DNA of 64,000 nt, taken from positions 1-64,000 of the forward strand of contig JAKCCV010000016.1 in NCBI GenBank assembly GCA_021838785.1, given 5' to 3'. The notes beneath the pieces were generated by a model. It did no database searches, was not told where the DNA came from, and worked only from the letters and a program-made list of their open reading frames with translations. Positions 1 through 64,000 of this stretch are shown here, one piece after another. The translations under genes were made by a program, and so were the position numbers. Within the stretch, counting starts at the first letter, position 1. Every line of letters starts with the position of its first letter. The DNA comes from Acidobacteriota bacterium. Lineage in GTDB: Bacteria; Acidobacteriota; Terriglobia; UBA7540.

Positions 1-1
1 C

Positions 2-127
2 GACCTGGTCAGCAAACTGATGGCCTATGTCCGGCTCTACAACCGCCAAGCCCAGCCTTTTCGCTGGACGTACCGCAATCCTCGGAGGCGAATCCATGTT
101 TCACCTATTTCGGTAACGCGACACTAG
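2..127 (+). mobile_element. C-terminal end of an IS630-type transposase (partial)
   Basis: An open frame enters from the left edge and runs 41 codons to a TAG at 125-127. It encodes DLVSKLMAYVRLYN, then PFRWTYRNPRRRIH. This matches the C-terminus typical of IS630/Tc1-like DDE transposases, where a YI..YN..AKPFRWTY segment precedes the stop. Only the end is in the window, so the catalytic DDE residues and the left inverted repeat cannot be judged. I could not define the right terminal repeat or a TA target duplication between 128 and 211. The call rests on remembered family similarity. Confidence 0.68.
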
Positions 128-211
128 AGGGCTTTGATGATGTGATTTGAGGGACTTGACGGATGGCGAATAAAAAGCGAATATAGCGAGGTGCCAGGCC
201 GAGGATTCTTA

Positions 212-1222
212 ATGGAAACTGTGCGGACCACCCAACTCGCCCCCTCGGGCCCCGACCGGCAGAGCTTGGTCGGCATTGCTCGTCTCGCCGCCGAAAGCAC
301 GAAAGCCCGCGAGCGAGCGGGCGTTGAATACTTTGCCCTTGCCTCGCGCTCGGCGCTCAACCGCGAGTCTAACCGTTCCATGCCCTTTGCCTGGAGCCTA
401 AATCCCTATCGTGGTTGCGAGTTCGGCTGCAAATATTGCTACGCGCGCTACACGCACGAGTTCATGGAACTGCGCAATGGGCTCGATTTTGAGCGGCGTA
501 TTTTTAGCAAGATGACGGCGCCTGAATTGCTCCGCCGGGAGTTGGCCGCGTTTCGTGACCGAGGCCGGCCGATTGCGCTCGGCACCGCCACGGATCCCTA
601 TCAGCCCGCAGAAAAGCAGTTCCAGATTACGCGCCGCCTTCTCGAGGTGATGCTGGAATTTGAAGGACTCGATTTCTCCATCACCACCAAAGGCGTTCTG
701 ATTTTGCGCGACGTAGAGTTGTTGGCGCGCCTCGCGCGGAAGCACCGCTTCAGCGCGCACTTGACCGTGACCACCACCGACGCGCGTCTGGCTCGGTTGC
801 TGGAACCGAAGGCGCCGCCTCCGGCGCAGCGCTTGGCTGCGGTCCGCAAGCTGGTTCAAGCGGGCATTCGCGCGGGCGTGAACCTGGCGCCCATCTTGCC
901 GGGCTTGACAGATGAGTCATCCTCCCTGGAAAGCGTGATTCGCCAGGCGGCCGAGGCCGGGGCGCGATTTCTACATGCCAACGTTCTGTTCCTTATGCCA
1001 AGCGCTATGGCGCAGTTCATGCCGTTTTTAGAACGCGAGTTTCCGCGCTTGGCGCGGCGCTATCGGCGGCTCTACGCGCGCTCGGCGTACTTGCCGGACG
1101 ACTACAAGCAACAGATAGTTGAGCAGGTGCGGGCCCTGCGCGCACGCTACGGTTTCGACGCTCCACCCGATCCGCTGCCCGCAAGGCCTTCCCTTACGCA
1201 GCTTGCCTTGCCGTTCCTGTAG
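212..1222 (+). CDS. SplB-like radical SAM protein (COG1533, Rv2578c type)
   Basis: This 336-residue protein has the radical SAM CX3CX2C cluster at about residues 69-76 (NPYRGCEFGCKYCYAR), which binds a [4Fe-4S] cluster and S-adenosylmethionine. The following GTATDPYQPAEK segment is typical of the COG1533 group often labelled DNA repair photolyase. Members resemble spore photoproduct lyase, but most have no proven substrate. I chose ATG 212 because GAGG lies seven bases upstream; a GTG at 191 would add seven residues. The gene stands alone between an IS630 remnant and a broken restriction gene, so context does not point to a pathway. The superfamily is certain and the repair role is only a family label. 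Confidence 0.85.
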   Translation: METVRTTQLAPSGPDRQSLVGIARLAAESTKARERAGVEYFALASRSALNRESNRSMPFAWSLNPYRGCEFGCKYCYARYTHEFMELRNGLDFERRIFSKMTAPELLRRELAAFRDRGRPIALGTATDPYQPAEKQFQITRRLLEVMLEFEGLDFSITTKGVLILRDVELLARLARKHRFSAHLTVTTTDARLARLLEPKAPPPAQRLAAVRKLVQAGIRAGVNLAPILPGLTDESSSLESVIRQAAEAGARFLHANVLFLMPSAMAQFMPFLEREFPRLARRYRRLYARSAYLPDDYKQQIVEQVRALRARYGFDAPPDPLPARPSLTQLALPFL

Positions 1223-1295
1223 CGCCGCTGGGTGCGGAAACGTATCAAAAGTCGTCAGACCAGCCTACCGGCATGGGTTACCTGGTGTGTCTGGC

Positions 1296-1709
1296 TCAGG
1301 CAATGCGGAGCGTGTAGTGGAACAGCTCCTCGAAAAATTTCCTGCGAACTCTTGGATCACGGAGGAGTTCGACCAGATTAAAAACCTTCTTTACCAGGCG
1401 GTCATTGGCGATCCGCCGTTGGAGCTCTGGCGTGAACACAGCTCCCAAATAGAAGTTCTCGCATTGAGGGCTGGCCTGTATCGCGTGCTGGAAGGATTTG
1501 GTCGCAGCGCCGTAACGTTCCAGTGCTCCCGCCGGGTCAATGCCGCCCTTGATCTCGATGACGGCGAGGAGCGTGTTGCCGCGCGTGAACGCCACGTCAG
1601 GTTCAGAGCCAAACCTCATGGTAACCCCACCGTGGAGCTGGAACACGTTTCCTGAAACCTCGGCCGTTCCCTTGGGGATCGGCGGCTCGGCTATGAGGTT
1701 CTTTGCCAT
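1296..1709 (-). pseudogene. C-terminal remnant of an XcyI-type restriction endonuclease
   Basis: About 137 residues from MAKNLIAEPP to HYTLRIA resemble the C-terminal half of XcyI/Cfr9I-type enzymes, which cut CCCGGG. The PD-(D/E)XK nuclease signature is visible as EPDVAF followed by AVIEIKGG, with GALERYGAA after it. Family members exceed 300 residues as I recall. The frame stays open back to 1940, but the residues encoded there are low-complexity and unlike the family, and no ribosome site precedes Met 1709. No cognate methyltransferase is present. I read it as a truncated gene next to a transposase remnant. A newly shortened functional protein is possible but less likely. Confidence 0.62.
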
Positions 1710-2150
1710 GCGCGGTTCTTGGCGGCGGAAGCTCAAAGGGCACAGGCAAGGCATCTCCCTCCGACCGACATAGACCGGATTCGGGTCGGGAGGTGATATG
1801 ACGACAGAAAGGCGCGAGCGAGCGCCGCAAGGGAAGTCTGGGCCTGCTGGTTGGCTTGCGATATTTTCCGTCGCCTTCGCAGGGAGGCCAAGCGGCCTCA
1901 GCGCGAGCCCGACCCTCTTGTTAGAGCTAACATGCAGCATCCCGACGTGCAGCGGGGTGGCCCTCTATCTGCTCCGCGTAGTCTCGCTCTCGCGCGAACC
2001 GGCGGCGGCCTTCGCGATGGGCTTTGCCGCCACTTATGTTTCCATTGCATCCGGTGCCCCGCAACACTACACTGCCCAATGGAATGAACGGTGCCCAGTT
2101 GAGCTGGGAGGTCCTAAATTGCAATCGGTGTTTATAAGGAGGGTGATCCG

Positions 2151-3521
2151 ATGGGTTTGAAAAAGATTTCGCGACGGGATTTTATGGGAAAAACCGCGGC
2201 CACGACGTTGGCTACCAGCGCGCTGGGCGGCAAGGCCTGGCGACTGGATGCTTCGCCGATTCCTTCACCGGCCCAACCCGTTGCTGCGAGCGACCGGGTT
2301 CGTTTTGGGATGATTGGCGTGGGCATGCGCGGTGCTTACCTGATGGCAACCTCGATTGGTCTTCCCGGTGTTGAGTGCGCCATGGCCTGCGACCTCTGGG
2401 ACGGCAGAGTGACCTTGGCCAAGGAAATCGGCGGTGCCGATCTTCCCGTCACCAAGCGCTATCAGGACATTCTCGACAACAAGGACATTGATTGCGTCGT
2501 CGCCGCTGTGCCCGACCACTGGCACAAACGAATCGTCCTGGACGCCGTGAGTGCCGGCAAGGATATTTACGTCGAAAAGCCCATGACGCACGAAGTCCCC
2601 GAAGGCTTTGAAATCATCGCCGCCGCCGAGCGTACTCATCGTATTGTACAGTGCGGGAGCCAAGAGCCGAGCTCCGTGGTCTATCAAAAGCTGAAAGAGC
2701 TGCTCGCCCAAAATGTGGTCGGCGACCTGTGCCTTATTGAGTCATCGCTTGGGCGGAATAACCCTTGCGGAGCGTGGGAGTACGGCATTCCTCCAGATCT
2801 TTCACCACAAACCCTCGATTGGGAAACCTGGCTCGGTCCGGCACCCAAAATTCCCTTCAACAAGGAGCACTGGGCGCGCTGGCGCTGCTGGCAGGTTTAC
2901 GGCGAAGGGGTGTCGGGTGATTTATTCATCCACATGCTCACCGGCATCCATTTTGTGCTCGACGTGATGGAACCGCCCAGGCGCGCGCTTTCAACCGGCG
3001 GCTTGTTCCGCTGGCATGATGGGCGCGACGTGCCCGATGTCCTCACCACCACCTACGATTACCCCGGCTTCCGCGTCACGCTCCGCGTCACCTTGAACAC
3101 CGATGACCCCGAAGTCTATCGTTTTCTCGGGTCGCGCGGCATCGTGCATCTCAACGGCATCGAAAATCCGTCCGGGTTCACCATTTCGCCGCAGGATGGC
3201 AAGGACCACAGCCCCTGCACCCCGGCTTGGCCGCACCCGATGGCCGCAGCCTACTCCAAAAAGTGGCATGCTCGGCACGACCAAGCTCCGGGCACCGCTC
3301 GAGCTTCCCAGGTGATTGGGTACGAGGCTCCCCCGCGCTATGACGACACGCGGGATCACTTGTGGAATTTCTTCCAGTCGGTGCGCACGCGCCAACCCTC
3401 CGTCGAGGGGCCGGAGTTTGCCAACGCCGCCGCCATCGCGTGCCACATGGCGAATTTCTCCTATTTCAACCAGTGCGTCGCCGTGTGGGATGCCAATAAG
3501 CGCGAAATCGTAAAAGCGTAG
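2151..3521 (+). CDS. Tat-exported Gfo/Idh/MocA family oxidoreductase
   Basis: The protein has 456 residues. It starts with a twin-arginine signal (SRRDFMGK, residues 8-15), so it should be exported folded with its cofactor. A Rossmann motif GVGMRG follows near residue 56, then the EKP signature (VEKPMTHEV) near residue 140, whose Lys contacts substrate. The C-terminal half is the alpha/beta domain of the family. Such enzymes use tightly bound NAD(P) on sugars or sugar derivatives; the substrate is unknown. ATG 2151 has a strong AAGGAGG eight bases upstream. The gene is monocistronic in this view, and the 210 bases before it show no other gene. Confidence 0.88.
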   Translation: MGLKKISRRDFMGKTAATTLATSALGGKAWRLDASPIPSPAQPVAASDRVRFGMIGVGMRGAYLMATSIGLPGVECAMACDLWDGRVTLAKEIGGADLPVTKRYQDILDNKDIDCVVAAVPDHWHKRIVLDAVSAGKDIYVEKPMTHEVPEGFEIIAAAERTHRIVQCGSQEPSSVVYQKLKELLAQNVVGDLCLIESSLGRNNPCGAWEYGIPPDLSPQTLDWETWLGPAPKIPFNKEHWARWRCWQVYGEGVSGDLFIHMLTGIHFVLDVMEPPRRALSTGGLFRWHDGRDVPDVLTTTYDYPGFRVTLRVTLNTDDPEVYRFLGSRGIVHLNGIENPSGFTISPQDGKDHSPCTPAWPHPMAAAYSKKWHARHDQAPGTARASQVIGYEAPPRYDDTRDHLWNFFQSVRTRQPSVEGPEFANAAAIACHMANFSYFNQCVAVWDANKREIVKA

Positions 3522-3657
3522 GTCAGGCGAAAAACACCGATGGGTCGCGTGCGATGGGCCTCGTCGTTTGTCTTTCACGGCAAGCCGCACCCAACGCCAG
3601 CCATAGCGTCTGCAATGGCAAAAAAGAAATTGCCTTACAGGATGGCTGAGGGTCCGC

Positions 3658-3960
3658 TTACGCCGCGGAAATGAGAGGCTGGTGGCGGGGAGCTTTCATG
3701 GCACTGCGGAATGCCTCGCAAATTTCCCCTCGAGCTTCATGCGAAAGCGCAGCAAGGGCTTCGGCGGGCGCCGGAAAGCGATCCGACAGGCGATATTGGC
3801 CGGACAGCATCGTGCTCACGGCGACCAGCGCCAGAATCTCCTCGTCGCGCGGCGCGTGGTCGGCGAAGTAAGCCAGAAAACCTTCCGACTCCTCGGCTGA
3901 GCGCTCTACCAGCGCCTGAACCTGCTCGAGGAAATAACGCTTGATGCGAGTCTCATCCAT
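3658..3960 (-). CDS. Hypothetical protein, 100 residues
   Basis: This small, mostly helical and acidic protein starts MDETRIKRYF and ends PLISAA. I recognise no domain. Met 3960 is preferred to the upstream Met 3984 because CCGAGG sits five bases before it. It lies 55 bases downstream of the small cysteine protein gene on the same strand and may be co-transcribed with it. It is well organised for a real coding frame, but there is no homology argument, so its function stays open. Confidence 0.55.
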   Translation of the reverse strand: MDETRIKRYFLEQVQALVERSAEESEGFLAYFADHAPRDEEILALVAVSTMLSGQYRLSDRFPAPAEALAALSHEARGEICEAFRSAMKAPRHQPLISAA

Positions 3961-4015
3961 CGAATCCTCGGCTCTCGGTCGCACGCCGCCAGGCAGCCGT
4001 CGAGCAAGGTGAACC

Positions 4016-4261
4016 TTAACAAGGAACGCCGCTCAACCGATGCGGGAGCGTGCGCAAAAACTCGACTTCGCCCAGTTCGGTTTTCAGCCGAAGACAGGTG
4101 GGGCAAACCAGGATGATGCTCGGCACGGGGTGGTCGTCCAAACGCTGCACGTCCCAGCCGGCGCGGATCGCCTCATCGCCGCCCGGCAACCGCGCGTCAC
4201 AGTACCAGCAACGACCCTTGCCCGTCGTGCAAATCGCGTACAGCGCTTCCTGCACGTTCAT
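4016..4261 (-). CDS. Small protein with paired CxxC motifs (zinc-ribbon-like)
   Basis: The protein has 81 residues. Two cysteine pairs are visible: CWYC near residue 18 and CPTC near residue 53. Their spacing fits a zinc-ribbon or treble-clef knuckle. A strong AAGGAGG lies five bases before the ATG, which fixes the start. The gene follows a terminator-like hairpin that closes the RNR/HEPN operon, so it probably has its own promoter. Structural zinc binding is an inference from the cysteine spacing and no function can be assigned. Confidence 0.62.
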   Translation of the reverse strand: MNVQEALYAICTTGKGRCWYCDARLPGGDEAIRAGWDVQRLDDHPVPSIILVCPTCLRLKTELGEVEFLRTLPHRLSGVPC

Positions 4262-4293
4262 CCCTTCCTCCTTTTCCTGGCGCGCCTGCGATT

Positions 4294-4335
4294 GGACAAA
4301 ACAAAAGGGGCTGCTCCCGCCCGGAAACAGCCCCT
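4294..4335 (-). terminator. Intrinsic terminator of the nrdJ/NTase/HEPN transcription unit
   Basis: Read on the minus strand, an 8-bp perfect stem (AGGGGCTG at 4306-4313 pairing with CAGCCCCT at 4328-4335) has a 14-base loop. It is followed by a T-rich run, TTTTGTTTTGTCC, at 4294-4306. It begins 38 bases beyond the HEPN stop codon, a suitable place to end that operon. The plus-strand reading has a poorer T tract. Confidence 0.7.
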
Positions 4336-4373
4336 CCTTCTTGCCGTGCTGTGCATACGAGTCAGTATTTCGT

Positions 4374-4775
4374 TCAAAGGTTGCCTTGCATCCTCTCGTT
4401 GAGGAACCCTTCAGCCATGTCCAAGAACTCCTCCGCGCTTTTCAAGCTTTCCCGCGCCTGCTCTTCGGAAATGGTAAAAGCGAGATCAGTTTCGTAGTCG
4501 GCCGAGTGACGAAGGCGAAGGCCAGCGTCCAATGAGGCGAGAAATCTTCGGTCAACTCGGCGCGTCTCGACGAGCAGTTCCTCGAAGGCGCGGATCACGT
4601 GTTTATGCTGGCTCAGTCGTTTCCCCTCGGAGAGGAGCATGGCCTTCGCCGCGTAGAATTTTGCGTAGTAGGATTCACTCGTCGCCTCCTCAGCAAAACC
4701 TCCGCTCAATAAGCGGTACCCCGCCCGCACCGTCCGTCGCGCCTTGCGCATAAGCGCCTCAACCTCGTCGCTCAT
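4374..4775 (-). CDS. HEPN-domain protein (COG1895 type), partner of the NTase
   Basis: This 133-residue all-helical protein carries a pattern typical of COG1895 HEPN proteins: SESYYAKFYAAKAML near residue 35, then LRHSADYE near residue 90. HEPN proteins are often RNases or toxins paired with minimal nucleotidyltransferases (MNT), which AMPylate or otherwise neutralise them. Its start codon overlaps the NTase stop by four bases (ATGA), a sign of translational coupling. The usual catalytic R-x4-6-H motif is not clear, so RNase activity is not shown. The classification is good; a toxin role is inferred from gene order. Confidence 0.78.
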   Translation of the reverse strand: MSDEVEALMRKARRTVRAGYRLLSGGFAEEATSESYYAKFYAAKAMLLSEGKRLSQHKHVIRAFEELLVETRRVDRRFLASLDAGLRLRHSADYETDLAFTISEEQARESLKSAEEFLDMAEGFLNERMQGNL

Positions 4776-5623
4776 TTAACCGGAATCGCGTACTCCGAGA
4801 TAACCCGGGCAAAGTTCGTCCGCCCCTCTCGGAAGTCAGCTTCTCTTATATGAACCAGCGAAATCACCAACCCGTGCTGCAAGGCTAAGTCCGACGTGAT
4901 CCCGCTGGTCCGCTGCACCTCATCGTAGGTGCTCCTGAAGTCCGTCAATAGCACCGCCACATCCAGATCAGAGTCCTGCGGTAATTCGATTCCCGCATCG
5001 GGCCGCGCGTAGGACCCGAAGACATACAGCCCACGGAAGCGGTCGCCATAAAGCGCCCGCAGCTTTTGACCCAGGAGGTCAAGAACCGGCTGTATTTTCT
5101 CCTGCCCCCACTGCAGAACATCCCTGACCGCCGCCTCAAACAGCGGACGATCAGATTCCGGCAAACTCGCAAGCTCGCCCCCCCACACGTCGCGCCAGCT
5201 AACCTGAAGGGACACCTGCCCCAGGCCGTGAATCAGGCATATGGCCGTCACTAGGCCCGTGCGTCTCCTAGCCGTCTTAACCCAGCCCAGGCGTGGACCG
5301 AAGTGCCGACGAAAGCAGGCGAAGATTTTTTGCGCCGAAACGGGATCGTTGCGCAGGCCGGCGAACGCCTCGTCCCATTCGATCGAGCCCTCAACGACCC
5401 GCCGAAGCTTAGGTTCACTGACGTGGACCCGATCGATCCATGCCGTGGACTCCTTCCTTAGGTCCTCCGGCAGGTCCGGCGATTCAAAGATGACATACCA
5501 ACCCTTCCCCTTCGTTGAAAAGCGCCAGCGGACGGTGAGACCAGTGTCAACCGCGGTGCTTTCCGGAAGCTGTCCACGTAGGTTGGGGTAATGACCGTGG
5601 TCGCACTGGCTTAATGCAAACAT
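4772..5623 (-). CDS. Nucleotidyltransferase-domain protein with a long unknown N-terminus
   Basis: This 283-residue protein has a clear pol-beta-like nucleotidyltransferase core in its C-terminal third. GSYARPD near residue 203 is followed by SDLDVAVLL near 219, giving the GSxxR...SDxD metal-binding signature. MNT antitoxins are usually about 100 residues, so the 170-residue N-terminal part is unusual and I cannot identify it. The gene starts 18 bases after the nrdJ stop and overlaps the HEPN gene by four bases. This suggests an nrdJ-NTase-HEPN operon. The Shine-Dalgarno is weak, consistent with coupling to nrdJ. Substrate and role are unknown. Confidence 0.72.
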   Translation of the reverse strand: MFALSQCDHGHYPNLRGQLPESTAVDTGLTVRWRFSTKGKGWYVIFESPDLPEDLRKESTAWIDRVHVSEPKLRRVVEGSIEWDEAFAGLRNDPVSAQKIFACFRRHFGPRLGWVKTARRRTGLVTAICLIHGLGQVSLQVSWRDVWGGELASLPESDRPLFEAAVRDVLQWGQEKIQPVLDLLGQKLRALYGDRFRGLYVFGSYARPDAGIELPQDSDLDVAVLLTDFRSTYDEVQRTSGITSDLALQHGLVISLVHIREADFREGRTNFARVISEYAIPVK

Positions 5624-5641
5624 TAAACGATATCTCTGGGC

Positions 5642-8578
5642 CTACGAGCACCCGCTGGTGCTTCCGCAATTCATGCACCGGTAGCACGCGCCGTTACGGA
5701 CCATAATGGCGCCGCAGTCAGGGCAACTGGGAGCGTCGTCTTGCTCAACGCCGACCAGTTGTGGCTGCACGACGGCCGTGCCGGCGGCCAAAGCTTCCGC
5801 CGGCCGGGCGGCGCGGCTGAACTCGGTGGCGAGCTTCGCGGCTTTCGACGCTTCCACGCCATTTGGCGGCTCGACGCTGGCGTTTTCGCGCGGCTGGGCG
5901 TCGCGCGGCAAAAACTTCAGTGCCAGCCAGCGGAAGATATAATCCATCACCGACTTGGCGTATTTGATCTCCGGGTTCGGCGTATAGCCGCTCGGCTCAA
6001 AGCGCGTATGGCTGAACTTGTCGCACAGCACCTTGAGCGGCACGCCGTATTGGAGCGCCAGTGACACCGCCGTGGCAAACGAATCCATCAGGCCCGAGAC
6101 GGTCGAGCCTTCCTTCGCCATGGTGATGAAGATTTCGCCCGGCTGCCCGTCCTCATAAAGGCCGACGGTCAAATAGCCTTCATGCCCGCCCACGGAAAAC
6201 TTATGCGTAATGGCGCGGCGCTCGTCGGGCAGCTTGCGGCGATGCGCCTTGGGCCGCTCGGGACCCGTGGCCGGCGCGACGGTTTCCGCCTTCTCCGGCT
6301 GCTGGGAAGCAGCGGCGGATTCCTTCTTGGCGCCCGCCGTATTGAGCGGCTGCACGTGCTTTGAGCCGTCGCGGTAAATGGCGATGGATTTCAGCCCCAG
6401 CCGCCACGCCTCGATGTAGGCTTTCTCGATGTCCTCGACCGTGGATTCCTCCGGCATATTGACGGTCTTCGAGATGGCGCCGGAGATGAACGGCTGCACG
6501 GCGGCCATCATGCGCACATGCCCCATCCAATGGATGGCGCGTTGTCCGTTCGCGGGCTTGAGCGAGCAATCGAACACCGGCAAGTGCTCCGGCTTCAAGT
6601 GCGGCGCGCCCTCAATCGTTCCGTTCTGGTCAATCCAGTTGACGATTTCGGAAGCCTCGACTTCCGTATAGCCGAGCCGAAAAAGCGCCGTCGGCACCAC
6701 ATTGTTGACGATCTTGATGAGCCCCCCGCCCACCAGCTTCTTGTATTTCACGAGCGCCAGATCCGGCTCAATGCCCGTCGTGTCGCAATCCATCATGAAG
6801 CCGATGGTGCCGGTGGGCGCCAGCACCGTCACCTGCGCGTTGCGGTAGCCGTGCTTGATGCCGCTCTCCAGGCACTTGTCCCAAACTTTGCGCGCCGCCT
6901 CATAGAGCGATTCCGGCACGTTGCGTCGGTTAATGCCGCTGAGAGCCTCCCGGTGCATGGAGATGACCTCGATAAAAGGATCACGGTTCACCGCGTAGCC
7001 GGGAAACGCTCCCAGCTCGGCCGCCAGGCGCGACGATTCCAGATACGCTTCGGCGTGCATGAGCGCCGTAATCGCGGCGGCATAATCGCGCCCCGCGTCG
7101 GAATCGTAAGGCCGTCCGGTCGCCATCAACAGCGCCCCGAGGTTCGCATAGCCGAGCCCCAGCGGGCGGAAGTCGTGGGAGTTGCGCGCGATTTTCTCGG
7201 TCGGATAGCTGGCGTTGTCCACAAGAATTTCCTGCGCCGTGATCATGATGTCCACGGCATGGCGAAAGGCTTCCACATCAAATTCGCCGTCCGCCCGCAG
7301 AAACTTCATTAAATTGAGCGAGGCCAGGTTGCAGGCCGAATCGTCCAGGAACATGTACTCCGAGCAGGGATTCGAGGCGTTGATGGGCGCTGTGGCCTTT
7401 GACGTGTGCCATTTGTTAATCGTGGTGTGAAACTGCATGCCCGGATCGCCGCACTGCCAGGCCGCCTCGGCGATCTTTCGCATCAGATCGCGCGCCCGAT
7501 AGGATTTGACCGGCTCGCCCGTCGTCACCTTCCGCGTCACCCAGTCCTTGTCTTCGACGACCGCTTGCATGAATTCGTCCGTCACGCGAACGCTGTTGTT
7601 GGCATTCTGGAAAAAGATGGAGCTGTAGGCTTCGCCATCGAGCGAAGCGTCATAACCCGCCTCGACCAACGCCCAGGCCTTGCGTTCCTCTTTCGCCTTC
7701 GACTCGATAAACTCTTCTATGTCCGGATGGTCAATGTTGAGGATGACCATCTTGGCGGCGCGCCGCGTTTTGCCGCCGCTCTTGATGACTCCCGCAAAGG
7801 CGTCGTACCCGCGCATGAACGAAAGCGGGCCCGAGGCCACACCGCCGCCCGACAGCGTCTCCCGAGAGGACCGCAAGGGCGAGAGGTTCGTGCCCGTGCC
7901 CGAACCCCACTTGAAGAGCATCCCTTCCGTTCTTGCCAGCCCCAGGATGCTTTCGAGGTCATCTTGGACGGAGTTGATGAAGCAGGCGGAACACTGTGGA
8001 TGGCGGTAGGCCTCGGTTTCCTTTTTGACTTCGCTTGTGGCCGGCTCGTAGAACCAGCCCGTCCCGCGCGAGCTGCGTCGGTATTTGTGCCACAAGCCAC
8101 AATTAAACCAAACCGGCGAATTGAACGCCGCCTTTTGGCGGACCAGCAAGTGGGTCAGCTCATCGCGAAAGGTTTTGGCATCGTCCTCGGTCTTGAAGTA
8201 CCCGCCCTCGGCGCCCCAATCGGCAATCGTATCCGCCACGCGGCTGATGAGTTGCCTCACGCTCGACTCGCGCTCCGGCGTTCCCAGTTTGCCGTGAAAA
8301 TACTTCGACGCCACGATGTTCGTGGCCGTCATGGACCAATCTTTCGGCACTTCGACGCCGCGCTGCTCGAAGATGGTCTGACCTTTTTCATTTTGAATGG
8401 CGGCCGTCCGCAGCTCCCACTCCACCTCGCTGAAAGGCGATATCCCCGGCTGCGTGAAGACGCGACTGAACGTCAGACCGCGACTGGCTCGACGGGACGC
8501 CGAGCCAGTTCCCGCGGCTCCCTCGACCGAAACGCCGGCGCCTTTGGCCTCCATGGGCGTAATATTCCCTTCCTCCAT
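5642..8578 (-). CDS. nrdJ: Class II (adenosylcobalamin-dependent) ribonucleoside-diphosphate reductase
   Basis: This 978-residue protein matches the long vitamin B12-dependent reductase type, which makes deoxyribonucleotides without oxygen or a second subunit. Diagnostic features are the active-site loop NPCSEYMFLDDSACNLASLN near residue 400, PTGTIGFMMDCDTTGIEPD near 600, and a C-terminal cysteine-rich tail (CPDCG..MVRNGACYRCMNCG) that probably re-reduces the active site or binds zinc. GGGAGG five bases before the ATG supports the start. I see no cobalamin riboswitch or NrdR box upstream, though a sigma70-like promoter is possible. It is followed at 18 bases by an NTase/HEPN pair. Confidence 0.95.
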   Translation of the reverse strand: MEEGNITPMEAKGAGVSVEGAAGTGSASRRASRGLTFSRVFTQPGISPFSEVEWELRTAAIQNEKGQTIFEQRGVEVPKDWSMTATNIVASKYFHGKLGTPERESSVRQLISRVADTIADWGAEGGYFKTEDDAKTFRDELTHLLVRQKAAFNSPVWFNCGLWHKYRRSSRGTGWFYEPATSEVKKETEAYRHPQCSACFINSVQDDLESILGLARTEGMLFKWGSGTGTNLSPLRSSRETLSGGGVASGPLSFMRGYDAFAGVIKSGGKTRRAAKMVILNIDHPDIEEFIESKAKEERKAWALVEAGYDASLDGEAYSSIFFQNANNSVRVTDEFMQAVVEDKDWVTRKVTTGEPVKSYRARDLMRKIAEAAWQCGDPGMQFHTTINKWHTSKATAPINASNPCSEYMFLDDSACNLASLNLMKFLRADGEFDVEAFRHAVDIMITAQEILVDNASYPTEKIARNSHDFRPLGLGYANLGALLMATGRPYDSDAGRDYAAAITALMHAEAYLESSRLAAELGAFPGYAVNRDPFIEVISMHREALSGINRRNVPESLYEAARKVWDKCLESGIKHGYRNAQVTVLAPTGTIGFMMDCDTTGIEPDLALVKYKKLVGGGLIKIVNNVVPTALFRLGYTEVEASEIVNWIDQNGTIEGAPHLKPEHLPVFDCSLKPANGQRAIHWMGHVRMMAAVQPFISGAISKTVNMPEESTVEDIEKAYIEAWRLGLKSIAIYRDGSKHVQPLNTAGAKKESAAASQQPEKAETVAPATGPERPKAHRRKLPDERRAITHKFSVGGHEGYLTVGLYEDGQPGEIFITMAKEGSTVSGLMDSFATAVSLALQYGVPLKVLCDKFSHTRFEPSGYTPNPEIKYAKSVMDYIFRWLALKFLPRDAQPRENASVEPPNGVEASKAAKLATEFSRAARPAEALAAGTAVVQPQLVGVEQDDAPSCPDCGAIMVRNGACYRCMNCGSTSGCS

Positions 8579-8971
8579 TCGAACCTCCCTTTTTAACGGC
8601 GCTGCATCGCGCTCCTATTTTGATTAGATGCCTTCTTCGTTATCCCGGTCGGTCCAAAACTTCGTTTTGGCGCGCCGGTCTTCCGATGCGAACCTGATGC
8701 GCCTCGCCAGCCCGTCCACTCCCTGGCGATGTCCCGGCGCAAACAGCCACCACCGGTTCAACGGCCCAAACGTTAAACCCGTTAACGCGCGATGTCAAGT
8801 GAAAAACTACTAAGGATAGGAGATTTCTTCGAGCGAACCCCAAGATATTGTGGCGGCCGCCTTTGCCGAATTCGGGCGACGATTTAAGGTTTCTTCAGAC
8901 CTTGCCCCCTCGCCTTCTCTTCTGAATGGGGGAATTTGCAAGAAGCGCGGTCGGCCTCCGGGCCGCTCCGC
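8579..8971. other. Intergenic region between nrdJ and a cupin gene
   Basis: This stretch of 393 bases has no convincing gene on either strand. It contains the nrdJ ribosome binding site and a possible minus-strand promoter. It also carries the nested repeat GTTAAACCCGTTAAC near 8772-8786. No B12-box-like conserved riboswitch core is visible. Confidence 0.5.
8770..8798 (-). promoter_or_regulatory. Possible sigma70-type promoter of nrdJ
   Basis: On the minus strand a perfect TTGACA (-35, 8793-8798) is followed after 17 bases by TAACGT (8770-8775), a weak -10. It lies about 190 bases before the nrdJ start. A short GTTAA inverted motif overlaps the spacer and could be an operator. This is suggestive only. 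Confidence 0.35.
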
Positions 8972-9277
8972 TTACAGACGTTCGCCGATCAGATAGCGAC
9001 ATCCCGCCGGCCCCATGCGTGCCGAATGAATCGCTTGAGCCGGTACGTCCACCCGCTCCCCCGCCCGATATGTCCGGCTTTGGCCATGAACACTCAACGT
9101 CATTTCCCCTTCCAGGATGATGTGGGCGGTCTCAACCGGGTGAGCGTGATCAGGATAAAACGCACCGGGGGCATCTTCCCAGATAAATGTCCGAGTAAAC
9201 CCTTCGTCTTGAAGCTGCTTTTCAAGTTCAGGGACGTTCATCTCGTCTGGCCACTTCTGTGGCTGGCTCATGGCCAT
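8972..9277 (-). CDS. Small cupin-domain protein
   Basis: This 101-residue protein is a single cupin barrel. HAHPVETAHIILEGEMTL gives the first cupin motif, with His ligands and a conserved Glu/Gly pattern, and YRAGERVDVPAQAIHS gives the second with its His. Such proteins bind a metal and serve as small enzymes or sensors; the substrate is not predictable. An in-frame Met two codons downstream is an equally possible start, because neither has a clear ribosome site. It sits between CarD and nrdJ on the same strand with large gaps, so an operon is not evident. Confidence 0.8.
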   Translation of the reverse strand: MAMSQPQKWPDEMNVPELEKQLQDEGFTRTFIWEDAPGAFYPDHAHPVETAHIILEGEMTLSVHGQSRTYRAGERVDVPAQAIHSARMGPAGCRYLIGERL

Positions 9278-9417
9278 TGTTTCGGGTTGCTACCACAAGG
9301 AGAACTCGCGCCGCCAGTTGGCTCTGCCGAGCTCAGCTGTGTCTTCAGCAAGGATGGCAATGTCCGCCTTCGCCGATGAGAAGCGATCGGTCACCAAGCC
9401 CTGCCCGGTGCGAGGTC

Positions 9418-9927
9418 TTAGCTAGGAAGCTGAACCTTGAGGTTCGATTTGCTGAGTGCCTTAACCAGGTTGGCTTCAATCGTTTGCCGATCCTGACCAC
9501 GAGCGACGGCAATTTCGTCCACCAAAAGCTGCCAGGCACGGTCGAACATCTTCTTCTCGCGGAAGGAAAGCGATTTCTCTTGGCTCAAAATCAGGAGTCC
9601 CTTTAAGACTTCGGCCACCTCTTGCAGAGACCCACTGCGCATCTTTTCAACGTTCTCTTTGTAGCGGTCCTTCCAGTCGCGGTGGTTCCTGCATCGCCCT
9701 TTTTCGAGATAGGCAAGAATATCCTCGATTTCGTTCTGCCGGGCGACCCGCCGCAGGCCGACGCTTTGGACGCTGCCCATCGGCACCATCACCTTCATGC
9801 TGGTGGTGGTCAATCGGAGTAAATAGAACGTTTCGTTCCGCCCGGTCAGGTTGCGGTTGGCAATCTGCTCCACCACGCCAACCCCTTGATTCGGATAGAC
9901 GACTTTTTCACCGATATGGAATGCCAT
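9418..9927 (-). CDS. CarD/CdnL-family RNA polymerase-binding regulator
   Basis: The protein has 169 residues. The N-terminal domain (MAFHIGEKVVYPNQGVG) is the RNA polymerase beta-subunit interaction module shared with Mfd. The C-terminal two thirds are helical with a basic patch (RCRNHRDWKDRYKENVEK) that contacts upstream promoter DNA. Family members stabilise open complexes at rRNA and other promoters. The open frame extends 87 codons further upstream, but that part is not CarD-like. Met 9927 is the family start and has GAGAGGGG just before it. In mycobacteria CarD sits beside ispD and ispF; here those genes are about 16 kb away. Confidence 0.92.
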   Translation of the reverse strand: MAFHIGEKVVYPNQGVGVVEQIANRNLTGRNETFYLLRLTTTSMKVMVPMGSVQSVGLRRVARQNEIEDILAYLEKGRCRNHRDWKDRYKENVEKMRSGSLQEVAEVLKGLLILSQEKSLSFREKKMFDRAWQLLVDEIAVARGQDRQTIEANLVKALSKSNLKVQLPS

Positions 9928-10170
9928 AACCCCTCTCAAAAATTCTCTGTGCTTGCTACGCCTCAGACTATGAATTTGAATGCGGAATGTCAAGAGGAAA
10001 TCGGCTGAACGAAAGCGGTTCCATGCGCCAAAACCGCGCTCCCCACTTCGGTCGCGGCGGCCTGCCCGCGGGAGGGTCGGGGCGACGCGAGCCTGGCCTT
10101 TCTTCCGCCCAGGGGGTTGACAAATGCAACCGTTAACGGCGAACCTGACGGCAGAGGGGGGAACGAGCCA

Positions 10171-11517
10171 ATGCACGTCCCGCTGCATCTGATTATTGCT
10201 CTCGGCCTTTTAATCACGTTCATCCCGTCGCAAATCTTCTGGTTTCGGAGGCTAGGGGAATTAGCTCAACGGCTGATCCGAAGCGAGCGCCTACGTCATG
10301 TTCTCGGCGGCGCGGGGGCCATTCTTTATATCTTTCTGTTCGCTTACAACCTCGCCTGGTCACGCCATCGGCCAAGCCCCGTGCGCCTGACCGCCGGCGC
10401 AGCGTTCTTGCAGGCACCATTCCTATGGTGGGTTGTCAGTTCCGTTCTAGGATTTCTCGTAGCCCTACCCTTCTGGTTCGCTGGCCGCGGCAGGCGAAGG
10501 AAGCGCGTCGCCTCAAGCCACGGGTCGGCGACCGGCACTTTCGATGCTCACGCACCCTCGCCTCTAGCAATGTCCGCCGAAGAGGTTCCTGGCACTCCAC
10601 CAACGGAACCTTCCTCGGCTCCCGCCATTCGCACCTCTCGCGATCATTTGTTGCCGTCGCGGCGCGATTTTCTTTGGAAGGCTGGGGTTGGACTCGGAGT
10701 ACTGCCCTTTGTCGCTGATGCCTATGGCGCGGTCTTTCAGTTGGGAGATATCACGATTACGCATCGCCAAATTCGCCTGGCCCGTTTGCCCCGAAGCTTT
10801 GACGGCTTTCGTATCGCGCAGCTTTCCGACTTGCACATTGGCCCCTTTATGACGGAGCGAGAAATCCGCCATGTTGCTGCCATGACCAACCGCCTCAAGC
10901 CTGACCTCATCGCCCTTACCGGCGACTTTGTTACCTGGGATGCCTCAACCCAAGGCGCAGCCGTCGAAGCTCTTTCCGGCCTCCGAGCGCCTTATGGCAT
11001 TTATGGCTGCCTCGGCAACCATGAGCTGTGGACGCATTGCCAAGCGTCCATCACGCACCTGTTCGCCAAACAAAACGTCAAAATTCTGCGACAAGAGCGG
11101 GCCCTCATCCGCTCCGGCTCCGACGCCATCAATTTGCTTGGCGTGGACTATGAAACGCACATGAAGTTTGCCTTCCACGGGCTTGGCTACGTGCCCGAGT
11201 ATCTTGCCGGCATCCAGCCGCTCATTCAACCCGACACCGTCAACATTCTTTTCAGCCACAATCCCAACACCTTTGACCGCGCCGCCGAGCTGGGCATTGA
11301 TTTGAGCCTCGCCGGCCACACCCACGGCGGCCAAGTCACGCTCGATTTCATCAGCCCCGACCTTTCTCCCGCCCGCCTCATCACACCTTACGTAGTCGGC
11401 TGGTTTCAAAAGCCCGGCGGCCAGCTCTACGTCAATCGCGGCATCGGAACCATTTTTGTTCCCATCCGCTTCGGCGCTCCGCCCGAAATTACGGTTTTCG
11501 AACTAACTCGCGCCTGA
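10171..11517 (+). CDS. Membrane metallophosphoesterase (YkuE-like) with an internal Tat-like motif
   Basis: The protein has 448 residues. Three hydrophobic segments fill roughly residues 1-110. A low-complexity linker follows, then SRRDFLWKAGVGLGVLPF, a twin-arginine-like segment in the middle of the chain. The C-terminal 260 residues are a calcineurin-like phosphoesterase with the metal motifs SDLHIG, TGDFV, GNHE and GHTHGGQ. ATG 10171 is favoured over a TTG at 10117 because a purine-rich AGAGGGGGG precedes it. Relatives hydrolyse phosphoesters such as UDP-diacylglucosamine or other lipid-linked substrates, but the substrate here is unknown. The internal Tat-like element may mark a fusion or an export-dependent topology. 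Confidence 0.85.
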   Translation: MHVPLHLIIALGLLITFIPSQIFWFRRLGELAQRLIRSERLRHVLGGAGAILYIFLFAYNLAWSRHRPSPVRLTAGAAFLQAPFLWWVVSSVLGFLVALPFWFAGRGRRRKRVASSHGSATGTFDAHAPSPLAMSAEEVPGTPPTEPSSAPAIRTSRDHLLPSRRDFLWKAGVGLGVLPFVADAYGAVFQLGDITITHRQIRLARLPRSFDGFRIAQLSDLHIGPFMTEREIRHVAAMTNRLKPDLIALTGDFVTWDASTQGAAVEALSGLRAPYGIYGCLGNHELWTHCQASITHLFAKQNVKILRQERALIRSGSDAINLLGVDYETHMKFAFHGLGYVPEYLAGIQPLIQPDTVNILFSHNPNTFDRAAELGIDLSLAGHTHGGQVTLDFISPDLSPARLITPYVVGWFQKPGGQLYVNRGIGTIFVPIRFGAPPEITVFELTRA

Positions 11518-11784
11518 CGGCCGCGCTTGCAGCACCGCCCGCGCGCGATTCTCGGCGAAACCCAGCCCTATGCTGGACTGGACAGAAGGCCGACGGTGAG
11601 TTCGCCTCGCTTGCCTTCCTCTCCCTGTTTCACCGCGAAGAGAGCGTGGGAGCAAGGCGCATCGCCGCCCCACGAGAAAATTCTCCTTGACAAGCGTCCA
11701 GACGAGCGCTAACCTGCGCCTAGGTAAACTTAGTCAGGGCCCCTAACGGCACGCAAGAAACCGCGCTCAACAGGAGGACGGGGC

Positions 11785-12592
11785 ATGAAAACCAGCCGCA
11801 GGGATTTCGGAAAACTTATCATTGTCGGGGGGGGCGCTAGCCGCCGGTGAGCTGGTGCGCCTCGCTACCCCGCGCGAATCGCTGCTTCTAGCTCAGGAGA
11901 CCGCCAACTGGACGGAGATGCAAAGCTGGTTCGAGGCGAACACGGGTGGGGGAAGCCAGTTCAACACTTACAACCAGCAGCTTGTCCCGCATTTTAACAA
12001 TATTTACAACAAAACTTACACGCCGACCGACATCTCGGACGCGGGAGACGTCGCTGGCGCACTCGCGGACTACTTCAGCCAGACGGGCAACCCCACGCTC
12101 GATTGGTGTGCCCAAAGCTCGATTTTGGCGAATGTCCCCTCGCCCGGCAGCGCGTCCTCGGTGCTCTTCACCGAACCAACCTCCACGGACGTCGGGGACG
12201 TTTACAACCAGGCACAGAGCTATGGTTACGACATCACTTACGACCAGCTCGCCGCGCTAGCCAGCATTCCGAACCTTAGCACTTGGCCCACGAACAACCC
12301 CTTCTACCCGCTCTGCACGAACTACTGCTCGTCCTACTTGACGCAGTTGAGCAAAGGCTTTTTCTTGGCCGGGGGCTACCTTCAAACGCACGACTCGTTT
12401 GAGAAGAGCCTCTCTTGCCAGGACCTGATAGAGGGGCGGGAGGCCATCGTAGCGGTGGGCTTGGAGCTCGCGGGTCTCTTTGCATTCGCGACCCTCGCTC
12501 CCGCTCTGGCCCTTGCGGCGCTTGACTTGGAGCTGCTGCTCTTTCTTCTTTACGAGCTCGCCTCGCTCGATGCGGAGCTCCTACAGTGCTGA
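11785..12592 (+). CDS. Tat-signal secreted protein, frameshifted at a run of eight G
   Basis: AGGAGG seven bases before ATG 11785 starts a frame encoding MKTSRRDFGKLIIVGG, a good twin-arginine signal. This frame stops early. A run of eight G (11827-11834) separates it from the next frame, which continues as ALAAGELVRLATP and stays open to 12592. With seven G the two halves join perfectly into about 268 residues. I therefore treat it as one gene, broken by a one-base insertion, by slippage-based switching, or by a sequencing error. The mature part is rich in Asn, Tyr and Ser and ends with hydrophobic stretches; I do not recognise a family. Confidence 0.62.
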
Positions 12593-12685
12593 GGGTGGCG
12601 AGCGGTGTGAGATCGGTAACTCCGTGCGGGCGGCGATTGGGCCGGCCCAAAAGCTATGGAGCCTTTGGTGACGGGAGATGACTCT

Positions 12686-13327
12686 ATGCAAGGCAGCGCG
12701 GCGCAGGGCTGGCCGGGCTCGACGGGGATAATTGAGCGGGTGTTTGGGCCGCTCGTCATCCTCGGGACGCAAATCGTCGGTGCCGACATCTTTCTTCTGT
12801 CACGTTGGCGCATGCCCGGACTGGCCTGGCCCGACAGGGTTTTCGCCTCGGCCGCCTTTCTCTGGGTTGGAGTCTCGATGTCGGACGCGTGGTGGCACGG
12901 GCGGAGGCTCGCGTCAGCCCACCCCGGGCCTTGCGAGAGGGCGCTTCAGAGCATCTTTGCCGCCCTGCATCGGCTGGAGCGGGCCTTTTACCCTTACGCC
13001 CTATGGGTTGCCCTCCCTGCGCTAGGCCTCTGGCTCGCGCTCGCTGTGAAGGCGGCTTTTGGGGGCCTGACGATCTACGACCTGCCCTTGCTGAGCTTGC
13101 GGCTCTTCTACCTTTCAGTGCCCGCCTATGTCTGGATCAAGTGGCGACTTTGGGAGCGGGGCACCGGCTGGGCGAGCGCCAACCCGAAACCCGACGCTTT
13201 TGGCGACCGTGTGATGACTTGGCGGAGCACGCTCGTCGTTCTGGGCCTTTTCGCGTTGCCGCTTTTGGCCTTTGCGGGTTGGGTGCTGTATCTGGTTTGG
13301 CGGTTTAACCTATGGGCTCGATTTTAG
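12686..13327 (+). CDS. Multi-pass membrane protein of unknown function
   Basis: This protein has about 213 residues with four or five hydrophobic helices (for example VILGTQIVGADIFLL, YALWVALPALGLWLALAV and STLVVLGLFALPLLAFAGW). ATG 12686 has GGAG eight bases before it and is preferred to ATG 12656. It follows the frameshifted Tat protein by 93 bases on the same strand, so the two may be one unit. No transporter or enzyme motif is visible. Confidence 0.6.
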   Translation: MQGSAAQGWPGSTGIIERVFGPLVILGTQIVGADIFLLSRWRMPGLAWPDRVFASAAFLWVGVSMSDAWWHGRRLASAHPGPCERALQSIFAALHRLERAFYPYALWVALPALGLWLALAVKAAFGGLTIYDLPLLSLRLFYLSVPAYVWIKWRLWERGTGWASANPKPDAFGDRVMTWRSTLVVLGLFALPLLAFAGWVLYLVWRFNLWARF

Positions 13328-13599
13328 AACGGCCGCCCTGGAGCCCGTATCTCCTCTGAAAGCGGGAAGGGCTTCTTTTTGGTGGCCCCCCCCTTGCCCC
13401 AGCAGTCAGTTTTCCGTCACCAGCCTTAAGCGAGGAGAACATCTTGCGGCAAGGAGCACGCTCGATGGGCAATCAAACTCCCGCTACATTGCCTCTCCCG
13501 GTCCTCTATTAGCTGCAACCGCTGACGGCAACTTCGGGGCCAAACGCGGTAGATTTCGCGCTTCCCAAGCGTGGACGCTTGCCTTTAGACTCTTTCTGA

Positions 13600-15198
13600 A
13601 TGGCCACGCCAGCTCATGAACCGTCGCCGCCCTCGCGCCACTGGCCCGAAGCCGCCTTGATCTTTGTGGTCGCCGGTTTGTTGTTGTGGTTGATGGCCGG
13701 CAATCTGTTCATTCTGGGGCTTGACGAAGGCATCTATTTCGACGGCGGCTTGCGCATTCTTCATGGCCAGGTTCCCTACCGTGATTTTTTCGCGCTCACC
13801 GGCCCGGGCAGTTATTGGCTGGAGGCCGCGGCGTTTCGGCTGTTCGGCGTTACGCTCGCGGCGGGCCGCGTGGTCATGGTGCTCGATGTCGCTCTGCTCA
13901 CGGCGGTGGTGTTTTGGCTTGTCGCGCAGCTTACGCGGCGCAACGTGGCTTTGGCTACCGCCTTCATCTTCTTCGCCTTTGAGACCGGCCTATCGTTCCG
14001 CCTTTACGCGAATCATCGTTGGGATTCCTCAGCGCTGGCGATGCTCGGCGTGGCGTTCGCGTTCAAGGCCGCGGGGCCGTCGTCCCGCCGGCGACTCGCC
14101 TGCCTTGCGGGCGGATTCTTTGTGGCGGCTGCGGCGTGGTGCACGCCGCCGGTCATCCTGCTCGTGGTGGCGCTCGGTCTGTGGCTGCTCGTCAGTCGCG
14201 AAGGCCGAGGAATGATTCCAGCTTTCATCTTGGGTGTCTGCCTTTGCTCCTTGCCCGCCGGGGCGGTGCTGGCTTCCGAACACGCGCTGGTTCCCATGCT
14301 TCATAGCATGACGTGGAATCTGAAGCATTACGCGGGGGCCAACCAAGTCTATTACGGCTACGGCGCCTTGCCCGGGTGGAGCGGCTGGCGCGCGGTGTTC
14401 AGCGTGAAGCGCGGAGTCAAAATGCTTCTGCTGCGCTTGCTGGATTATTTTCTGGCACTCCTTCCTCCTGGGTTGCCGCTCCTTGTTTACCTGACGTGGC
14501 TGCTGCGGACCCGCCAGGGCGTCTCCAAGCTGAACCGTGAGCTTCCCCGAGTGCTGTGGCTGCTCATCGCCTCGGCCGCGTTGTTGCTTTCAACCTACCC
14601 TCGCTGGTCAGCCGACGAATTGATGTTTGTCACTCCGGTGTTTTACGTGCTGGCGGCGTATCTGTTGGAGCGGCTCTCAACGCGACGCTGGCGGCTGGCC
14701 GTGGGCGGGACATCGCTGACGCTGGCGGTGGTGACCTTAGCGGTTTCGGCTTTCGGTCTCACGCGTGAACCCTCTCTCCGCACTCGGGTCGGCGTGGTGC
14801 GGGCCGTCCCGCAGGACCAGCAACTCATTTTGGCGCTCGACAGGAGCATCCCCTCGGGCGCCAGCCTGTTTGTGGATCCCTATCTTCCGGTCGTTTATTT
14901 CTTGACGGGCGGTGTCAATCCGACGCGTTACGACTTTCTGCAGCCCGGCATGATGAGTGCGCGCGATGAAGCGGCGGCATGGCGTGAGCTCCAGCGGCGA
15001 CCACCCAAGTGGGTGGTCTATTTTCAGTTCCCTGCCGCAACCTTTTTTGCCATTTGGCCGCACGCCAATCCGCGCCAGCCGGCGCTTGAGGCTCTCAATG
15101 CCTGGCTGCATCGTCACTATCATCTGGTCAAACTCATTGACCATCCGGTGACCGAATTTGCCGTTTTGGAGCGGAACACCCCGCTCCCTAATCGCTAG
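13600..15198 (+). CDS. Polytopic GT39/ArnT-like glycosyltransferase (GT-C fold)
   Basis: This 532-residue protein has about a dozen hydrophobic helices. The first periplasmic loop carries GLDEGIYFDGGLRILHGQ near residue 40, an acidic DE motif typical of the catalytic loop of GT-C enzymes that use polyprenyl-phosphate sugars. The C-terminal 130 residues form a soluble domain. Such proteins glycosylate lipids or proteins at the outer face of the inner membrane; acceptor and sugar are unknown. The 3' end overlaps the convergent MFS gene by 11 bases, so the two mRNAs are complementary there. No clear ribosome site is seen. Confidence 0.8.
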   Translation: MATPAHEPSPPSRHWPEAALIFVVAGLLLWLMAGNLFILGLDEGIYFDGGLRILHGQVPYRDFFALTGPGSYWLEAAAFRLFGVTLAAGRVVMVLDVALLTAVVFWLVAQLTRRNVALATAFIFFAFETGLSFRLYANHRWDSSALAMLGVAFAFKAAGPSSRRRLACLAGGFFVAAAAWCTPPVILLVVALGLWLLVSREGRGMIPAFILGVCLCSLPAGAVLASEHALVPMLHSMTWNLKHYAGANQVYYGYGALPGWSGWRAVFSVKRGVKMLLLRLLDYFLALLPPGLPLLVYLTWLLRTRQGVSKLNRELPRVLWLLIASAALLLSTYPRWSADELMFVTPVFYVLAAYLLERLSTRRWRLAVGGTSLTLAVVTLAVSAFGLTREPSLRTRVGVVRAVPQDQQLILALDRSIPSGASLFVDPYLPVVYFLTGGVNPTRYDFLQPGMMSARDEAAAWRELQRRPPKWVVYFQFPAATFFAIWPHANPRQPALEALNAWLHRHYHLVKLIDHPVTEFAVLERNTPLPNR

Positions 15199-16423
15199 CC
15201 GTCGCGAAGTCTTTCCCGCGCTCCTCGCGGCCCAGCGCAATGCAGACGGCGCTCGCTACAATGACTCCCATTTCCAGGCCCGCGAGCGCCCACCCGTAGC
15301 CCACGCGAGCGCGCAGAGCGTACTCTACGGTATTGATGGGCGCGGCGAACAAAATGCCCAGTTGATAGACCAGCCCGGGAAGCAAACTGCGCACCGTGCT
15401 CGGCGAAAGCTCATTGAGGTGTGCGGGAATAATGCCCCATACGCCTTGCACGCCCGCCTGCATCAAAAAAGCGCCCGCCGCCAGCGCCGCCACGCTGCCG
15501 CCAAAAGCCCAAAGTGGAATTACCAGGAGCGAAAGTCCGAGGGCGGCAATCATGCTGCGCCGGCGGCCAAAGCCCTCGGAGAGTTGGCCAAAAACAACCG
15601 CGCCCATCACCGCGCCGACGTTGTAGAGCATGGCAATGTCCGCGACCACCCGCAACGGGATGCCATGCGCATGGTGAAGGAAATCGGGATAAAGATCCTG
15701 CGTGCCGTGGGAAAGACACATCAACAGCGTCATCAACAGAACCAGGTACAAAAACTGCTTCCAATAACGCCCGACCGTGCCCAAAATCGCCCGGAAGCTC
15801 GATTCCCGATGCGCCAGCCAGGCATGGGATTCGGGAACCTTGGCGCTGATGTAAAGCGCCAGCATGGCGGGCACGCCGCCCGCCCAGAACATCCAACGCC
15901 AACCCCAGGCGGGCAGAATGAACCGCGCCGCCACAGCCGCCAGCAAATAACCGATCGAATAGCCGCTTTGCAGGACGCCGGAAAGCAAACCGCGCCAACG
16001 CCGCGAGGCGGTCTCCATGGCCAGCGACGCGCCGACACCCCACTCGCCGCCCATGCCGATGCCGTAAAGCGCCCGCAGAACAATAAACACCGTGAAGCTC
16101 GGAGCAAACCCGCAAAGCAGCTCGATGAGCGAATAGTAGATGACGCTCGCCATCAAGGCGCCACGACGACCGTAGCGGTCCGCGTAAATCCCAAACAGAA
16201 ACGCGCCCACCGGCCGCATGGCGAGCGTCGCCGTGAGCGTCCAGACAATCGCCGCCTCGCTGACGTGGAAGTTCCTGGCCAAGTCCCCCATCAAAAAAAC
16301 GACGACGCTGAAGTCGAAAGCATCCAGCGTCCACCCCAGGAAACACGCCGTGATGGCGTGCCGCTGCGCTGTGAGGCTCGGCGGAGAAAGGACCACAGCT
16401 TTCGAGGTGCTGGCGTCGCTCAT
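15188..16423 (-). CDS. MFS transporter (sialate/lactate symporter-like)
   Basis: The protein has about 411 residues with twelve predicted transmembrane helices. The loop between helices 2 and 3 carries GIYADRYGRRGAL, the MFS signature. MGGEWGVGASLAME in helix 5 resembles metabolite:proton symporters of the NanT/JEN1/ShiA group, so a carboxylate substrate is a fair guess. I placed the start at ATG 16423 (MSDASTSK); a TTG at 16489 would add 22 residues and neither has a strong ribosome site. It runs convergently into the GT39 gene with an 11-base overlap. Confidence 0.85.
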   Translation of the reverse strand: MSDASTSKAVVLSPPSLTAQRHAITACFLGWTLDAFDFSVVVFLMGDLARNFHVSEAAIVWTLTATLAMRPVGAFLFGIYADRYGRRGALMASVIYYSLIELLCGFAPSFTVFIVLRALYGIGMGGEWGVGASLAMETASRRWRGLLSGVLQSGYSIGYLLAAVAARFILPAWGWRWMFWAGGVPAMLALYISAKVPESHAWLAHRESSFRAILGTVGRYWKQFLYLVLLMTLLMCLSHGTQDLYPDFLHHAHGIPLRVVADIAMLYNVGAVMGAVVFGQLSEGFGRRRSMIAALGLSLLVIPLWAFGGSVAALAAGAFLMQAGVQGVWGIIPAHLNELSPSTVRSLLPGLVYQLGILFAAPINTVEYALRARVGYGWALAGLEMGVIVASAVCIALGREERGKDFATASD

Positions 16424-16582
16424 CGTCCATGCGGCCGTGAACCGTCGCGCGGCCTTGGCTGGTATAACCGGCTCGGACTTAAATTGCAAGGGAGTTACAA
16501 ACGCCGCGGGTTCGCCGCCGTGTAAACCGCGGGAGGACGGCGGGGTTGGGGATGATTTCAGCGTTCGCCGGAAGCGTTTGCG

Positions 16583-17275
16583 TTAGTGGCTAAAAACAAT
16601 TTCTTTGACTCGCCGCAAGGGCAGGGAGAAATCGAAGACTTGGCGGCTCGCCGGATTGTAGTGGTTGGTAATGCCCAGAAAGCGCGCTTCCGCAGGCTCC
16701 GTGGTGGGCATCAGGTAGGTTCCCTGGATGACTTGTCCGCTGCGAAGCGTGACGGTCAGGCGGTTTTTGACAAACTCCACCTGCGCAATCTTTGAGAAGC
16801 TCTCGACCTTCGCGCCGCCATCGGCAAGCGCGATGGGAAAAGCCGTCGTGGGAGGAATCACCTGGAAGAGCGATCCGACACCGTGCGGAGGATAGTAATC
16901 AATATAAGCGTCATAGACGGTGGTGGACTTGCCGCTGACCTCGGTCACGGTGGCGCGGTAGCCGAAGGCTTTCCACAAATTCACGATTTGCTGCCGCTCG
17001 GAGGGACTCGATATGACCACCGAATACGGCAGGCTGCCTTGGTTAAGCCGAACCCGCTCTACGCGGCGATCCACCAAATTGAAGTGTTTGTAAATGATTT
17101 CGTCCGCATCCTGATGGACGACGATGGCTTGGCGCTGGATGACTTGCTCGCGGCCGTGCGCCGTGGCCTGATAGACGGTGTCAGCGCGAAGTGGCCTCGT
17201 AAGCCCTAGGACGACAACGACCAAAACTCCGTAATCGGCGCCTCGCTTTCCTCCCCTCCGCACAGATCGCTTCAC
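16583..17275 (-). CDS. Secreted protein of unknown function
   Basis: This 230-residue protein begins with a basic stretch and a hydrophobic segment (VLVVVVLGLTRPLRA) that looks like a signal peptide cleaved near ADTVYQ. The mature part is mixed alpha/beta with no domain I can name. The start is GTG at 17275, or a GTG five codons later. It is 34 bases downstream of the TPR gene on the same strand and may be co-expressed with it. The repeated pairing of secreted unknown and TPR protein fits an envelope role, but that is inference. Confidence 0.55.
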   Translation of the reverse strand: MKRSVRRGGKRGADYGVLVVVVLGLTRPLRADTVYQATAHGREQVIQRQAIVVHQDADEIIYKHFNLVDRRVERVRLNQGSLPYSVVISSPSERQQIVNLWKAFGYRATVTEVSGKSTTVYDAYIDYYPPHGVGSLFQVIPPTTAFPIALADGGAKVESFSKIAQVEFVKNRLTVTLRSGQVIQGTYLMPTTEPAEARFLGITNHYNPASRQVFDFSLPLRRVKEIVFSH

Positions 17276-17309
17276 CCAGTCTCGCTCGCCCGTGGCGAGC
17301 CGTCAAACT

Positions 17310-18356
17310 CTATCGCTTCTTGTATTGCGTCGGGACCTTGCCCTCCAGGGTTTGGATCATCCCCTGCGCCGCGGCGGCGTCAGGGCCATTGGGGGCAAGC
17401 TTGATGTATTCCTTAAAGGCTTCGAGCGTTCCCGGCGGCGCGCTCACCTTGCCGTTAGCCGTCATCGTAGCCTTGCTCATCAGGGCTTGGCCCTCCAGAT
17501 AGTACGCCTCGGCGTACTTTGGATCGGCCGTGGTGGCTTTTTTGAAAGCGTCCGCCGCTTGGTCCATTTTGCCTTGGTTGTACATGATGGCGCCCAAGTT
17601 GAAGTAGTACATCGCGGCGTGGGTGGGATCGAGGCTGGCCGCTTTCTGAAACGCCTGGGCGGCCGCCGCGCTGTTGCCCATGGTGGCATAAACATTGCCG
17701 AGGTTGTTGTAAATACCCGCGTCATCCGGCGTCAGTTGAAGAATTTTCTGGTAGGTTGTCAGCGCCTTGGCGTCCATGTGAGCCTGATGATAGGCGTCCG
17801 CCAAACGCGCCAGTACAACCGGTAAGTTTTTGCCGGCAGCGAACGGAACGGCCTTTTGAAACGCCGCCGCCGCCTGCGCATATTGCTTCTGGTTGTACAG
17901 CGCATTCCCCTGGTCAAAATACTGCTTCAAGCCGGCGAATTTTTTTGCCTCTTTAGCTTGCTGCTGAACTTGTTGAGCCGCCTGGGGATTGGATTGAGCC
18001 GCCTGCTTCATCTCCTTGGGCAGATTGAAGTTGAGCGGCGTCGGGTCGCCCAAGCCAATATGCACGCCGTTGAGGTAGTAGAGCTCATTTCCCTTCGGGT
18101 CTAAGAGCACGACCTTGTAGTTGCCAATTGGGAGCCCGATATAGATGTAGTGACCTTTCTTGTCGGTCTTGACTTTGTAAATGCCCTTGATATCGAGTCG
18201 GTCAATGGAGACGGTGCACTTGAAGCAGCGCGATCCGTCCTGCAGAGTCACCGTGCCGGTCAAGCCACCGGTTTGGGCCCAAAGCGGCGCAGCCAAGCCA
18301 AGACCCAACAACACCGCCGCGCAGCCTACGGCTTTCTTGAATTTCGGGGAAATCAT
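17310..18356 (-). CDS. Secreted TPR protein with N-terminal carboxypeptidase-regulatory-like domain
   Basis: This 348-residue protein opens with a signal peptide (VGCAAVLLGLGLAAPLWAQ). A beta-sandwich follows, with GGLTGTVTLQDG and a pattern ending in YYLNGVHIGLG, like carboxypeptidase regulatory domains. A Gln/Ala-rich coil leads to at least five tetratricopeptide repeats (for example YNNLGNVYATMGNSAAAAQAFQKA). GGAGG six bases before Met 18356 decides the start. Such proteins usually scaffold envelope complexes. The CFKC pair near residue 45 is unusual and might bind a metal or form a disulfide. Confidence 0.8.
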   Translation of the reverse strand: MISPKFKKAVGCAAVLLGLGLAAPLWAQTGGLTGTVTLQDGSRCFKCTVSIDRLDIKGIYKVKTDKKGHYIYIGLPIGNYKVVLLDPKGNELYYLNGVHIGLGDPTPLNFNLPKEMKQAAQSNPQAAQQVQQQAKEAKKFAGLKQYFDQGNALYNQKQYAQAAAAFQKAVPFAAGKNLPVVLARLADAYHQAHMDAKALTTYQKILQLTPDDAGIYNNLGNVYATMGNSAAAAQAFQKAASLDPTHAAMYYFNLGAIMYNQGKMDQAADAFKKATTADPKYAEAYYLEGQALMSKATMTANGKVSAPPGTLEAFKEYIKLAPNGPDAAAAQGMIQTLEGKVPTQYKKR

Positions 18357-18431
18357 TCCATTCCTCCTTCCGTGGCGCTCCATAACCTATCTTAGCCTCA
18401 ATGCCGGGTCGTTCTCAACCCCTTATAAATT

Positions 18432-19145
18432 TCACCTCGAGGGCCCCTCCGCTCGAGCATAAACGGGCCGGGTGGCGTAAGGAATCGGGTCTTCCGCGCC
18501 CGCTTCCTGAAAAGCCCGCAGCCGCAGCGCGCAACTGTCGCACACCCCGCACGCCACGTCCTCCGCCTGATAGCAGGACCAGGTTAGTTCAAACGGCGCC
18601 TTCAAGGCCAGCCCCTGCCGCACAATTTCGCTCTTGCGCCAATGGATGACGGGCGTGGCGATTTCGATGCAGGTCTCCGGTTTGGTTCCCAGAGCAATGA
18701 CCCGATTGAACGCCTCGTAATACTCCGGCCGGCAATCGGGATACCCCGAGCTATCCTCCGCTACGGCGCCAATAAATATTTTTCGAGCCGCGAGCGTCTC
18801 TCCCCAGGAAACCGCAATCGAGAGCAGGTGCGCGTTGCGAAACGGCACGTAACTTGAAGGAATGTCCTTTCGCTCCAAATGCGCGCGCTCCACCGCCAGG
18901 GCCGGGTCGGTGAGGCTGGAGCCCCCAATCTGCTTGAGATGGTCGAGGCGAGCCACCAGTCGGCGCTCCGCCTGGTAAAAATCCGCCAAGGCGTGAAATG
19001 CCTTCAGTTCGCGGGCTTCCGTCCGCTGGCCATAGGCGATGTGCAGCATGGCTAGGCGGTATTCTTGAGCAGCCAGCGCCAACGTGACCGTGCTATCCAT
19101 GCCACCGCTCGCGAGCACCACCGCCCACGCCCTAGGTGTTGACAC
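18432..19145 (-). CDS. queC: 7-cyano-7-deazaguanine synthase
   Basis: QueC converts 7-carboxy-7-deazaguanine to preQ0 with ATP and ammonia, on the path to queuosine in tRNA. The 237-residue chain has the PP-loop SGGMDSTV near residue 13. The C-terminal zinc site has SCYQAED followed by CGVCDSC. The start is GTG 19145, with GGAGG ten bases upstream. It lies 133 bases after queE on the same strand; queD is further upstream. queF and tgt are not in the window. The ATP-loop and cysteines are intact. Confidence 0.96.
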
Positions 19146-19278
19146 GCTTGTTTGTCCTCCGACGGAAAACTATCCGTTGTCCCGGCCCGACTCGCGATGG
19201 CAGAGTTCCATCATCCTCAGCGAGAGCCTCCCGATGCGAACCGATGAACCTCGCTGTCGCCGGCGGCCGCCAACGTCT

Positions 19279-19935
19279 TCACACGCCCCGTGCATCCGGA
19301 TCCCATATGAATTTGTGAATTTGCAATCCCAGCCGCACCTTCAGCGCGTCGCGGAGAATCCATTCTGCCAGCACGCGGGGAGAGAGCTGACCGAAAACCG
19401 GCGATAAAATCACCTCGCCCGCCCGCGTTGGCAGCCGATGCCGATCCATAAACTCGCGCGCGAACCGGTAATCCTGCTCATCCTGGATAACAAATTTGAT
19501 CTGATCCTTGGCGTCGAGGGCCTCTAGATTGCTCAGGTCAAATTTTCCGCTTTCACCGCTTGCCGGGCACTTCACGTCCACCACTTTCACCACCGACTTA
19601 GGCAGCCGCCCAATGAAGCGTTCGCCACTGGTTTCAATGAGGACACGAAACCCTTCGCCAACTAATCTCTCGGCCAGCGGATTGACTTCCTTCTCCTGGA
19701 GCAGCGGCTCCCCGCCGGTGAATTCTACCAAGGGGCAGTCCAGTTGGCGGATGCGAGAATACACCTCCTCCAGACTCATTCTTTGCCCGCCATAAAATGC
19801 ATAAGCCGTGTCACACCAATGGCAGCGCAGGTTGCAGCCCGTCAGCCGGACAAAAACACACGGCAAGCCCGCGTAAGTTGATTCGCCTTGAATGGACTTG
19901 AAAATTTCTGTAACCAGCATCCGCCATCCCGCCAT
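19279..19935 (-). CDS. queE: 7-carboxy-7-deazaguanine synthase
   Basis: QueE is a radical SAM enzyme that contracts the pterin ring of 6-carboxytetrahydropterin into 7-carboxy-7-deazaguanine. The 218-residue protein has the family start TEIFKSIQGEST and the cluster motif GCNLRCHWCD (CX3CX2C) near residues 34-41, then EFTGGEPLLQ for SAM binding. Met 19920 (MLVTEIFK) is an alternative start five codons in. It belongs with queD and queC, but a small plus-strand gene separates it from queD. Confidence 0.96.
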   Translation of the reverse strand: MAGWRMLVTEIFKSIQGESTYAGLPCVFVRLTGCNLRCHWCDTAYAFYGGQRMSLEEVYSRIRQLDCPLVEFTGGEPLLQEKEVNPLAERLVGEGFRVLIETSGERFIGRLPKSVVKVVDVKCPASGESGKFDLSNLEALDAKDQIKFVIQDEQDYRFAREFMDRHRLPTRAGEVILSPVFGQLSPRVLAEWILRDALKVRLGLQIHKFIWDPDARGV

Positions 19936-20194
19936 GCACGCCGTTATTCTATTTTAACGGAATTCACCATCAGTGAGTTGGCCCTGGAGATTTCAAAGAG
20001 GTGACAGGAAATGGCTCCCTTTGTTCTAAAAAGTTGCATTGGCCGTCACCCGCAATCCCTTTGACCTTGAGAGATTGCCGCCCACTCGGAACCTAACGAA
20101 CTGCATCGAAAGGGTTTGACCGTCTATCTTCGCCTAGAAAGTTTTTTTGGACCTCTGGCCCCAAACGTGCATCGAACTTAACAAGGAGCGACCC

Positions 20195-20437
20195 ATGGTC
20201 AACAAGGACGCCCTCGAGAGACTCGAGCGGGAAATGGAAATGATGGAGGCGTGGCGCGATGTTGCCCGTCAGGCGATGGACGACGAGCTCGAGGTTTGCG
20301 CCGTCTGCGGTCGCGCTCGTGACCGAGAACACCTGGTTCGCTGCGGAGCCTGCGGTGATGTTTTTGTGTGCGAAGACGGGCTTTGCACCTGGCTGCATCA
20401 CGCTCGATCCCATCCCAGCACTCCCTTCGCCGTGTGA
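20195..20437 (+). CDS. Small cysteine-rich zinc-finger-like protein
   Basis: This 80-residue protein has an acidic helical N-terminus (LERLEREMEMMEAWRDVA). It is followed by a compact cluster: CAVCG, then CGACGDVFVCEDGLCTWLHH. Six cysteines and two histidines in this spacing suggest a RING- or treble-clef-like fold with two metals. AAGGAG six bases before ATG 20195 fixes the start. It is read opposite to the que genes and sits exactly between queE and queD, so it is probably an inserted, separately expressed gene. I do not recognise a family. Confidence 0.66.
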   Translation: MVNKDALERLEREMEMMEAWRDVARQAMDDELEVCAVCGRARDREHLVRCGACGDVFVCEDGLCTWLHHARSHPSTPFAV

Positions 20438-20497
20438 ATTGAGCGCCCGTCATTCTCTTCGTTCGGTGCCCGATCTGGGCTATTTCCGTCAGCACCT

Positions 20498-20878
20498 TTA
20501 ACCCTGAGACGGCGGCCGATAGGTCGCGGAGGTGGTGTCGGATTCCCAAACCTTCACGGCTTGGAGCCGCAGCCCGCGTTCGGCTATTTTCCCCTCCAGC
20601 TCCTGGCCGAAGTAGAGCGCGAGGTTTTCTGCCGAGGGATTGATGCGATCAAACGGGGCAATCTCATTCAGGAAGCGATGATCCAGCCGCTCTACCAGCG
20701 ACTTGATGGTCGCGCGTAAATCCACAAAATCCATGAGAAGCCCGATGGAATTGAGCTGGTCGCCCTCGATCGTCACTTGAACTTTGTAATTGTGTCCGTG
20801 GATGTTTTCACACTTGCCCTTGTAACCTCGCAGGGCGTGACCCGCGGCAAATGTGTATTCAGCGGCAACTTCAAACAC
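20498..20878 (-). CDS. queD: 6-carboxy-5,6,7,8-tetrahydropterin synthase
   Basis: QueD converts dihydroneopterin triphosphate to 6-carboxytetrahydropterin, the first committed step to preQ0. The 126-residue protein carries the zinc and catalytic residues FAAGHAL (His), CENIHGHNY (Cys plus two His), LDHRFLN, and the C-terminal WESDTTSATY. It is the most upstream gene of the split que group on the minus strand. It starts about 115 bases downstream of the DinG-like helicase stop. I looked for a preQ1 riboswitch upstream and saw none. Confidence 0.95.
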   Translation of the reverse strand: MFEVAAEYTFAAGHALRGYKGKCENIHGHNYKVQVTIEGDQLNSIGLLMDFVDLRATIKSLVERLDHRFLNEIAPFDRINPSAENLALYFGQELEGKIAERGLRLQAVKVWESDTTSATYRPPSQG

Positions 20879-20992
20879 TCGAAAGCCTCGGTTTGCTCTT
20901 GGCCGCGCCGGACTCGAACGCCCTTGAGCCTCGGGAAGTTATCGCGCGGCCGCTTCTTTCCTGCCCCTTCGATGACGCTTCGGCGCTTCGCC

Positions 20993-22981
20993 TCATTCTC
21001 GCATGAAAAGCTTAATGTCTTCCAGGCGGTTGGTTCGCGCATAGGGAGGCAGGCTTTCCCAAAAAACCCGGCCATAAGCCTTGCGCGCCAGGCGATGGTC
21101 CAGAATGGCCAGCACGCCGCGATCCTGCACGCTGCGAATCAGGCGCCCGAATCCCTGCTTGAGAGCGAGCACTGCTTCCGGGAGCTGATATTCCTCAAAC
21201 GCGTTGCCGCCCTCGGCTTGAATCCGGCGAATGCGCGCCGCGACCAGCGGATCGGTGGGAACCGCAAACGGCAGGCGGTCAATGATGACGGCGCTCAACT
21301 GCGGCCCTTGCACATCCACGCCCTGCCAGAAGGAGCTTGTGGCAAACAGCACGGCGTGCGGCGTGCGACGAAATCGGTCGAGCAAGGCGGTGCGTGGAGC
21401 GGTGCCTTGCAACAATAGCGGAAACCGCAGATGTGCCCTCACGAGCTCAAAGACCTGGCGCATTTGCTGATGCGAAGTGAACAACACAAATGCGCGCCCG
21501 TCAGTTGCTTGCAGGATGGCCCGTACTTCTTCGGCCGCCTGTCGAGGAAAGCCTACGTCGCGCGGGTCGGGAAGGTGAAGCGGCGTATAAAGCAGCGCTT
21601 GCTGCCCGTAATCAAAGTGAGAATCCAGGATTTGCTCCCGCGCATTCTCAAGGCCAAGCTGTCGCTTCAGGAAATCGAAGCGTCCGCCGACCGCCAACGT
21701 GGCCGACGTCAGAATCACGGTGCGCACTTTGTCAAACAGCCGCTCCCGCAACAGCGCGGAAACATCAATCGGGGCGGCCTCGACAAAAACCCCGCGCCCC
21801 CGGCGCTCCCACCAATAGACAAAGTCTGTATTGGGGCTTTCCAGGATAAACTTCGCCGTGTCGCGGAGTTCTTCCGCCCGACGGGCCAGTTGGTTTAACT
21901 CCTCCGGGCGATCCTTCAGGCGTTGAAGTTCGCTCGCCAGGTGAATCAAGGCGTTGTCGAGGGCCCTATAAGGACCCCGATGGGTTTCAAGGAACGCGTC
22001 ACGGTTCTCGAAGCTAGTCCGGCCTTCCGAAGCGGGAAACAACTCAAAAAAAAGTTCCGCCCGACGCCGCAACTCGCGCACGGCGGCCAGCACGTCGGGC
22101 GCATCCAGCGCCTTGGCACGCAGGGCAGCTTCCGTATCCCGCGCCAGGTCTTCCAAACGATAGTTGGAGATTTGCAGGCCGAAGTATTGTGTGGCCACTT
22201 CCACGATGTCGTGCGCCTCGTCAAAAACCACGGCGCTATATTCCGGCAACAGGCTGGCATACTCTGTCTGCTTCAGTGCCAGGTCGGCAAAGAAGAGATG
22301 ATGATTGACAATGATAAGGTCCGATTCAGCGGCGCGCTGATGCATCCACGTGATGAAGCACCGCTCAAACTGGGCGCACTTTTGACCGGTACAGGTTTCG
22401 CGGCGCGCGTCCAGTCGGCTCCACAGTTCGTTCTGGTCCGGCAAGCCCGCCAACTCCGCCCGGTCGCCGCTTTCAGTTTTGGCTTCCCACTCGCGGATTT
22501 GGGCATAAAGATTGATTTCCTCGACGCCCTGGAGCGCGGGCTGCTTCTCCACATCGTAGAGTTTTTGCCGGCAAAGATAATTCTGCCGCCCTTTCATCAA
22601 CGTCACCCGCAATTGCGGGAAAAGTTTTTTGAGGAAAGGAATGTCCTTGAAGAAAAGCTGCTCTTGAAGGTTCTTGGTGCCGGTCGAGACCACCACGCGC
22701 TGGCCGCTGCGGATGATGGGCACGAGATAAGCGAGGGTCTTCCCTGTTCCCGTCCCCGCCTCAATGATGAGGTGCCGCCCGTCCGCCAGCGAGCTCTCCA
22801 CGCTTTCCGCCATCTCCAACTGCGCGGGACGAAACTCGTACTTCGGATGGTGACGGGCCAACCATCCCCCGGCCCCGAAAATTTGCTCGAGCGAGCTCGG
22901 CTGCGCTCGGCTTGCTTTTTTGCTGCTTACGGGCATGAAATGCGGCCTTTCGAGCCTACCCTTCGACCCAGCTCTCAGCAT
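20993..22981 (-). CDS. DinG/XPD-like ATP-dependent DNA helicase
   Basis: The protein has about 662 residues. A Walker A motif EAGTGTGKT lies near residue 70 and a DEAH box (VFDEAHDI) near residue 240. Between them four cysteines (NYLC, ETC, QKC, ERC) mark the iron-sulfur domain of XPD/DinG helicases, which unwind DNA 5' to 3' and resolve R-loops or damage structures. The C-terminal helicase motifs include SSFWQGVDVQG and FGRLIRS. I chose Met 22981 because GGGAGG lies eight bases upstream; the longer frame to 23032 would overlap the divergent der gene. Confidence 0.9.
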   Translation of the reverse strand: MLRAGSKGRLERPHFMPVSSKKASRAQPSSLEQIFGAGGWLARHHPKYEFRPAQLEMAESVESSLADGRHLIIEAGTGTGKTLAYLVPIIRSGQRVVVSTGTKNLQEQLFFKDIPFLKKLFPQLRVTLMKGRQNYLCRQKLYDVEKQPALQGVEEINLYAQIREWEAKTESGDRAELAGLPDQNELWSRLDARRETCTGQKCAQFERCFITWMHQRAAESDLIIVNHHLFFADLALKQTEYASLLPEYSAVVFDEAHDIVEVATQYFGLQISNYRLEDLARDTEAALRAKALDAPDVLAAVRELRRRAELFFELFPASEGRTSFENRDAFLETHRGPYRALDNALIHLASELQRLKDRPEELNQLARRAEELRDTAKFILESPNTDFVYWWERRGRGVFVEAAPIDVSALLRERLFDKVRTVILTSATLAVGGRFDFLKRQLGLENAREQILDSHFDYGQQALLYTPLHLPDPRDVGFPRQAAEEVRAILQATDGRAFVLFTSHQQMRQVFELVRAHLRFPLLLQGTAPRTALLDRFRRTPHAVLFATSSFWQGVDVQGPQLSAVIIDRLPFAVPTDPLVAARIRRIQAEGGNAFEEYQLPEAVLALKQGFGRLIRSVQDRGVLAILDHRLARKAYGRVFWESLPPYARTNRLEDIKLFMRE

Positions 22982-23013
22982 AGCACAGCCCTCCCTGTTA
23001 AGATGGTAAGCGT

Positions 23014-24432
23014 ATGGCTGCCATTTCTTCATCGGCCCGCGTGCCGCGCATCGCCATCGTCGGTCGTCCGAACGTCGGCAAATCCACCCTTTTCAACCGC
23101 CTGGCAGGACGGCGAAAGGCCTTGGTGGGCAATGAACCCGGCATAACCCGCGATCGCCTCTATGGCTCGGCGGAGTGGTTGGGCAGACGCTTTGAAGTGG
23201 TGGATACCGGCGGGATGATTCCGGGCGAAAGCGAACTTCTTGCGAGTGGTATTTTTCGCCATGCGTGGAAAGCCATTGAGGAGTCGGCGGCGGTCGTCTT
23301 GGTCGTGGACGGGCGCGAAGGCCTGGTTCCCCTGGATGAAGAACTGGGCGACCGCCTGCGGCGCGCCGGCAAGCCGTTGGCCTTGGCCGTCAATAAACTG
23401 GACACGCCCGCTCACGCGGCGCTCGTCGGCGACTTCACGCAGTTGGGTATTGGCGATACTTTTCCCGTTTCCGCCGAGCACGGCTTGGGCGTAGATGCTC
23501 TGCTGGACTGGCTGGTCGCGCAACTCGGCAACGCTGCCGATACGCGGGAATCTCGCAACGAGGCCGCAGCGAGGTTCGGCCCGGATGCGCCGGAACGTTC
23601 TCGGGCCGTCTCCGTCGAACCAAGCGGCATGCCCCCAACCATCCACTTGGCCATCATCGGACGGCCGAATGTTGGCAAATCCACGTTGCTCAATCGCTTG
23701 GTCGGCGAGGATCGCTCGCTGGTCACTCCCATTGCCGGCACCACGCGCGATGCCGTAGATGCTGAAGTTGAGCGCGACGGTCGCCGCTTTCAATTTATTG
23801 ACACGGCCGGCATTCGCCGCAAGGGTAAAACCACACTTCGGGCGGAAAAACTCAGCGTCCTTCAGGCACGGCGGCGTCTCGAGCACGCCGATCTGGCGCT
23901 GGTCGTGCTGGATGCGACCGAAGGCGTCACGGCGCTCGATAGCCACATCGCGGGTTACGCCCACCAGAGTGGTCGTTCCGCGATTTTGGTCGTCAACAAG
24001 TGGGATGTCGCGGCCCAAGGCACCACGGCCGCCGAGTTCACGACGGCGATTCGCCGGCGCATGAAGTTTCTTGATTATGCGCCGATTGTTTTTCTCTCCG
24101 CCCTTCACGGCCGCCGTCTTGACCGGCTTTGGCAGAAGATTGACGAAGTCGCTCAGGCGCGCTGGAAGCGCATTCCGACGGCGCGCATGAATGCTTTTCT
24201 CAAGACCCTGCGGTTGGATCGCGTGTCTTCACCACGCCCCCTGCGACTTTACTATCTCACGCAGGCCGGCGTGGCCCCGCCGACCTTTGTCGCCTTCACT
24301 CACGGCGAGCCTCGGCTTTACTTCTCCGTCGAGCGTTTCTTGGAAAACCAGATTCGAGCCGGATTTGACTTCCCCGGCACGCCCCTCGTTATCAAATGCC
24401 GGTCTCGCCAGACGGCGAAATCGGCCGACTAG
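23014..24432 (+). CDS. der: Ribosome-associated GTPase Der (EngA)
   Basis: Der assists 50S subunit assembly. The 472-residue protein has two tandem GTPase domains. The first has GRPNVGKST near residue 17, DTGG and NKLD; the second has GRPNVGKST near residue 216, DTAG and NKWD. A C-terminal KH-like domain (LRLYYLTQAGVAPPTFVAF) completes the fold. Length and architecture are standard. It is divergent from the helicase with about 30 bases between start codons, so their promoters must overlap. Confidence 0.97.
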   Translation: MAAISSSARVPRIAIVGRPNVGKSTLFNRLAGRRKALVGNEPGITRDRLYGSAEWLGRRFEVVDTGGMIPGESELLASGIFRHAWKAIEESAAVVLVVDGREGLVPLDEELGDRLRRAGKPLALAVNKLDTPAHAALVGDFTQLGIGDTFPVSAEHGLGVDALLDWLVAQLGNAADTRESRNEAAARFGPDAPERSRAVSVEPSGMPPTIHLAIIGRPNVGKSTLLNRLVGEDRSLVTPIAGTTRDAVDAEVERDGRRFQFIDTAGIRRKGKTTLRAEKLSVLQARRRLEHADLALVVLDATEGVTALDSHIAGYAHQSGRSAILVVNKWDVAAQGTTAAEFTTAIRRRMKFLDYAPIVFLSALHGRRLDRLWQKIDEVAQARWKRIPTARMNAFLKTLRLDRVSSPRPLRLYYLTQAGVAPPTFVAFTHGEPRLYFSVERFLENQIRAGFDFPGTPLVIKCRSRQTAKSAD

Positions 24433-24620
24433 ATGGAATGACGCGAGAAACTTTTCGCCCACCCGAAGCCGAACTCGGCTCCCGCTGTCGGCTCGGATGA
24501 ACCGGCATGGTCTGGCAAGCGCCTCACCCGGCGTGATATAGTCAAGCAAGAAGGTAGGAACTGAGCCTTTATATGCGCGGTCCATCGCTTGCGATCGTCC
24601 CGCAGAAGGGAGCCGAACTT

Positions 24621-25664
24621 ATGGCGTGGGAAATGCTTTCCCTCCGGATTGTTTTTGTTCTCGCCCTCATTTTCGCTTCATATCACCTCCGTCCAGATGG
24701 CGTGTCGCCGCTTGCCTCCATTCTGATTGGAGCCGGACTCGGCATCGGCTTTGTAGTGGTGGAGATCCGTTTGGAAAAAGCCAGCCTAACGCGGTTGCTG
24801 GGCGCGACCTTCGGCACCATCCTTGGCATCCTGGCTGCCTTGATGATCGGCCACCTGTTGAGCCTAACGGCCATCGAAAAACACGCTCAATCGTTTTTTC
24901 AAGTCACGCTGCTGCTGCTGATGGCTTACATTGGCATGGTGGTGGGGGCGCATAAAGGCGAGATGCTGAATCTGGCGGCCATGGGCGGACTGTTTAGCGC
25001 CGAGCGGCAGCCTCGCAAAAGCTGCAAAATTCTGGACACCAGCGTCATCATTGACGGCCGCATTGCCGACGTGTGCGAAACCGGCTTCGTGGATGGTACG
25101 CTGATTATTCCGCAATTCGTTTTGCGTGAGCTGCAACTGGTGGCCGACTCGGCCGACCCGCTCAAGCGCAACCGGGGCCGGCGCGGCTTGGACGTTCTGC
25201 AGCGAATCCAAAAGATGGCCACCGCGCAAGTGCAAATCGTCGAGGACGATTTTCCCGCCATCCGCGAAGTGGACATGAAGCTGATTGAACTGGCCAAACG
25301 CTATGAAGGCAAGATTGTCACCAATGATTTCAATCTTAACAAGGTGGCTCAGCTTCAGCGCGTGCCGGTGCTCAACATCAACGATTTGGCCAATTCCCTT
25401 AAACCGGTTGTCTTGCCGGGTGAGGTGATGCGGGTCTTCATTCTCAAAGAGGGTAAAGAATACAACCAAGGCGTGGCCTATCTGGACGACGGAACCATGG
25501 TCGTGGTGGACAATGCCCGCAAAATGATCTCGAAGACAGTTGATATTTCGGTGACCAGCGTGCTCCAAACCGCCGCCGGCAAAATGATCTTCGGCAAATA
25601 TGAAGACCGCCCGCGCTCGGAGCGCTCCGAAGCGCCGCAGCCCGCAAACCCCGTCTCGTCGTGA
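24621..25664 (+). CDS. PIN-TRAM membrane protein (YacL-like)
   Basis: This 347-residue protein has four hydrophobic helices in residues 1-115. A PIN nuclease-fold domain follows (KILDTSVIIDGRIADV near residue 133, later TNDFNLNKVA with acidic residues). The C-terminus is a TRAM-like beta-barrel (VLPGEVMRVFILKEGKEYNQGVAYL). AAGGGAG before ATG 24621 fixes the start. Its stop overlaps the next start codon as TGATG. The order PIN-TRAM, ispD, ispF is also seen in Bacillus-type genomes around yacL. RNA binding or cleavage is likely from the domains but not proven. Confidence 0.9.
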   Translation: MAWEMLSLRIVFVLALIFASYHLRPDGVSPLASILIGAGLGIGFVVVEIRLEKASLTRLLGATFGTILGILAALMIGHLLSLTAIEKHAQSFFQVTLLLLMAYIGMVVGAHKGEMLNLAAMGGLFSAERQPRKSCKILDTSVIIDGRIADVCETGFVDGTLIIPQFVLRELQLVADSADPLKRNRGRRGLDVLQRIQKMATAQVQIVEDDFPAIREVDMKLIELAKRYEGKIVTNDFNLNKVAQLQRVPVLNINDLANSLKPVVLPGEVMRVFILKEGKEYNQGVAYLDDGTMVVVDNARKMISKTVDISVTSVLQTAAGKMIFGKYEDRPRSERSEAPQPANPVSS

Positions 25665-26422
25665 TGGGGTTGGTCTCCGTCGCCGTGGTTTATCCGCATG
25701 GTCTCGCCATGAAGACGATCGCCATCATTCCAGCGGCCGGGGCGGGGGTCCGTATGGGCCTCGAAACCCCCAAGCAATTCTTAGCCCTGGAGGGCGTTCC
25801 CATCATCCTCCACACCGTGCGCAAGTTTGCCGCCTCCGAGGTGGTGGATGGAATACTGCTCGGCCTTCGGCCCGCCGATCTCGAGCGCGCCCGCCAAGAG
25901 CTGGAGCGCGAGCGTTTGGCGAAGCCCGTCTCTTTAGTGCCCGGCGGAGCGTCGCGGCAGGAAACCGTCGCCCTCGCTTTGGCTCAAGCGCCGGCGACCG
26001 CCGAATGGGTGATCGTTCACGATGCCGTCCGCCCCTTTGTGACGCTCGAGCAGATTCGCCAGGTCTTAGCGGCGGCCCGCGAGACCGGAGCTGCCATCCT
26101 GGGTATTCCGAGCGTGGACACGGTGAAGCAGGTGGAGCGCCAGATCGTTGTTGGAACCATTCCCCGTGAGCGCATTGTGTTGGCGCAAACGCCGCAAGCC
26201 TTTCGGTACGCGCTGCTGAAGGAAGCGGTGGCCCGCGCCGCCCAAGACGGTTTTATTGCCTCGGATGAGTCGAGCTTGGTGGAGCGGCTGGGCCATGAAG
26301 TGGCGGTGCTCATGGGATCGGAACGAAACATCAAGATTACGAAACCCGCCGACCTGCCCCTGGCGCGACTTTACATCGCCCAGGAGCGCGAACAAGGCGA
26401 GCACGCCGTGACGCCTTCCTGA
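25664..26422 (+). CDS. ispD: 2-C-methyl-D-erythritol 4-phosphate cytidylyltransferase
   Basis: IspD adds CMP to methylerythritol phosphate, the third step of the MEP isoprenoid pathway. Motifs are IIPAAGAGVRMG (CTP loop), PKQFLALEG, GGASRQETV and VHDAVRPFV. ATG 25664 overlaps the upstream stop, which suggests coupling; the conserved domain starts at Met 25709, which has no better ribosome site, so the first 15 residues may be untranslated. It overlaps ispF by one base. The catalytic residues are intact. Confidence 0.95.
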   Translation: MGLVSVAVVYPHGLAMKTIAIIPAAGAGVRMGLETPKQFLALEGVPIILHTVRKFAASEVVDGILLGLRPADLERARQELERERLAKPVSLVPGGASRQETVALALAQAPATAEWVIVHDAVRPFVTLEQIRQVLAAARETGAAILGIPSVDTVKQVERQIVVGTIPRERIVLAQTPQAFRYALLKEAVARAAQDGFIASDESSLVERLGHEVAVLMGSERNIKITKPADLPLARLYIAQEREQGEHAVTPS

Positions 26423-27045
26423 TGTCTTCAGGAGCCTGTGTTTTGACGCATCGAAAAGAACAAGGGCTTCGCAAGCCGGGCGACAAGACCTTCGTCGCGC
26501 GGAGCAATCCGGCGGCCGCGCGGGTTGGTTCGGGGGTTCCGATGGCCTCGAAGCTCAGCCCCACCTTCCCGCTGCGCATTGGCTTTGGGAACGACTTGCA
26601 TCGCCTGGTCAGTGGCCGCAAGCTGATTCTAGGCGGCGCGTGGATTCCTTTTGCCCGAGGGCCGCTCGGCCACTCGGACGGCGACGCGCTCATCCATGCC
26701 GTTTGCGACGCTTTGCTCGGCGCCGCGGCTCTGGGGGATATTGGCCGGCATTTTCCCGACCGCGCGCCGCACTGGAAAAATGCGTCCAGTCTGAGGTTTC
26801 TGTACCGCGTTCGCGCCCTTTTGGCGCAGGACGGTTACGCCGTGCTCAACCTTGACGCCACGATTGAAATCGAACGCCCCAAACTGGCCCCTTACATCCC
26901 GCGCATGAGAAGAAATCTGGCCGCCGCTTTGGGCATCAACCTATCCCAAGTCAGCGTCAAGGCCAAAACCGGCGAAGGCATCGGCGGCGTGGGGCGCGGA
27001 GAAGCCATCCGCACCTCAGCCATTGCTCTCCTATATAAACCTTAG
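26422..27045 (+). CDS. ispF: 2-C-methyl-D-erythritol 2,4-cyclodiphosphate synthase
   Basis: IspF cyclises CDP-methylerythritol phosphate in the MEP pathway. The conserved part begins at Met 26542. FGNDLHRL keeps the Asp and His metal ligands. LGHSDGDALIHAVCDALLGA follows, then KAKTGEGIGGVGRGEAI at the C-terminus. The overlapping TGATG with ispD would add about 40 residues with no family similarity; whether they are translated is open. PIN-TRAM, ispD and ispF form a tight coupled unit. Confidence 0.94.
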   Translation: MSSGACVLTHRKEQGLRKPGDKTFVARSNPAAARVGSGVPMASKLSPTFPLRIGFGNDLHRLVSGRKLILGGAWIPFARGPLGHSDGDALIHAVCDALLGAAALGDIGRHFPDRAPHWKNASSLRFLYRVRALLAQDGYAVLNLDATIEIERPKLAPYIPRMRRNLAAALGINLSQVSVKAKTGEGIGGVGRGEAIRTSAIALLYKP

Positions 27046-27103
27046 AGAAACAACCGACGCCATTCCGCGCCCGCCCATGTCTTCCCAACCGGCCAGGCTT
27101 CGC

Positions 27104-27571
27104 TTACCGCCGCGAACCGGTAATTGGAATGCGGAGAGAAACCGGCGCGGATTTCCCGCTCTTAGCTGTCGCCGATTCCACGCCTTTCGGGATTTGAAAT
27201 GCGTATTCCGAGCTCGATCCGGCAAGGTAAAGCGCCCGAACCACGCTCGTGTTCCCATAGCGCGAAATCACCAAGGTGCTCCCCGCGTGCCTCAACGAGC
27301 TCTCGGGAACCTCTTCGACGGCGGAGACGGTCATGCTACGTGACAGCGCGCGCACATTGCTGATGGTCATGTAAGCTGCATTTTCCGTTGCCCGCGCTAA
27401 GCTGAAGCTGTATGTGCCCTTCGGCAGATTGTGCTTGCCCCAATGTGTTTCGCTCAGCAGTGTAAATTGCCCTTTGGCGATGGTAGTCTGAGCTTTGGCT
27501 GGGGCTATTGCCAAGCACATCCATGCAAGGCTGACCAAAACAGCAGTTGCAAATATCCGATATGGTTTCAT
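27104..27571 (-). CDS. Small secreted protein of unknown function
   Basis: This 155-residue protein has a clear signal peptide (FATAVLVSLAWMCLAIAPAKAQ). The mature part is beta-rich, with LPKGTYSFSL near residue 50, a pattern I associate with short periplasmic proteins of Acidobacteria, though I cannot name the family. AAAAGGAG lies before ATG 27571. It converges on ispF and stands alone on the minus strand. Confidence 0.65.
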   Translation of the reverse strand: MKPYRIFATAVLVSLAWMCLAIAPAKAQTTIAKGQFTLLSETHWGKHNLPKGTYSFSLARATENAAYMTISNVRALSRSMTVSAVEEVPESSLRHAGSTLVISRYGNTSVVRALYLAGSSSEYAFQIPKGVESATAKSGKSAPVSLRIPITGSRR

Positions 27572-27875
27572 ACGTTCTCCTTTTCGTTGTTGAATGTTCC
27601 ACCCTGCTCGAGGCCCTCAGTAGGCCCCTCGCGTTGGGCATAGCTTCGGCGCTATCTGTGGGTCAGTCAATCCACCAACGGGCAAGTTATCGGAGAGCAT
27701 CAGGAAAGCGCATAACTCATTGAGCTGCCATAAGAAATCTCGACAGATGAGCGGCGCGCGACGCTTAGTTTCCCTTTCCACAAGGCTTGAAACCTCGCAC
27801 GGTAATTCCCTTGACTCCGCATCTTAGGTACCCCAGAATGAAATCAACGGGTGGATTTGATTTTAGGGGGGACTT
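27572..27875. other. Divergent intergenic region
   Basis: These 304 bases lie between the secreted protein and the wHTH/TolB gene. No gene is apparent. The right end carries AGGGGGG just before a TTG start. A TTGACT near 27809 could be a -35 element, but no good -10 is placed after it. Confidence 0.4.
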
Positions 27876-30137
27876 TTGGCCAATGAGCCGCCGGGCGCAC
27901 AATGCCTCCGGTTCGGGGTTTTTGAGTTGGATGTGCCGTCGGGGGAGCTGCGCAAAGATGGGCGGCTGGTCAATCTGGCGCCGCAACCCTTTCGGATTTT
28001 GGCGCTGTTAGCCGTGCGGCCAGGCGAACTCGTCACCCGCGAGGAGATCCGGCTCCAGGTTTGGGGCAACGACACCTTTGTAGATTTTGATAAGGGCCTG
28101 AATTTTGCCATCAAGCGCATTCGAGAAGCCCTCGGTGATGATGCCAATTCACCCCGCTATATCCAAACCCTCCCTCGGCGAGGCTATCGGTTCCTCCCTC
28201 CAGTGAGCTTCGCGGGCATCGGTGCGACGCCTTCTGGTGAATCAGGTGACCATCAGAATGACCTACCGCAGCAAGCCAAACCCTCCGGCGAGCCCGCGGA
28301 CCCGTCGCCGCTAGCATCCGTCGAAAACCGCCTGGCCGACGCACCGCGCCAGCAGACGGCGGAAGGGACAAGTCCCGAGGGCAACACCAGCATCCGGGCG
28401 CACCATCACTTGTCGTGGGCCCTTGCCGCAGTCACCTTGGCGCTTGTGGCGGTTGTGGCATTCCTCCTCATTCGCGCGCGCCGGCCGCCACCCGACCCAA
28501 CCCTCATTGAGTTCCAAATCCAGCCGCCGGCAGCCGCTTGCTTTGGTGGGTTTGCTCTATCGCCCAATGGCTCACAATTGGCTTTTGTCGGCGTGAGGCC
28601 GCCACAGGGTGCGCGTCAGCTTTGGGTCCGCTCGCTGAGCGACCCTGTTGCCAAGCCGCTTCCCGGAACTGAGGGCGCTTCTTCGCCCTTTTGGTCGCCG
28701 GATGGCCGCTACGTTGCCTTTTATGCTCACCAAAACTTATTCAAGATTGACGCGAGAGGCAGCTCAGCCGAGAGAATCTGCGCGGCGTCGGCCCTTCCCG
28801 GTTACAGGTCGGGAAGTTGGAATCATGAAGGGATCATCCTGTTCTCGCAAAGCCTCGACGGAGGATTGTTTCGGGTTTCCGCGGCGGGCGGGATCCCCAC
28901 CCTCCTGGCGACGCTCGGTCGGCCGGAAGGGGTGATGCAGAATATGGTTTCGCAGTTCCTCCCAGACGGTCGCCGTTTCCTCTTTTACACGGCGGGAGCG
29001 GCGCCCGACGGGATGCATCCGGTGAACGTCGCTTCACTCGACACGCTGGTGACGCGGTCGCTGCTCATGGCGAACTCCAGGCCGCTCTACGCTGCGCCAG
29101 GCTACTTGCTTTTCCTGCGGGGAACAGACCTGATGGCCCAACCCTTTAGCCTCAAGCGGGAAGCGCTCAGCGGCCGGGCCGCACTGATTGCTCGAAAAGT
29201 GACGGCCTTTTCGGTCTCCGAAACCGAGACGCTGGCCTATAGCGCGGCGCACCTGCCGCAAACTCGGCTCACGTGGTTTGACCGTAGCGGAAGGAAACTG
29301 GGGAATGTTGGGGCGCCTGGCTTTTACACGAACCCGGCGTTGTCGCCAGACGGCCGACACCTTGCGGTCTCGGTCGGTAGCCCGGGGAAGCGAGGCATTT
29401 GGGTTTTTGACCTTCGGCGCGGCACCGAGTCCCGCCTGACCTTCAATCCGGCCGACAATACCAATCCCACATGGTCCGCCGATGGGCAGCACATCCTATT
29501 CACCTCCGCGCGCGACGGTCAACGAGATATCTTTGAGAAGGCATCGAACGGCCTCGGTGGCGCGCAGCCGGTGTTCCAATCGAAGGGTCAGGCAAAGGGA
29601 GTGGATAGTTGGTCGAGCGACGGACGTTATGTGATTTATGACCTTTCCATCACTCCCTCGGCACTTTGGGCTTTGCCGCTATTCGGCGTCAAAAAACCGT
29701 TTCCCTTCGTTCAAGGGGCCTACGATGCCAAGCAGGCTGCCTTCTCTCCCAATGGACGTTATGTTGCCTACCGGTCCGATGAAACGGGGAAGCAGGAAAT
29801 TTACGTGCGCACGTTCCCGCAGCCTTCGGGCAAATGGCAGATTTCGGTGGATGGCGGAACAGACCCGGCTTGGCAGGCCGATGGCAAAGAACTGTTTTAC
29901 CTCGATGGAAACAAGATGATGGCCGTGGACGTGGACACAAGCTCCGCCACGTTCCATGTCGGCGCGCCCAAACTGCTCTTCACGACGCAACTTGAAGCGA
30001 ACTCAAACGACTTCAGGGATCGGTACGTGGTGAGCCCGAGCGGGCGGCGATTCCTGATGGTCACCCCGGCCGTCAAGTCCGCCGCCAAGCCTTTACCCAT
30101 CACCGTAATCATCAACTGGCCGGCGCTGCTGAAATGA
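27876..30137 (+). CDS. CadC-like winged-helix membrane protein with TolB/PD40 repeats
   Basis: This 753-residue protein opens with an OmpR-type winged helix (residues about 10-105, ending IQTLPRRGYRFLPPV) that binds DNA. A Pro-rich linker and one transmembrane helix (ALAAVTLALVAVVAFLLI, near residue 180) follow, then a periplasmic beta-propeller with repeated SPDGR and SPNGR signatures (PD40/TolB type). It is a one-component sensor: the propeller should sense a periplasmic ligand and the cytoplasmic wHTH regulate transcription. The start is TTG 27876, just after AGGGGGG. Such proteins are abundant in Acidobacteria. No adjacent target operon is obvious. Confidence 0.88.
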   Translation: MANEPPGAQCLRFGVFELDVPSGELRKDGRLVNLAPQPFRILALLAVRPGELVTREEIRLQVWGNDTFVDFDKGLNFAIKRIREALGDDANSPRYIQTLPRRGYRFLPPVSFAGIGATPSGESGDHQNDLPQQAKPSGEPADPSPLASVENRLADAPRQQTAEGTSPEGNTSIRAHHHLSWALAAVTLALVAVVAFLLIRARRPPPDPTLIEFQIQPPAAACFGGFALSPNGSQLAFVGVRPPQGARQLWVRSLSDPVAKPLPGTEGASSPFWSPDGRYVAFYAHQNLFKIDARGSSAERICAASALPGYRSGSWNHEGIILFSQSLDGGLFRVSAAGGIPTLLATLGRPEGVMQNMVSQFLPDGRRFLFYTAGAAPDGMHPVNVASLDTLVTRSLLMANSRPLYAAPGYLLFLRGTDLMAQPFSLKREALSGRAALIARKVTAFSVSETETLAYSAAHLPQTRLTWFDRSGRKLGNVGAPGFYTNPALSPDGRHLAVSVGSPGKRGIWVFDLRRGTESRLTFNPADNTNPTWSADGQHILFTSARDGQRDIFEKASNGLGGAQPVFQSKGQAKGVDSWSSDGRYVIYDLSITPSALWALPLFGVKKPFPFVQGAYDAKQAAFSPNGRYVAYRSDETGKQEIYVRTFPQPSGKWQISVDGGTDPAWQADGKELFYLDGNKMMAVDVDTSSATFHVGAPKLLFTTQLEANSNDFRDRYVVSPSGRRFLMVTPAVKSAAKPLPITVIINWPALLK

Positions 30138-30267
30138 GGCCAGTGAAAGATGCCGGCTCGGCGGACTGGGGTGCGATGCATAGCCAGCGCCGGGCGCCAT
30201 GAGAACTTGTGCCCCACCTCTGACGGAACTTGCTAACCCGAGTGCCTTGGCGCTAATCTAAATAAGT

Positions 30268-32775
30268 GTGAGAAGAAAAATTCATGTCTGCCGATGGACC
30301 TCATGGCTGGTGACGGCGGCCGTCATGCTTGGAGGCGGGCTTCCGGCCTTTGCCTTTGCTATTGAGACAACGCCTCCGGCTCCTCCCGTTTGTGTTGGCG
30401 GCACGCTCCCCGTAATGACCTTCAAGCTGATGGTGCGAGCACAGAAGCACCGCTCAGCCCTTCCCTTGCCCTCGGTCAACATGGTGCGGGCGGGCGACAA
30501 GCTGCAATACTACCCCGGACAACTTCCCCCCGCCATCGGCCGCAAGGCCAGGATTGCGTTGGTGGTTGTCTCCACCCACACCGCGGGAAGCAAGGGCATC
30601 GAAGTCCTGGCCGCCAAGCCGGCTCACACGGCTACCGAGTGGACGATTCCCGTTCAAGCTTCCGTCGTCGGTTTGATTCTGGGGCCCCAAGGCTTAAATC
30701 TGAAAAAGTTTAATCGGATGGTGAGCCGCTATCCCACGCTTATTCCTCAGCTTGCGGCGTATGCGCAGCAGACGGCGACCGTCAACGCACTGATTGCGAC
30801 CTTATCGCAATATGACCAATCGAAACCGGGCACGGAGGATTTCGCGGCGGTCTTAAAGGGCTTTTCCTCGCGGTACGGCGTGCCGTTGCCGCAAATCAAC
30901 GCCCAAGCGCCCGCCTCGCAACAAGCGCAGGTGCTTTTGCAAGCGGTCATGCCTGCCATCTCAACCTACAACCCGGCCGTGCAAGGGCCTGCCCCGGCCG
31001 TCCAACAATCAGCGGGTCTGGCGGCTTCGCTCGCCATGCTGTTTTATGGGACGCCGGTAGGGCTGGCGGCGGGCGGTGCCGCCATGGTGGAAGATCTTCA
31101 CTTGTTGGTTTCGCCCAAAACTGATTTTCGGGCCGCGTTTGCCCAGCCTTTTGGAAACGGGAGCGTCAGCCTCTGCTCGGGAAATCAGCCGCCTCAACCG
31201 AGAACGCGCATTGCTTACCTTTGGATGCTTCATATCCCCGACGCACCCGCGCCCTCCGCTTCTCTGGCCCAAAAGGCCAACCTGCCGTTGGGAATTCGCT
31301 CCACCGTGCGGGTGACCTGCGCGACGCAGGCGCAACTTCGCCTGCTGCCTCGAGCGCGCGCGTGGGGTCTTGAGGCCTCCGGCCAGTTTCATCCTTTGCC
31401 CGTGCAGGTCACGGTCGCGAATGACGCCGACGTTGTTTCGCTCGACTTGAGCCACGCCCATTTGCCGCCCGGCAACTATCATCTGGCGGCCCGCTGGGAC
31501 TGGCAACCCCTTCAGGTGAAGGGCACCGTGCGCATTCATCCCTTCGGAGATTTCAGCGGCGTCAAGCTCACCGCGCACTCCGAAGACCGACTCGTGGCCG
31601 GCAATGGAATCATACCGGTCAAGCTGGCGGGAGCGGATTTTGAGTTTGTGAAGTCGGTGGCCATACGCCCGGCTAAGCTTCCTGCAGCGTCACCTCAAAC
31701 GCTCTCTTTTACCTTGCCAAGTGGAGGCGACGCGGGACCGGTCAACACGCTGGAAACTCAGATTGACACTTCGCTGATGAAGCCGGGCCCTTACGAGTTG
31801 CTGCTGACGCAGACTAACGGCCAGATGCAGTCGGTCCCCCTCACCGTTCATCTGCCGTATCCCACCCTGGAGAATCTACCGCTGCGGGTCAATTTTGGCC
31901 AACCCGAGCAGACCATTACGTTGCACGGCACGGGGCTGGGGCGAATTCAAAAAATCACCAGCGCCGGCGCAACATGGAAACTCGATCCGCTACCGGCGGG
32001 AGAAAAGTCCGTCACCGAGCGCCAAGCCGTCGTTAAACTGTTGCCGAGCGCAAAGCAGGGGCAAATCCTGATTGGCAGCATGACAGTGGAAGGCATCGGC
32101 GAACCCGTGCCGATTCCCCGCCTCGCTCAAGTGGCCGGGCCTTTGCCGGAAATTGTCCGCGCCGATGCCTCTTTTTCCCGGCAATCCTCGATCGAGATCG
32201 AAAAGGGGGAGATTCCTTCCGGCGCCAGCGTCAGCTTTGCCCTTCAGGTAAGGCACGTGGCGAACCGCCCCTCGCTCGAACTCACCTGCGCCAATTCGAG
32301 CGACGCCAAGCAGTCCTTACAGCTTCAGCCGGGCGAGCAATCCGGCGCCGCCGAGCTCGATTACGCGGGGAAGAACGTTCTCTTCCTTTCGCTCGATCCG
32401 GGCATCGTGGGGCAGTCCGGCTGCCAGTTGACTGCGCGCGTCACCACGCCCGATGCGGGAACTTCGCCGAGTTACAACCTCGGCCGCGTTGTCCGTTTGC
32501 CGCAGATAGATCAATTCACGTTGACGGACCAACGCCTGGGAGGCGCGCTTTACCTCGGCTATCTGACGGGGCGGAATTTGCAAACCATCTCCCGAACCGG
32601 CTGGAATTCAAAGATCGGGTATCCCGTGCAAGGCATTCCTACACCGGTTCCAGGAACCGCGGATGAGCAGAAGCTGAAGATTGAGTTGCCGTGGCCGCCT
32701 CCCACGCCGCAGTCCCCCGTCTATGTTTGGCTGTTTGGTGAAAAGCAGGGTCGCCGCACCACCGCCCGTTACTAA
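30268..32775 (+). CDS. Very large secreted protein of unknown function
   Basis: This 835-residue protein has a GTG start, a signal peptide (WLVTAAVMLGGGLPAFAFA) and no recognised catalytic domain. The N-terminal 220 residues are helical and Gln/Ala-rich. The rest looks like consecutive beta-sandwich modules (VKLAGADFEFVKSVAIRP; TLHGTGLGRIQKITSAG), similar in style to IPT/TIG surface domains. It follows the wHTH/TolB gene by 130 bases on the same strand. An envelope or surface role is likely but only inferred. Confidence 0.7.
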   Translation: MRRKIHVCRWTSWLVTAAVMLGGGLPAFAFAIETTPPAPPVCVGGTLPVMTFKLMVRAQKHRSALPLPSVNMVRAGDKLQYYPGQLPPAIGRKARIALVVVSTHTAGSKGIEVLAAKPAHTATEWTIPVQASVVGLILGPQGLNLKKFNRMVSRYPTLIPQLAAYAQQTATVNALIATLSQYDQSKPGTEDFAAVLKGFSSRYGVPLPQINAQAPASQQAQVLLQAVMPAISTYNPAVQGPAPAVQQSAGLAASLAMLFYGTPVGLAAGGAAMVEDLHLLVSPKTDFRAAFAQPFGNGSVSLCSGNQPPQPRTRIAYLWMLHIPDAPAPSASLAQKANLPLGIRSTVRVTCATQAQLRLLPRARAWGLEASGQFHPLPVQVTVANDADVVSLDLSHAHLPPGNYHLAARWDWQPLQVKGTVRIHPFGDFSGVKLTAHSEDRLVAGNGIIPVKLAGADFEFVKSVAIRPAKLPAASPQTLSFTLPSGGDAGPVNTLETQIDTSLMKPGPYELLLTQTNGQMQSVPLTVHLPYPTLENLPLRVNFGQPEQTITLHGTGLGRIQKITSAGATWKLDPLPAGEKSVTERQAVVKLLPSAKQGQILIGSMTVEGIGEPVPIPRLAQVAGPLPEIVRADASFSRQSSIEIEKGEIPSGASVSFALQVRHVANRPSLELTCANSSDAKQSLQLQPGEQSGAAELDYAGKNVLFLSLDPGIVGQSGCQLTARVTTPDAGTSPSYNLGRVVRLPQIDQFTLTDQRLGGALYLGYLTGRNLQTISRTGWNSKIGYPVQGIPTPVPGTADEQKLKIELPWPPPTPQSPVYVWLFGEKQGRRTTARY

Positions 32776-32829
32776 GCTGCACGCGCCGCGTGTCGCGGAT
32801 GCGCGCCAGGTGGCGGCAGGGCTCAACGA

Positions 32830-34143
32830 CTAGGGCACGGGCAGAAGATTCCCAGCGGCGTCAAAGTGAGGCTCGAACGTTTCGGCGGAAACGCGCCAGC
32901 CCTCCAGGCGCTCCGCCTGCGCGCGGAGACCCTCGGAAATGGCAAATCGGTTCACCGCGAGCGTGTTGTGAATCCAGGCCATTTGCTGCCCCTCGGGTGC
33001 CGGCCTTCCGAGAGCCGCCCATGCGAAGTTGAGCGCAGCCCGATCCGTGGAAAAATACATGGGCAGCCGCGCCATCGGCGCATTGAGCGAAGTGCGCACG
33101 TTAATGTACGTTCGTTCGAGATTCACCTTCCGAAATAGCCGCTCATGAATTAAATCCGCCATGCCCACGCCCAAAGCATTGCCACCGCTGGCTTCCGTCA
33201 AGTCGCGGACGTAAATCAACCGGATGGCCGGCGCATGGGCGGCGCCATTTTCGATGCCCCGGCCAATCACCTTGGTATCCATGCCGGAGCCGCTGATGTT
33301 CTTTCCCATTTCATCCACGATGAGCAGATCCAACTGCGGGAACGGCAACCGCGCCACGGTCCGACGCGCCAGGTCGAGCGCTTGCTCTTCGACCGCAGGA
33401 ATTTCCTCCGGCCTAGCCGGGCGAATCGCAGCCAATTGGTGCATTTCATTTTCGATCAGCCCCAATCCGCACAAAATCTTTCCACTGGCCAGCACGCGGC
33501 CGGCCGCCGCGCGAATGGCGGCCTCAAACCCAATCCGCCGGGAAGCACGATGGATTTCTTCCGCGCCCTGAATCTTCCCCATCCCCACGGCTATCATCTT
33601 CATGAGTCCGCTTTCGATTTTTCCAGAAAAGGCGGTGTGCGGCTTGATTCGATTCAGGACCACAATGCCGTCGGCCTCCCAGGCCATGCGGTCGGTAAAG
33701 ACTTCCATGCCTTCCGCTGTCCGGCCCAAGCTCACCGTTTCCATGGATGAAAGCACTTCCGCGCCGATAAACTCCGGGGTCACGCCATAGCCGGCCAGAT
33801 ACTCGCGCTGGCCTTCAGCCGTCGCCCCTGCGTGGCTGCCCATCGCCGGAAAGACAAAAGGTCGGGCCCCTTGGGCTTTCAACCATGCGCACGCGGCCCG
33901 CACCACCTCGCGCAAGCTGGCGATGCCGCGGCTGCCGGCTGTGACCGCGATGCGCCGGCCCTCCAACCGCGCGGCGGGAAGTTGCAGCGCGGCAAGACTC
34001 GCCTGAATCTCGCTCTCAATGTTTTCGACGGCGGGCAGACTCGGACGCATCCTCTCCAGAATGCGAAAGCCGCTCAGGATGGGCGCCGGCGTGTCCACCC
34101 TTTGAGATTTACCCTCGCCGCGCACGGTCGTCAAGCTGGGCAT
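32830..34143 (-). CDS. LarA-like (DUF2088) domain protein
   Basis: This 437-residue protein resembles the N-terminal domain family of nickel-pincer lactate racemase LarA. Examples are RRIAVTAGSRGIASL, followed by GSHAGATAEGQREYLAGYGV and LNRIKPHTAFSGKIESGLMKM. Many bacterial members are annotated as LarA homologues without proof that they racemise lactate. The pincer-cofactor genes larB, larC and larE are not in the window. GGAG five bases before ATG 34143 supports the start. It lies 47 bases after fabV on the same strand and may be co-transcribed. Confidence 0.72.
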   Translation of the reverse strand: MPSLTTVRGEGKSQRVDTPAPILSGFRILERMRPSLPAVENIESEIQASLAALQLPAARLEGRRIAVTAGSRGIASLREVVRAACAWLKAQGARPFVFPAMGSHAGATAEGQREYLAGYGVTPEFIGAEVLSSMETVSLGRTAEGMEVFTDRMAWEADGIVVLNRIKPHTAFSGKIESGLMKMIAVGMGKIQGAEEIHRASRRIGFEAAIRAAAGRVLASGKILCGLGLIENEMHQLAAIRPARPEEIPAVEEQALDLARRTVARLPFPQLDLLIVDEMGKNISGSGMDTKVIGRGIENGAAHAPAIRLIYVRDLTEASGGNALGVGMADLIHERLFRKVNLERTYINVRTSLNAPMARLPMYFSTDRAALNFAWAALGRPAPEGQQMAWIHNTLAVNRFAISEGLRAQAERLEGWRVSAETFEPHFDAAGNLLPVP

Positions 34144-34190
34144 GAATGCTCCGCTGCGTCTTTCTCCCTCGGCGTCAGTCTCGGAAGACG

Positions 34191-35384
34191 TTACCAGGTC
34201 AGATTGGTTTCTACCGGCGCCGAATAATCCACGCCCTCCACGTTAAAGCCAAACAGGTTGTCAAAGGCGCGTTTGAAGCCGGCGAAGTCGCTCAGGTGGT
34301 AAAGGTTGTCGCTGGTGACCTCCAGCCAAAGGTTGGCCACCGCGGCCTGGACGTCCGGCTCAAGCTCCCAAGCGTCCAACCGAACGCGACCTTCATCATC
34401 AAGCAAGCTGGAGTCGCCGCCGGCAAGATAATCTCGGAACAGGCGCACCATTTGGTCAATGGGCGCTTCGTCGGTTCCTCTCTCTTTCATCACGCGGAAC
34501 AAGATGCTCAAATAGAGCGGCACCACCGGAATGGCGGCCGAGGCCTGCGTGACGACGGCCTTGTTCACGCTGATGCGGGCTGCGCCGCCCAGCCGTTCGC
34601 CCACTAGGAGATTCAGTTCGCGCGCCGTCCGTTCTAGGTCTTGTTTGGCCCGGCCAATGGTTCCGTCGCGGTAAATGGGCCACGTCACGCGCGGGCCGAT
34701 GTAAGAATACGCCAAGGTGCGCGCGCCGCGTGCCAGCAGCCCCTCGGACATCAGCATTTCAATCCACGTGCGCCAGTCTTCGCCGCCCATCACCGCGATG
34801 GTATCCTCGATTTCCTTTGGGTCGGCGGGCGGGATGGTGACTTCCACGATCTGTTCCGAGCGCAAATCAATGCTCTTGCTCGTGAACGGCCGGCCAATGG
34901 GCTTAAGCGCCGAATCGTGGATGGCGCCCGTGCGCGGATGGACGCGGCGCGGCGAAGCCACGCTATAAATGACCAGATCGAGCGGCCCAAAATCTCGACC
35001 CAGCACTTCCGCCGCTTGGCGCTTGACCTCGTCGGAGAAGGCGTCGCCATTGATGCTTGCGGCCACAAGACCGTCCCGGCGAGCCGCATCGTGAAAAGCG
35101 ACCGTATTGTAATAGCCTGCTGTCGCCGTGGCGCCTTCTTTGGGCGGCCGCTCGTAAAAAATCCCTAGCGTCCGCGCGCCATAGCCCCACGCGGCGGCTA
35201 TCCGCGAAGCCAGGCCATAACCTGTCGAGGCTCCGATGATGAGAGCGTTCGCCATTCCGCGGTCGCGCGGCACGGCGTGGCGAACTCGCGCGATTTGCTC
35301 TTCCACGTTGTGTCGGCAACCTTCTGGGTGAGCGTTAATACCAATAAACCCGCGCTTGCGTTGTTGGATGACTTGTTGAGCCAT
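34191..35384 (-). CDS. fabV: Trans-2-enoyl-ACP/CoA reductase FabV
   Basis: FabV reduces trans-2-enoyl-ACP or -CoA with NADH in the last step of fatty-acid elongation; it is a triclosan-tolerant alternative to FabI. The 397-residue length is typical. Motifs are the N-terminal RGFIGINAHPEGC, the NADH loop GASTGYGLASRIAAAW, and the catalytic segment YSYIGPRVTWPIYRDGTIGRAK with the Tyr-x8-Lys arrangement of the family. The start is clear from the family N-terminus although the ribosome site is weak. Confidence 0.95.
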   Translation of the reverse strand: MAQQVIQQRKRGFIGINAHPEGCRHNVEEQIARVRHAVPRDRGMANALIIGASTGYGLASRIAAAWGYGARTLGIFYERPPKEGATATAGYYNTVAFHDAARRDGLVAASINGDAFSDEVKRQAAEVLGRDFGPLDLVIYSVASPRRVHPRTGAIHDSALKPIGRPFTSKSIDLRSEQIVEVTIPPADPKEIEDTIAVMGGEDWRTWIEMLMSEGLLARGARTLAYSYIGPRVTWPIYRDGTIGRAKQDLERTARELNLLVGERLGGAARISVNKAVVTQASAAIPVVPLYLSILFRVMKERGTDEAPIDQMVRLFRDYLAGGDSSLLDDEGRVRLDAWELEPDVQAAVANLWLEVTSDNLYHLSDFAGFKRAFDNLFGFNVEGVDYSAPVETNLTW

Positions 35385-35983
35385 AAGATAAGTTGGGTTT
35401 ACCAGAATGGCCCAAGCTGCCGCATTTGTCCAGAGGCTTGGGCACTCCGAGACACTTCGGATTCGGCACGGGCAGGGGGCAAGGCGCAGTCTAACCGCGA
35501 TCGTCGGCGCGGAGAGACAAGGGGCATAAGATTTGCCAGACGGCGATCGCTTCCTGAACGGCTTCTTTCAAGCTCGGCATTTTGTGATGGAGAGGCTTGC
35601 GTGAAGAGTCCGACCCATGACACTCTTCTCGTCACAGCCGCGTCGCAATCTTCAGCAAACACGAGTGAGTCTTCGATGCACTATACTGCTTGCGAGCGGT
35701 TGCGCTGGCGGGCAGAAGTCGCGGTAAGAGCCGTGCGAGGTTGAGACCGTCGTGCATAAGAGGGAGCAACGGTAGGCAAAATTCGCTCAAGCCGCTGCGG
35801 AGGCCATGGTCAAATCGTTTCCAAGGGGTGCTTGCGCAGCGCAGACAACTGCGACGGCCCGTAGCCTGCCCGACCTGAGAAGGAAAGGCAGGCATTGCTG
35901 TTGCGCTCGATGATTGCCAACAATGAGCGACCCAAAAACAAGAGATTTATGACCACACGAATTGACAGCAGGGAGGCAAGGGC
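35385..35983. other. Gene-free stretch between fabV and rhaM
   Basis: About 600 bases contain only short open frames on both strands, none with a ribosome site or recognisable product. I see no RNA gene, inverted repeat of note or insertion-sequence end. A degraded gene is possible. Confidence 0.4.
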
Positions 35984-36307
35984 ATGAAGCGAGTGGGTTT
36001 TGTGTTGAAGGTTCGCCAAGACAAATTGGAGGAATATAAGCTCCAGCACACCAAGGTTTGGCCGGAGATGCTGGATGCGCTACGACGGGCGGGTTGGCGC
36101 AACTACTCGCTGTTCTTGCGCTCCGATGGCCTTCTGTTTGGATATTTCGAGGCGCCCCGCGATTTTCAATCGGCGCTCGAGGCAATGGCCCGCGAGGACG
36201 TGAACACCCGTTGGCAAACCTTCATGGCGCCCTATTTTGAAGAGCTCGGAGGCGGCCAACCCGACCAAATAATGCAGGAACTCGAGGAGGTTTTTCACCT
36301 CGATTGA
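35984..36307 (+). CDS. rhaM: L-rhamnose mutarotase
   Basis: RhaM interconverts the anomers of L-rhamnose so the sugar can enter catabolism. The 107-residue length is typical. Family features are FVLKVRQDKLEEYKLQHTKVWPEM with its catalytic His, WRNYSLFLRSDG, and DVNTRWQTFMAPYFEE near the C-terminus. GGGAGG lies before ATG 35984. No other rhamnose gene is adjacent, but the GH3, GH2 and Gfo/Idh genes in the window could belong to the same sugar diet. Confidence 0.9.
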   Translation: MKRVGFVLKVRQDKLEEYKLQHTKVWPEMLDALRRAGWRNYSLFLRSDGLLFGYFEAPRDFQSALEAMAREDVNTRWQTFMAPYFEELGGGQPDQIMQELEEVFHLD

Positions 36308-36477
36308 CTTGTGACTCTTACCCCGCGGGCAGGGTCAATCCTCGAAGCCAATCCGAAAGCTGATGGCGGACCCTGCGCCCTCCGGTCGTGATAGAATCTG
36401 GGACATCTTGGGCGTGTGCCGAGGATGTTGGGGGATTTCGGCACAATGGCGCTACGACTCGGTAACTCTTAGGCAGG

Positions 36478-37677
36478 ATGAGCGGTTTGCGTCCGAAAGG
36501 GCAACGGCGCTTCATGGTGGATGAAGTTGACGGCCTCGGAGAGCGCGTCACGCACTTCCAAAGGCAAGCTAAACGGCCTGGATGTTGGCCGGGACTGTCT
36601 GTTTGCCTCCTGACGCTCTTGGTGTTTGCGCCGCTCGAAGCGACGCAGTCGGCTCGTCAACGTCACAAGCCCACCCCTCAGCAAGAGGCGGAACTTCGCC
36701 ATGCCCAAGGCTGGCTGGACGAAGGCATCCGCCAGTTTTCGCAGGGCAAGTTGGTGGAAGCAGCGGAGAATTTCAAAAAGGTCTATGCCCTGTTTCCGGA
36801 TAATCCCGATGTGGCGTTCAATTACGGCATGACGCTTGAGACCCTCAGCCAGTTCAAGGAGGCCATTCCACCTCTCGAAAGGACTGTGCAGGCGCGGCCC
36901 GGCGACACCACGGCGCGGATGGACCTGGGCGTATCGTATCTCGGCGTGCATCGCCTGCATAAGGGCATCGAGGAATTAAAGAAAGTGGTTGCCAGCGAGC
37001 CCAAAAATATCGTCGCCATGTTCCAGATTGCCCTCGCCTACCACCAGTTGAAGGACAACGCGGACGCGGACGCCTGGGTACGGAGGATGGTTCAGCGGGA
37101 CCCTACGTTGGCCCTCACTTATGTCTATGTGGCGCGGGTTTTCCGCTACGCGGGTGAATGCACTAAGGCCGAAAAGAACATTGCCCGAGCCATTGCGCTG
37201 GACCCCAAGCTCCCAGAGGCATATTTCGAGCAAGGATTGGTTGAAATCGGCTGCTCCCACAACAAGGCGGGCAAGGCATCGCTCGAGCGCGCGCTTGCGC
37301 TCAGCCCTGAAATGCCAAAATATAACCTGGCGATGGGTGAATTCTATATGGGAACTCTCCATGAAGCCAAGGCGGGCATTCCCTACTTTACGAGGGCCAT
37401 CCGTTCCGACCCCGAAAGCGGCGAAGCCTATCTTGACTTGGGGGAAGCCTACTTTCGGCTTCATGAGTTACGTTTGGCCGAACAAGCCCTTCGGCACGCT
37501 GCCGAACTCAAGCCGCACCAAGCCCGCCGCTGCCACTATTTACTGGGCATGACCTATGAGCAAGAAGGGAAGATCACCGAAGCCAAGAAGGAATTCGCAA
37601 TCGTGCAGAAGCTCGCCGCTCAACAGGAAAAGGCCATCACGGCCACCACCCATCAATTAGCGCACGCGCATAACTAA
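36478..37677 (+). CDS. Signal-anchored TPR protein
   Basis: This 399-residue protein starts with a basic stretch and one hydrophobic segment (LSVCLLTLLVFAPLEA near residue 40), then carries about eight TPR units (for example GIEELKKVVASEPKNIVAMFQIALAYHQ). It is probably periplasmic or membrane-anchored and acts as a scaffold. The start is uncertain: ATG 36478 has a poor ribosome site and ATG 36514 is in frame. Partners cannot be deduced. Confidence 0.78.
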   Translation: MSGLRPKGQRRFMVDEVDGLGERVTHFQRQAKRPGCWPGLSVCLLTLLVFAPLEATQSARQRHKPTPQQEAELRHAQGWLDEGIRQFSQGKLVEAAENFKKVYALFPDNPDVAFNYGMTLETLSQFKEAIPPLERTVQARPGDTTARMDLGVSYLGVHRLHKGIEELKKVVASEPKNIVAMFQIALAYHQLKDNADADAWVRRMVQRDPTLALTYVYVARVFRYAGECTKAEKNIARAIALDPKLPEAYFEQGLVEIGCSHNKAGKASLERALALSPEMPKYNLAMGEFYMGTLHEAKAGIPYFTRAIRSDPESGEAYLDLGEAYFRLHELRLAEQALRHAAELKPHQARRCHYLLGMTYEQEGKITEAKKEFAIVQKLAAQQEKAITATTHQLAHAHN

Positions 37678-38044
37678 CGTATTGCGGAAATAGACCGCTC
37701 AAAAGCTTACCCGGCGGGGCAGCGGTAGCGCCAGTCAGCCGCTGTTGGCCAAATTCGCGCGAACCGTGGTGGGAGTTTTGGGCAAATCTTCGGAGCCTAC
37801 GGGGCGCGAAGGATTCAACTCGGCGCCCAGTTGAGCTTCTGAACGCTCGAGGAGCCGCTGGGGCGAGGCTCAAGGTCGAGTCTCGCCCCAGCCTTCAATC
37901 CCCGACTCCTCGCCAATGGCCTTCCACCCCACGGGATTCGTGGTTAAGATAGGGCAGGCACGAAGCCATTCAGCGGGTGCCGCTCGACTCTTGAGCGGGG
38001 ATGAGGCATGGATTCGTCGCCTTGGCATCTTGGGAGGAATGAAC
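37678..38044. other. Intergenic region with one strong stem-loop
   Basis: These 367 bases separate the TPR gene from the Tat-exported TIM-barrel gene. Apart from the stem-loop described separately and the ribosome site at its right end, I see no gene or RNA. Confidence 0.45.
37858..37891. repeat. 10-bp perfect inverted repeat (stem-loop)
   Basis: CTGGGGCGAG at 37858-37867 pairs with CTCGCCCCAG at 37882-37891 around a 14-base loop. No T run follows on either strand, so it is not a standard intrinsic terminator. It may be a palindromic repeat or an mRNA-stabilising hairpin downstream of the TPR gene. Confidence 0.65.
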
Positions 38045-39034
38045 ATGGAGCAACCCACGCGGCGGAAATTTCTGAAAGACTCGGTGGTCACCTTGGCGGC
38101 GGGATGGAGTGCGGCCCCGGTGACCGGGCTGGCCTCGGCGGGTGAGGTGCCGCGCCCTGACCGCGCTCCTCTGAAACCCTCGCCACCGCCGGCCTCGCCG
38201 GGTTATCCGCCGTTCGCCCTGGGCATCATTTTGGGGATCGGCAACAACCCGGAGGCCGCCATCCGAAAAGTTCACGACCTCGGGATGCCCACGTGCCAAT
38301 TGCAGATTGGCTATCTGGATGACAGCTTGGTCGAGCGGCTGGGCGAGGCGCTAGAAAAATATCACATCGTCTGCACGGCGCTGGGAACTTCAGGGCCCGG
38401 GCCGGATGTCTATAATTTTTATGACGGGCCGCTGACGCTGGGCATTGTGCCGCCCACCTACCGCGCCCAGCGCATTGAGAAGATTCTGAAGTTCTCCGAT
38501 TACGCCAAGCGGCTGAACATTCCCGCCATTCGCATTCACGTGGGCTTTATTCCTGAGAATCCAAACGAAATCTTGTATCGCGAAGTTGTGGAAGCGCTCA
38601 AGCAGGTGGTGAGCTATTGTCGCGCCAACGGGCAGGACTTTCTTTATGAGACGGGGACGGAAACCCCGGTGACGTTGCTGAGAACCATTGAGGACGTGGG
38701 CTTGGATAATCAAGGAGCCAATTTGGATACGGCGAACCTCATTCTCTACGGCAAGGCCAATCCCTTGGACTCGCTGGACGTGATTGGGCCGTGGGTAAAG
38801 AATATGCACGCGAAGGATGGCCTTTACCCGACAAACCCGCGCGATTTGGGAAAGGAAGTAGAAATCCCGCACGGCTTGGTGGATTTTCCCAAGATCTTCG
38901 CGCGCCTGAAGGCGTTGAATTATCGAGGCCCGGTCACAATTGAGCGGGAGATTTCCGGACCCGAGCAGTTGGCGAGTGTCCGGCGAGAGCGAGATTATCT
39001 TCGAGCGGTGCTCGAGAAGGAGGGACTTGCATGA
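38045..39034 (+). CDS. Tat-exported xylose-isomerase-like TIM-barrel protein
   Basis: This 329-residue protein starts with a twin-arginine signal (TRRKFLKD, residues 5-12). The rest is a sugar phosphate isomerase/epimerase-type barrel, with FALGIILGIGNNPEAAIRKVHDLG, ETGTETPVTLLRTI and VKNMHAKDGLYPTNP carrying the acidic and His metal ligands expected in AP-endonuclease-2-like folds. GGGAGG seven bases before ATG 38045 decides the start against ATG 38039. It probably acts on sugars in the periplasm. The substrate is unknown. Confidence 0.85.
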   Translation: MEQPTRRKFLKDSVVTLAAGWSAAPVTGLASAGEVPRPDRAPLKPSPPPASPGYPPFALGIILGIGNNPEAAIRKVHDLGMPTCQLQIGYLDDSLVERLGEALEKYHIVCTALGTSGPGPDVYNFYDGPLTLGIVPPTYRAQRIEKILKFSDYAKRLNIPAIRIHVGFIPENPNEILYREVVEALKQVVSYCRANGQDFLYETGTETPVTLLRTIEDVGLDNQGANLDTANLILYGKANPLDSLDVIGPWVKNMHAKDGLYPTNPRDLGKEVEIPHGLVDFPKIFARLKALNYRGPVTIEREISGPEQLASVRRERDYLRAVLEKEGLA

Positions 39035-39068
39035 GCGACGAACCCCAGGAAGACCGGGAGCGGGTAGT

Positions 39069-39095
39069 GCAGAGGTTGCGCGTCGCAACCTCTGC
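39069..39095. repeat. 12-bp perfect inverted repeat with three-base loop
   Basis: GCAGAGGTTGCG (39069-39080) pairs with CGCAACCTCTGC (39084-39095) around CGT. It begins 34 bases after the TIM-barrel stop. With no T run it resembles a palindromic extragenic repeat more than a terminator, although it could protect the transcript end. Confidence 0.75.
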
Positions 39096-39318
39096 GGGTC
39101 GGGCCGCTGCCGGAAGGAACCGCAGAGTTTCGTAATCCGCAGCGCCGCGCGACGTGCTGGCCCGTTCAACCCCTGCGGCCCATGAGCGGATCACTACCCA
39201 TTTGTTGCCGATGCCTGGTTGCCGCGGCCGACGCTGCAACCGCCGCAGAGGAGAGCCAAAAACGCGCGCCTCTGCGTTTGCTGAACCAAGACACGACGGG
39301 GTTGTTTCCGTCGCGGGT

Positions 39319-39480
39319 TCGGCGGGCGACGGTGATTTTTGCGGTTGCGGGTCGTCGGGAAGCGTTGCGCAAGAACCTGCGACACACGAAGCACAAAGAG
39401 CCTGTGACACACCAACCAGGAGAGCCCGCAACATAAGAAGGAACCCGCGACACGCAGAACAATGTCGCGGCTACCGGCCT
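39319..39480. repeat. Dispersed repeat, copy A
   Basis: This segment aligns by eye with 46371-46487. Shared blocks are GACGGTGATTTTTG, CGTCGGGAAGCGTTGC, CCGCGACACGC and TGTCGCGGCTACCGG. It ends in a hairpin made of CGCGACA (39446-39452) and TGTCGCG (39463-39469). The two copies share order and orientation with indels between blocks, so they descend from one element. Confidence 0.6.
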
Positions 39481-39526
39481 GGTGGGGAGAACCCACGACA
39501 CAGGACCCAGAAGAGACCGCGACACG
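39373..39526. repeat. Degenerate tandem units GARCCYGCGACAC
   Basis: Six variants of a 13-base word begin near 39373, 39398, 39422, 39441, 39488 and 39512. Four of the five gaps are 19 to 25 bases and the fifth is 47. Spacers between them are not conserved in the way of CRISPR repeats. The array overlaps copy A of the dispersed repeat. Confidence 0.5.
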
Positions 39527-39647
39527 CTTTGTAGCTTCGGTTGACATTGCGGTCGCGGAGCACTATTCTTGCCAGCGTTTACGGCTTCAGCCCAAGCGGT
39601 TTTTGCACGGCATCGCGGGCGTGCTTCGGCCTACAGGAGAAGAAAAC

Positions 39648-42293
39648 ATGAAGGCTTATAGAAAGCGCTTACTGTTGATTCTAATCGCGGGCATGGTTCT
39701 TGTGGTCCCTGCGGTAAAAGCCCAGGATACCGCGAAGTACCCTTTCATGAACCCAAACCTTTCCCCCAGGGAGCGTTCGGCCGATCTGGTTCACCGCCTA
39801 ACGCTCAAAGAGAAGGTCTCCCAACTGGTGAATCAATCGCGCGCCATCCCGCGCTTGGGGATTCCGGCCTACAACTGGTGGAGCGAGGCGTTGCACGGCG
39901 TGGCCGTCAATGGCACGACGGAATTTCCAGAACCCATCGGGCTGGCCGCCACCTTTGACGCGCCCGCCATCCACAAAATGGCCCATGCTATCAGCATTGA
40001 AGGGCGCATCATCCACGCCGAGTCGCTCCGCAACGGCAACTCGACAATTTTTCACGGCCTTGACTTCTGGGCACCAAACGTGAACATCTTTCGCGATCCG
40101 CGCTGGGGTCGCGGTCAGGAAACCTACGGCGAGGATCCGTTCCTTGATGCCCGCATGGCGGTGGCCTTTGTAACGGGCATGCAGGGCAGCAATCCGAAGT
40201 ACTACCGCGTGATCTCGACGCCGAAGCACTTTGACGCGCACAGTGGACCGGAGCCGATCCGCCATTTCGCCGATTATGACGTGAGCAAGCACGACCTGGA
40301 GGACACCTACCTGCCAGCGTTCCGCGCCGCCATTGTGGAAGGTCATGCGGACTCCGTGATGTGCGCCTATACGGCCCTCAACGGCCAGCCGGATTGCGCC
40401 AACCAGTTCCTTCTGCAGCACACCCTGCGCGGCGCGTGGCAATTCCATGGCTACGTGGTCTCCGATTGCGACGCCGTCCACGATATTTTCACGGGGCATC
40501 ATTATCGCCCAACGCAGCCGCAGGCCTCCGCCATTGCCCTCGAGCGGGGCATGGACAACGAGTGCGCCGACTTTTTTACCCCAACCAAGGGCGACCAGGA
40601 TTACAAGCCTTACCTCGAAGCCGTTCAACAGGGGTATCTTTCGGTGAGCGCGATTGACCGAGCCCTGATTCGCCTCTTCACGGCGCGCATCAAGCTGGGC
40701 ATGTTCGATCCGCCCTCGATGGTGCCTTACGATCATATTAACCCGGACCGGCTTAACAGCCCGGCGCATCGCGCCCTGGCGCTCAAATTGGCCGAAGAAT
40801 CCATGGTGCTGCTGAAGAATGACGGCGTGCTGCCGCTCAAGCCCTCGGTGAAACGCATTGCCATTGTCGGACCGCTCGCGGATCAGACGGCCGTCTTGCT
40901 CGGCAACTACAGCGGCACGCCCACGCACACAGTGAGCATGCTGGAAGGCATGAAGGCCGCATTTCCCCACACCCAAATCACTTATGTTCCCGGAACCGAG
41001 TTCCTTTCGCACCGTGGAAATCCGGTGCCTGCCTCGGCCCTGACCACGCCCAGCGGCGCTCCGGGGCTTGAAGCCAGCTATCGTTCGGGCCTCGCTCTAT
41101 TCGGAAAAACAACACTGCTCGTTTCGCGGGTGGAACCCACCGTGAACCTGACGGAGAGCCAACTTCCCGCCCAGGTCCAAGGGAAGCGAGCGTTCTCCGT
41201 CGAGTGGAGCGGCTTCCTCACGCCGTCGGCAACCGGCAATTACTACCTGGGCATGAAAGCGAATGGCTTTGCCCGGGTCACGGTGGACGGCAGAACCATC
41301 GCGCAGAAGTTCGGTCGCGGAACGGACCTCGGATGGATTCATCTGAGGAAAGGGCATCCGGTGAAGCTGCGCATCCTCTACTCGGCAATGGCTGGCAGCG
41401 AACCCCAGGCCCAGCTCCTCTGGGCTCCAATAACCAACAAGCCGGATCCGGCGGCTATTGCGGCTGCAAAAAAAGCCGATGTGGTAATCGCTGTGGTGGG
41501 CATCACCAGTCAGTTGGAAAGTGAAGAAGCCCCCATTGACCAACCCGGTTTCTTCGGCGGCGACCGCACGAACCTCAAGATGCCTCGACCGGAAGAGGAT
41601 TTGGTCCGGGCCGTGGCCGCGACCGGCAAGCCGCTCGTTGTGGTGCTCATGAACGGGAGCTGCCTCGCCGTGAAATGGGAAAAGGCTCACGCCGACGCCA
41701 TCCTTGAAGCCTGGTATTCCGGCGAAGAGGGCGGCGACGCCATCGCCCAGACGCTCAGCGGCAAGAACGACCCCGCCGGACGCCTGCCCGTCACTTTTTA
41801 TAGGAGCGTCCACCAGTTGCCGCCCTTTGAGGATTACTCGATGCAAGGACGCACCTACCGCTACTTCACGGGCAAGCCGCTCTGGCCGTTTGGCTACGGG
41901 CTGAGTTACACAAAGTTCAAGTACAGCGACCTCACTTTGCCGTCCGCGCCCATTCAGGCGGGGGATCCGCTTAACGCCTCCGTGAGGGTGACCAATGTGG
42001 GGAAGGTTGCGGGCGACGAGGTTGTGGAGCTTTACCTGAAGTTCCCCAAAGTTCCCGGCGCGCCCAACATCGCCCTGCGGGGATTCGACCGCGTTCATCT
42101 CAACCCGGGGGAAAGCCAGATTGTGAACTTTCACCTCAAGCGCCGCGACCTCAGCATGGTCACGACGGCGGGCAATATCATCGTCGCCCAGGGCCAATAC
42201 ACGGTGTCGGTCGGCGGCGGCCAACCCGGAACCGGAGCGCCTTCCATCAGCGGCCACTTCGACATCAACGGCCAGATTATGCTGCCGGAATAG
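39648..42293 (+). CDS. Secreted GH3 beta-glycosidase with PA14 domain (beta-xylosidase/glucosidase type)
   Basis: This 881-residue protein has a signal peptide (RLLLILIAGMVLVVPAVKAQ). The GH3 N-terminal barrel carries WWSEALHGVA and the nucleophile region YVVSDCDAV near residue 271, a SDCDAV form common in beta-xylosidases. The GH3 C-terminal sandwich is interrupted by a PA14 carbohydrate-binding insert (about residues 455-590; FSVEWSGFLTPSATGNYYLG), and a fibronectin-III-like domain closes the chain. AGGAG eight bases before ATG 39648 sets the start. It should release xylose or glucose from oligosaccharides in the periplasm. Exact specificity is not certain. Confidence 0.93.
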   Translation: MKAYRKRLLLILIAGMVLVVPAVKAQDTAKYPFMNPNLSPRERSADLVHRLTLKEKVSQLVNQSRAIPRLGIPAYNWWSEALHGVAVNGTTEFPEPIGLAATFDAPAIHKMAHAISIEGRIIHAESLRNGNSTIFHGLDFWAPNVNIFRDPRWGRGQETYGEDPFLDARMAVAFVTGMQGSNPKYYRVISTPKHFDAHSGPEPIRHFADYDVSKHDLEDTYLPAFRAAIVEGHADSVMCAYTALNGQPDCANQFLLQHTLRGAWQFHGYVVSDCDAVHDIFTGHHYRPTQPQASAIALERGMDNECADFFTPTKGDQDYKPYLEAVQQGYLSVSAIDRALIRLFTARIKLGMFDPPSMVPYDHINPDRLNSPAHRALALKLAEESMVLLKNDGVLPLKPSVKRIAIVGPLADQTAVLLGNYSGTPTHTVSMLEGMKAAFPHTQITYVPGTEFLSHRGNPVPASALTTPSGAPGLEASYRSGLALFGKTTLLVSRVEPTVNLTESQLPAQVQGKRAFSVEWSGFLTPSATGNYYLGMKANGFARVTVDGRTIAQKFGRGTDLGWIHLRKGHPVKLRILYSAMAGSEPQAQLLWAPITNKPDPAAIAAAKKADVVIAVVGITSQLESEEAPIDQPGFFGGDRTNLKMPRPEEDLVRAVAATGKPLVVVLMNGSCLAVKWEKAHADAILEAWYSGEEGGDAIAQTLSGKNDPAGRLPVTFYRSVHQLPPFEDYSMQGRTYRYFTGKPLWPFGYGLSYTKFKYSDLTLPSAPIQAGDPLNASVRVTNVGKVAGDEVVELYLKFPKVPGAPNIALRGFDRVHLNPGESQIVNFHLKRRDLSMVTTAGNIIVAQGQYTVSVGGGQPGTGAPSISGHFDINGQIMLPE

Positions 42294-42437
42294 CTCTCAG
42301 CGGTCACGCCGCGCAAGGCGCGCGCTCGGCAGGCTTCATGCCAGGCCCCTCCCACCACGGAGGGCCCCTGCTGGCTCACCCTATGGGTCGTCGTCGTTTT
42401 CTCGCCACACCCGCCGCCGCAGCGGCAGCGGGCCATG

Positions 42438-42914
42438 TCACCGGCGGCGATTTGGCCGCTTCGGCTGCTTCGTCTCGGCCCCGGAACCTGCGCGCGCCGT
42501 GGCTTCGGCGAAGATGTGCCGAAGCCGCTCCTGGGCCGCGGCGTCCCCCATTGCCGCCCGCTCGTGGAGGTCGTAAATGGCCCGGAGGGCACCGTCCCTG
42601 TAGGCGTCCCACGGCGTCCGGGCGTAGGCCGCAGGGCTCTGTCCCTGGGGTCGCGCGCCTTCGCCCGGAGCCGGTTGGGTCGGGCCGCCGAAGAGCCCCC
42701 GGGTCTCGGGGTCGGGGCACAGTTCGCGTAGCCTCAAAAGCCAACGCCCGCGCGGCGTCCGGTGGCCCGATTCCCAATAGCGGTATCCGCTGAGCGAGAT
42801 TCCGAGTCGCCGGGCCATTCCCTCCTGCGTTTCCCCCAGCGCCACCCGAAGCGTCCGGATGGCTTTGGCGAACGGGGCTTCGGGGGCCGGTTGGTTCCTC
42901 ATCCTTGCGGCCAT
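42438..42914 (-). CDS. XRE-type helix-turn-helix regulator
   Basis: This protein has about 158 residues. The N-terminal domain FAKAIRTLRVALGETQEGMARRLGIS, then YRYWESGHRTP, is a Cro/C1-type HTH that reads GETQEGMAR as helix 2 and SLSGYRYWE as the recognition helix. The C-terminal half is Pro/Gly/Ala-rich and without known domains. The start (ATG 42914 or 42902) is uncertain. It is divergent from the next HTH gene across a 24-bp palindrome, which suggests autoregulation of both. It opens the signalling island. Confidence 0.72.
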   Translation of the reverse strand: MAARMRNQPAPEAPFAKAIRTLRVALGETQEGMARRLGISLSGYRYWESGHRTPRGRWLLRLRELCPDPETRGLFGGPTQPAPGEGARPQGQSPAAYARTPWDAYRDGALRAIYDLHERAAMGDAAAQERLRHIFAEATARAGSGAETKQPKRPNRRR

Positions 42915-42930
42915 TTTCCACTTGACAGAA

Positions 42931-42954
42931 ACATATCGTTGTGCAACAATATGT
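42931..42954. promoter_or_regulatory. 24-bp palindromic operator candidate between divergent HTH genes
   Basis: ACATATCGTTGT followed directly by GCAACAATATGT forms an inverted repeat with 10 of 12 matching positions. It lies 17 bases from the minus-strand HTH start and 37 bases from the plus-strand HTH start. The position and symmetry fit a site for one of the two HTH proteins. Confidence 0.6.
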
Positions 42955-42991
42955 GGTGCTTCGGTCTGCTGAAAAAAGTTCAGCAACTGCG

Positions 42992-43255
42992 ATGGCGGAG
43001 AGTACCACGAATCGAAGGGAGAAGAAACTGCTGCCTGCGACCGTCCGCCTTGTCCGGGGGACGCACGGGTTCGTTACAGCCATTGCGCGGGCCGGGGGCT
43101 TCCGGCCCAGTTACGTCTCCGATGTTCTGGCGGGCCGCCGTCCGCCGAGCGCGCGGTTCCTGGTGGCCCTGGTGGAGGCTGCCGAGGCCCAGCAGTTGGA
43201 GATGCTGAGGGCGGCCGTCGCAGCCGAGCAGGTTCGTCTGCGCGGGGAGGGCTAG
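42992..43255 (+). CDS. Small helix-turn-helix protein
   Basis: This 87-residue protein contains FVTAIARAGGFRPSYVSDVLAGRRPPSARFLVALVEA, which reads as a Cro/C1-like HTH (GGFRPSYVSDVLAGRR as turn and recognition helix). ATG 42992 is taken as the start; a GTG at 42941 lies inside the palindrome and is less likely. It is followed after three bases by a small membrane-protein gene. It may repress the divergent pair. Confidence 0.62.
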   Translation: MAESTTNRREKKLLPATVRLVRGTHGFVTAIARAGGFRPSYVSDVLAGRRPPSARFLVALVEAAEAQQLEMLRAAVAAEQVRLRGEG

Positions 43256-43258
43256 CGC

Positions 43259-43459
43259 GTGGGCGCCTACATATGGCTTTTGCTCCTCGCCGGGTACCTT
43301 GTCATGATGGTCGTCTTCGTCGGGGCCTGCGTCCTTTACATGTTTTCGCTGCCCGTCAAGCTTCGCGTGCATGTGCCGTCCGACGACGCCCAGCCAGCCA
43401 AGGGCGATGGCGCGACCGGGCCGCAAGCGCCGCCGGATGGGTCGGGGGCGAGGGGATAA
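43259..43459 (+). CDS. Small single-pass membrane protein
   Basis: This 66-residue protein has one hydrophobic helix (WLLLLAGYLVMMVVFVGACVLYMF, residues 6-29) and a short Pro/Gly-rich tail. GTG 43259 follows GGGAGG at eight bases. It lies between the HTH gene and the receiver-PilZ gene, with a one-base gap to the next start. It could anchor or sense for the receiver proteins, but no motif shows this. Confidence 0.58.
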   Translation: MGAYIWLLLLAGYLVMMVVFVGACVLYMFSLPVKLRVHVPSDDAQPAKGDGATGPQAPPDGSGARG

Positions 43460-43460
43460 T

Positions 43461-44150
43461 ATGGCCCTGAGACTGCTGGTCGTCGAAGACGATCCCGAGG
43501 TGCTTAAGCTGGTGGGAGGCATTGTCGAGCCGCTCGGCTACGAGGTGGTGGTGGCGCAGGACGGGGAGGAGGCGGCGCGACGCGTGGCCCGGGAGAGGTT
43601 TGACGGGGTTGTTCTGAATGCCGACACGGGGCAGACCGACGGCTGCGCCCTCGCCCGGCGCATACGCGCTTCGCCGGCAAATCGCAGCGTGCCCATCGCT
43701 ATGTTAACCGGCGGCCGCGGGTCGGCGGGGCTGGGGGACGCCTTCGAGGCCGGGGCCACTTTTTTCCTCGAAAAGCCCGCAGATGGGAAGCAGATTCGGG
43801 CCCTTTTCAAGGCTATGCACGGGGCCATGGTGCGGGAGAAGAGAGACCGCATCCGGGTGCCGGTGCGGCTTGTGGTTCAGTGGAGGACCGCCGACCATGA
43901 GGTGAGGGCGGCCAGCCTCAATATCAGCACGAGAGGAATGCTCGCCGAGCTTGCAGAGGACATCGCGTTGGGAGAAGAGGCCGAGCTCACGTTCTCTGTG
44001 TGCCAGGCGGAGGGACGGCTCGCCGTCCGCCTCCGGGCAAGGGTCGTTCGCAAAGAACCGCCTAACCGGGTCGCCGTCCAGTTCGTCGAGCTAGCGCCCG
44101 AGGTCGAAGCGGCGCTCCGGGAGTTCATCGCCGGGATCGTTGAGGGCTGA
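43461..44150 (+). CDS. Receiver-PilZ protein with a degenerate receiver
   Basis: This 229-residue protein has a receiver domain (residues 1-120; MALRLLVVEDDPEVL, with acidic pocket residues 10-11 and the conserved Lys in FFLEKPAD). The phosphoacceptor position in VVLNADTGQTDG holds Asn 53, with an Asp two residues later, so normal phosphorylation is doubtful. A PilZ domain follows (RDRIRVPVRLV, then LNISTRGM with NxSxxG), which may bind cyclic di-GMP. AGGGG precedes ATG 43461. It may work as a phosphorylation-independent output coupled to cyclic di-GMP. Confidence 0.8.
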   Translation: MALRLLVVEDDPEVLKLVGGIVEPLGYEVVVAQDGEEAARRVARERFDGVVLNADTGQTDGCALARRIRASPANRSVPIAMLTGGRGSAGLGDAFEAGATFFLEKPADGKQIRALFKAMHGAMVREKRDRIRVPVRLVVQWRTADHEVRAASLNISTRGMLAELAEDIALGEEAELTFSVCQAEGRLAVRLRARVVRKEPPNRVAVQFVELAPEVEAALREFIAGIVEG

Positions 44151-44212
44151 TGGCCCCCGGCGGTGGGGGCCGACTGAGGGGCGGCGAAGGCCGCCGCCAC
44201 GGGCCGCGCGGG

Positions 44213-44455
44213 ATGTCCACGGCGACCGAGGACTCAGCGATGCGGTGCCCTTACTGCTTGGGTTTCGATGTGCGGCCGAGCCGGAGGCGGGGTGTCCTGG
44301 AGCGCCTACTACTGCTTCGGTCGTGGCGCTGCCGGGCGTGCGGCGCGCGCTTCGGGAGGCTGGCCTGGCGGGGCCAGGCCGTCTGTCCGGGGGAGGGCGG
44401 AACGACGAATGAGGGCACAGGAGGGGAACGGGGTGAGAGCGCGAACGGAGGATGA
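44213..44455 (+). CDS. Small zinc-ribbon protein
   Basis: This 80-residue protein contains CPYCLGFDVRPSRRRGVLERLL and later CRACGARFGRL, a four-cysteine zinc ribbon with a basic linker. Similar short proteins are common in Acidobacteria as I recall. ATG 44213 or ATG 44240 could start it. It overlaps the next HTH gene by 23 bases. Its place in the island suggests a nucleic-acid-binding accessory, which is inference. Confidence 0.55.
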   Translation: MSTATEDSAMRCPYCLGFDVRPSRRRGVLERLLLLRSWRCRACGARFGRLAWRGQAVCPGEGGTTNEGTGGERGESANGG

Positions 44456-44714
44456 GGGGTTTGGCGGAGCCCCCGAGGTGATGGACATTTATGCTGCCGC
44501 AGAATACCTCCGGGTCTCCAGGGGGACGCTGTATAAGTCCATCCGGGCGGGCGAGGTCCCGGCTTTCAAGCTCGGAAGGGGGTGGAGGTTCAGGAAAGCC
44601 CTCTTGGACCGCTGGATGGACGAGCAAAGCGAGAAGGGGAAGGCGCGCCCCGCGCATGGGGGCAGGCCCGCCGCCGGTGGGAACGGCCAGCCGGCGCCAG
44701 GAGTGACCCACTAA
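44433..44714 (+). CDS. Excisionase/MerR-type helix-turn-helix protein (HTH_17)
   Basis: This 93-residue protein carries VMDIYAAAEYLRVSRGTLYKSI and VPAFKLGRGWRFRKALLDRWM, the two halves of the excisionase-family DNA-binding fold. The tail is Gly/Pro/basic. GTG 44433 has GGAGGGG close upstream; ATG 44409 would add eight residues. Its stop overlaps the next start codon as TAATG, which suggests coupling to the receiver gene. The family includes phage excisionases and plain regulators; no integrase is nearby, so regulation is likelier. Confidence 0.7.
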   Translation: MRARTEDEGFGGAPEVMDIYAAAEYLRVSRGTLYKSIRAGEVPAFKLGRGWRFRKALLDRWMDEQSEKGKARPAHGGRPAAGGNGQPAPGVTH

Positions 44715-45136
44715 TGCCAGAGGCGAGACAACCGTGCCGAAAGGTGCTGATCGTCGAGGACGACACCTCGATACGCAACCTCCTCTACACCCTCCTCGCG
44801 GGCCAAGGCTACGAGGCCGAGGAAGCGCACAGCAGCCAAGAGGCCCTTTCCAAGATCGGACGCGAATGCTTCGACGCCGTGCTGCTCGACGTGCGTTGCC
44901 CGTACGCGCCGCCCAGGGAGATCATTGGCAAGATCAGAGAGGTACGGCCCGCCCTCATCGGGCGGATTCTCGTGATCACCGCAGAGGCGACCGACGCGGC
45001 GGGGATCGAGATGCTCGAGCGCCACTGCCGCATCCGCGAGCGGGATCTGGTCTGGGAGCTTGGCAATCGCCTGCGCCAGATCCTCCATCCCCACCCCCCT
45101 GCGCGCGCCATCTCGGACGGAGAACCGTCGCACTGA
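44714..45136 (+). CDS. Single-domain response regulator
   Basis: This 140-residue protein is a lone receiver: KVLIVEDDTSIRNLL, the phosphoacceptor in VLLDVRCPY, and VITAEATDAAG for the conserved Thr/Ser position. After AEATDA the C-terminus is unusual: it lacks the usual conserved Lys-Pro and reads IRERDLVWELGNRL. It has no output domain. It is coupled to the HTH gene by a TAATG overlap. The phosphodonor must come from outside the island. Confidence 0.75.
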   Translation: MPEARQPCRKVLIVEDDTSIRNLLYTLLAGQGYEAEEAHSSQEALSKIGRECFDAVLLDVRCPYAPPREIIGKIREVRPALIGRILVITAEATDAAGIEMLERHCRIRERDLVWELGNRLRQILHPHPPARAISDGEPSH

Positions 45137-45201
45137 GAGGGCCGCAGGCGCGGCAACCACCGCCGCCTGCTGTGCCGGGGACGCGGCTACGGGGCGCCCT
45201 G

Positions 45202-45882
45202 ATGCATGTCCTGATTGCCACGCCTGACCTCAGCTACGGGCGCTTTCTGGAGAGGGCGCTTCGGGCGCAGGGTTACACGGTTGACCTGGCGGCGGAGCCC
45301 CTTGACGCGACGCACCTGGCCGGGGCCGTTGCGTGGGACCTTATTATTGTTGACTCGTCGCCACCCAAGCTCGACGGAGCAGAGCTGGTCCAGCGGCTTC
45401 GCGCCACCAACGGGTCGCCAAACATCCTTCTGCTCACGGAGGGGAGGCACCCTCAGGACCGCGCCCGCGGGCTGGATATGGGCGCCGACGACTGTGTGAG
45501 CAAACCGTGCTCGCTGTGCGAGCTGGTCGCCCGCGTCCGCGCGGTGGTCCGGCGTCGCGGCCCGCCTCTCGGCCCTGTCCTGCGTGTGGAGGACCTTGAG
45601 CTGAGTTGGGCCTTGATGACGGTGCGGCGAGCCCAGCGGAGGATCGCGCTAACGCCGAAGGAGTTTTCGCTGCTCGCCTACCTCATGCAGAACGCGGGCC
45701 GCCCCGTCACACGTGCCATGATCTTGGACAGTGTGTGGGGCCTCGGCCACGACCCGCAAGGCAACGTCGTGGATGTTTACGTTTATTACCTGCGCCGCAA
45801 AGTTGACTCGGGCTTCGCCAAGAGGCTCATCCAAACGGTCCCGGGCGTTGGCTACCGCCTCGGCGGGGAAAGGGGCGGATAG
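45202..45882 (+). CDS. OmpR/PhoB-family response regulator
   Basis: This 226-residue protein has a receiver (MHVLIATPDLSYGRFLERAL; phosphoacceptor in DLIIVDSSPPKLDG; SKPC near the conserved Lys) and a winged-helix DNA-binding domain with LTPKEFSLLAYLMQNAGRPVTR and VDVYVYYLRRKVD. No histidine kinase follows it or lies anywhere in the window. It ends the island. The ATP in the N-terminus replaces the usual acidic pair, so metal binding may be altered. Confidence 0.85.
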   Translation: MHVLIATPDLSYGRFLERALRAQGYTVDLAAEPLDATHLAGAVAWDLIIVDSSPPKLDGAELVQRLRATNGSPNILLLTEGRHPQDRARGLDMGADDCVSKPCSLCELVARVRAVVRRRGPPLGPVLRVEDLELSWALMTVRRAQRRIALTPKEFSLLAYLMQNAGRPVTRAMILDSVWGLGHDPQGNVVDVYVYYLRRKVDSGFAKRLIQTVPGVGYRLGGERGG

Positions 45883-46480
45883 CTCCGGCTGCGGCTCGCG
45901 GAGACATCACCGCAAAGACGGCAGGGACCGCCAAGATGCACCGCTTCGTTTTCCATTGAGTCGCCATAAGTGTTCACTCCTTCATGCGGGCTTCGTCATC
46001 ACATGGAACACAAGCCCATTGCCTGCGCGATATCCTATCTCAAAATTCAGAAGGTCGGCATGAGTTGTCGGTCATGCCCTTGCTTGGCCGGCCGATGAGG
46101 TGAAGGCCCGATAGCGGCGTACGACTCACGGGGGTATCGGAACGAAATTCAGACCGATTCTCCACGGTGTCGAAGGCCCGACGCAGGAAAATGCCGATGC
46201 CCACGCTCGAACTCACGCACTGCTCGTCGCTATCCGGCACGGCAGAAATTGCAATCGTCCAAAATGGTCCCATTCGCCGCCGTAAGTATAAGCCACCGCC
46301 ATCCCGAAAATCATCCGCCCCTCGACGTCCCAACTGAAGCTATGCAGCGGGCAGCCGCGACGGTGGTGTTTTCGACGGCCGACGGCGATTTTTGAGGCCG
46401 TGGTTCGTCGGCAAGCGTTGCTGAAGGGGCCGCGACACGCGAATCAGGGTGGGCACGCGGCCCACGATATATTGTCGTGG
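45883..46480. other. Gene-free stretch between the island and thiG
   Basis: About 600 bases. The right third holds copy B of the dispersed repeat. A minus-strand segment near 46240-46330 reads like a damaged coding sequence, but I cannot assign it. No RNA gene is seen. Confidence 0.45.
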
Positions 46481-46487
46481 CTACCGG
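46371..46487. repeat. Dispersed repeat, copy B
   Basis: This segment aligns by eye with 39319-39480 in the same orientation. It contains GACGGCGATTTTTG, TCGTCGGCAAGCGTTGC, CCGCGACACGC, and ends in a hairpin CCACGA (46462-46467) with TCGTGG (46475-46480) followed by CTACCGG. The CTA at its right end is also the thiG stop codon on the minus strand. Confidence 0.6.
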
Positions 46488-47260
46488 ACGACGCCTTCGA
46501 GGGGGCTGGAAGCCGTGGCGTAGAGTTTTTTGGGCATGCGGCCGGCGAGACAAGCCTGGCGACCGGCGATGACCGCGTGGCGCATGGCTTCCGCCATCAG
46601 GACCGGGTCCTCCGCGGCGGCAATTCCCGTATTCATCAGGACCCCGTCAGCGCCCAGTTCCATGGCGATGGTGGCATCGGAGGCGGTGCCGACGCCGGCG
46701 TCCAAAATCAGCGGAACGCTGGTGATCATTTCGCGCAGAATGCGAATGTTGGCGGGATTCTGAAGGCCCAACCCGGAGCCGATGGGCGCTCCCAGCGGCA
46801 TCACTGCCGCCGCGCCGGCGTCCACGAGACGGCGGGCGGAAATCAAATCGTCGTTGGTGTAGGGCAATACCACAAAACCTTCGCGCACCAGAATTTCCGT
46901 TGCTTTGACCAGCTCAAAGTTGTTGGGGAAAAGCGTCTTTTCGTCGCCAATGACTTCCAGCTTGATCCAGTTGGAGAGACCGACTTCGCGCGCCAGCCGC
47001 GCCGTCCGAACCGCGTCGTCCGCGCTGTAGCATCCTGCCGTGTTGGGGAGAATGAAATACTTGGAGCGGTCAATATAATCGAGCAGCGACTCTTTGCTCT
47101 TGTCGCTCAAATTGACGCGCCGCACAGCCACCGTGACGATTTCCGTCCCGGAGGCTTCGAGAGCGCGAGCCATCTCCGCAAAGCTCCGGTACTTTCCCGT
47201 GCCGACAATCAGCCGTGAACGAAAGGCCCGTCCGGCAATTTCAAACCGATCGTTTTCCAT
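46481..47260 (-). CDS. thiG: Thiazole synthase
   Basis: ThiG forms the thiazole phosphate of thiamine from deoxyxylulose phosphate, dehydroglycine and ThiS thiocarboxylate. The 259-residue protein has [12 protein letters not shown], the Schiff-base lysine region [28 protein letters not shown] and [10 protein letters not shown]. No thiS, thiF or thiH is nearby and I find no TPP riboswitch in the 140 bases upstream. The stop codon touches a dispersed repeat, which may have altered the C-terminus. Confidence 0.95.
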
Positions 47261-47720
47261 GGGTTCCTCTCTTCTCCATTCTATTCGCGGTGAGACTCAG
47301 ATTGCAAACTGCGCCGCGAGCAGGTGACGTCCGGCGGCTTAAGAAAGTGGCGGCTACGGGTTCGCCATGCGTGTTGCTCGTTGTAGCCGTTGAAGAGGGC
47401 ATGGGCGTTCGCGGCGCGGAGCTTCCTTCCAGGATGACGAGGAAAGCGGAAGCTGAAAGGCGCGCAAACCGCCGACTCATGATGACTATTTTATGGGCCT
47501 CTCAGAACATGTCCTTGCTGAACCTGAATGAGCAGTGGAAACATCCAAACAAAGGTGGGAACATGGAGTTCTGCTCTGCTCCGACGGGATGGGCGAGGCG
47601 GAGCGGAAACAACAGACGAGGAGTTGCGTGGTCAATTAAGAGTCTCGGTGCAGACGGCGCGTACTAGGTGGTGAGAAGCGCGAGTCACAGTCGGGCCGCG
47701 CGAGGGAGCGTCGCAATGAA
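47261..47720. other. Intergenic region between thiG and the copper-type ATPase
   Basis: These 460 bases between divergent genes contain only weak open frames. A GCGGCTACGGG word near 47352 recalls the end of the dispersed repeats. No promoter or metal-regulator site is clear. Confidence 0.4.
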
Positions 47721-50081
47721 ATGCGTGAATGCATGAGCACGAAACCCAGTCATAGCCGCCCGTCACCCCCGAACGACGCGAATGCGGCGGTCCTCGACCC
47801 GGTCTGCGGGATGACCATCCATCCGCAGGACGCCGCCGGGGTGTTTGAATACCAAGGCCAGACGTATTACTTCTGCAATCCCTCCTGCCTCGAGAAATTT
47901 CGCGCTGCGCCCGAAAAATTCATAGAGCCGAGCGTCGCCGCTCCCACGCCCGCCGAGCCAACCGCTGCCGAATACACCTGCCCCATGCATCCGGAGATTG
48001 TCCGCAACGCGCCGGGCGCGTGTCCGATTTGCGGCATGGCGCTCGAGCCGCGCCGTGTGACGCTCGAAGAAGAAGCGAATCCCGAATACGAGGACATGCA
48101 GCGGCGATTCTGGGTAAGCCTGGCGCTGACCGTGCCGCTGCTGGTGCTGGCCATGTCGGAGGCGATTCCGGGCCAGCCCCTTGAGCGCGCGCTCGGTTTG
48201 CGCGCCGTCACTTGGATTGAACTGATTCTCGCAACGCCGGTGGTGCTTTGGGGCGGGCTGCCGTTTTTCGAGCGCGGATGGGAATCCATTCTGCATCGCA
48301 GCCTCAACATGTTTACGCTCATCGCGCTCGGGACCGGCACGGCGTATTTCTACAGCCTGGTCGCGGCCCTGGCGCCGGGAATCTTTCCGCCCTCGTTTCG
48401 CGGGCCGGGAGGAACGGTCGCGGTTTACTTTGAAGCGGCGGCCGGAATCACCACGCTGGTATTGCTGGGGCAGGTTCTGGAGCTGCGCGCGCGCAGTCAG
48501 ACCTCCGGCGCCATTCGGGCGCTGATGGGCCTGGCGCCCAAAACGGCTCGCCTCGTTCGCCAAGACGGAAGCGAAGAAGACGTTCCGCTCGACCGCGTTC
48601 ACCCGGGCGACCGTTTGCGCGTCCGGCCGGGAGAAAAAATTCCGGTGGACGGCGTGGTGCTGGACGGCTCGAGCACCGTGGACGAATCCATGGTGACGGG
48701 CGAGCCGCTGCCGGCGGAGAAATCTTCCGGGAGCCGCGTGACCGGAGGGACGGTCAACGGCCACGGAACGCTCGTCATGCGCGCCGAGCGCGTGGGCCAG
48801 GAAACTTTGCTGGCGCAGATTGTCCGCATGGTCAGCGAGGCGCAGCGCAGCCGCGCGCCCATCCAACGGCTCGCCGACCGCGTGGCGGGGTACTTTGTGC
48901 CAGCGGTCGTGGCCGCCGCCGTGGTGACGTTTATCGTATGGGCGGAAATCGGGCCGGCGCCTCGGCTGGCCTACGCGCTCGTGAACGCGGTGGCCGTGCT
49001 CATTATCGCGTGTCCGTGCGCCTTCGGGCTGGCCACGCCGATGTCCATCATGGTCGGGACGGGGCGCGGCGCGATGGCGGGCGTGCTGATCAAAAACGCC
49101 GAGAGCCTGGAACGATTGGAAAAAGTCAACACGCTGGTGGTGGACAAAACCGGCACGCTGACCGAGGGCAAGCCGCGCCTGGTGACGGTTTGGCCGGCCG
49201 AGCCGGGCGGCGAAGCCAAGCTGTTACAAATCGCCGCCAGCCTCGAGCGCGCGAGCGAGCATCCGTTGGCGGCGGCGATTCTGGCGGCGGCCAAGCAGCG
49301 CGGCCTCGAACTCGCCGAAGTGAAAAATTTCAAGGCGATTCCCGGCAAAGGCGTGAGCGGACAAATCGGCGGGAGCACCGCCGCGCTCGGCAATCTTCAT
49401 TTGCTCGAAGACGCCGGCGTGGACGCGAAGCCGCTCGCCGAAAAAGCCGAAGCCCTGCGCCGCGATGGCCAGACGGTGATGTTCGTCGCCGTGGACGGGC
49501 GCGCGGCGGGCTTGCTGGGCGTGACGGACCCCATTAAGGCATCTTCGCTCGAAGCGATTGAGAGTTTGCACCGCGAAGGCATCCGCATCGTCATGCTGAC
49601 CGGCGATAGCCGATTGACGGCGGAAGCCGTCGCCAAGAAGCTGGGCCTTGACGACGTGGTGGCGGAAGTCTTGCCGGCGGAAAAAGCCGAGGTCGTCAAG
49701 CGGCTGCAAAAGGAAGGCCGCGTCGTGGCCATGGCGGGCGATGGCATCAATGACGCCCCGGCGCTCGCCCAAGCCGACGTCGGCATTGCCATGGGAACGG
49801 GAACCGACGTGGCGATTCAGAGCGCGGGCGTCACGCTGGTCAAGGGCGACTTGCGCGGCATCGCGCGCGCCCGCAAATTGAGCCGCGCCACCATGCGCAA
49901 TATCCGCCAAAACCTGTTTTGGGCGTTCGCTTACAACACGCTCGGCATTCCACTCGCCGCCGGCGTGCTTTATCCCGTTTTTGGCCTGCTGCTCAACCCG
50001 ATGATCGCCAGTGCCGCCATGACCTTTAGTTCGGTCTCGGTCATCTCGAATGCCTTAAGGCTGCGAAGATTGGCCCTCTGA
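47721..50081 (+). CDS. Copper-type P1B ATPase with YHS and HMBD N-terminal domains
   Basis: This 786-residue protein begins with a YHS domain (DPVCGM at about residue 26, later FCNPSC) and a heavy-metal-binding domain (YTCPMHPEI and CPICGMAL). Eight transmembrane helices follow. The catalytic core has TGEP in the actuator domain, the CPC metal-site motif (IIACPCAFG), DKTGTLT with the phosphorylated Asp, SEHPLA and [10 protein letters not shown]. These mark a Cu(I)/Ag(I) exporter of the inner membrane. The exact metal cannot be settled by motif alone. No copper regulator lies beside it. ATG 47733 is an alternative start. Confidence 0.94.
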
Positions 50082-50350
50082 GGCGGCACCATGGCACTAT
50101 TCTTTCGGCTTGCCGCTTTCTTGTTTTAGGACGTTGGCCACCGGCATTCGTCCGGAATCCGAGGGTTGACCTCGCCCCTGGACCACAGTCGCGCAACTCG
50201 GTCCGTCCCCTATGACGGGGCGTCGGGCCCGAGTGGGGCGCCCGATTGCCGAGCATCCGCGAAGATGCTCTCAGCCAGCCGCAACGACGCGAAGATCCAA
50301 CCGTGATGTGCTACAATCCGCTCGAAACTTCACTCCATCGAGAGGACATC

Positions 50351-50557
50351 ATGCCCACACAAAAGAAAGCAGGATCGCCGGTGCAAGCCGCCCCGGACCT
50401 GACGCCGCTGGTGGCCGCAACGCTGACGGGAGTGATTTATCAGGCGCGGTTGATGAATCGGCAGATGAAGGTCAACATTCCCGAAAACGAACTCATCCCG
50501 GAGATCGTCGGGCTGTGGCGCTCACTGACCGAGGAGCTGGAAGCGAAGCGCTCGTGA
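50351..50557 (+). CDS. Small protein of unknown function
   Basis: This 68-residue mostly helical protein contains LTPLVAATLTGVIYQARLMNRQMKVNIPENELIP. GAGAGG five bases before ATG 50351 gives a good start. No family is recognised and no neighbour on the same strand is close. Confidence 0.55.
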   Translation: MPTQKKAGSPVQAAPDLTPLVAATLTGVIYQARLMNRQMKVNIPENELIPEIVGLWRSLTEELEAKRS

Positions 50558-50704
50558 GGAGTCAAGCGACGCGGCAGTAACGGCCGGCGAAGGGGCGGAG
50601 AGCGCCATCTTCAAAGGCGCGTGCGGCTACCGAGCGCGGAGGGATGACCGTTTCGCCCGCCGAAGCCGTAGGGTCGCAAATTGAAACCGGCGCTCGGCGT
50701 TTCG

Positions 50705-51127
50705 CTAGGCGCTGAACATTTCCACCACAAAATACCGAGCGCGACGGTCGCCGACGTTCTGGATGCCGTGTTCGTCCATGGAGGCGACAAAGGCGGCCGA
50801 GCCGGGGCCGAGGCGCGTGCTGCGTCCAGCAATCGTGACCTCCACGGTGCCTTCGCGGATGAGGAACATCTCTTCGTGGCGGTGATGATGAGGCGGATGC
50901 GGACGCCCGCCCGGCGCCAGCGTGGTCTCATGGACCTCCAGGCGAAAGTTCTCATGCGTGAGGCCGCGGAAGATTTCACGAAAGGCATTGTCCCCGGCGC
51001 GCCGCACCGGAAGCCGGTCGAAAGGCCGTGCCTGGGAAGCGAGCATCGGCTCCACTTCGGCGCGAAGTGTGGGAGCAACCCAGGCGGCGAGCCCGGGCAA
51101 CACCAGGCAGCATTTTCTACGGTTCAT
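50705..51127 (-). CDS. Secreted cupin-domain protein
   Basis: This 140-residue protein has a short signal-like N-terminus (RRKCCLVLPGLAAWVAPTLRA). The cupin barrel shows PHPPHHHRHEEMFLIREGTVEV (metal His and Glu) and GPGSAAFVASMDEHGIQNVG (second His). AAAGGAG six bases before ATG 51127 sets the start. It lies 12 bases after the degenerate MBL gene on the same strand and is probably co-transcribed with it. The His-rich run before the first motif may add metal binding. Confidence 0.8.
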   Translation of the reverse strand: MNRRKCCLVLPGLAAWVAPTLRAEVEPMLASQARPFDRLPVRRAGDNAFREIFRGLTHENFRLEVHETTLAPGGRPHPPHHHRHEEMFLIREGTVEVTIAGRSTRLGPGSAAFVASMDEHGIQNVGDRRARYFVVEMFSA

Positions 51128-51139
51128 CGGCAACTCCTT

Positions 51140-52171
51140 TCAAGGAGGACTCACGGAGAGGCGCGCGCTGGGAGGTTGACCCGCGCCCTTCAATTCCCGA
51201 TAGACGGCGTCGAGCGCTTCCGGTTCGAGTTCGGGGGCGCGCCAGGGATAGGCGCGGAATGGCAAAAGTTCCTTCTTGATTTGCTCCAGGGACTCCCCGT
51301 GTTGCAGACGCGACTCGACGGAGGCGCGCAGCCACTCCAGAAAGTGACGAAAATCGGCCACCTGCGGTTTGCCGCCGGGCGCGCCATGTGCCGGAACGTA
51401 GATGTCTGCGTTCCAAGATTCCACGGCCCGCAGCGTTTTGATCCAGTGGTCAATGTTGCCGGCGCCGATGCGCGGGATATAGCCGTTCTCAAAGACATCG
51501 CCGAGAAAGACGATGCGATCGGCAGGGAGGAAAACGGCGGCGTCTCCGGGCGTGGCGTTGGTGCCGAGAGGAATCAGGCGAATGGTTGGGCTGCTGACGG
51601 GAAGCGTGACGGGACGGTCGAAGGTTTGCGTAGGGACGGTCGGATGAATGCCGCGCATGCTCCGCGCAAGGCGCCAATTGGCGTCAAGCCGGGCGGGCAA
51701 ATCCTGCCGGTAGCGAGCGATGGCTTGCTGCGCTTGTGGGGTTGAAAGAATGACGGGGCGAAAATCCTCAAAAACCTCGTTGCCCAGCATCAGGTCGGGC
51801 ATGGCGCTGGTGTCAATCACATAGCGCACCTCGAGCGATGTGCGCTGGCGAATTTCATAGAGAATATCCCGACCGTTGAAGGGCGAGTTGGTGGTGTCAA
51901 TCACCACCACGCCCTGCGGCGTGATTACGAAGCCGGCATTGCCCGGCCGGGCGAAATGCGGATCGCCTTGCTGCTCGAGAATATCTTCCGGAAGATAGAC
52001 AAAAACGCCAGGCTTGAGTTCCTTGACCTGATATTGGCCCATCATGCCCCAGGCCGTGGGTGCGCCAACCATCAGGAGCCAAGCCGCCAGGATGGCAATT
52101 CCCGCGAGAGGTCGTCGGCCGCCCTCGGCGCGCCGAGGCTGCATGTTGCGAGCAAAGTTAAATGTCCACAT
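51140..52171 (-). CDS. Metallo-beta-lactamase-fold protein lacking most metal ligands
   Basis: This 343-residue protein has one N-terminal hydrophobic helix (LAGIAILAAWLLMVGAPTAWG) and an MBL fold: GNAGFVITPQGVVVIDTT, VFLGDVFENG and VPAHGAPGG. The HxHxDH ligand motif is replaced by DTSAMPDLMLGN, and the next His (HTPGD in relatives) is Ala in TNATPGD. Only the later Asp and His positions remain. A binuclear zinc site is therefore unlikely. The start codon overlaps the archease stop by 14 bases, so translation is coupled. The role is unknown. Confidence 0.72.
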   Translation of the reverse strand: MWTFNFARNMQPRRAEGGRRPLAGIAILAAWLLMVGAPTAWGMMGQYQVKELKPGVFVYLPEDILEQQGDPHFARPGNAGFVITPQGVVVIDTTNSPFNGRDILYEIRQRTSLEVRYVIDTSAMPDLMLGNEVFEDFRPVILSTPQAQQAIARYRQDLPARLDANWRLARSMRGIHPTVPTQTFDRPVTLPVSSPTIRLIPLGTNATPGDAAVFLPADRIVFLGDVFENGYIPRIGAGNIDHWIKTLRAVESWNADIYVPAHGAPGGKPQVADFRHFLEWLRASVESRLQHGESLEQIKKELLPFRAYPWRAPELEPEALDAVYRELKGAGQPPSARLSVSPP

Positions 52172-52577
52172 AGACCTGAGCGCGCCATCCCTCGGCCGTC
52201 GAGGCGAGGCGAAGCTGATGGTACGTGATGGCTTTGACCTGCAATTGAATTCGATGACGCAGGGGATCAAAGGTTTCTCCCGCGGCCGTGGCCCGCAAAC
52301 TGCGGTCGTCAAGGTGACGGATTTCAAAATCCCGAAAGAGCATACGCTCGGTCTCGTGCAGGTACAGTAGCTCGCTTAGCCAGTTTACAAGAAGTTCGGG
52401 GCCGGTGGAAGCTTCCACTTGGATGTCCAGCGCGCGAACCACCCGCACCCCGGCGACGTCCACAAGCAAATGCATCAGGGCGCGGGCGGCGTTGACAAAA
52501 ACTTCTTCGCGGGTTTGACCGAACGCCTCAAAACCCACGTCGGCCGTGTGCTCCAGGATTTGGAAGGGGACCTTCAT
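52158..52577 (-). CDS. Archease
   Basis: Archease activates the RNA ligase RtcB by helping guanylylation and can broaden its nucleotide use. The 139-residue chain has the family start FQILEHTADVGFEAFG, with its Asp in the metal pocket, and the beta-rich ERMLFRDFEIRHLDD segment. Met 52577 is taken as the start because the conserved domain begins there; Met 52589 and 52592 are alternatives. RtcB is not in the window. The 3' end overlaps the MBL-fold gene. Confidence 0.87.
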   Translation of the reverse strand: MKVPFQILEHTADVGFEAFGQTREEVFVNAARALMHLLVDVAGVRVVRALDIQVEASTGPELLVNWLSELLYLHETERMLFRDFEIRHLDDRSLRATAAGETFDPLRHRIQLQVKAITYHQLRLASTAEGWRAQVYVDI

Positions 52578-52811
52578 GCGCCGATTCATCATAGCGGAAC
52601 GTTGGGCGGTTTGAATAGTCGCCGGGCTCGGCGGCCGGTCGCCCGACCGAAGAGCGAACCCGAAAGGCTCGCTGGGCGGAGCGCGGGTGCGGGACAAATT
52701 TTTTTCTTGCGGTCAGGCAGGCAAGCGGACTTGCATTCCGACGAGCTTCCGCATAGGATGCCGAAGGATTTGGCCGGAGGGCCGGCCATGCGAAGTGCGC
52801 GGAGGTCGGAA

Positions 52812-55304
52812 ATGGGGAAATGGAGCCGACGGAAATTTTTAAAGAGCGGCGTGGCGGCCGCGGCCGGGGCAGGCGCTTTGCCGGCGGCGCGAGGCTTGCG
52901 CGCCGCGAGCAGCGAGGAGCGGCCGTCCAGTGGGCCTTCGGCGGCGGACCAAACGCCGCGGGAGCGCCTGCTGCTCGATTTTGGCTGGCGCTTTCACTTG
53001 GGGAACGCCGACGATCCTTCGCTCGATTTTGGTTACGGGCGCGACGGCGAATATCAAAAGACCGGCGATTTTTTTGTCCCCTCGCGCCTTGACTTTGACG
53101 ACAGCGACTGGGAGGCGATTGATTTGCCGCACGACTGGGCCGTAGCGCTGCCCTTCCACGAGGATCCGTGGCTCACGACGCATGGCTCAAAACCGCTGGG
53201 TCGAACTTATCCGGCTACCAGCATCGGGTGGTATCGGCGGGTTTTCGAGCTTCCGGCCGGCGATTTGGGTCGGCGGCTCAGCTTGGAATTTGACGGCGTT
53301 TTTCGCAATTCGATGGCCGCGCTCAACGGAAACTTTTTGGGGCGCAACATGAGCGGCTACGCGCCGTTCCGCTACGACATCACCGACCACGCCCACTACG
53401 GCGGAAAGAACGTGCTGGTGGTGCGGGTGGACGCGACGGAATTCGAGGGGTGGTTCTACGAAGGCGCGGGAATTTATCGGCACGTCTGGTTGGTCAAGAC
53501 GAATCCCGTGCACGTGCCCCAGTGGGGAACGTTTGTGACTTCGACGTTGGCGGCAGAAACCGCGAGGGTGAAGATTACGACCGAAGTGGTGAACGAAAGC
53601 GAGCGCGACGAAACCTGCGAGGTCACCTCTAACATTGTGGATGGCAACGGGCAAACGGTGGCGACCATCGGCCCGACCGCGCTGGCCGTTTCGGCGTGGA
53701 GGCGGCGCGAGGCTGTGCAGCGAGTCAAAGTGTCGCATCCCAAACTCTGGTCAGTCGAGACTCCTCACCTCTACCGATTGATCACCACGCTGCGCGCGGG
53801 AGGGAAAGTGACGGACCGCTTTGAAACGACGTTCGGCATCCGAAGCATTCGCTTTGACCCGCAAAAAGGATCTTTCCTCAACGGCGAACCGGTCAAGATC
53901 CAAGGGACCTGCAATCATCAGGACCACGCAGGTGTGGGAACGGCTCTGCCGGGCCGTTTGCAAGCCTTTCGCATCGAGCGGCTCAAGGCAATGGGAGCCA
54001 ACAGCTATCGCACCTCGCACAATCCTCCGACACCCGAGCTGCTGGAGGCTTGCGATCGGCTGGGCATGATGGTCATGGATGAGACCCGGATGTTCTCCTC
54101 CTGCCCGGAGGGGTTGAGCCAGTTGAGCCGGCTGGTGCGGCGCGACCGAAACCATCCGTGCGTGATTCTGTGGTCCACGGGGAACGAGGAGCCGGAACAG
54201 GGCACGGCCCGCGGAGCACGCATGTGCGCCACGATGAAGCGTCTGGTGCGTCGCCTCGACCCGACGCGGCCCATTACCCAAGCCATGAACGGCGCATGGG
54301 GCCAGGGCATTTCCGTGATCGTGGACGTGCAGGGATTCAATTACAACCTGCCGCACATGGACGCGTTTCATCAGAAGTTTCCGCAAAAACCCTGCATCGG
54401 CACGGAAGTGGCGAGCACCGTCTCAACACGGGGCATCTACGTCAACGACCCGGCGAAGGGCTACGTCAGCGCCTACGACGTGAATCATCCGCCGTGGGCC
54501 AGCACCGCCGAACAGTGGTGGCAAATGTACGACGCGCGGCGCTGGCTCTCAGGCGGCCACGTGTGGACAGGCTTTGACTACCGAGGCGAGCCCACGCCTT
54601 ACGGCTGGCCGTGCATCAGCTCACATTTTGGTATTTTGGACACCTGCGGGTTTCCCAAGGACAACTTCTATTATTACCAAGCATGGTGGAGCGGGCGACC
54701 GGTCCTCCACTTGTTTCCGCACTGGAATTGGGAGGGCCAAGAAGGCAAGGAGATCGCAGTCTGGTGTTACAGCAACCTGGAGAAGGTTGAGCTGCTCCTC
54801 AATGGCAAAAGTCTGGGGGCGCAGGCGATGCCGCCGAACGGGCACGTGGCGTGGAAGGTGGCCTACGCCCCGGGCGTCCTGGAGGCGCGCGGCTACCGCA
54901 ATGGGCGCGAGGCGCTGAGGGCGCGACGCGAAACGACAGGGCCGGCGGCCAGCATCGTTCTGCGGCCGGATCGGGACACGATTGCGGGCGACGGAGAAGA
55001 CGTTTCCGTGGTTGAAGTCCAAGTAGTGGACCGGCAAGGACGCTTGGTGCCCATCGCCGATAACAAAATTACTTTTCAGGTTTCGGGCCCGGGAAAGATC
55101 ATCGGCGTCGGCAACGGCGACCCCAGCAGCCACGAGGCCGATAAAGGAACGGTTCGCCGTGCGTTCAACGGACTCTGCGTGGCGATTGTGCAATCGGCGC
55201 GACAAGCGGGCAGTATCCAAGTGCGCGCGACTTCGCCGGGTCTTGAGTCGGCGAGCGCCACGATTCAGGCTCAGGCCGTCAGGCCGCGGCCGTCGGTGGC
55301 CTAA
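52812..55304 (+). CDS. Tat-exported GH2 glycoside hydrolase (beta-galactosidase type)
   Basis: This 830-residue protein starts with a twin-arginine signal (SRRKFLKSG). The GH2 sugar-binding jelly roll (IDLPHDWAVALPF), immunoglobulin-like domain and catalytic barrel follow. The acid/base Glu lies in WSTGNEEP near residue 457 and the nucleophile in IGTEVAST near 531; RTSHNPPTPE is the family signature. A DUF4982-like domain (EVLLNGKSLG type) and a C-terminal invasin-like sandwich (VSVVEVQVVDRQGRLVP) follow. GGAGG six bases before ATG 52812 decides the start. It should cleave terminal beta-galactosides or relatives in the periplasm. Sugar specificity is not certain. Confidence 0.93.
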   Translation: MGKWSRRKFLKSGVAAAAGAGALPAARGLRAASSEERPSSGPSAADQTPRERLLLDFGWRFHLGNADDPSLDFGYGRDGEYQKTGDFFVPSRLDFDDSDWEAIDLPHDWAVALPFHEDPWLTTHGSKPLGRTYPATSIGWYRRVFELPAGDLGRRLSLEFDGVFRNSMAALNGNFLGRNMSGYAPFRYDITDHAHYGGKNVLVVRVDATEFEGWFYEGAGIYRHVWLVKTNPVHVPQWGTFVTSTLAAETARVKITTEVVNESERDETCEVTSNIVDGNGQTVATIGPTALAVSAWRRREAVQRVKVSHPKLWSVETPHLYRLITTLRAGGKVTDRFETTFGIRSIRFDPQKGSFLNGEPVKIQGTCNHQDHAGVGTALPGRLQAFRIERLKAMGANSYRTSHNPPTPELLEACDRLGMMVMDETRMFSSCPEGLSQLSRLVRRDRNHPCVILWSTGNEEPEQGTARGARMCATMKRLVRRLDPTRPITQAMNGAWGQGISVIVDVQGFNYNLPHMDAFHQKFPQKPCIGTEVASTVSTRGIYVNDPAKGYVSAYDVNHPPWASTAEQWWQMYDARRWLSGGHVWTGFDYRGEPTPYGWPCISSHFGILDTCGFPKDNFYYYQAWWSGRPVLHLFPHWNWEGQEGKEIAVWCYSNLEKVELLLNGKSLGAQAMPPNGHVAWKVAYAPGVLEARGYRNGREALRARRETTGPAASIVLRPDRDTIAGDGEDVSVVEVQVVDRQGRLVPIADNKITFQVSGPGKIIGVGNGDPSSHEADKGTVRRAFNGLCVAIVQSARQAGSIQVRATSPGLESASATIQAQAVRPRPSVA

Positions 55305-55378
55305 CCCCATTTTTTCTTTGGCGCTGAGTGAGCGAGGCGACCCCAGGGCGGGCTCGGACGTCTTTCTGCGCCCGGAGC

Positions 55379-56917
55379 CTAGGGCGCCAGTTGAGTGACA
55401 AGCTGGACGAGGGTGCGCATCGGCGCGCCGGTCGGCCCCTTGGCGAGGTAGGGCTTTTCATCGTTGGACCATCGCGTGCCGGCGATATCGAGGTGTACCC
55501 ACGGCGTCTCGCCGGCGAACTCACCCACAAACATCGCCGCCGTGATGGCGCCGCCGTAGCGGCCGCCGGTATTGGCGAGATCGGCGATCATGCTCTTGTA
55601 AAGTTCGCGGTATTCTTCATCCACGGGCAATTGCCACATTTTCTCTCCGACGGCAGCACCGCTGGCGAGCACGCGGTTCACCCAATCCTTGTCCCAGCCG
55701 AACACGCCGGTGGTGATGTTGCCGAGCGCAATCATCACGGCGCCGGTCAGCGTGGCGGCGTCAATCAGGACGGTGGCGCCCTGCTGTTTGGCGTAAGTGA
55801 TCGCGTCAGCCAGCGTCAGGCGGCCTTCGGCGTCGGTGTTGAGCACTTCGATGGTCTTGCCCGACATCGAGGTAATGACGTCGCCCGGGCGATAAGCCTT
55901 GCCGCTCGGCATGTTTTCGGCGGCGGCAATGACGGCCAAAACCCGCACGCGGGGCTTGAGCTGCGCAATGGCGCGCATGACGCCGAGCATGGTGGCGGCG
56001 CCGGCCATGTCGGTTTTCATCTCATGCATATCGGTCGCGGGTTTGATCGAGATTCCGCCCGTGTCAAACGTGATGCCCTTGCCAATGAGGCCGAGCACCG
56101 GCGCCGAGGGTGCGTCCGGAGGGTTGTAGCGCACGACAATCAGCCGCGGCGGCTGGTCGCTACCTTGCGCGACTGCCAGGAACGCTCCCATCTTCAAGGC
56201 GCGAATTTCTTCAAGGCCGAGAACCTGACACGCCAGCCCAAACTGCTTGGCCATTTGCTCGGCGCGACGGCCCAGCTCGGCGGGGGTGAGAATATTGGAA
56301 GGCTCATTGACCAGGTCGCGAACGAAGTTTTGCGCCTCGGCCATGACTTGACCGCGGTGGGCGGCCGCTCTTTCCGCCTCGCTCGCCTCCCTGCCGGGCG
56401 TGACCAGCAGGAGGCGTTCCATGCGACGGTCAGGCTCCGTCGAGGTGCGGTAGGGGTCGGAATCATAATCGCCCAGGATGGCACCCTCCACCACGGCTTG
56501 CAGCGCTTCCGGGCCTTGCGCCTTGCCGGCCGAGCCGACGTTCAGCTCGACCACCGGCCACGCCAATTCCCGCAAGCCGCGCGCTCGAACAGTGCGAATC
56601 GCCGTGCCGCTCAGGCGGCGTAGCCGAACATCGCTGAAGCCATCCGCCTTGCCCGCGCCGACGACGAGCAAGCGGGCGACCGGCAGCCCGGCGGGGTGAT
56701 GAAGCAGGGTACATTCATTTTCTTTGCCCCGAAGCTCGCCCGCGGCACGCAGTTCTTCCAAAAGCTTTCGAGTCTCCTCCGGCAGCGGTGCCCCAATTTC
56801 TCCCCCTTCAAAATGAAGCACAGCCAGCACGGCGCAGGAAAGCGATGCGAGCGAGTCTTTGCGAAATTCAATCTGCAAGGTTGGACCTCCGTCATAGAAA
56901 TGAATTGGTTCGATCAA
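55379..56917 (-). CDS. pepA: Leucyl aminopeptidase (M17)
   Basis: PepA removes N-terminal residues from peptides using two metal ions. The 512-residue protein has GKGITFDTGGISIKP with its metal Lys/Asp, the DMAGAATMLGVM segment and the signature NTDAEGRL. The N-terminal macro-like domain is present. It starts three bases after the smpB stop on the same strand, so the two genes form a tight pair. Members of the family can also bind DNA, which is not evident here. Confidence 0.95.
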   Translation of the reverse strand: MIEPIHFYDGGPTLQIEFRKDSLASLSCAVLAVLHFEGGEIGAPLPEETRKLLEELRAAGELRGKENECTLLHHPAGLPVARLLVVGAGKADGFSDVRLRRLSGTAIRTVRARGLRELAWPVVELNVGSAGKAQGPEALQAVVEGAILGDYDSDPYRTSTEPDRRMERLLLVTPGREASEAERAAAHRGQVMAEAQNFVRDLVNEPSNILTPAELGRRAEQMAKQFGLACQVLGLEEIRALKMGAFLAVAQGSDQPPRLIVVRYNPPDAPSAPVLGLIGKGITFDTGGISIKPATDMHEMKTDMAGAATMLGVMRAIAQLKPRVRVLAVIAAAENMPSGKAYRPGDVITSMSGKTIEVLNTDAEGRLTLADAITYAKQQGATVLIDAATLTGAVMIALGNITTGVFGWDKDWVNRVLASGAAVGEKMWQLPVDEEYRELYKSMIADLANTGGRYGGAITAAMFVGEFAGETPWVHLDIAGTRWSNDEKPYLAKGPTGAPMRTLVQLVTQLAP

Positions 56918-56920
56918 GGT

Positions 56921-57406
56921 TCATGGATGGCGATGCTGATGGGCTTGAATCGCCTGCCGGGCTTCGCGCTCGATGGTGCGGCGGCGCGACGTTTCGCGGT
57001 GATCGTACACCTTTTTGCCTCGAGCCAACGCCAACTCCACCTTGATGTGATTGCCCTTGGCGTAGAGGCGCAGCGGGATGAGCGTGAGCCCCTTTTCCTG
57101 AGTCTTTCCACCGAGCTTCGCAATTTCTTGGCGGTGCAGCAACAGACGGCGCGGGCGCAGCGGCTCGTGATTCAGGTAGCTGCCGGCAAGATAGGTGCTG
57201 ATATGGCAATCGAGCAACCATGCTTGGTTGCCCTTTATGGCGGCGTAACTGTCCTTGAGGCTCACCTTCCCGCTTCGTATGGATTTCACCTCGGTGCCCG
57301 TCAGCTCGATGCCCGCTTCAAATTTTTCGAGTAGATGGTAAAAATGCTGAGCCTGGCGATTGACCGCAAAATTCCTGAGCCGAGCATCTTCAACTTTGGG
57401 CGCCAT
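56921..57406 (-). CDS. smpB: tmRNA-binding protein SmpB
   Basis: SmpB delivers tmRNA to stalled ribosomes. The 161-residue protein shows the family blocks NRQAQHFYHLLEKFEAGIELTGTEVKS, CHISTYLAG, RRLLLHRQEI, and the basic C-terminal tail (ARGKKVYDHRETSRRR). Length is typical. No tmRNA gene was found in the window. It precedes pepA. Confidence 0.96.
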   Translation of the reverse strand: MAPKVEDARLRNFAVNRQAQHFYHLLEKFEAGIELTGTEVKSIRSGKVSLKDSYAAIKGNQAWLLDCHISTYLAGSYLNHEPLRPRRLLLHRQEIAKLGGKTQEKGLTLIPLRLYAKGNHIKVELALARGKKVYDHRETSRRRTIEREARQAIQAHQHRHP

Positions 57407-57496
57407 GTCGAACCGTCAGAGAGCACGCTTCCCTTCTGAACTAAAAAATAGTACCACACCGGGCCGAGCGAGGCGGCGCTATAAATGAAATAGATG

Positions 57497-57525
57497 TTGC
57501 TGAAATCGGCGGGGCTTTATATAAT
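57497..57525 (+). promoter_or_regulatory. Sigma70-type promoter of the initiator tRNA
   Basis: TTGCTG (57497-57502) and a consensus TATAAT (57520-57525) are 17 bases apart, and the tRNA starts five bases after the -10. The start point would lie inside or very near the mature tRNA end, so a leaderless or very short leader transcript is expected. Confidence 0.65.
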
Positions 57526-57530
57526 CAATG

Positions 57531-57607
<77 letters not shown>

Positions 57608-57623
57608 AGGCTTTCTCAACTCC

Positions 57624-57791
57624 GTGTCCAGCGTTACCGGCAAGCGCTACTTTGTGTATGTCCTCTGGAGCGAGGTCGGCCTTCGTTTTTACGTCGGCAT
57701 CAGCGACGACCCTCCAAAGCGACTCCAGCAGCGTAACCAGACGGGCCGCCCGCGCAACCAAGTTGCCAGCTTGACGACACACTTGCCGTAA
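57624..57791 (+). pseudogene. Truncated GIY-YIG endonuclease remnant
   Basis: A frame from GTG 57624 encodes RYFVYVLWSEVGLRFYVGISDDPPKRLQQ, which matches the N-terminal GIY-YIG motif of small UvrC-like nucleases. After NQTGRP the sequence degenerates and the stop comes at residue 56, whereas family members run about 85-95 residues. It begins 17 bases after the tRNA. The catalytic Tyr pair and Arg are present, but the rest of the fold is missing, so it is probably inactive. Confidence 0.65.
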
Positions 57792-58197
57792 GATCGTCTC
57801 TCCCGGCGCAGAATCGCCGGACCGGTGTCTGGGCGCTTTCCGAGATGATGCACTTCAGCAAAGCTTTCTCCCTGGCACTGCGCTCAAATGCGTACCATTG
57901 TTCGTCGGTCGTGGAAGATAAACACCGAGCCTCTGAGCCGAGATTTGTTGAGGCTCCTGCTGAAGACGAACTTGCAGATTTTGAAGGGAATAGCCTCCCG
58001 GAGGGCCGCAACTCAATGGGCAATTTACCCCCTTTAACCCACGGAAATCCCCGTCCGTCGGAATTTGCTTCACACCCGGCGGGCGGCAACCTTATATTGG
58101 CGACGCTAGCCCAGCGTGCCATGCGTGGCCCAGAGTTACCGAATCCTCAGGTGCGCGGCTGAGAGCGTCAGACAATCCGAGAGCGGAGGAATAATCT
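57792..58197. other. Gene-free stretch before the radical SAM gene
   Basis: These 406 bases have no convincing gene. A short hairpin CCGGCG/CGCCGG lies at 57803-57820 just after the GIY-YIG remnant. A GGAGG at the right end serves the next gene. Confidence 0.45.
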
Positions 58198-60279
58198 ATG
58201 CCAAGAATTAGAGGCCAAAGAGCCATGAAATACTTCGACCTGGCCCTGGTGAAAACGGCCGGCGCGTTATTTGACGGTATTCAATTTTTTAACAAGTACA
58301 AGCCGGAAGAAACCTTCACGCCGCGGTGGTCGGAGAAGCCGTTGCTGAAGTCGTGGCAAAAGACGAAGCCTCAATTGGGCTTTCCGCGCCAGACCGACTC
58401 TCTTTGTCCGCAGTGCGTGAAGGAGGCTCGCGAGGCCATCATCAACGGCGAGCGTGACTGGCACGACCTCCTCAATCAAAAAGTCGGCGAGATCAAGGCG
58501 CAAATCATCGAGCGCGACGGGCAGATTTGGATGGTCAAGGATTGTCCGCTGCACGGCCACTTTGAAGACATCATGGCCATTGACGCCAACTTCCTCAAGT
58601 GGATTGAGAAGAACTTCCCAGGGCGCGACATCCGAGCGCACAATGACGCTGAGCTGCACAATCACGGCTCCAGCACCATCCGGCACGGCCGCGGCTCCGT
58701 GCTGACGGTGGACCTGACGAACCGCTGCAACATGATGTGCGATCCGTGCTTTATGGACGCCAACCAGGTGGGATTTGTCCACGAACTGACCTGGGAAGAC
58801 ATCAAAGAGATTCTCGACAACGCCATGAAGATCAAGCCGCGCCGACAGATGTCGGTGCAATTTTCGGGCGGCGAGCCCACCATGTCGCCGTATTTCATTG
58901 ACGCCGTCCGTTACGCTCGGAAGCTCGGCTACAACAGCGTGCAGGCGGCCACTAACGGCATCGAATTTGCCAAGAGCAAGGATTTCTGCCGCCGGGCTTT
59001 CGAGGCCGGGCTGCGCTACGCTTACTTGCAGTTCGACGGCATCGGCAACGACGCCAACTCCCACCGTCAAGTGGGCAACCTGTTCGACGTCAAGCTGAAG
59101 GCCATTGACAACATGCACGAGGCGGGCATTGAAATTATCTTGGTCACCACGCTGGTCAACGGCGTGAACAACGATCAGGTCGGCCCCATTATCAACTTCG
59201 CCCGCGAGAACCCAAAGAAGATCGCTTTCATCGCTTTCCAGCCGGTCTCCTTCACCGGGCGCGACGAGGACATCACGCCGGCCCGCCGCATGAGGCAACG
59301 CTACACGCTCTCGCATATGGCGCTCGACGTGAAGAAGCAATTGGGCATCACCGAGCCTACGCGCGACTGGTTCCCTCTCTCGCTGATGGGCGCGTTCGCG
59401 GATTTCGCCGATTTGGTTCACGGGCCGGAAGCGCAGTGGGGCCAGGTGAGCTGCGGCTGCCATCCCAACTGCGGCGTGGGCACGGCGCTGATGATTAACA
59501 AGGAAACCAAGGAATGGGCGCCCGTGCCGCAGTTTCTTGACATTCCCGGCTTGGTCCGAGACATGCAGAAAATCACCGACGCCGGCCGTGCCCGTCCCTT
59601 TTCGAACTTTATGATGGCGCTTTGCTTGCTCAAGAACTACAAGCCGATGGGCGCGCCGAAGAGCCTGGCCTTGGTGGATTTGTTGAAGAAATTCGACAAA
59701 TCCTTCGCGCTCACGGGCGAGAAGCGGGCCGACAAGCTTTACGGCGCTTCAAGCCCCGAGCGCACGCTGGAAGACACCCTCAAACGCCGCTCGGATCCCT
59801 GGAATTTCCTGTTCATTGCTGGCATGTGGTTCCAGGACCTCTTCAACTACGACTTCCGACGGACAGAAATGTGCATCATTCCGTATGCCACGCAGCAAGG
59901 CGAAATTTCCTTCTGCGCGTACAACACCGGCATCGGCTGGCGCAATATCATCGAGAACATGTACAAGAACGCGACGGTTGCCGAGTGGTATAAATCCCAC
60001 GGCAAGCACGAAATTTACGCCAAGGGCAAAGAAGTGGCGCTGGCGGACCGCCAACATTCGCTGGTCGTCAACGCCGAGGATGCGAACCGCGTGCGCCAGC
60101 GGGAGCACGATATTCCGATGACGGCGGCCGAGGAAGTACGCGCCCGGCGCCGGACAGAATGGCAGGAAAAGCAAGCGCGAGCGCTTTACGAAGAGATGGT
60201 GCTCAAGAAGCCCAAGACCGAACTCGTGCAAATCGGCGGCGTCCAACCGGCTGAAGAAAGGGATAAAGTTCCGGTTTAG
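58198..60279 (+). CDS. Tes/MJ0619-like radical SAM protein (possible membrane-spanning lipid synthase)
   Basis: This 693-residue protein has the layout of the MJ0619/tetraether synthase (Tes) group. An N-terminal cysteine-rich part carries LCPQCVKEAR and MVKDCPLHGHFEDIM. The radical SAM cluster is TNRCNMMCDPCFMD (CX3CX2C), followed by FSGGEPT, and CGCHPNCGVG may bind an extra cluster. GGAGG eight bases before ATG 58198 gives a sound start. Archaeal Tes joins lipid tails; bacterial relatives have been linked to membrane-spanning lipids such as iso-diabolic acid in Acidobacteria. Lipid synthesis here is inferred from family resemblance; methyl transfer or another alkyl chemistry remains possible. 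Confidence 0.78.
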   Translation: MPRIRGQRAMKYFDLALVKTAGALFDGIQFFNKYKPEETFTPRWSEKPLLKSWQKTKPQLGFPRQTDSLCPQCVKEAREAIINGERDWHDLLNQKVGEIKAQIIERDGQIWMVKDCPLHGHFEDIMAIDANFLKWIEKNFPGRDIRAHNDAELHNHGSSTIRHGRGSVLTVDLTNRCNMMCDPCFMDANQVGFVHELTWEDIKEILDNAMKIKPRRQMSVQFSGGEPTMSPYFIDAVRYARKLGYNSVQAATNGIEFAKSKDFCRRAFEAGLRYAYLQFDGIGNDANSHRQVGNLFDVKLKAIDNMHEAGIEIILVTTLVNGVNNDQVGPIINFARENPKKIAFIAFQPVSFTGRDEDITPARRMRQRYTLSHMALDVKKQLGITEPTRDWFPLSLMGAFADFADLVHGPEAQWGQVSCGCHPNCGVGTALMINKETKEWAPVPQFLDIPGLVRDMQKITDAGRARPFSNFMMALCLLKNYKPMGAPKSLALVDLLKKFDKSFALTGEKRADKLYGASSPERTLEDTLKRRSDPWNFLFIAGMWFQDLFNYDFRRTEMCIIPYATQQGEISFCAYNTGIGWRNIIENMYKNATVAEWYKSHGKHEIYAKGKEVALADRQHSLVVNAEDANRVRQREHDIPMTAAEEVRARRRTEWQEKQARALYEEMVLKKPKTELVQIGGVQPAEERDKVPV

Positions 60280-60306
60280 ACGGGGCGACACTTCAGCCAG
60301 CTTTCG

Positions 60307-60338
60307 GGGCCGCACGCTCGATGCGGCCCTTTGTTTTT
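60307..60338 (+). terminator. Intrinsic terminator after the Tes-like gene
   Basis: GGGCCGCA (60307-60314) pairs with TGCGGCCC (60322-60329) around a seven-base loop and is followed by TTTGTTTTT (60330-60338). It lies 27 bases after the stop codon. It is among the best-formed terminators in the window. Confidence 0.85.
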
Positions 60339-60431
60339 AGGGAGCTAAAATAGGGAGCGGGCTCTGCCGCCCGGCCAAAGATTCATCCGAGGGCTGCGCC
60401 CTGACGCCGAACGTGTCGGGGTGCGCCGAGC

Positions 60432-60773
60432 TTAAAAGTGGGCGGGCGCTCCGCTCGGCGGCTCCAGACGAAGATTGGCGCACAGCTCTCGCAGAGTTTC
60501 CAGGCTATGGTCAGGAAGAGGATTGAATTTGAGGCCGGCGGTGTTGTTCTTGCCTTTCCAGCACACCTGCCCTACTGCCTCAAATTCCCTGCCGCGCCAT
60601 TCGATTTTGATGCCGCAGGTTTCGCCGGTCGGCGGAATCTTGGGACCTTGAAGCCGACAGCCGCCCAGGCTGATGGAGACGACGGTGACCTCCGCCGGGT
60701 TGCCGGCGGGCGGATGCGAGAGTTCGCCTTCGCCGCCGTAGAGGTATCTTGGAACGTTTCTTCGCTGTGACAT
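60432..60773 (-). CDS. PilZ-domain protein
   Basis: This 113-residue protein is a single PilZ domain: SQRRNVPRY (RxxxR type) at the N-terminus and VSISLGGCRL (DxSxxG variant with Ser before) in the middle. PilZ proteins bind cyclic di-GMP and pass the signal to partners. It converges on the Tes-like gene. Met 60773 is preferred to 60809, which would add residues without family match. Ligand binding is likely but unproven. Confidence 0.8.
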   Translation of the reverse strand: MSQRRNVPRYLYGGEGELSHPPAGNPAEVTVVSISLGGCRLQGPKIPPTGETCGIKIEWRGREFEAVGQVCWKGKNNTAGLKFNPLPDHSLETLRELCANLRLEPPSGAPAHF

Positions 60774-60878
60774 AGGTTTAATATATAACTTGCGGGGCGG
60801 AGGGCGCAATGTGCAACCCCCTATTAACCGGCAAGTTAAGAGTCCGATATTGAAAGGCCCGCCCGTTGCGGAGAGAAA

Positions 60879-61892
60879 ATGCCTAACGACACGCTCGGGC
60901 GGCCGCTCAAGGACCTGCGGATCTCTGTCACCGACCGCTGCAATTTCCGCTGCACCTACTGCATGCCCTTGAACGAGTATTCGTGGATTGAACGGGGCGA
61001 GCTGCTCACGTACGAGGAAATTTTCCGCCTGGCCGGGCTGTTCGTGCGCCTCGGGGTGGAAAGGATTCGGGTAACGGGCGGCGAGCCGCTGGTTCGGCGG
61101 AGACTCGACGTCCTGATCCGTAGCCTCGCCTCGCTCGAGGGGATACAGGACCTCTCGCTCACGACGAATGGGGCACTGCTCGCCGAGCAGGCCGAGGCGC
61201 TGCGGGCGGCCGGACTCAAGAGAATCAATCTCAGCCTTGATACGCTCGAGGCGGCGAAGTTCCGCCGCATTACCCAGCGCGGGGAACTCAGCGAGGTTCT
61301 GAAAGGCCTGGAGGCCGCCGAGCGCTGCGGCTTTTACCCCATCAAGATCAACGCCGTCATCGAGCGCGGCGTTAACGAGGACGAAATCGTGCCACTGGCG
61401 GAATTCGCTCGCGCCCGCGGTCTCACGCTACGTTACATTGAGTTTATGGACGTCGGAAACGCCAATCAGTGGCGCATGGAGAAGGTGGTCGGCAAAAAAG
61501 AAATTCTCGCCACGCTGGCCGCGCGGTTTCCGCTGCGCGAGGCGCGCCGCGCGGACACAAGTTCGCCGGCCGTGAACTACGAGTTCGCCGACGGCGGGGG
61601 CGCGTTCGGCGTCATCGCGTCGGTCACGGAACCCTTTTGCCGCGACTGCGACCGCGCCCGGCTCACCGCCGACGGCAAGCTGGTGACGTGCTTGTTTGCC
61701 CAGCAAGGGCACGACCTCAAGTCCCTCCTTCGAGCCGGCGCGAGCGATCGGGAACTTATGGAAGTCATCGCCAGCCTTTGGCGACAAAGAGCCGACCGCT
61801 ACTCGGAGGAAAGACTTGTAGCCCTTCAATCGCCCTCGGGCTATGAGGCGCAACGCCATGCCAAAATGGAAATGATCGTCCTGGGCGGCTAG
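60879..61892 (+). CDS. moaA: GTP 3',8-cyclase
   Basis: MoaA starts molybdenum-cofactor synthesis from GTP. The 337-residue protein has the radical SAM cluster CNFRCTYC near residues 22-29, TGGEPLVRR, and the second cluster in the C-terminal CRDCDRARLTADG plus a later Cys. The chain ends in GG, as the family requires for activity. GGAG precedes ATG 60879. Other moa genes are not in the window, and the 69-base gap before it is too short for a moco riboswitch. Confidence 0.96.
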   Translation: MPNDTLGRPLKDLRISVTDRCNFRCTYCMPLNEYSWIERGELLTYEEIFRLAGLFVRLGVERIRVTGGEPLVRRRLDVLIRSLASLEGIQDLSLTTNGALLAEQAEALRAAGLKRINLSLDTLEAAKFRRITQRGELSEVLKGLEAAERCGFYPIKINAVIERGVNEDEIVPLAEFARARGLTLRYIEFMDVGNANQWRMEKVVGKKEILATLAARFPLREARRADTSSPAVNYEFADGGGAFGVIASVTEPFCRDCDRARLTADGKLVTCLFAQQGHDLKSLLRAGASDRELMEVIASLWRQRADRYSEERLVALQSPSGYEAQRHAKMEMIVLGG

Positions 61893-62017
61893 GTCTTCGA
61901 CCGCGTTAATAGATTCCTTAAAGGCAGCCGTGAAGGCGCCACCCGTGGGCACACGCGGCTCACGGCATGCGCCGGCCGCCGATGCTCGGCAGCGAGCGGG
62001 CAAGACGTGGGGAAAAA

Positions 62018-62057
62018 CCGCAGCCTTAAAGAACAAGGCCGTGCCACCGGCTGTCGT
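62018..62057. repeat. Palindromic extragenic repeat, left copy
   Basis: About 40 bases, CCGCAGCCTTAAAGAACAAG and following, with 34 or more positions shared with 62616-62655. The core AGCCTT...AAGGC folds back on itself, and an outer GCC/GGC arm extends it. It lies 68 bases before the zinc-ribbon gene. Confidence 0.65.
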
Positions 62058-62124
62058 AACATTACGCCGAGAGTTCAAGAAGGAGAGCGCCCCGGTATCG
62101 CGTAATTTGAGGGAGGAGGTTTAC

Positions 62125-62598
62125 ATGCCGGGCTACTGGTGGGAATGCGACCATTGCCATCGCAGGCGCAGTTTTTACGAGGAGCTAGGGATGGGTCCGG
62201 TAATTTTTCTCTGTGACAGGCTTTCAGTTGACTGGAACCAAAAAGAGCTCTCAAGGCGGTGCGGTGCCTGCCCCAACGGGAGTCTGCGCATCACCTTTGA
62301 GTTCCCTCGCAGGGGAGGGGGAACGGAAACGCTCACCGTCATTCACATCGTGGGCCTAACCCCACCCGAAAGGGACGGCTACCTCCCAATGCTGTGGGAG
62401 ACGGAACCGGCAGGTGAGCCCCCTGGTACGAGGTGGTTCCATTTTAATTACATCTATCACAGAGGGAACTGGGGCCTCAACAAACCGGCGGTTCTCGAGA
62501 GGGGGAACCTTGGGGAACTGTTTGCTCTCTATCGTTGCAAAGCGGGCAACGAGCTCGACCCCAGAGCGGGGGGGCCGGCGTTGCGGGACCCGGAATGA
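62125..62598 (+). CDS. Zinc-finger-like protein of unknown function
   Basis: This 157-residue protein begins with PGYWWECDHCHRRR and later has SRRCGACPNGS, two CxxC pairs that suggest a zinc site. The rest is beta-rich with many Trp and Pro residues. GGAGG five bases before ATG 62125 fixes the start; the frame runs upstream to 61930 but crosses the repeat. It is flanked by two copies of a palindromic repeat. I recognise no family. Confidence 0.68.
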   Translation: MPGYWWECDHCHRRRSFYEELGMGPVIFLCDRLSVDWNQKELSRRCGACPNGSLRITFEFPRRGGGTETLTVIHIVGLTPPERDGYLPMLWETEPAGEPPGTRWFHFNYIYHRGNWGLNKPAVLERGNLGELFALYRCKAGNELDPRAGGPALRDPE

Positions 62599-62615
62599 CG
62601 GGGGCGCGGGGGAAG

Positions 62616-62655
62616 CCGCAGCCTTAAGGAACAAGGCTGGGCTTCCGGCTCGTCA
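62616..62655. repeat. Palindromic extragenic repeat, right copy
   Basis: CCGCAGCCTTAAGGAACAAG and following, near-identical to 62018-62057 and in the same orientation. AGCCTT (62620-62625) pairs with AAGGCT (62633-62638), and outer AGCCG/CGGCT arms extend the stem. It begins 17 bases after the stop of the gene between the copies. Confidence 0.65.
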
Positions 62656-62860
62656 TCGTAAATGAGGCCGCTGGCGAGCGCCGCCGCGATAGAGGTGCGA
62701 TCCTGAATCCGCGGTCCGCACCAGCCAGTGCGAGGGATAGCCTCAACGCCAATGATGAAAAGCCGCAGCGTTTCAGAATGCGAAACTCTGCGCTTGTACC
62801 TACCGGCTTCAAGTGGGGTTTCCTCGGTGGTAAGTTCGTGACCGCTGTGAGCCGCAGGCG

Positions 62861-63643
62861 ATGAAGAAGTGTCCAAACTGCCGGCTGATTAATCAAGACC
62901 TTGCCGAGACGTGTGACTGCGGGTACGACCTCGTGAGGGGCCGAATGCCGCTCCCCGGCCTTGCGGCCGGGCACAGGGGGGACGAAGCATCGGGCGCCAC
63001 CGGTGAGTTCTGTGCGCAATGCGGCAGGCGCATGTCAGTCGGGGACAAGTTCTGCGGCGCGTGCGGCCGTCCGAGGAGCGTTCCAGCACATGCCCACAAG
63101 GCGCGGCGGCGAACGAAGTTTCTTGTCGCCGGGGGAGCCGCGCTTTTGCTGGTAGTCGCCGCGATGGTTGGCAATAATCCGGAACATCGTCCCCGCGGGC
63201 CTACGGGGCCATCACCTTCCGGCGCGCCTCAGGTGGCGCCCCAGGCTGCAACGGGCTGCAACGATGCCTCTTTGCTTAGGTTTGACGTGGAGGTCAGGGC
63301 TCACCTTATCACCATGAGGCGTCTCTTGCAGCAGGCCAACAGGATTGTTGACGAGGCTGATGCTGCCCTGGACAGCGGCAACTGCGGCGAGGTGGGCCTT
63401 GTAGGCTACACCGTCGCTGCACGGGCTAAGCGGATCGACGATCAAATAACAAAGGAGAGCGCTTGGTTTAGCAATGCGAGGGGCGACCCAAGGACCCTTG
63501 AACTTGCACGATGTGGGATGGGCCGGGGGCTCATGCGCGAGGCGTTGCAAGTTGCGGCTCGGGACGCTGCCTTTCGGGCCAGGGCGTCGGACGCCGCACG
63601 GCGCGTGGAGGCCGCCGAGGCCGCTTGTGCCCCCGCGAGGTGA
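62861..63643 (+). CDS. Membrane protein with two N-terminal zinc ribbons
   Basis: This 260-residue protein begins KKCPNCRLINQDLAETCDCGYDL, a four-cysteine ribbon, then FCAQCGRRMSVGDKFCGACG, a second ribbon. One transmembrane helix (FLVAGGAALLLVVAAMVG, near residue 95) leads to a Pro-rich linker and a helical periplasmic domain with three cysteines. The zinc ribbons face the cytosol. Many such proteins are known only as zinc-ribbon domain proteins; the role is unknown. The start has a weak ribosome site. Confidence 0.75.
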   Translation: MKKCPNCRLINQDLAETCDCGYDLVRGRMPLPGLAAGHRGDEASGATGEFCAQCGRRMSVGDKFCGACGRPRSVPAHAHKARRRTKFLVAGGAALLLVVAAMVGNNPEHRPRGPTGPSPSGAPQVAPQAATGCNDASLLRFDVEVRAHLITMRRLLQQANRIVDEADAALDSGNCGEVGLVGYTVAARAKRIDDQITKESAWFSNARGDPRTLELARCGMGRGLMREALQVAARDAAFRARASDAARRVEAAEAACAPAR

Positions 63644-63677
63644 GCTAAGCATTCCCTCTGCTAGGGTGGCATATATC

Positions 63678-63704
63678 CTTGCTTGGTCCCTGCGGTCAAG
63701 CAAG
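63678..63704. repeat. 8-bp perfect inverted repeat
   Basis: CTTGCTTG (63678-63685) pairs with CAAGCAAG (63697-63704) around an 11-base loop, 35 bases after the zinc-ribbon membrane protein. There is no T run, so terminator function is uncertain. Confidence 0.5.
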
Positions 63705-63876
63705 TAGCGCGCACCGCCGTCGTTGCGGTTTGCGGCTCTTAATGGTCGCGTGAGAGAATCGCACAGCCAGCGGCCGTATGCTAAAATCGCAGGTGGCGCA
63801 TACATCGCGGCTCTTTGCGATATGTGCGAAGGGCAGGGCCCGCACCTGTTCCCATCCCAGGCAGGAAATGTAGGTT

Positions 63877-64000
63877 ATGGACCAACTTTTGCGTGAGAGG
63901 CGGGATGAAATTCGGAAGGTCGCGGCGAGGCATGGCGCGACGAATATCCGGCTGTTCGGGTCCCGCGTGCGCGGCCACGCGGTGCCATCCAGCGACGTGG
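63877..64000 (+). CDS. MNT-type nucleotidyltransferase, N-terminal part (cut by window end)
   Basis: The first 41 codons encode MDQLLRERRDEIRKVAARHG and then IRLFGSRVRGHAVPSSDV, which is the start of a minimal nucleotidyltransferase with the GSxxRG...SDxD signature; the last Asp would lie beyond the edge. Such genes are usually followed by a HEPN gene, as in MntA-HepT toxin-antitoxin pairs. The partner is outside the window. This is the second nucleotidyltransferase of this fold here. Confidence 0.82.
   Translation, partial: MDQLLRERRDEIRKVAARHGATNIRLFGSRVRGHAVPSSDV

Follow-up and report, generated by a model that had tools for sequence, protein, structure and literature searches.

Iso-diabolic acid is the product of terminal coupling between two iso-C15 chains. 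The 64,000 nt stretch of an Acidobacteriota contig that we analyzed (the window) contains a radical SAM gene whose product is a candidate for the enzyme that joins these chains in Acidobacteriota. An earlier note, made from the sequence, had read the protein as a Tes/MJ0619-like radical SAM protein and as a candidate for membrane-spanning lipid synthesis. We refer to the subfamily to which the gene belongs as group A.

The open reading frame was found exactly where the earlier note had placed it, with 693 codons on the + strand (Table 1). It is a real gene under purifying selection, as the protein is 93% identical to the copy from a same-genus genome, the two genes differ at 45, 27, and 265 sites in codon positions 1, 2, and 3, and dN is 0.044 with a dS of 1.15 (dN/dS ∼0.04). 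The strong ribosome site claimed for the gene is present as a GGAGG Shine-Dalgarno sequence. At the place of the claimed terminator there is a hairpin of 9 pairs with a G+C-rich stem and a T-rich tail, although the same scan yields 6 terminator-like sites versus 3.9 expected by chance. The neighbors in the window are a tRNA-Met gene, a downstream moaA (60879–61892; 392 bits, over the cut-off of its model), which is a second radical SAM gene close to that of group A, and three genes that we take, by eye from their translations, to be smpB and pepA (upstream) and a PilZ-like ORF (downstream). None of these points to lipids. In several relatives moaA recurs downstream of the group A gene. Two irregular copies were seen elsewhere. 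One (G270:C7:14006-16009), from an otherwise complete genome, has a single TAA in frame and is either a pseudogene or a sequencing error; the other is a stray N-terminal fragment in G014 (L105:5076-5483), ∼65% identical and located on the opposite strand ∼2 kb upstream of the full gene.

Table 1. Position of the group A gene in the window, its flanking signals, and the sites of the encoded protein.
Feature	Position	Strand	Basis
Shine-Dalgarno GGAGG, 8 nt 5′ of ATG	58185..58189	+	sequence
Tes-like radical SAM gene, group A, 693 aa	58198..60279	+	ORF list, profile searches, structure
N-terminal extension, predicted helix, residues 4–32	58207..58293	+	AlphaFold2 model, alignment
Rubredoxin-type site C70, C73, C116, H119	58405..58554	+	Pfam, alignment
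His-x-His H154, H156	58657..58665	+	alignment
Radical SAM CX3CX2C core C177/C181/C184	58726..58749	+	Pfam, alignment
C419-G-C421-H-P-N-C425	59452..59472	+	alignment
M543, C559, C573, putative C-terminal auxiliary cluster ligands	59824..59916	+	alignment; Met439 from PMC9433317
C-terminal extension past Tes fold, residues 606–693	60013..60276	+	AlphaFold2 model, structure alignment
Terminator-like hairpin, T-rich tail	60306..60330	+	hairpin scan

The family assignment agrees with the earlier reading. Pfam returned Radical_SAM (5.7e-19) and PF23545 Zn_ribbon_HMPTM (1.4e-14), the best NCBIfam model was Tes (NF045702; 318.5 bits, 6.7e-95), and the best PDB sequence match was MJ0619 (7TOL; 1.1e-63). 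An AlphaFold2 model made with 72 sequences (mean pLDDT 87, pTM 0.88) had 7TOM/7TOL, which are Tes with bound lipids, as its best solved structure and as the only ones to match the entire core, with 483 of 498 residues aligned at 2.8 Å and a Z of 41.2. The next-best solved fold was MoaA with a Z of 20 over 272 residues. Given these different alignment lengths, the model predicts the whole Tes architecture, beyond the radical SAM barrel alone, and it includes the cap, which shapes the second lipid pocket. An ordinary cofactor radical SAM protein (MoaA, NirJ, TrsS) was rejected, as these models scored far lower or matched part of the protein only, and MoaA is encoded by the separate gene described above. 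The protein is nevertheless not a Tes equivalog: it scores below the curated NF045702 equivalog cut-off of 450 bits and one of the four cofactor sites is missing.

The likeness to archaeal Tes (also GDGT-MAS) thus comprises the core fold and the rubredoxin, radical SAM, and C-terminal auxiliary sites at 31% identity. Group A differs by lacking the N-terminal cluster ligands, by extensions of ∼60 residues at the N-terminus and ∼90 residues at the C-terminus, by a longer ribbon loop, by the additional invariant residues C419/C421 and H154/H156, and by its score (318 versus 450 bits). Archaeal Tes acts on phytanyl chains, whereas the bacterial group A enzyme is expected to act on iso-C15. MJ0619 has no counterpart of the N-terminal extension of group A. 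The helix predicted in this extension could possibly contact the membrane. The C-terminal extension has a long helix at residues 643–667 in the model.

To compare the cofactor sites, we mapped the MJ0619 residue numbering (PMC9433317) onto an alignment of 53 group A/B and 19 Tes-type sequences. Group B is a paralogue, ∼50% identical and likewise without the N-terminal cluster, that accompanies group A in some genomes (L062, L063, L064, L077). The radical SAM core cysteines are invariant in both sets, as are C425, M543, C559, and C573. C425 aligns with C338 of MJ0619 and M543 occupies the position of its labile Met439. We infer that C425 is a ligand of the C-terminal auxiliary cluster, and this cluster is probably retained with its labile Met, the cysteines being assigned by alignment. 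The rubredoxin-type CX2C…CX2H site is present with ∼22 inserted residues in its loop relative to MJ0619, and its ligands are kept across group A/B except for a few changes at the ribbon His. C419 and C421, beside C425, are extra cysteines invariant in group A/B. By contrast, the N-terminal auxiliary [4Fe-4S] ligands (C73/C77/C80 and a His in MJ0619) are absent from all sampled group A/B sequences: this stretch holds 0–1 Cys in group A/B versus 3–4 in Tes-type proteins, including those of the same phylum, and the His-x-His pair invariant in group A/B lies in this region. The cysteine layout of Tes that had been noted from the sequence therefore stands for C70/C73, C116-x2-H119, C177-x3-C181-x2-C184, and C419-G-C421-H-P-N-C425, to which C559 and C573 can be added, and fails for the N-terminal auxiliary motif. 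Group A has probably lost a surface cluster and kept the one whose sulfur holds the substrate radical in MJ0619.

More distant relatives served as the outgroup of the phylogeny, in which group A/B (29 rows, support 100/100) falls within the Tes-type sequences, next to a few acidobacterial proteins of Tes type (100/99), with MJ0619 and other acidobacterial Tes placed outside this assemblage. A tree in which the Tes-type sequences were held together apart from group A/B was rejected (p-AU 0.008). The exact sister is uncertain because the group A/B stem is long. Placement in a methyltransferase-only clade, named beforehand as evidence against the lipid reading, was not seen, as the protein nests inside Tes-type sequences. 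Since these keep all four sites, the simplest reading of the alignment and tree is that the N-terminal cluster was lost once within the Tes lineage and was probably not primitively absent. The acidobacterial Tes-type proteins, which have been proposed for brGDGTs (PMC8941075), are nearest on the tree with 32–38% identity to the window protein, but they have all four cofactor sites, score over the Tes cut-off, and occur in 26 of 149 phylum genomes, whereas group A is nearly class-wide.

Of 150 class genomes that are at least 95% complete, 147 carry a group A match, and the main gene has an identity of roughly 62–100% in the genomes for which it was listed. Across the phylum sample of 149 genomes, group A-type and Tes-type genes form separate sets. 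At least 573 relatives came up in a named scan, and most of the 80 that were retained belong to Terriglobia. In the plasmid collection searched, only distant matches of at most 31% identity were found. Two MAGs titled Rhodanobacteraceae (L156, L177) carry group A genes ∼80% identical to those of Acidobacteriota and are likely mislabeled or mis-binned.

In most subdivision-1 isolates examined, group A is the sole Tes-family candidate. Six isolates, among them Granulicella rosea, G. aggregans, and Acidipila rosea, have it as their only full Tes-family gene, and none of their proteins exceeds the Tes cut-off. Two of the eight isolates have a further gene, which is a lower-scoring Tes-like one in Acidicapsa dinghuensis and a broken one in Granulicella sp. 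S156. In one genus, Edaphobacter is the best match of the group A regions; every sampled genome of this genus has group A, most of them without a Tes-type gene. In the host genome of the window gene, none of the other proteins among 27 radical SAM matches scored as Tes-like.

This distribution can be set beside published lipid analyses. Iso-diabolic acid makes up 12–30% of the fatty acids in six Edaphobacter strains including E. aggregans (PMC11354219), 27–49% in the Occallatibacter-Telmatobacter clade (PMC12935467), and 20–40% in 17 cultures of subdivisions 1 and 3 (PMC13274423). S. usitatus makes brGDGTs, with iso-diabolic acid undetected (PMC10087280). The match between gene and lipid is at genus and class level, as the strains analyzed for lipids are not the genomes searched, and the correlation covers the iso-diabolic-acid-rich groups, i.e., its positive half only.

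Linkage of group A to a lipid operon is confined to one sublineage, in which seven loci encode a HAD plus fatty-acyl-CoA-reductase protein on the strand of the group A gene and 0.1 to 5 kb downstream of it. In one of the relatives (G062, L229:920-13833) the group A gene heads a run that continues with the HAD-acyl-CoA reductase, an epimerase-like reductase, a pyruvyl-transferase-like protein (PS_pyruv_trans-like), two AMP-ligases, an enoyl-CoA hydratase (ECH), and a DAG-kinase-like protein. Other neighbors that recur in subsets of the relatives are moaA, queG, envelope genes, and an A/G-glycosylase-like gene that we named MutY by eye. As the recurring genes occur only in subsets and the lipid operon in one sublineage, we rejected naming the substrate from conserved neighbors. 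A search for PF09989, which we take to be the mark of PlsA/Ger, gave no match in the host and in four relatives but detected the domain in the T. maritima control; PlsA/Ger-type ether formation was therefore discarded for the host genome. The host does carry an elb-like set on contig C24 (L232:7101-14734), with acyl-CoA reductase, AMP-ligase/carrier/acyltransferase, PlsY, HAD, and LarA-like proteins, which is comparable to the Myxococcus elb operon (PMC9131029) and is a candidate aerobic ether-lipid pathway. Because of this gene set, ether-linked chains are possible in the host.

Taken together, family, fold, catalytic ligands, sole-candidate status, class-wide presence, and lipid-gene linkage in some relatives support the candidacy for membrane-spanning lipid synthesis put forward in the earlier note. 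We consider it probable that the window protein is a Tes-superfamily membrane-spanning lipid synthase that forms iso-diabolic acid chains. Points that count against this are the score of 318 bits against a cut-off of 450, the missing cofactor site, neighbors in the window that are not lipid genes, a lipid linkage limited to one sublineage, brGDGT production by S. usitatus with iso-diabolic acid undetected, and the alternative enzyme Mss discussed below. MJ0619 removes hydrogen from the terminal carbon of a chain with an isopropyl end and couples chains via a carbon-sulfur intermediate on the auxiliary cluster (PMC9433317), and the proposed function fits because this chemistry matches the coupling of iso-C15 with iso-C15. 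These steps are transferred to group A by homology and matching chemistry. The radical SAM cluster would generate a 5′-deoxyadenosyl radical that takes hydrogen from the terminal methyl of a phospholipid iso-C15 acyl (or alkyl) chain. As in MJ0619, a sulfur of the C-terminal auxiliary cluster would hold the carbon radical until activation of a second chain allows the two terminal carbons to bond, which would yield membrane-spanning 13,16-dimethyl octacosanedioic (iso-diabolic) chains. The retained rubredoxin site may serve in electron transfer, and the surface N-terminal cluster would be dispensed with. Ether links, where present, would come from separate enzymes such as those of the elb-like set.

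Group A could instead be a lipid-tail radical SAM enzyme that cross-links, cyclises, or methylates membrane-spanning chains supplied by another enzyme, much as Grs, a related lipid radical SAM enzyme, modifies lipid chains. The GMGT synthase Gms does such work by radical SAM C-C coupling on lipid tails (PMC11186832), and group A coexists with a Tes-type gene in some genomes, which in G112 and G160 (L081, L091) lies 3–6 kb downstream on the same strand. Most subdivision-1 genomes examined, however, have no other Tes-type gene to make the chain, the two-pocket core of Tes is wholly retained in the window protein, and Gms has a different architecture with a SPASM domain and a different cap (PMC11186832). 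We regard a tail-modifying role as unlikely. We are also doubtful, to a high degree, that an Mss-type enzyme elsewhere in the genomes makes iso-diabolic acid while group A acts on another hydrophobic substrate. Mss (Thermotoga, Bacillota) is an experimentally supported alternative source of this acid: it is reported to give membrane-spanning lipids upon expression in E. coli and to have homologues in some Acidobacteriota genomes (PMC11868695, PMC11604127). By published description (PMC13274423), it shares the kind of product and a Tes-like architecture with group A. The Tes model finds nothing in T. maritima at E 1e-20 or better but matches the window protein at ∼1e-95, and the other radical SAM proteins read from the host genome fit known families or have no Tes-like cysteine layout. 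Conceivably, group A itself has already been counted as Mss in the literature.

The older annotation of MJ0619 relatives as pterin methyltransferases bears on the window protein through its PF23545 match, as the Pfam name of the ribbon is still “HMPTM.” The pterin activity was left uncorroborated by the structural study of MJ0619, which instead showed that the protein has a hydrophobic lipid tunnel and couples lipids (PMC9433317). As this objection applies here too, the pterin reading is disfavored, and we rejected it as the best reading since its sole support is an inherited domain name; that it is correct seems extremely improbable.

The idea that bacterial Tes homologues make such lipids, on which the earlier note also drew, is not new and has been published in general form (PMC8941075, PMC10087280). 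Zeng et al. (2022) proposed bacterial homologues, including that of Edaphobacter with 32% identity, as brGDGT enzymes (PMC8941075), and Halamka et al. noted two Tes homologues in S. usitatus (PMC10087280); a 2025 survey lists the activity of bacterial homologues as unconfirmed (PMC11868695). What is new, as far as the literature searched shows, is a distinct Terriglobia subfamily that is near-universal in the class, nested in Tes, and missing one cluster site.

Past temperature and pH are widely reconstructed from brGDGTs and related iso-diabolic-acid lipids, and group A is the best candidate for the chain-joining enzyme of soil Acidobacteriota. If the proposed function is true, group A would provide a single gene by which producers can be recognized, a deletion target in strains that can be cultured, and a natural experiment that shows which of the Tes cofactors are required. 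We see an even chance that group A is a separate type of bacterial synthase, which evolved inside Tes by losing the exposed N-terminal cluster, a loss that perhaps suits oxygen-respiring soil bacteria, and which would make iso-diabolic acid throughout the class and thereby supply some of the material on which the brGDGT thermometer relies.
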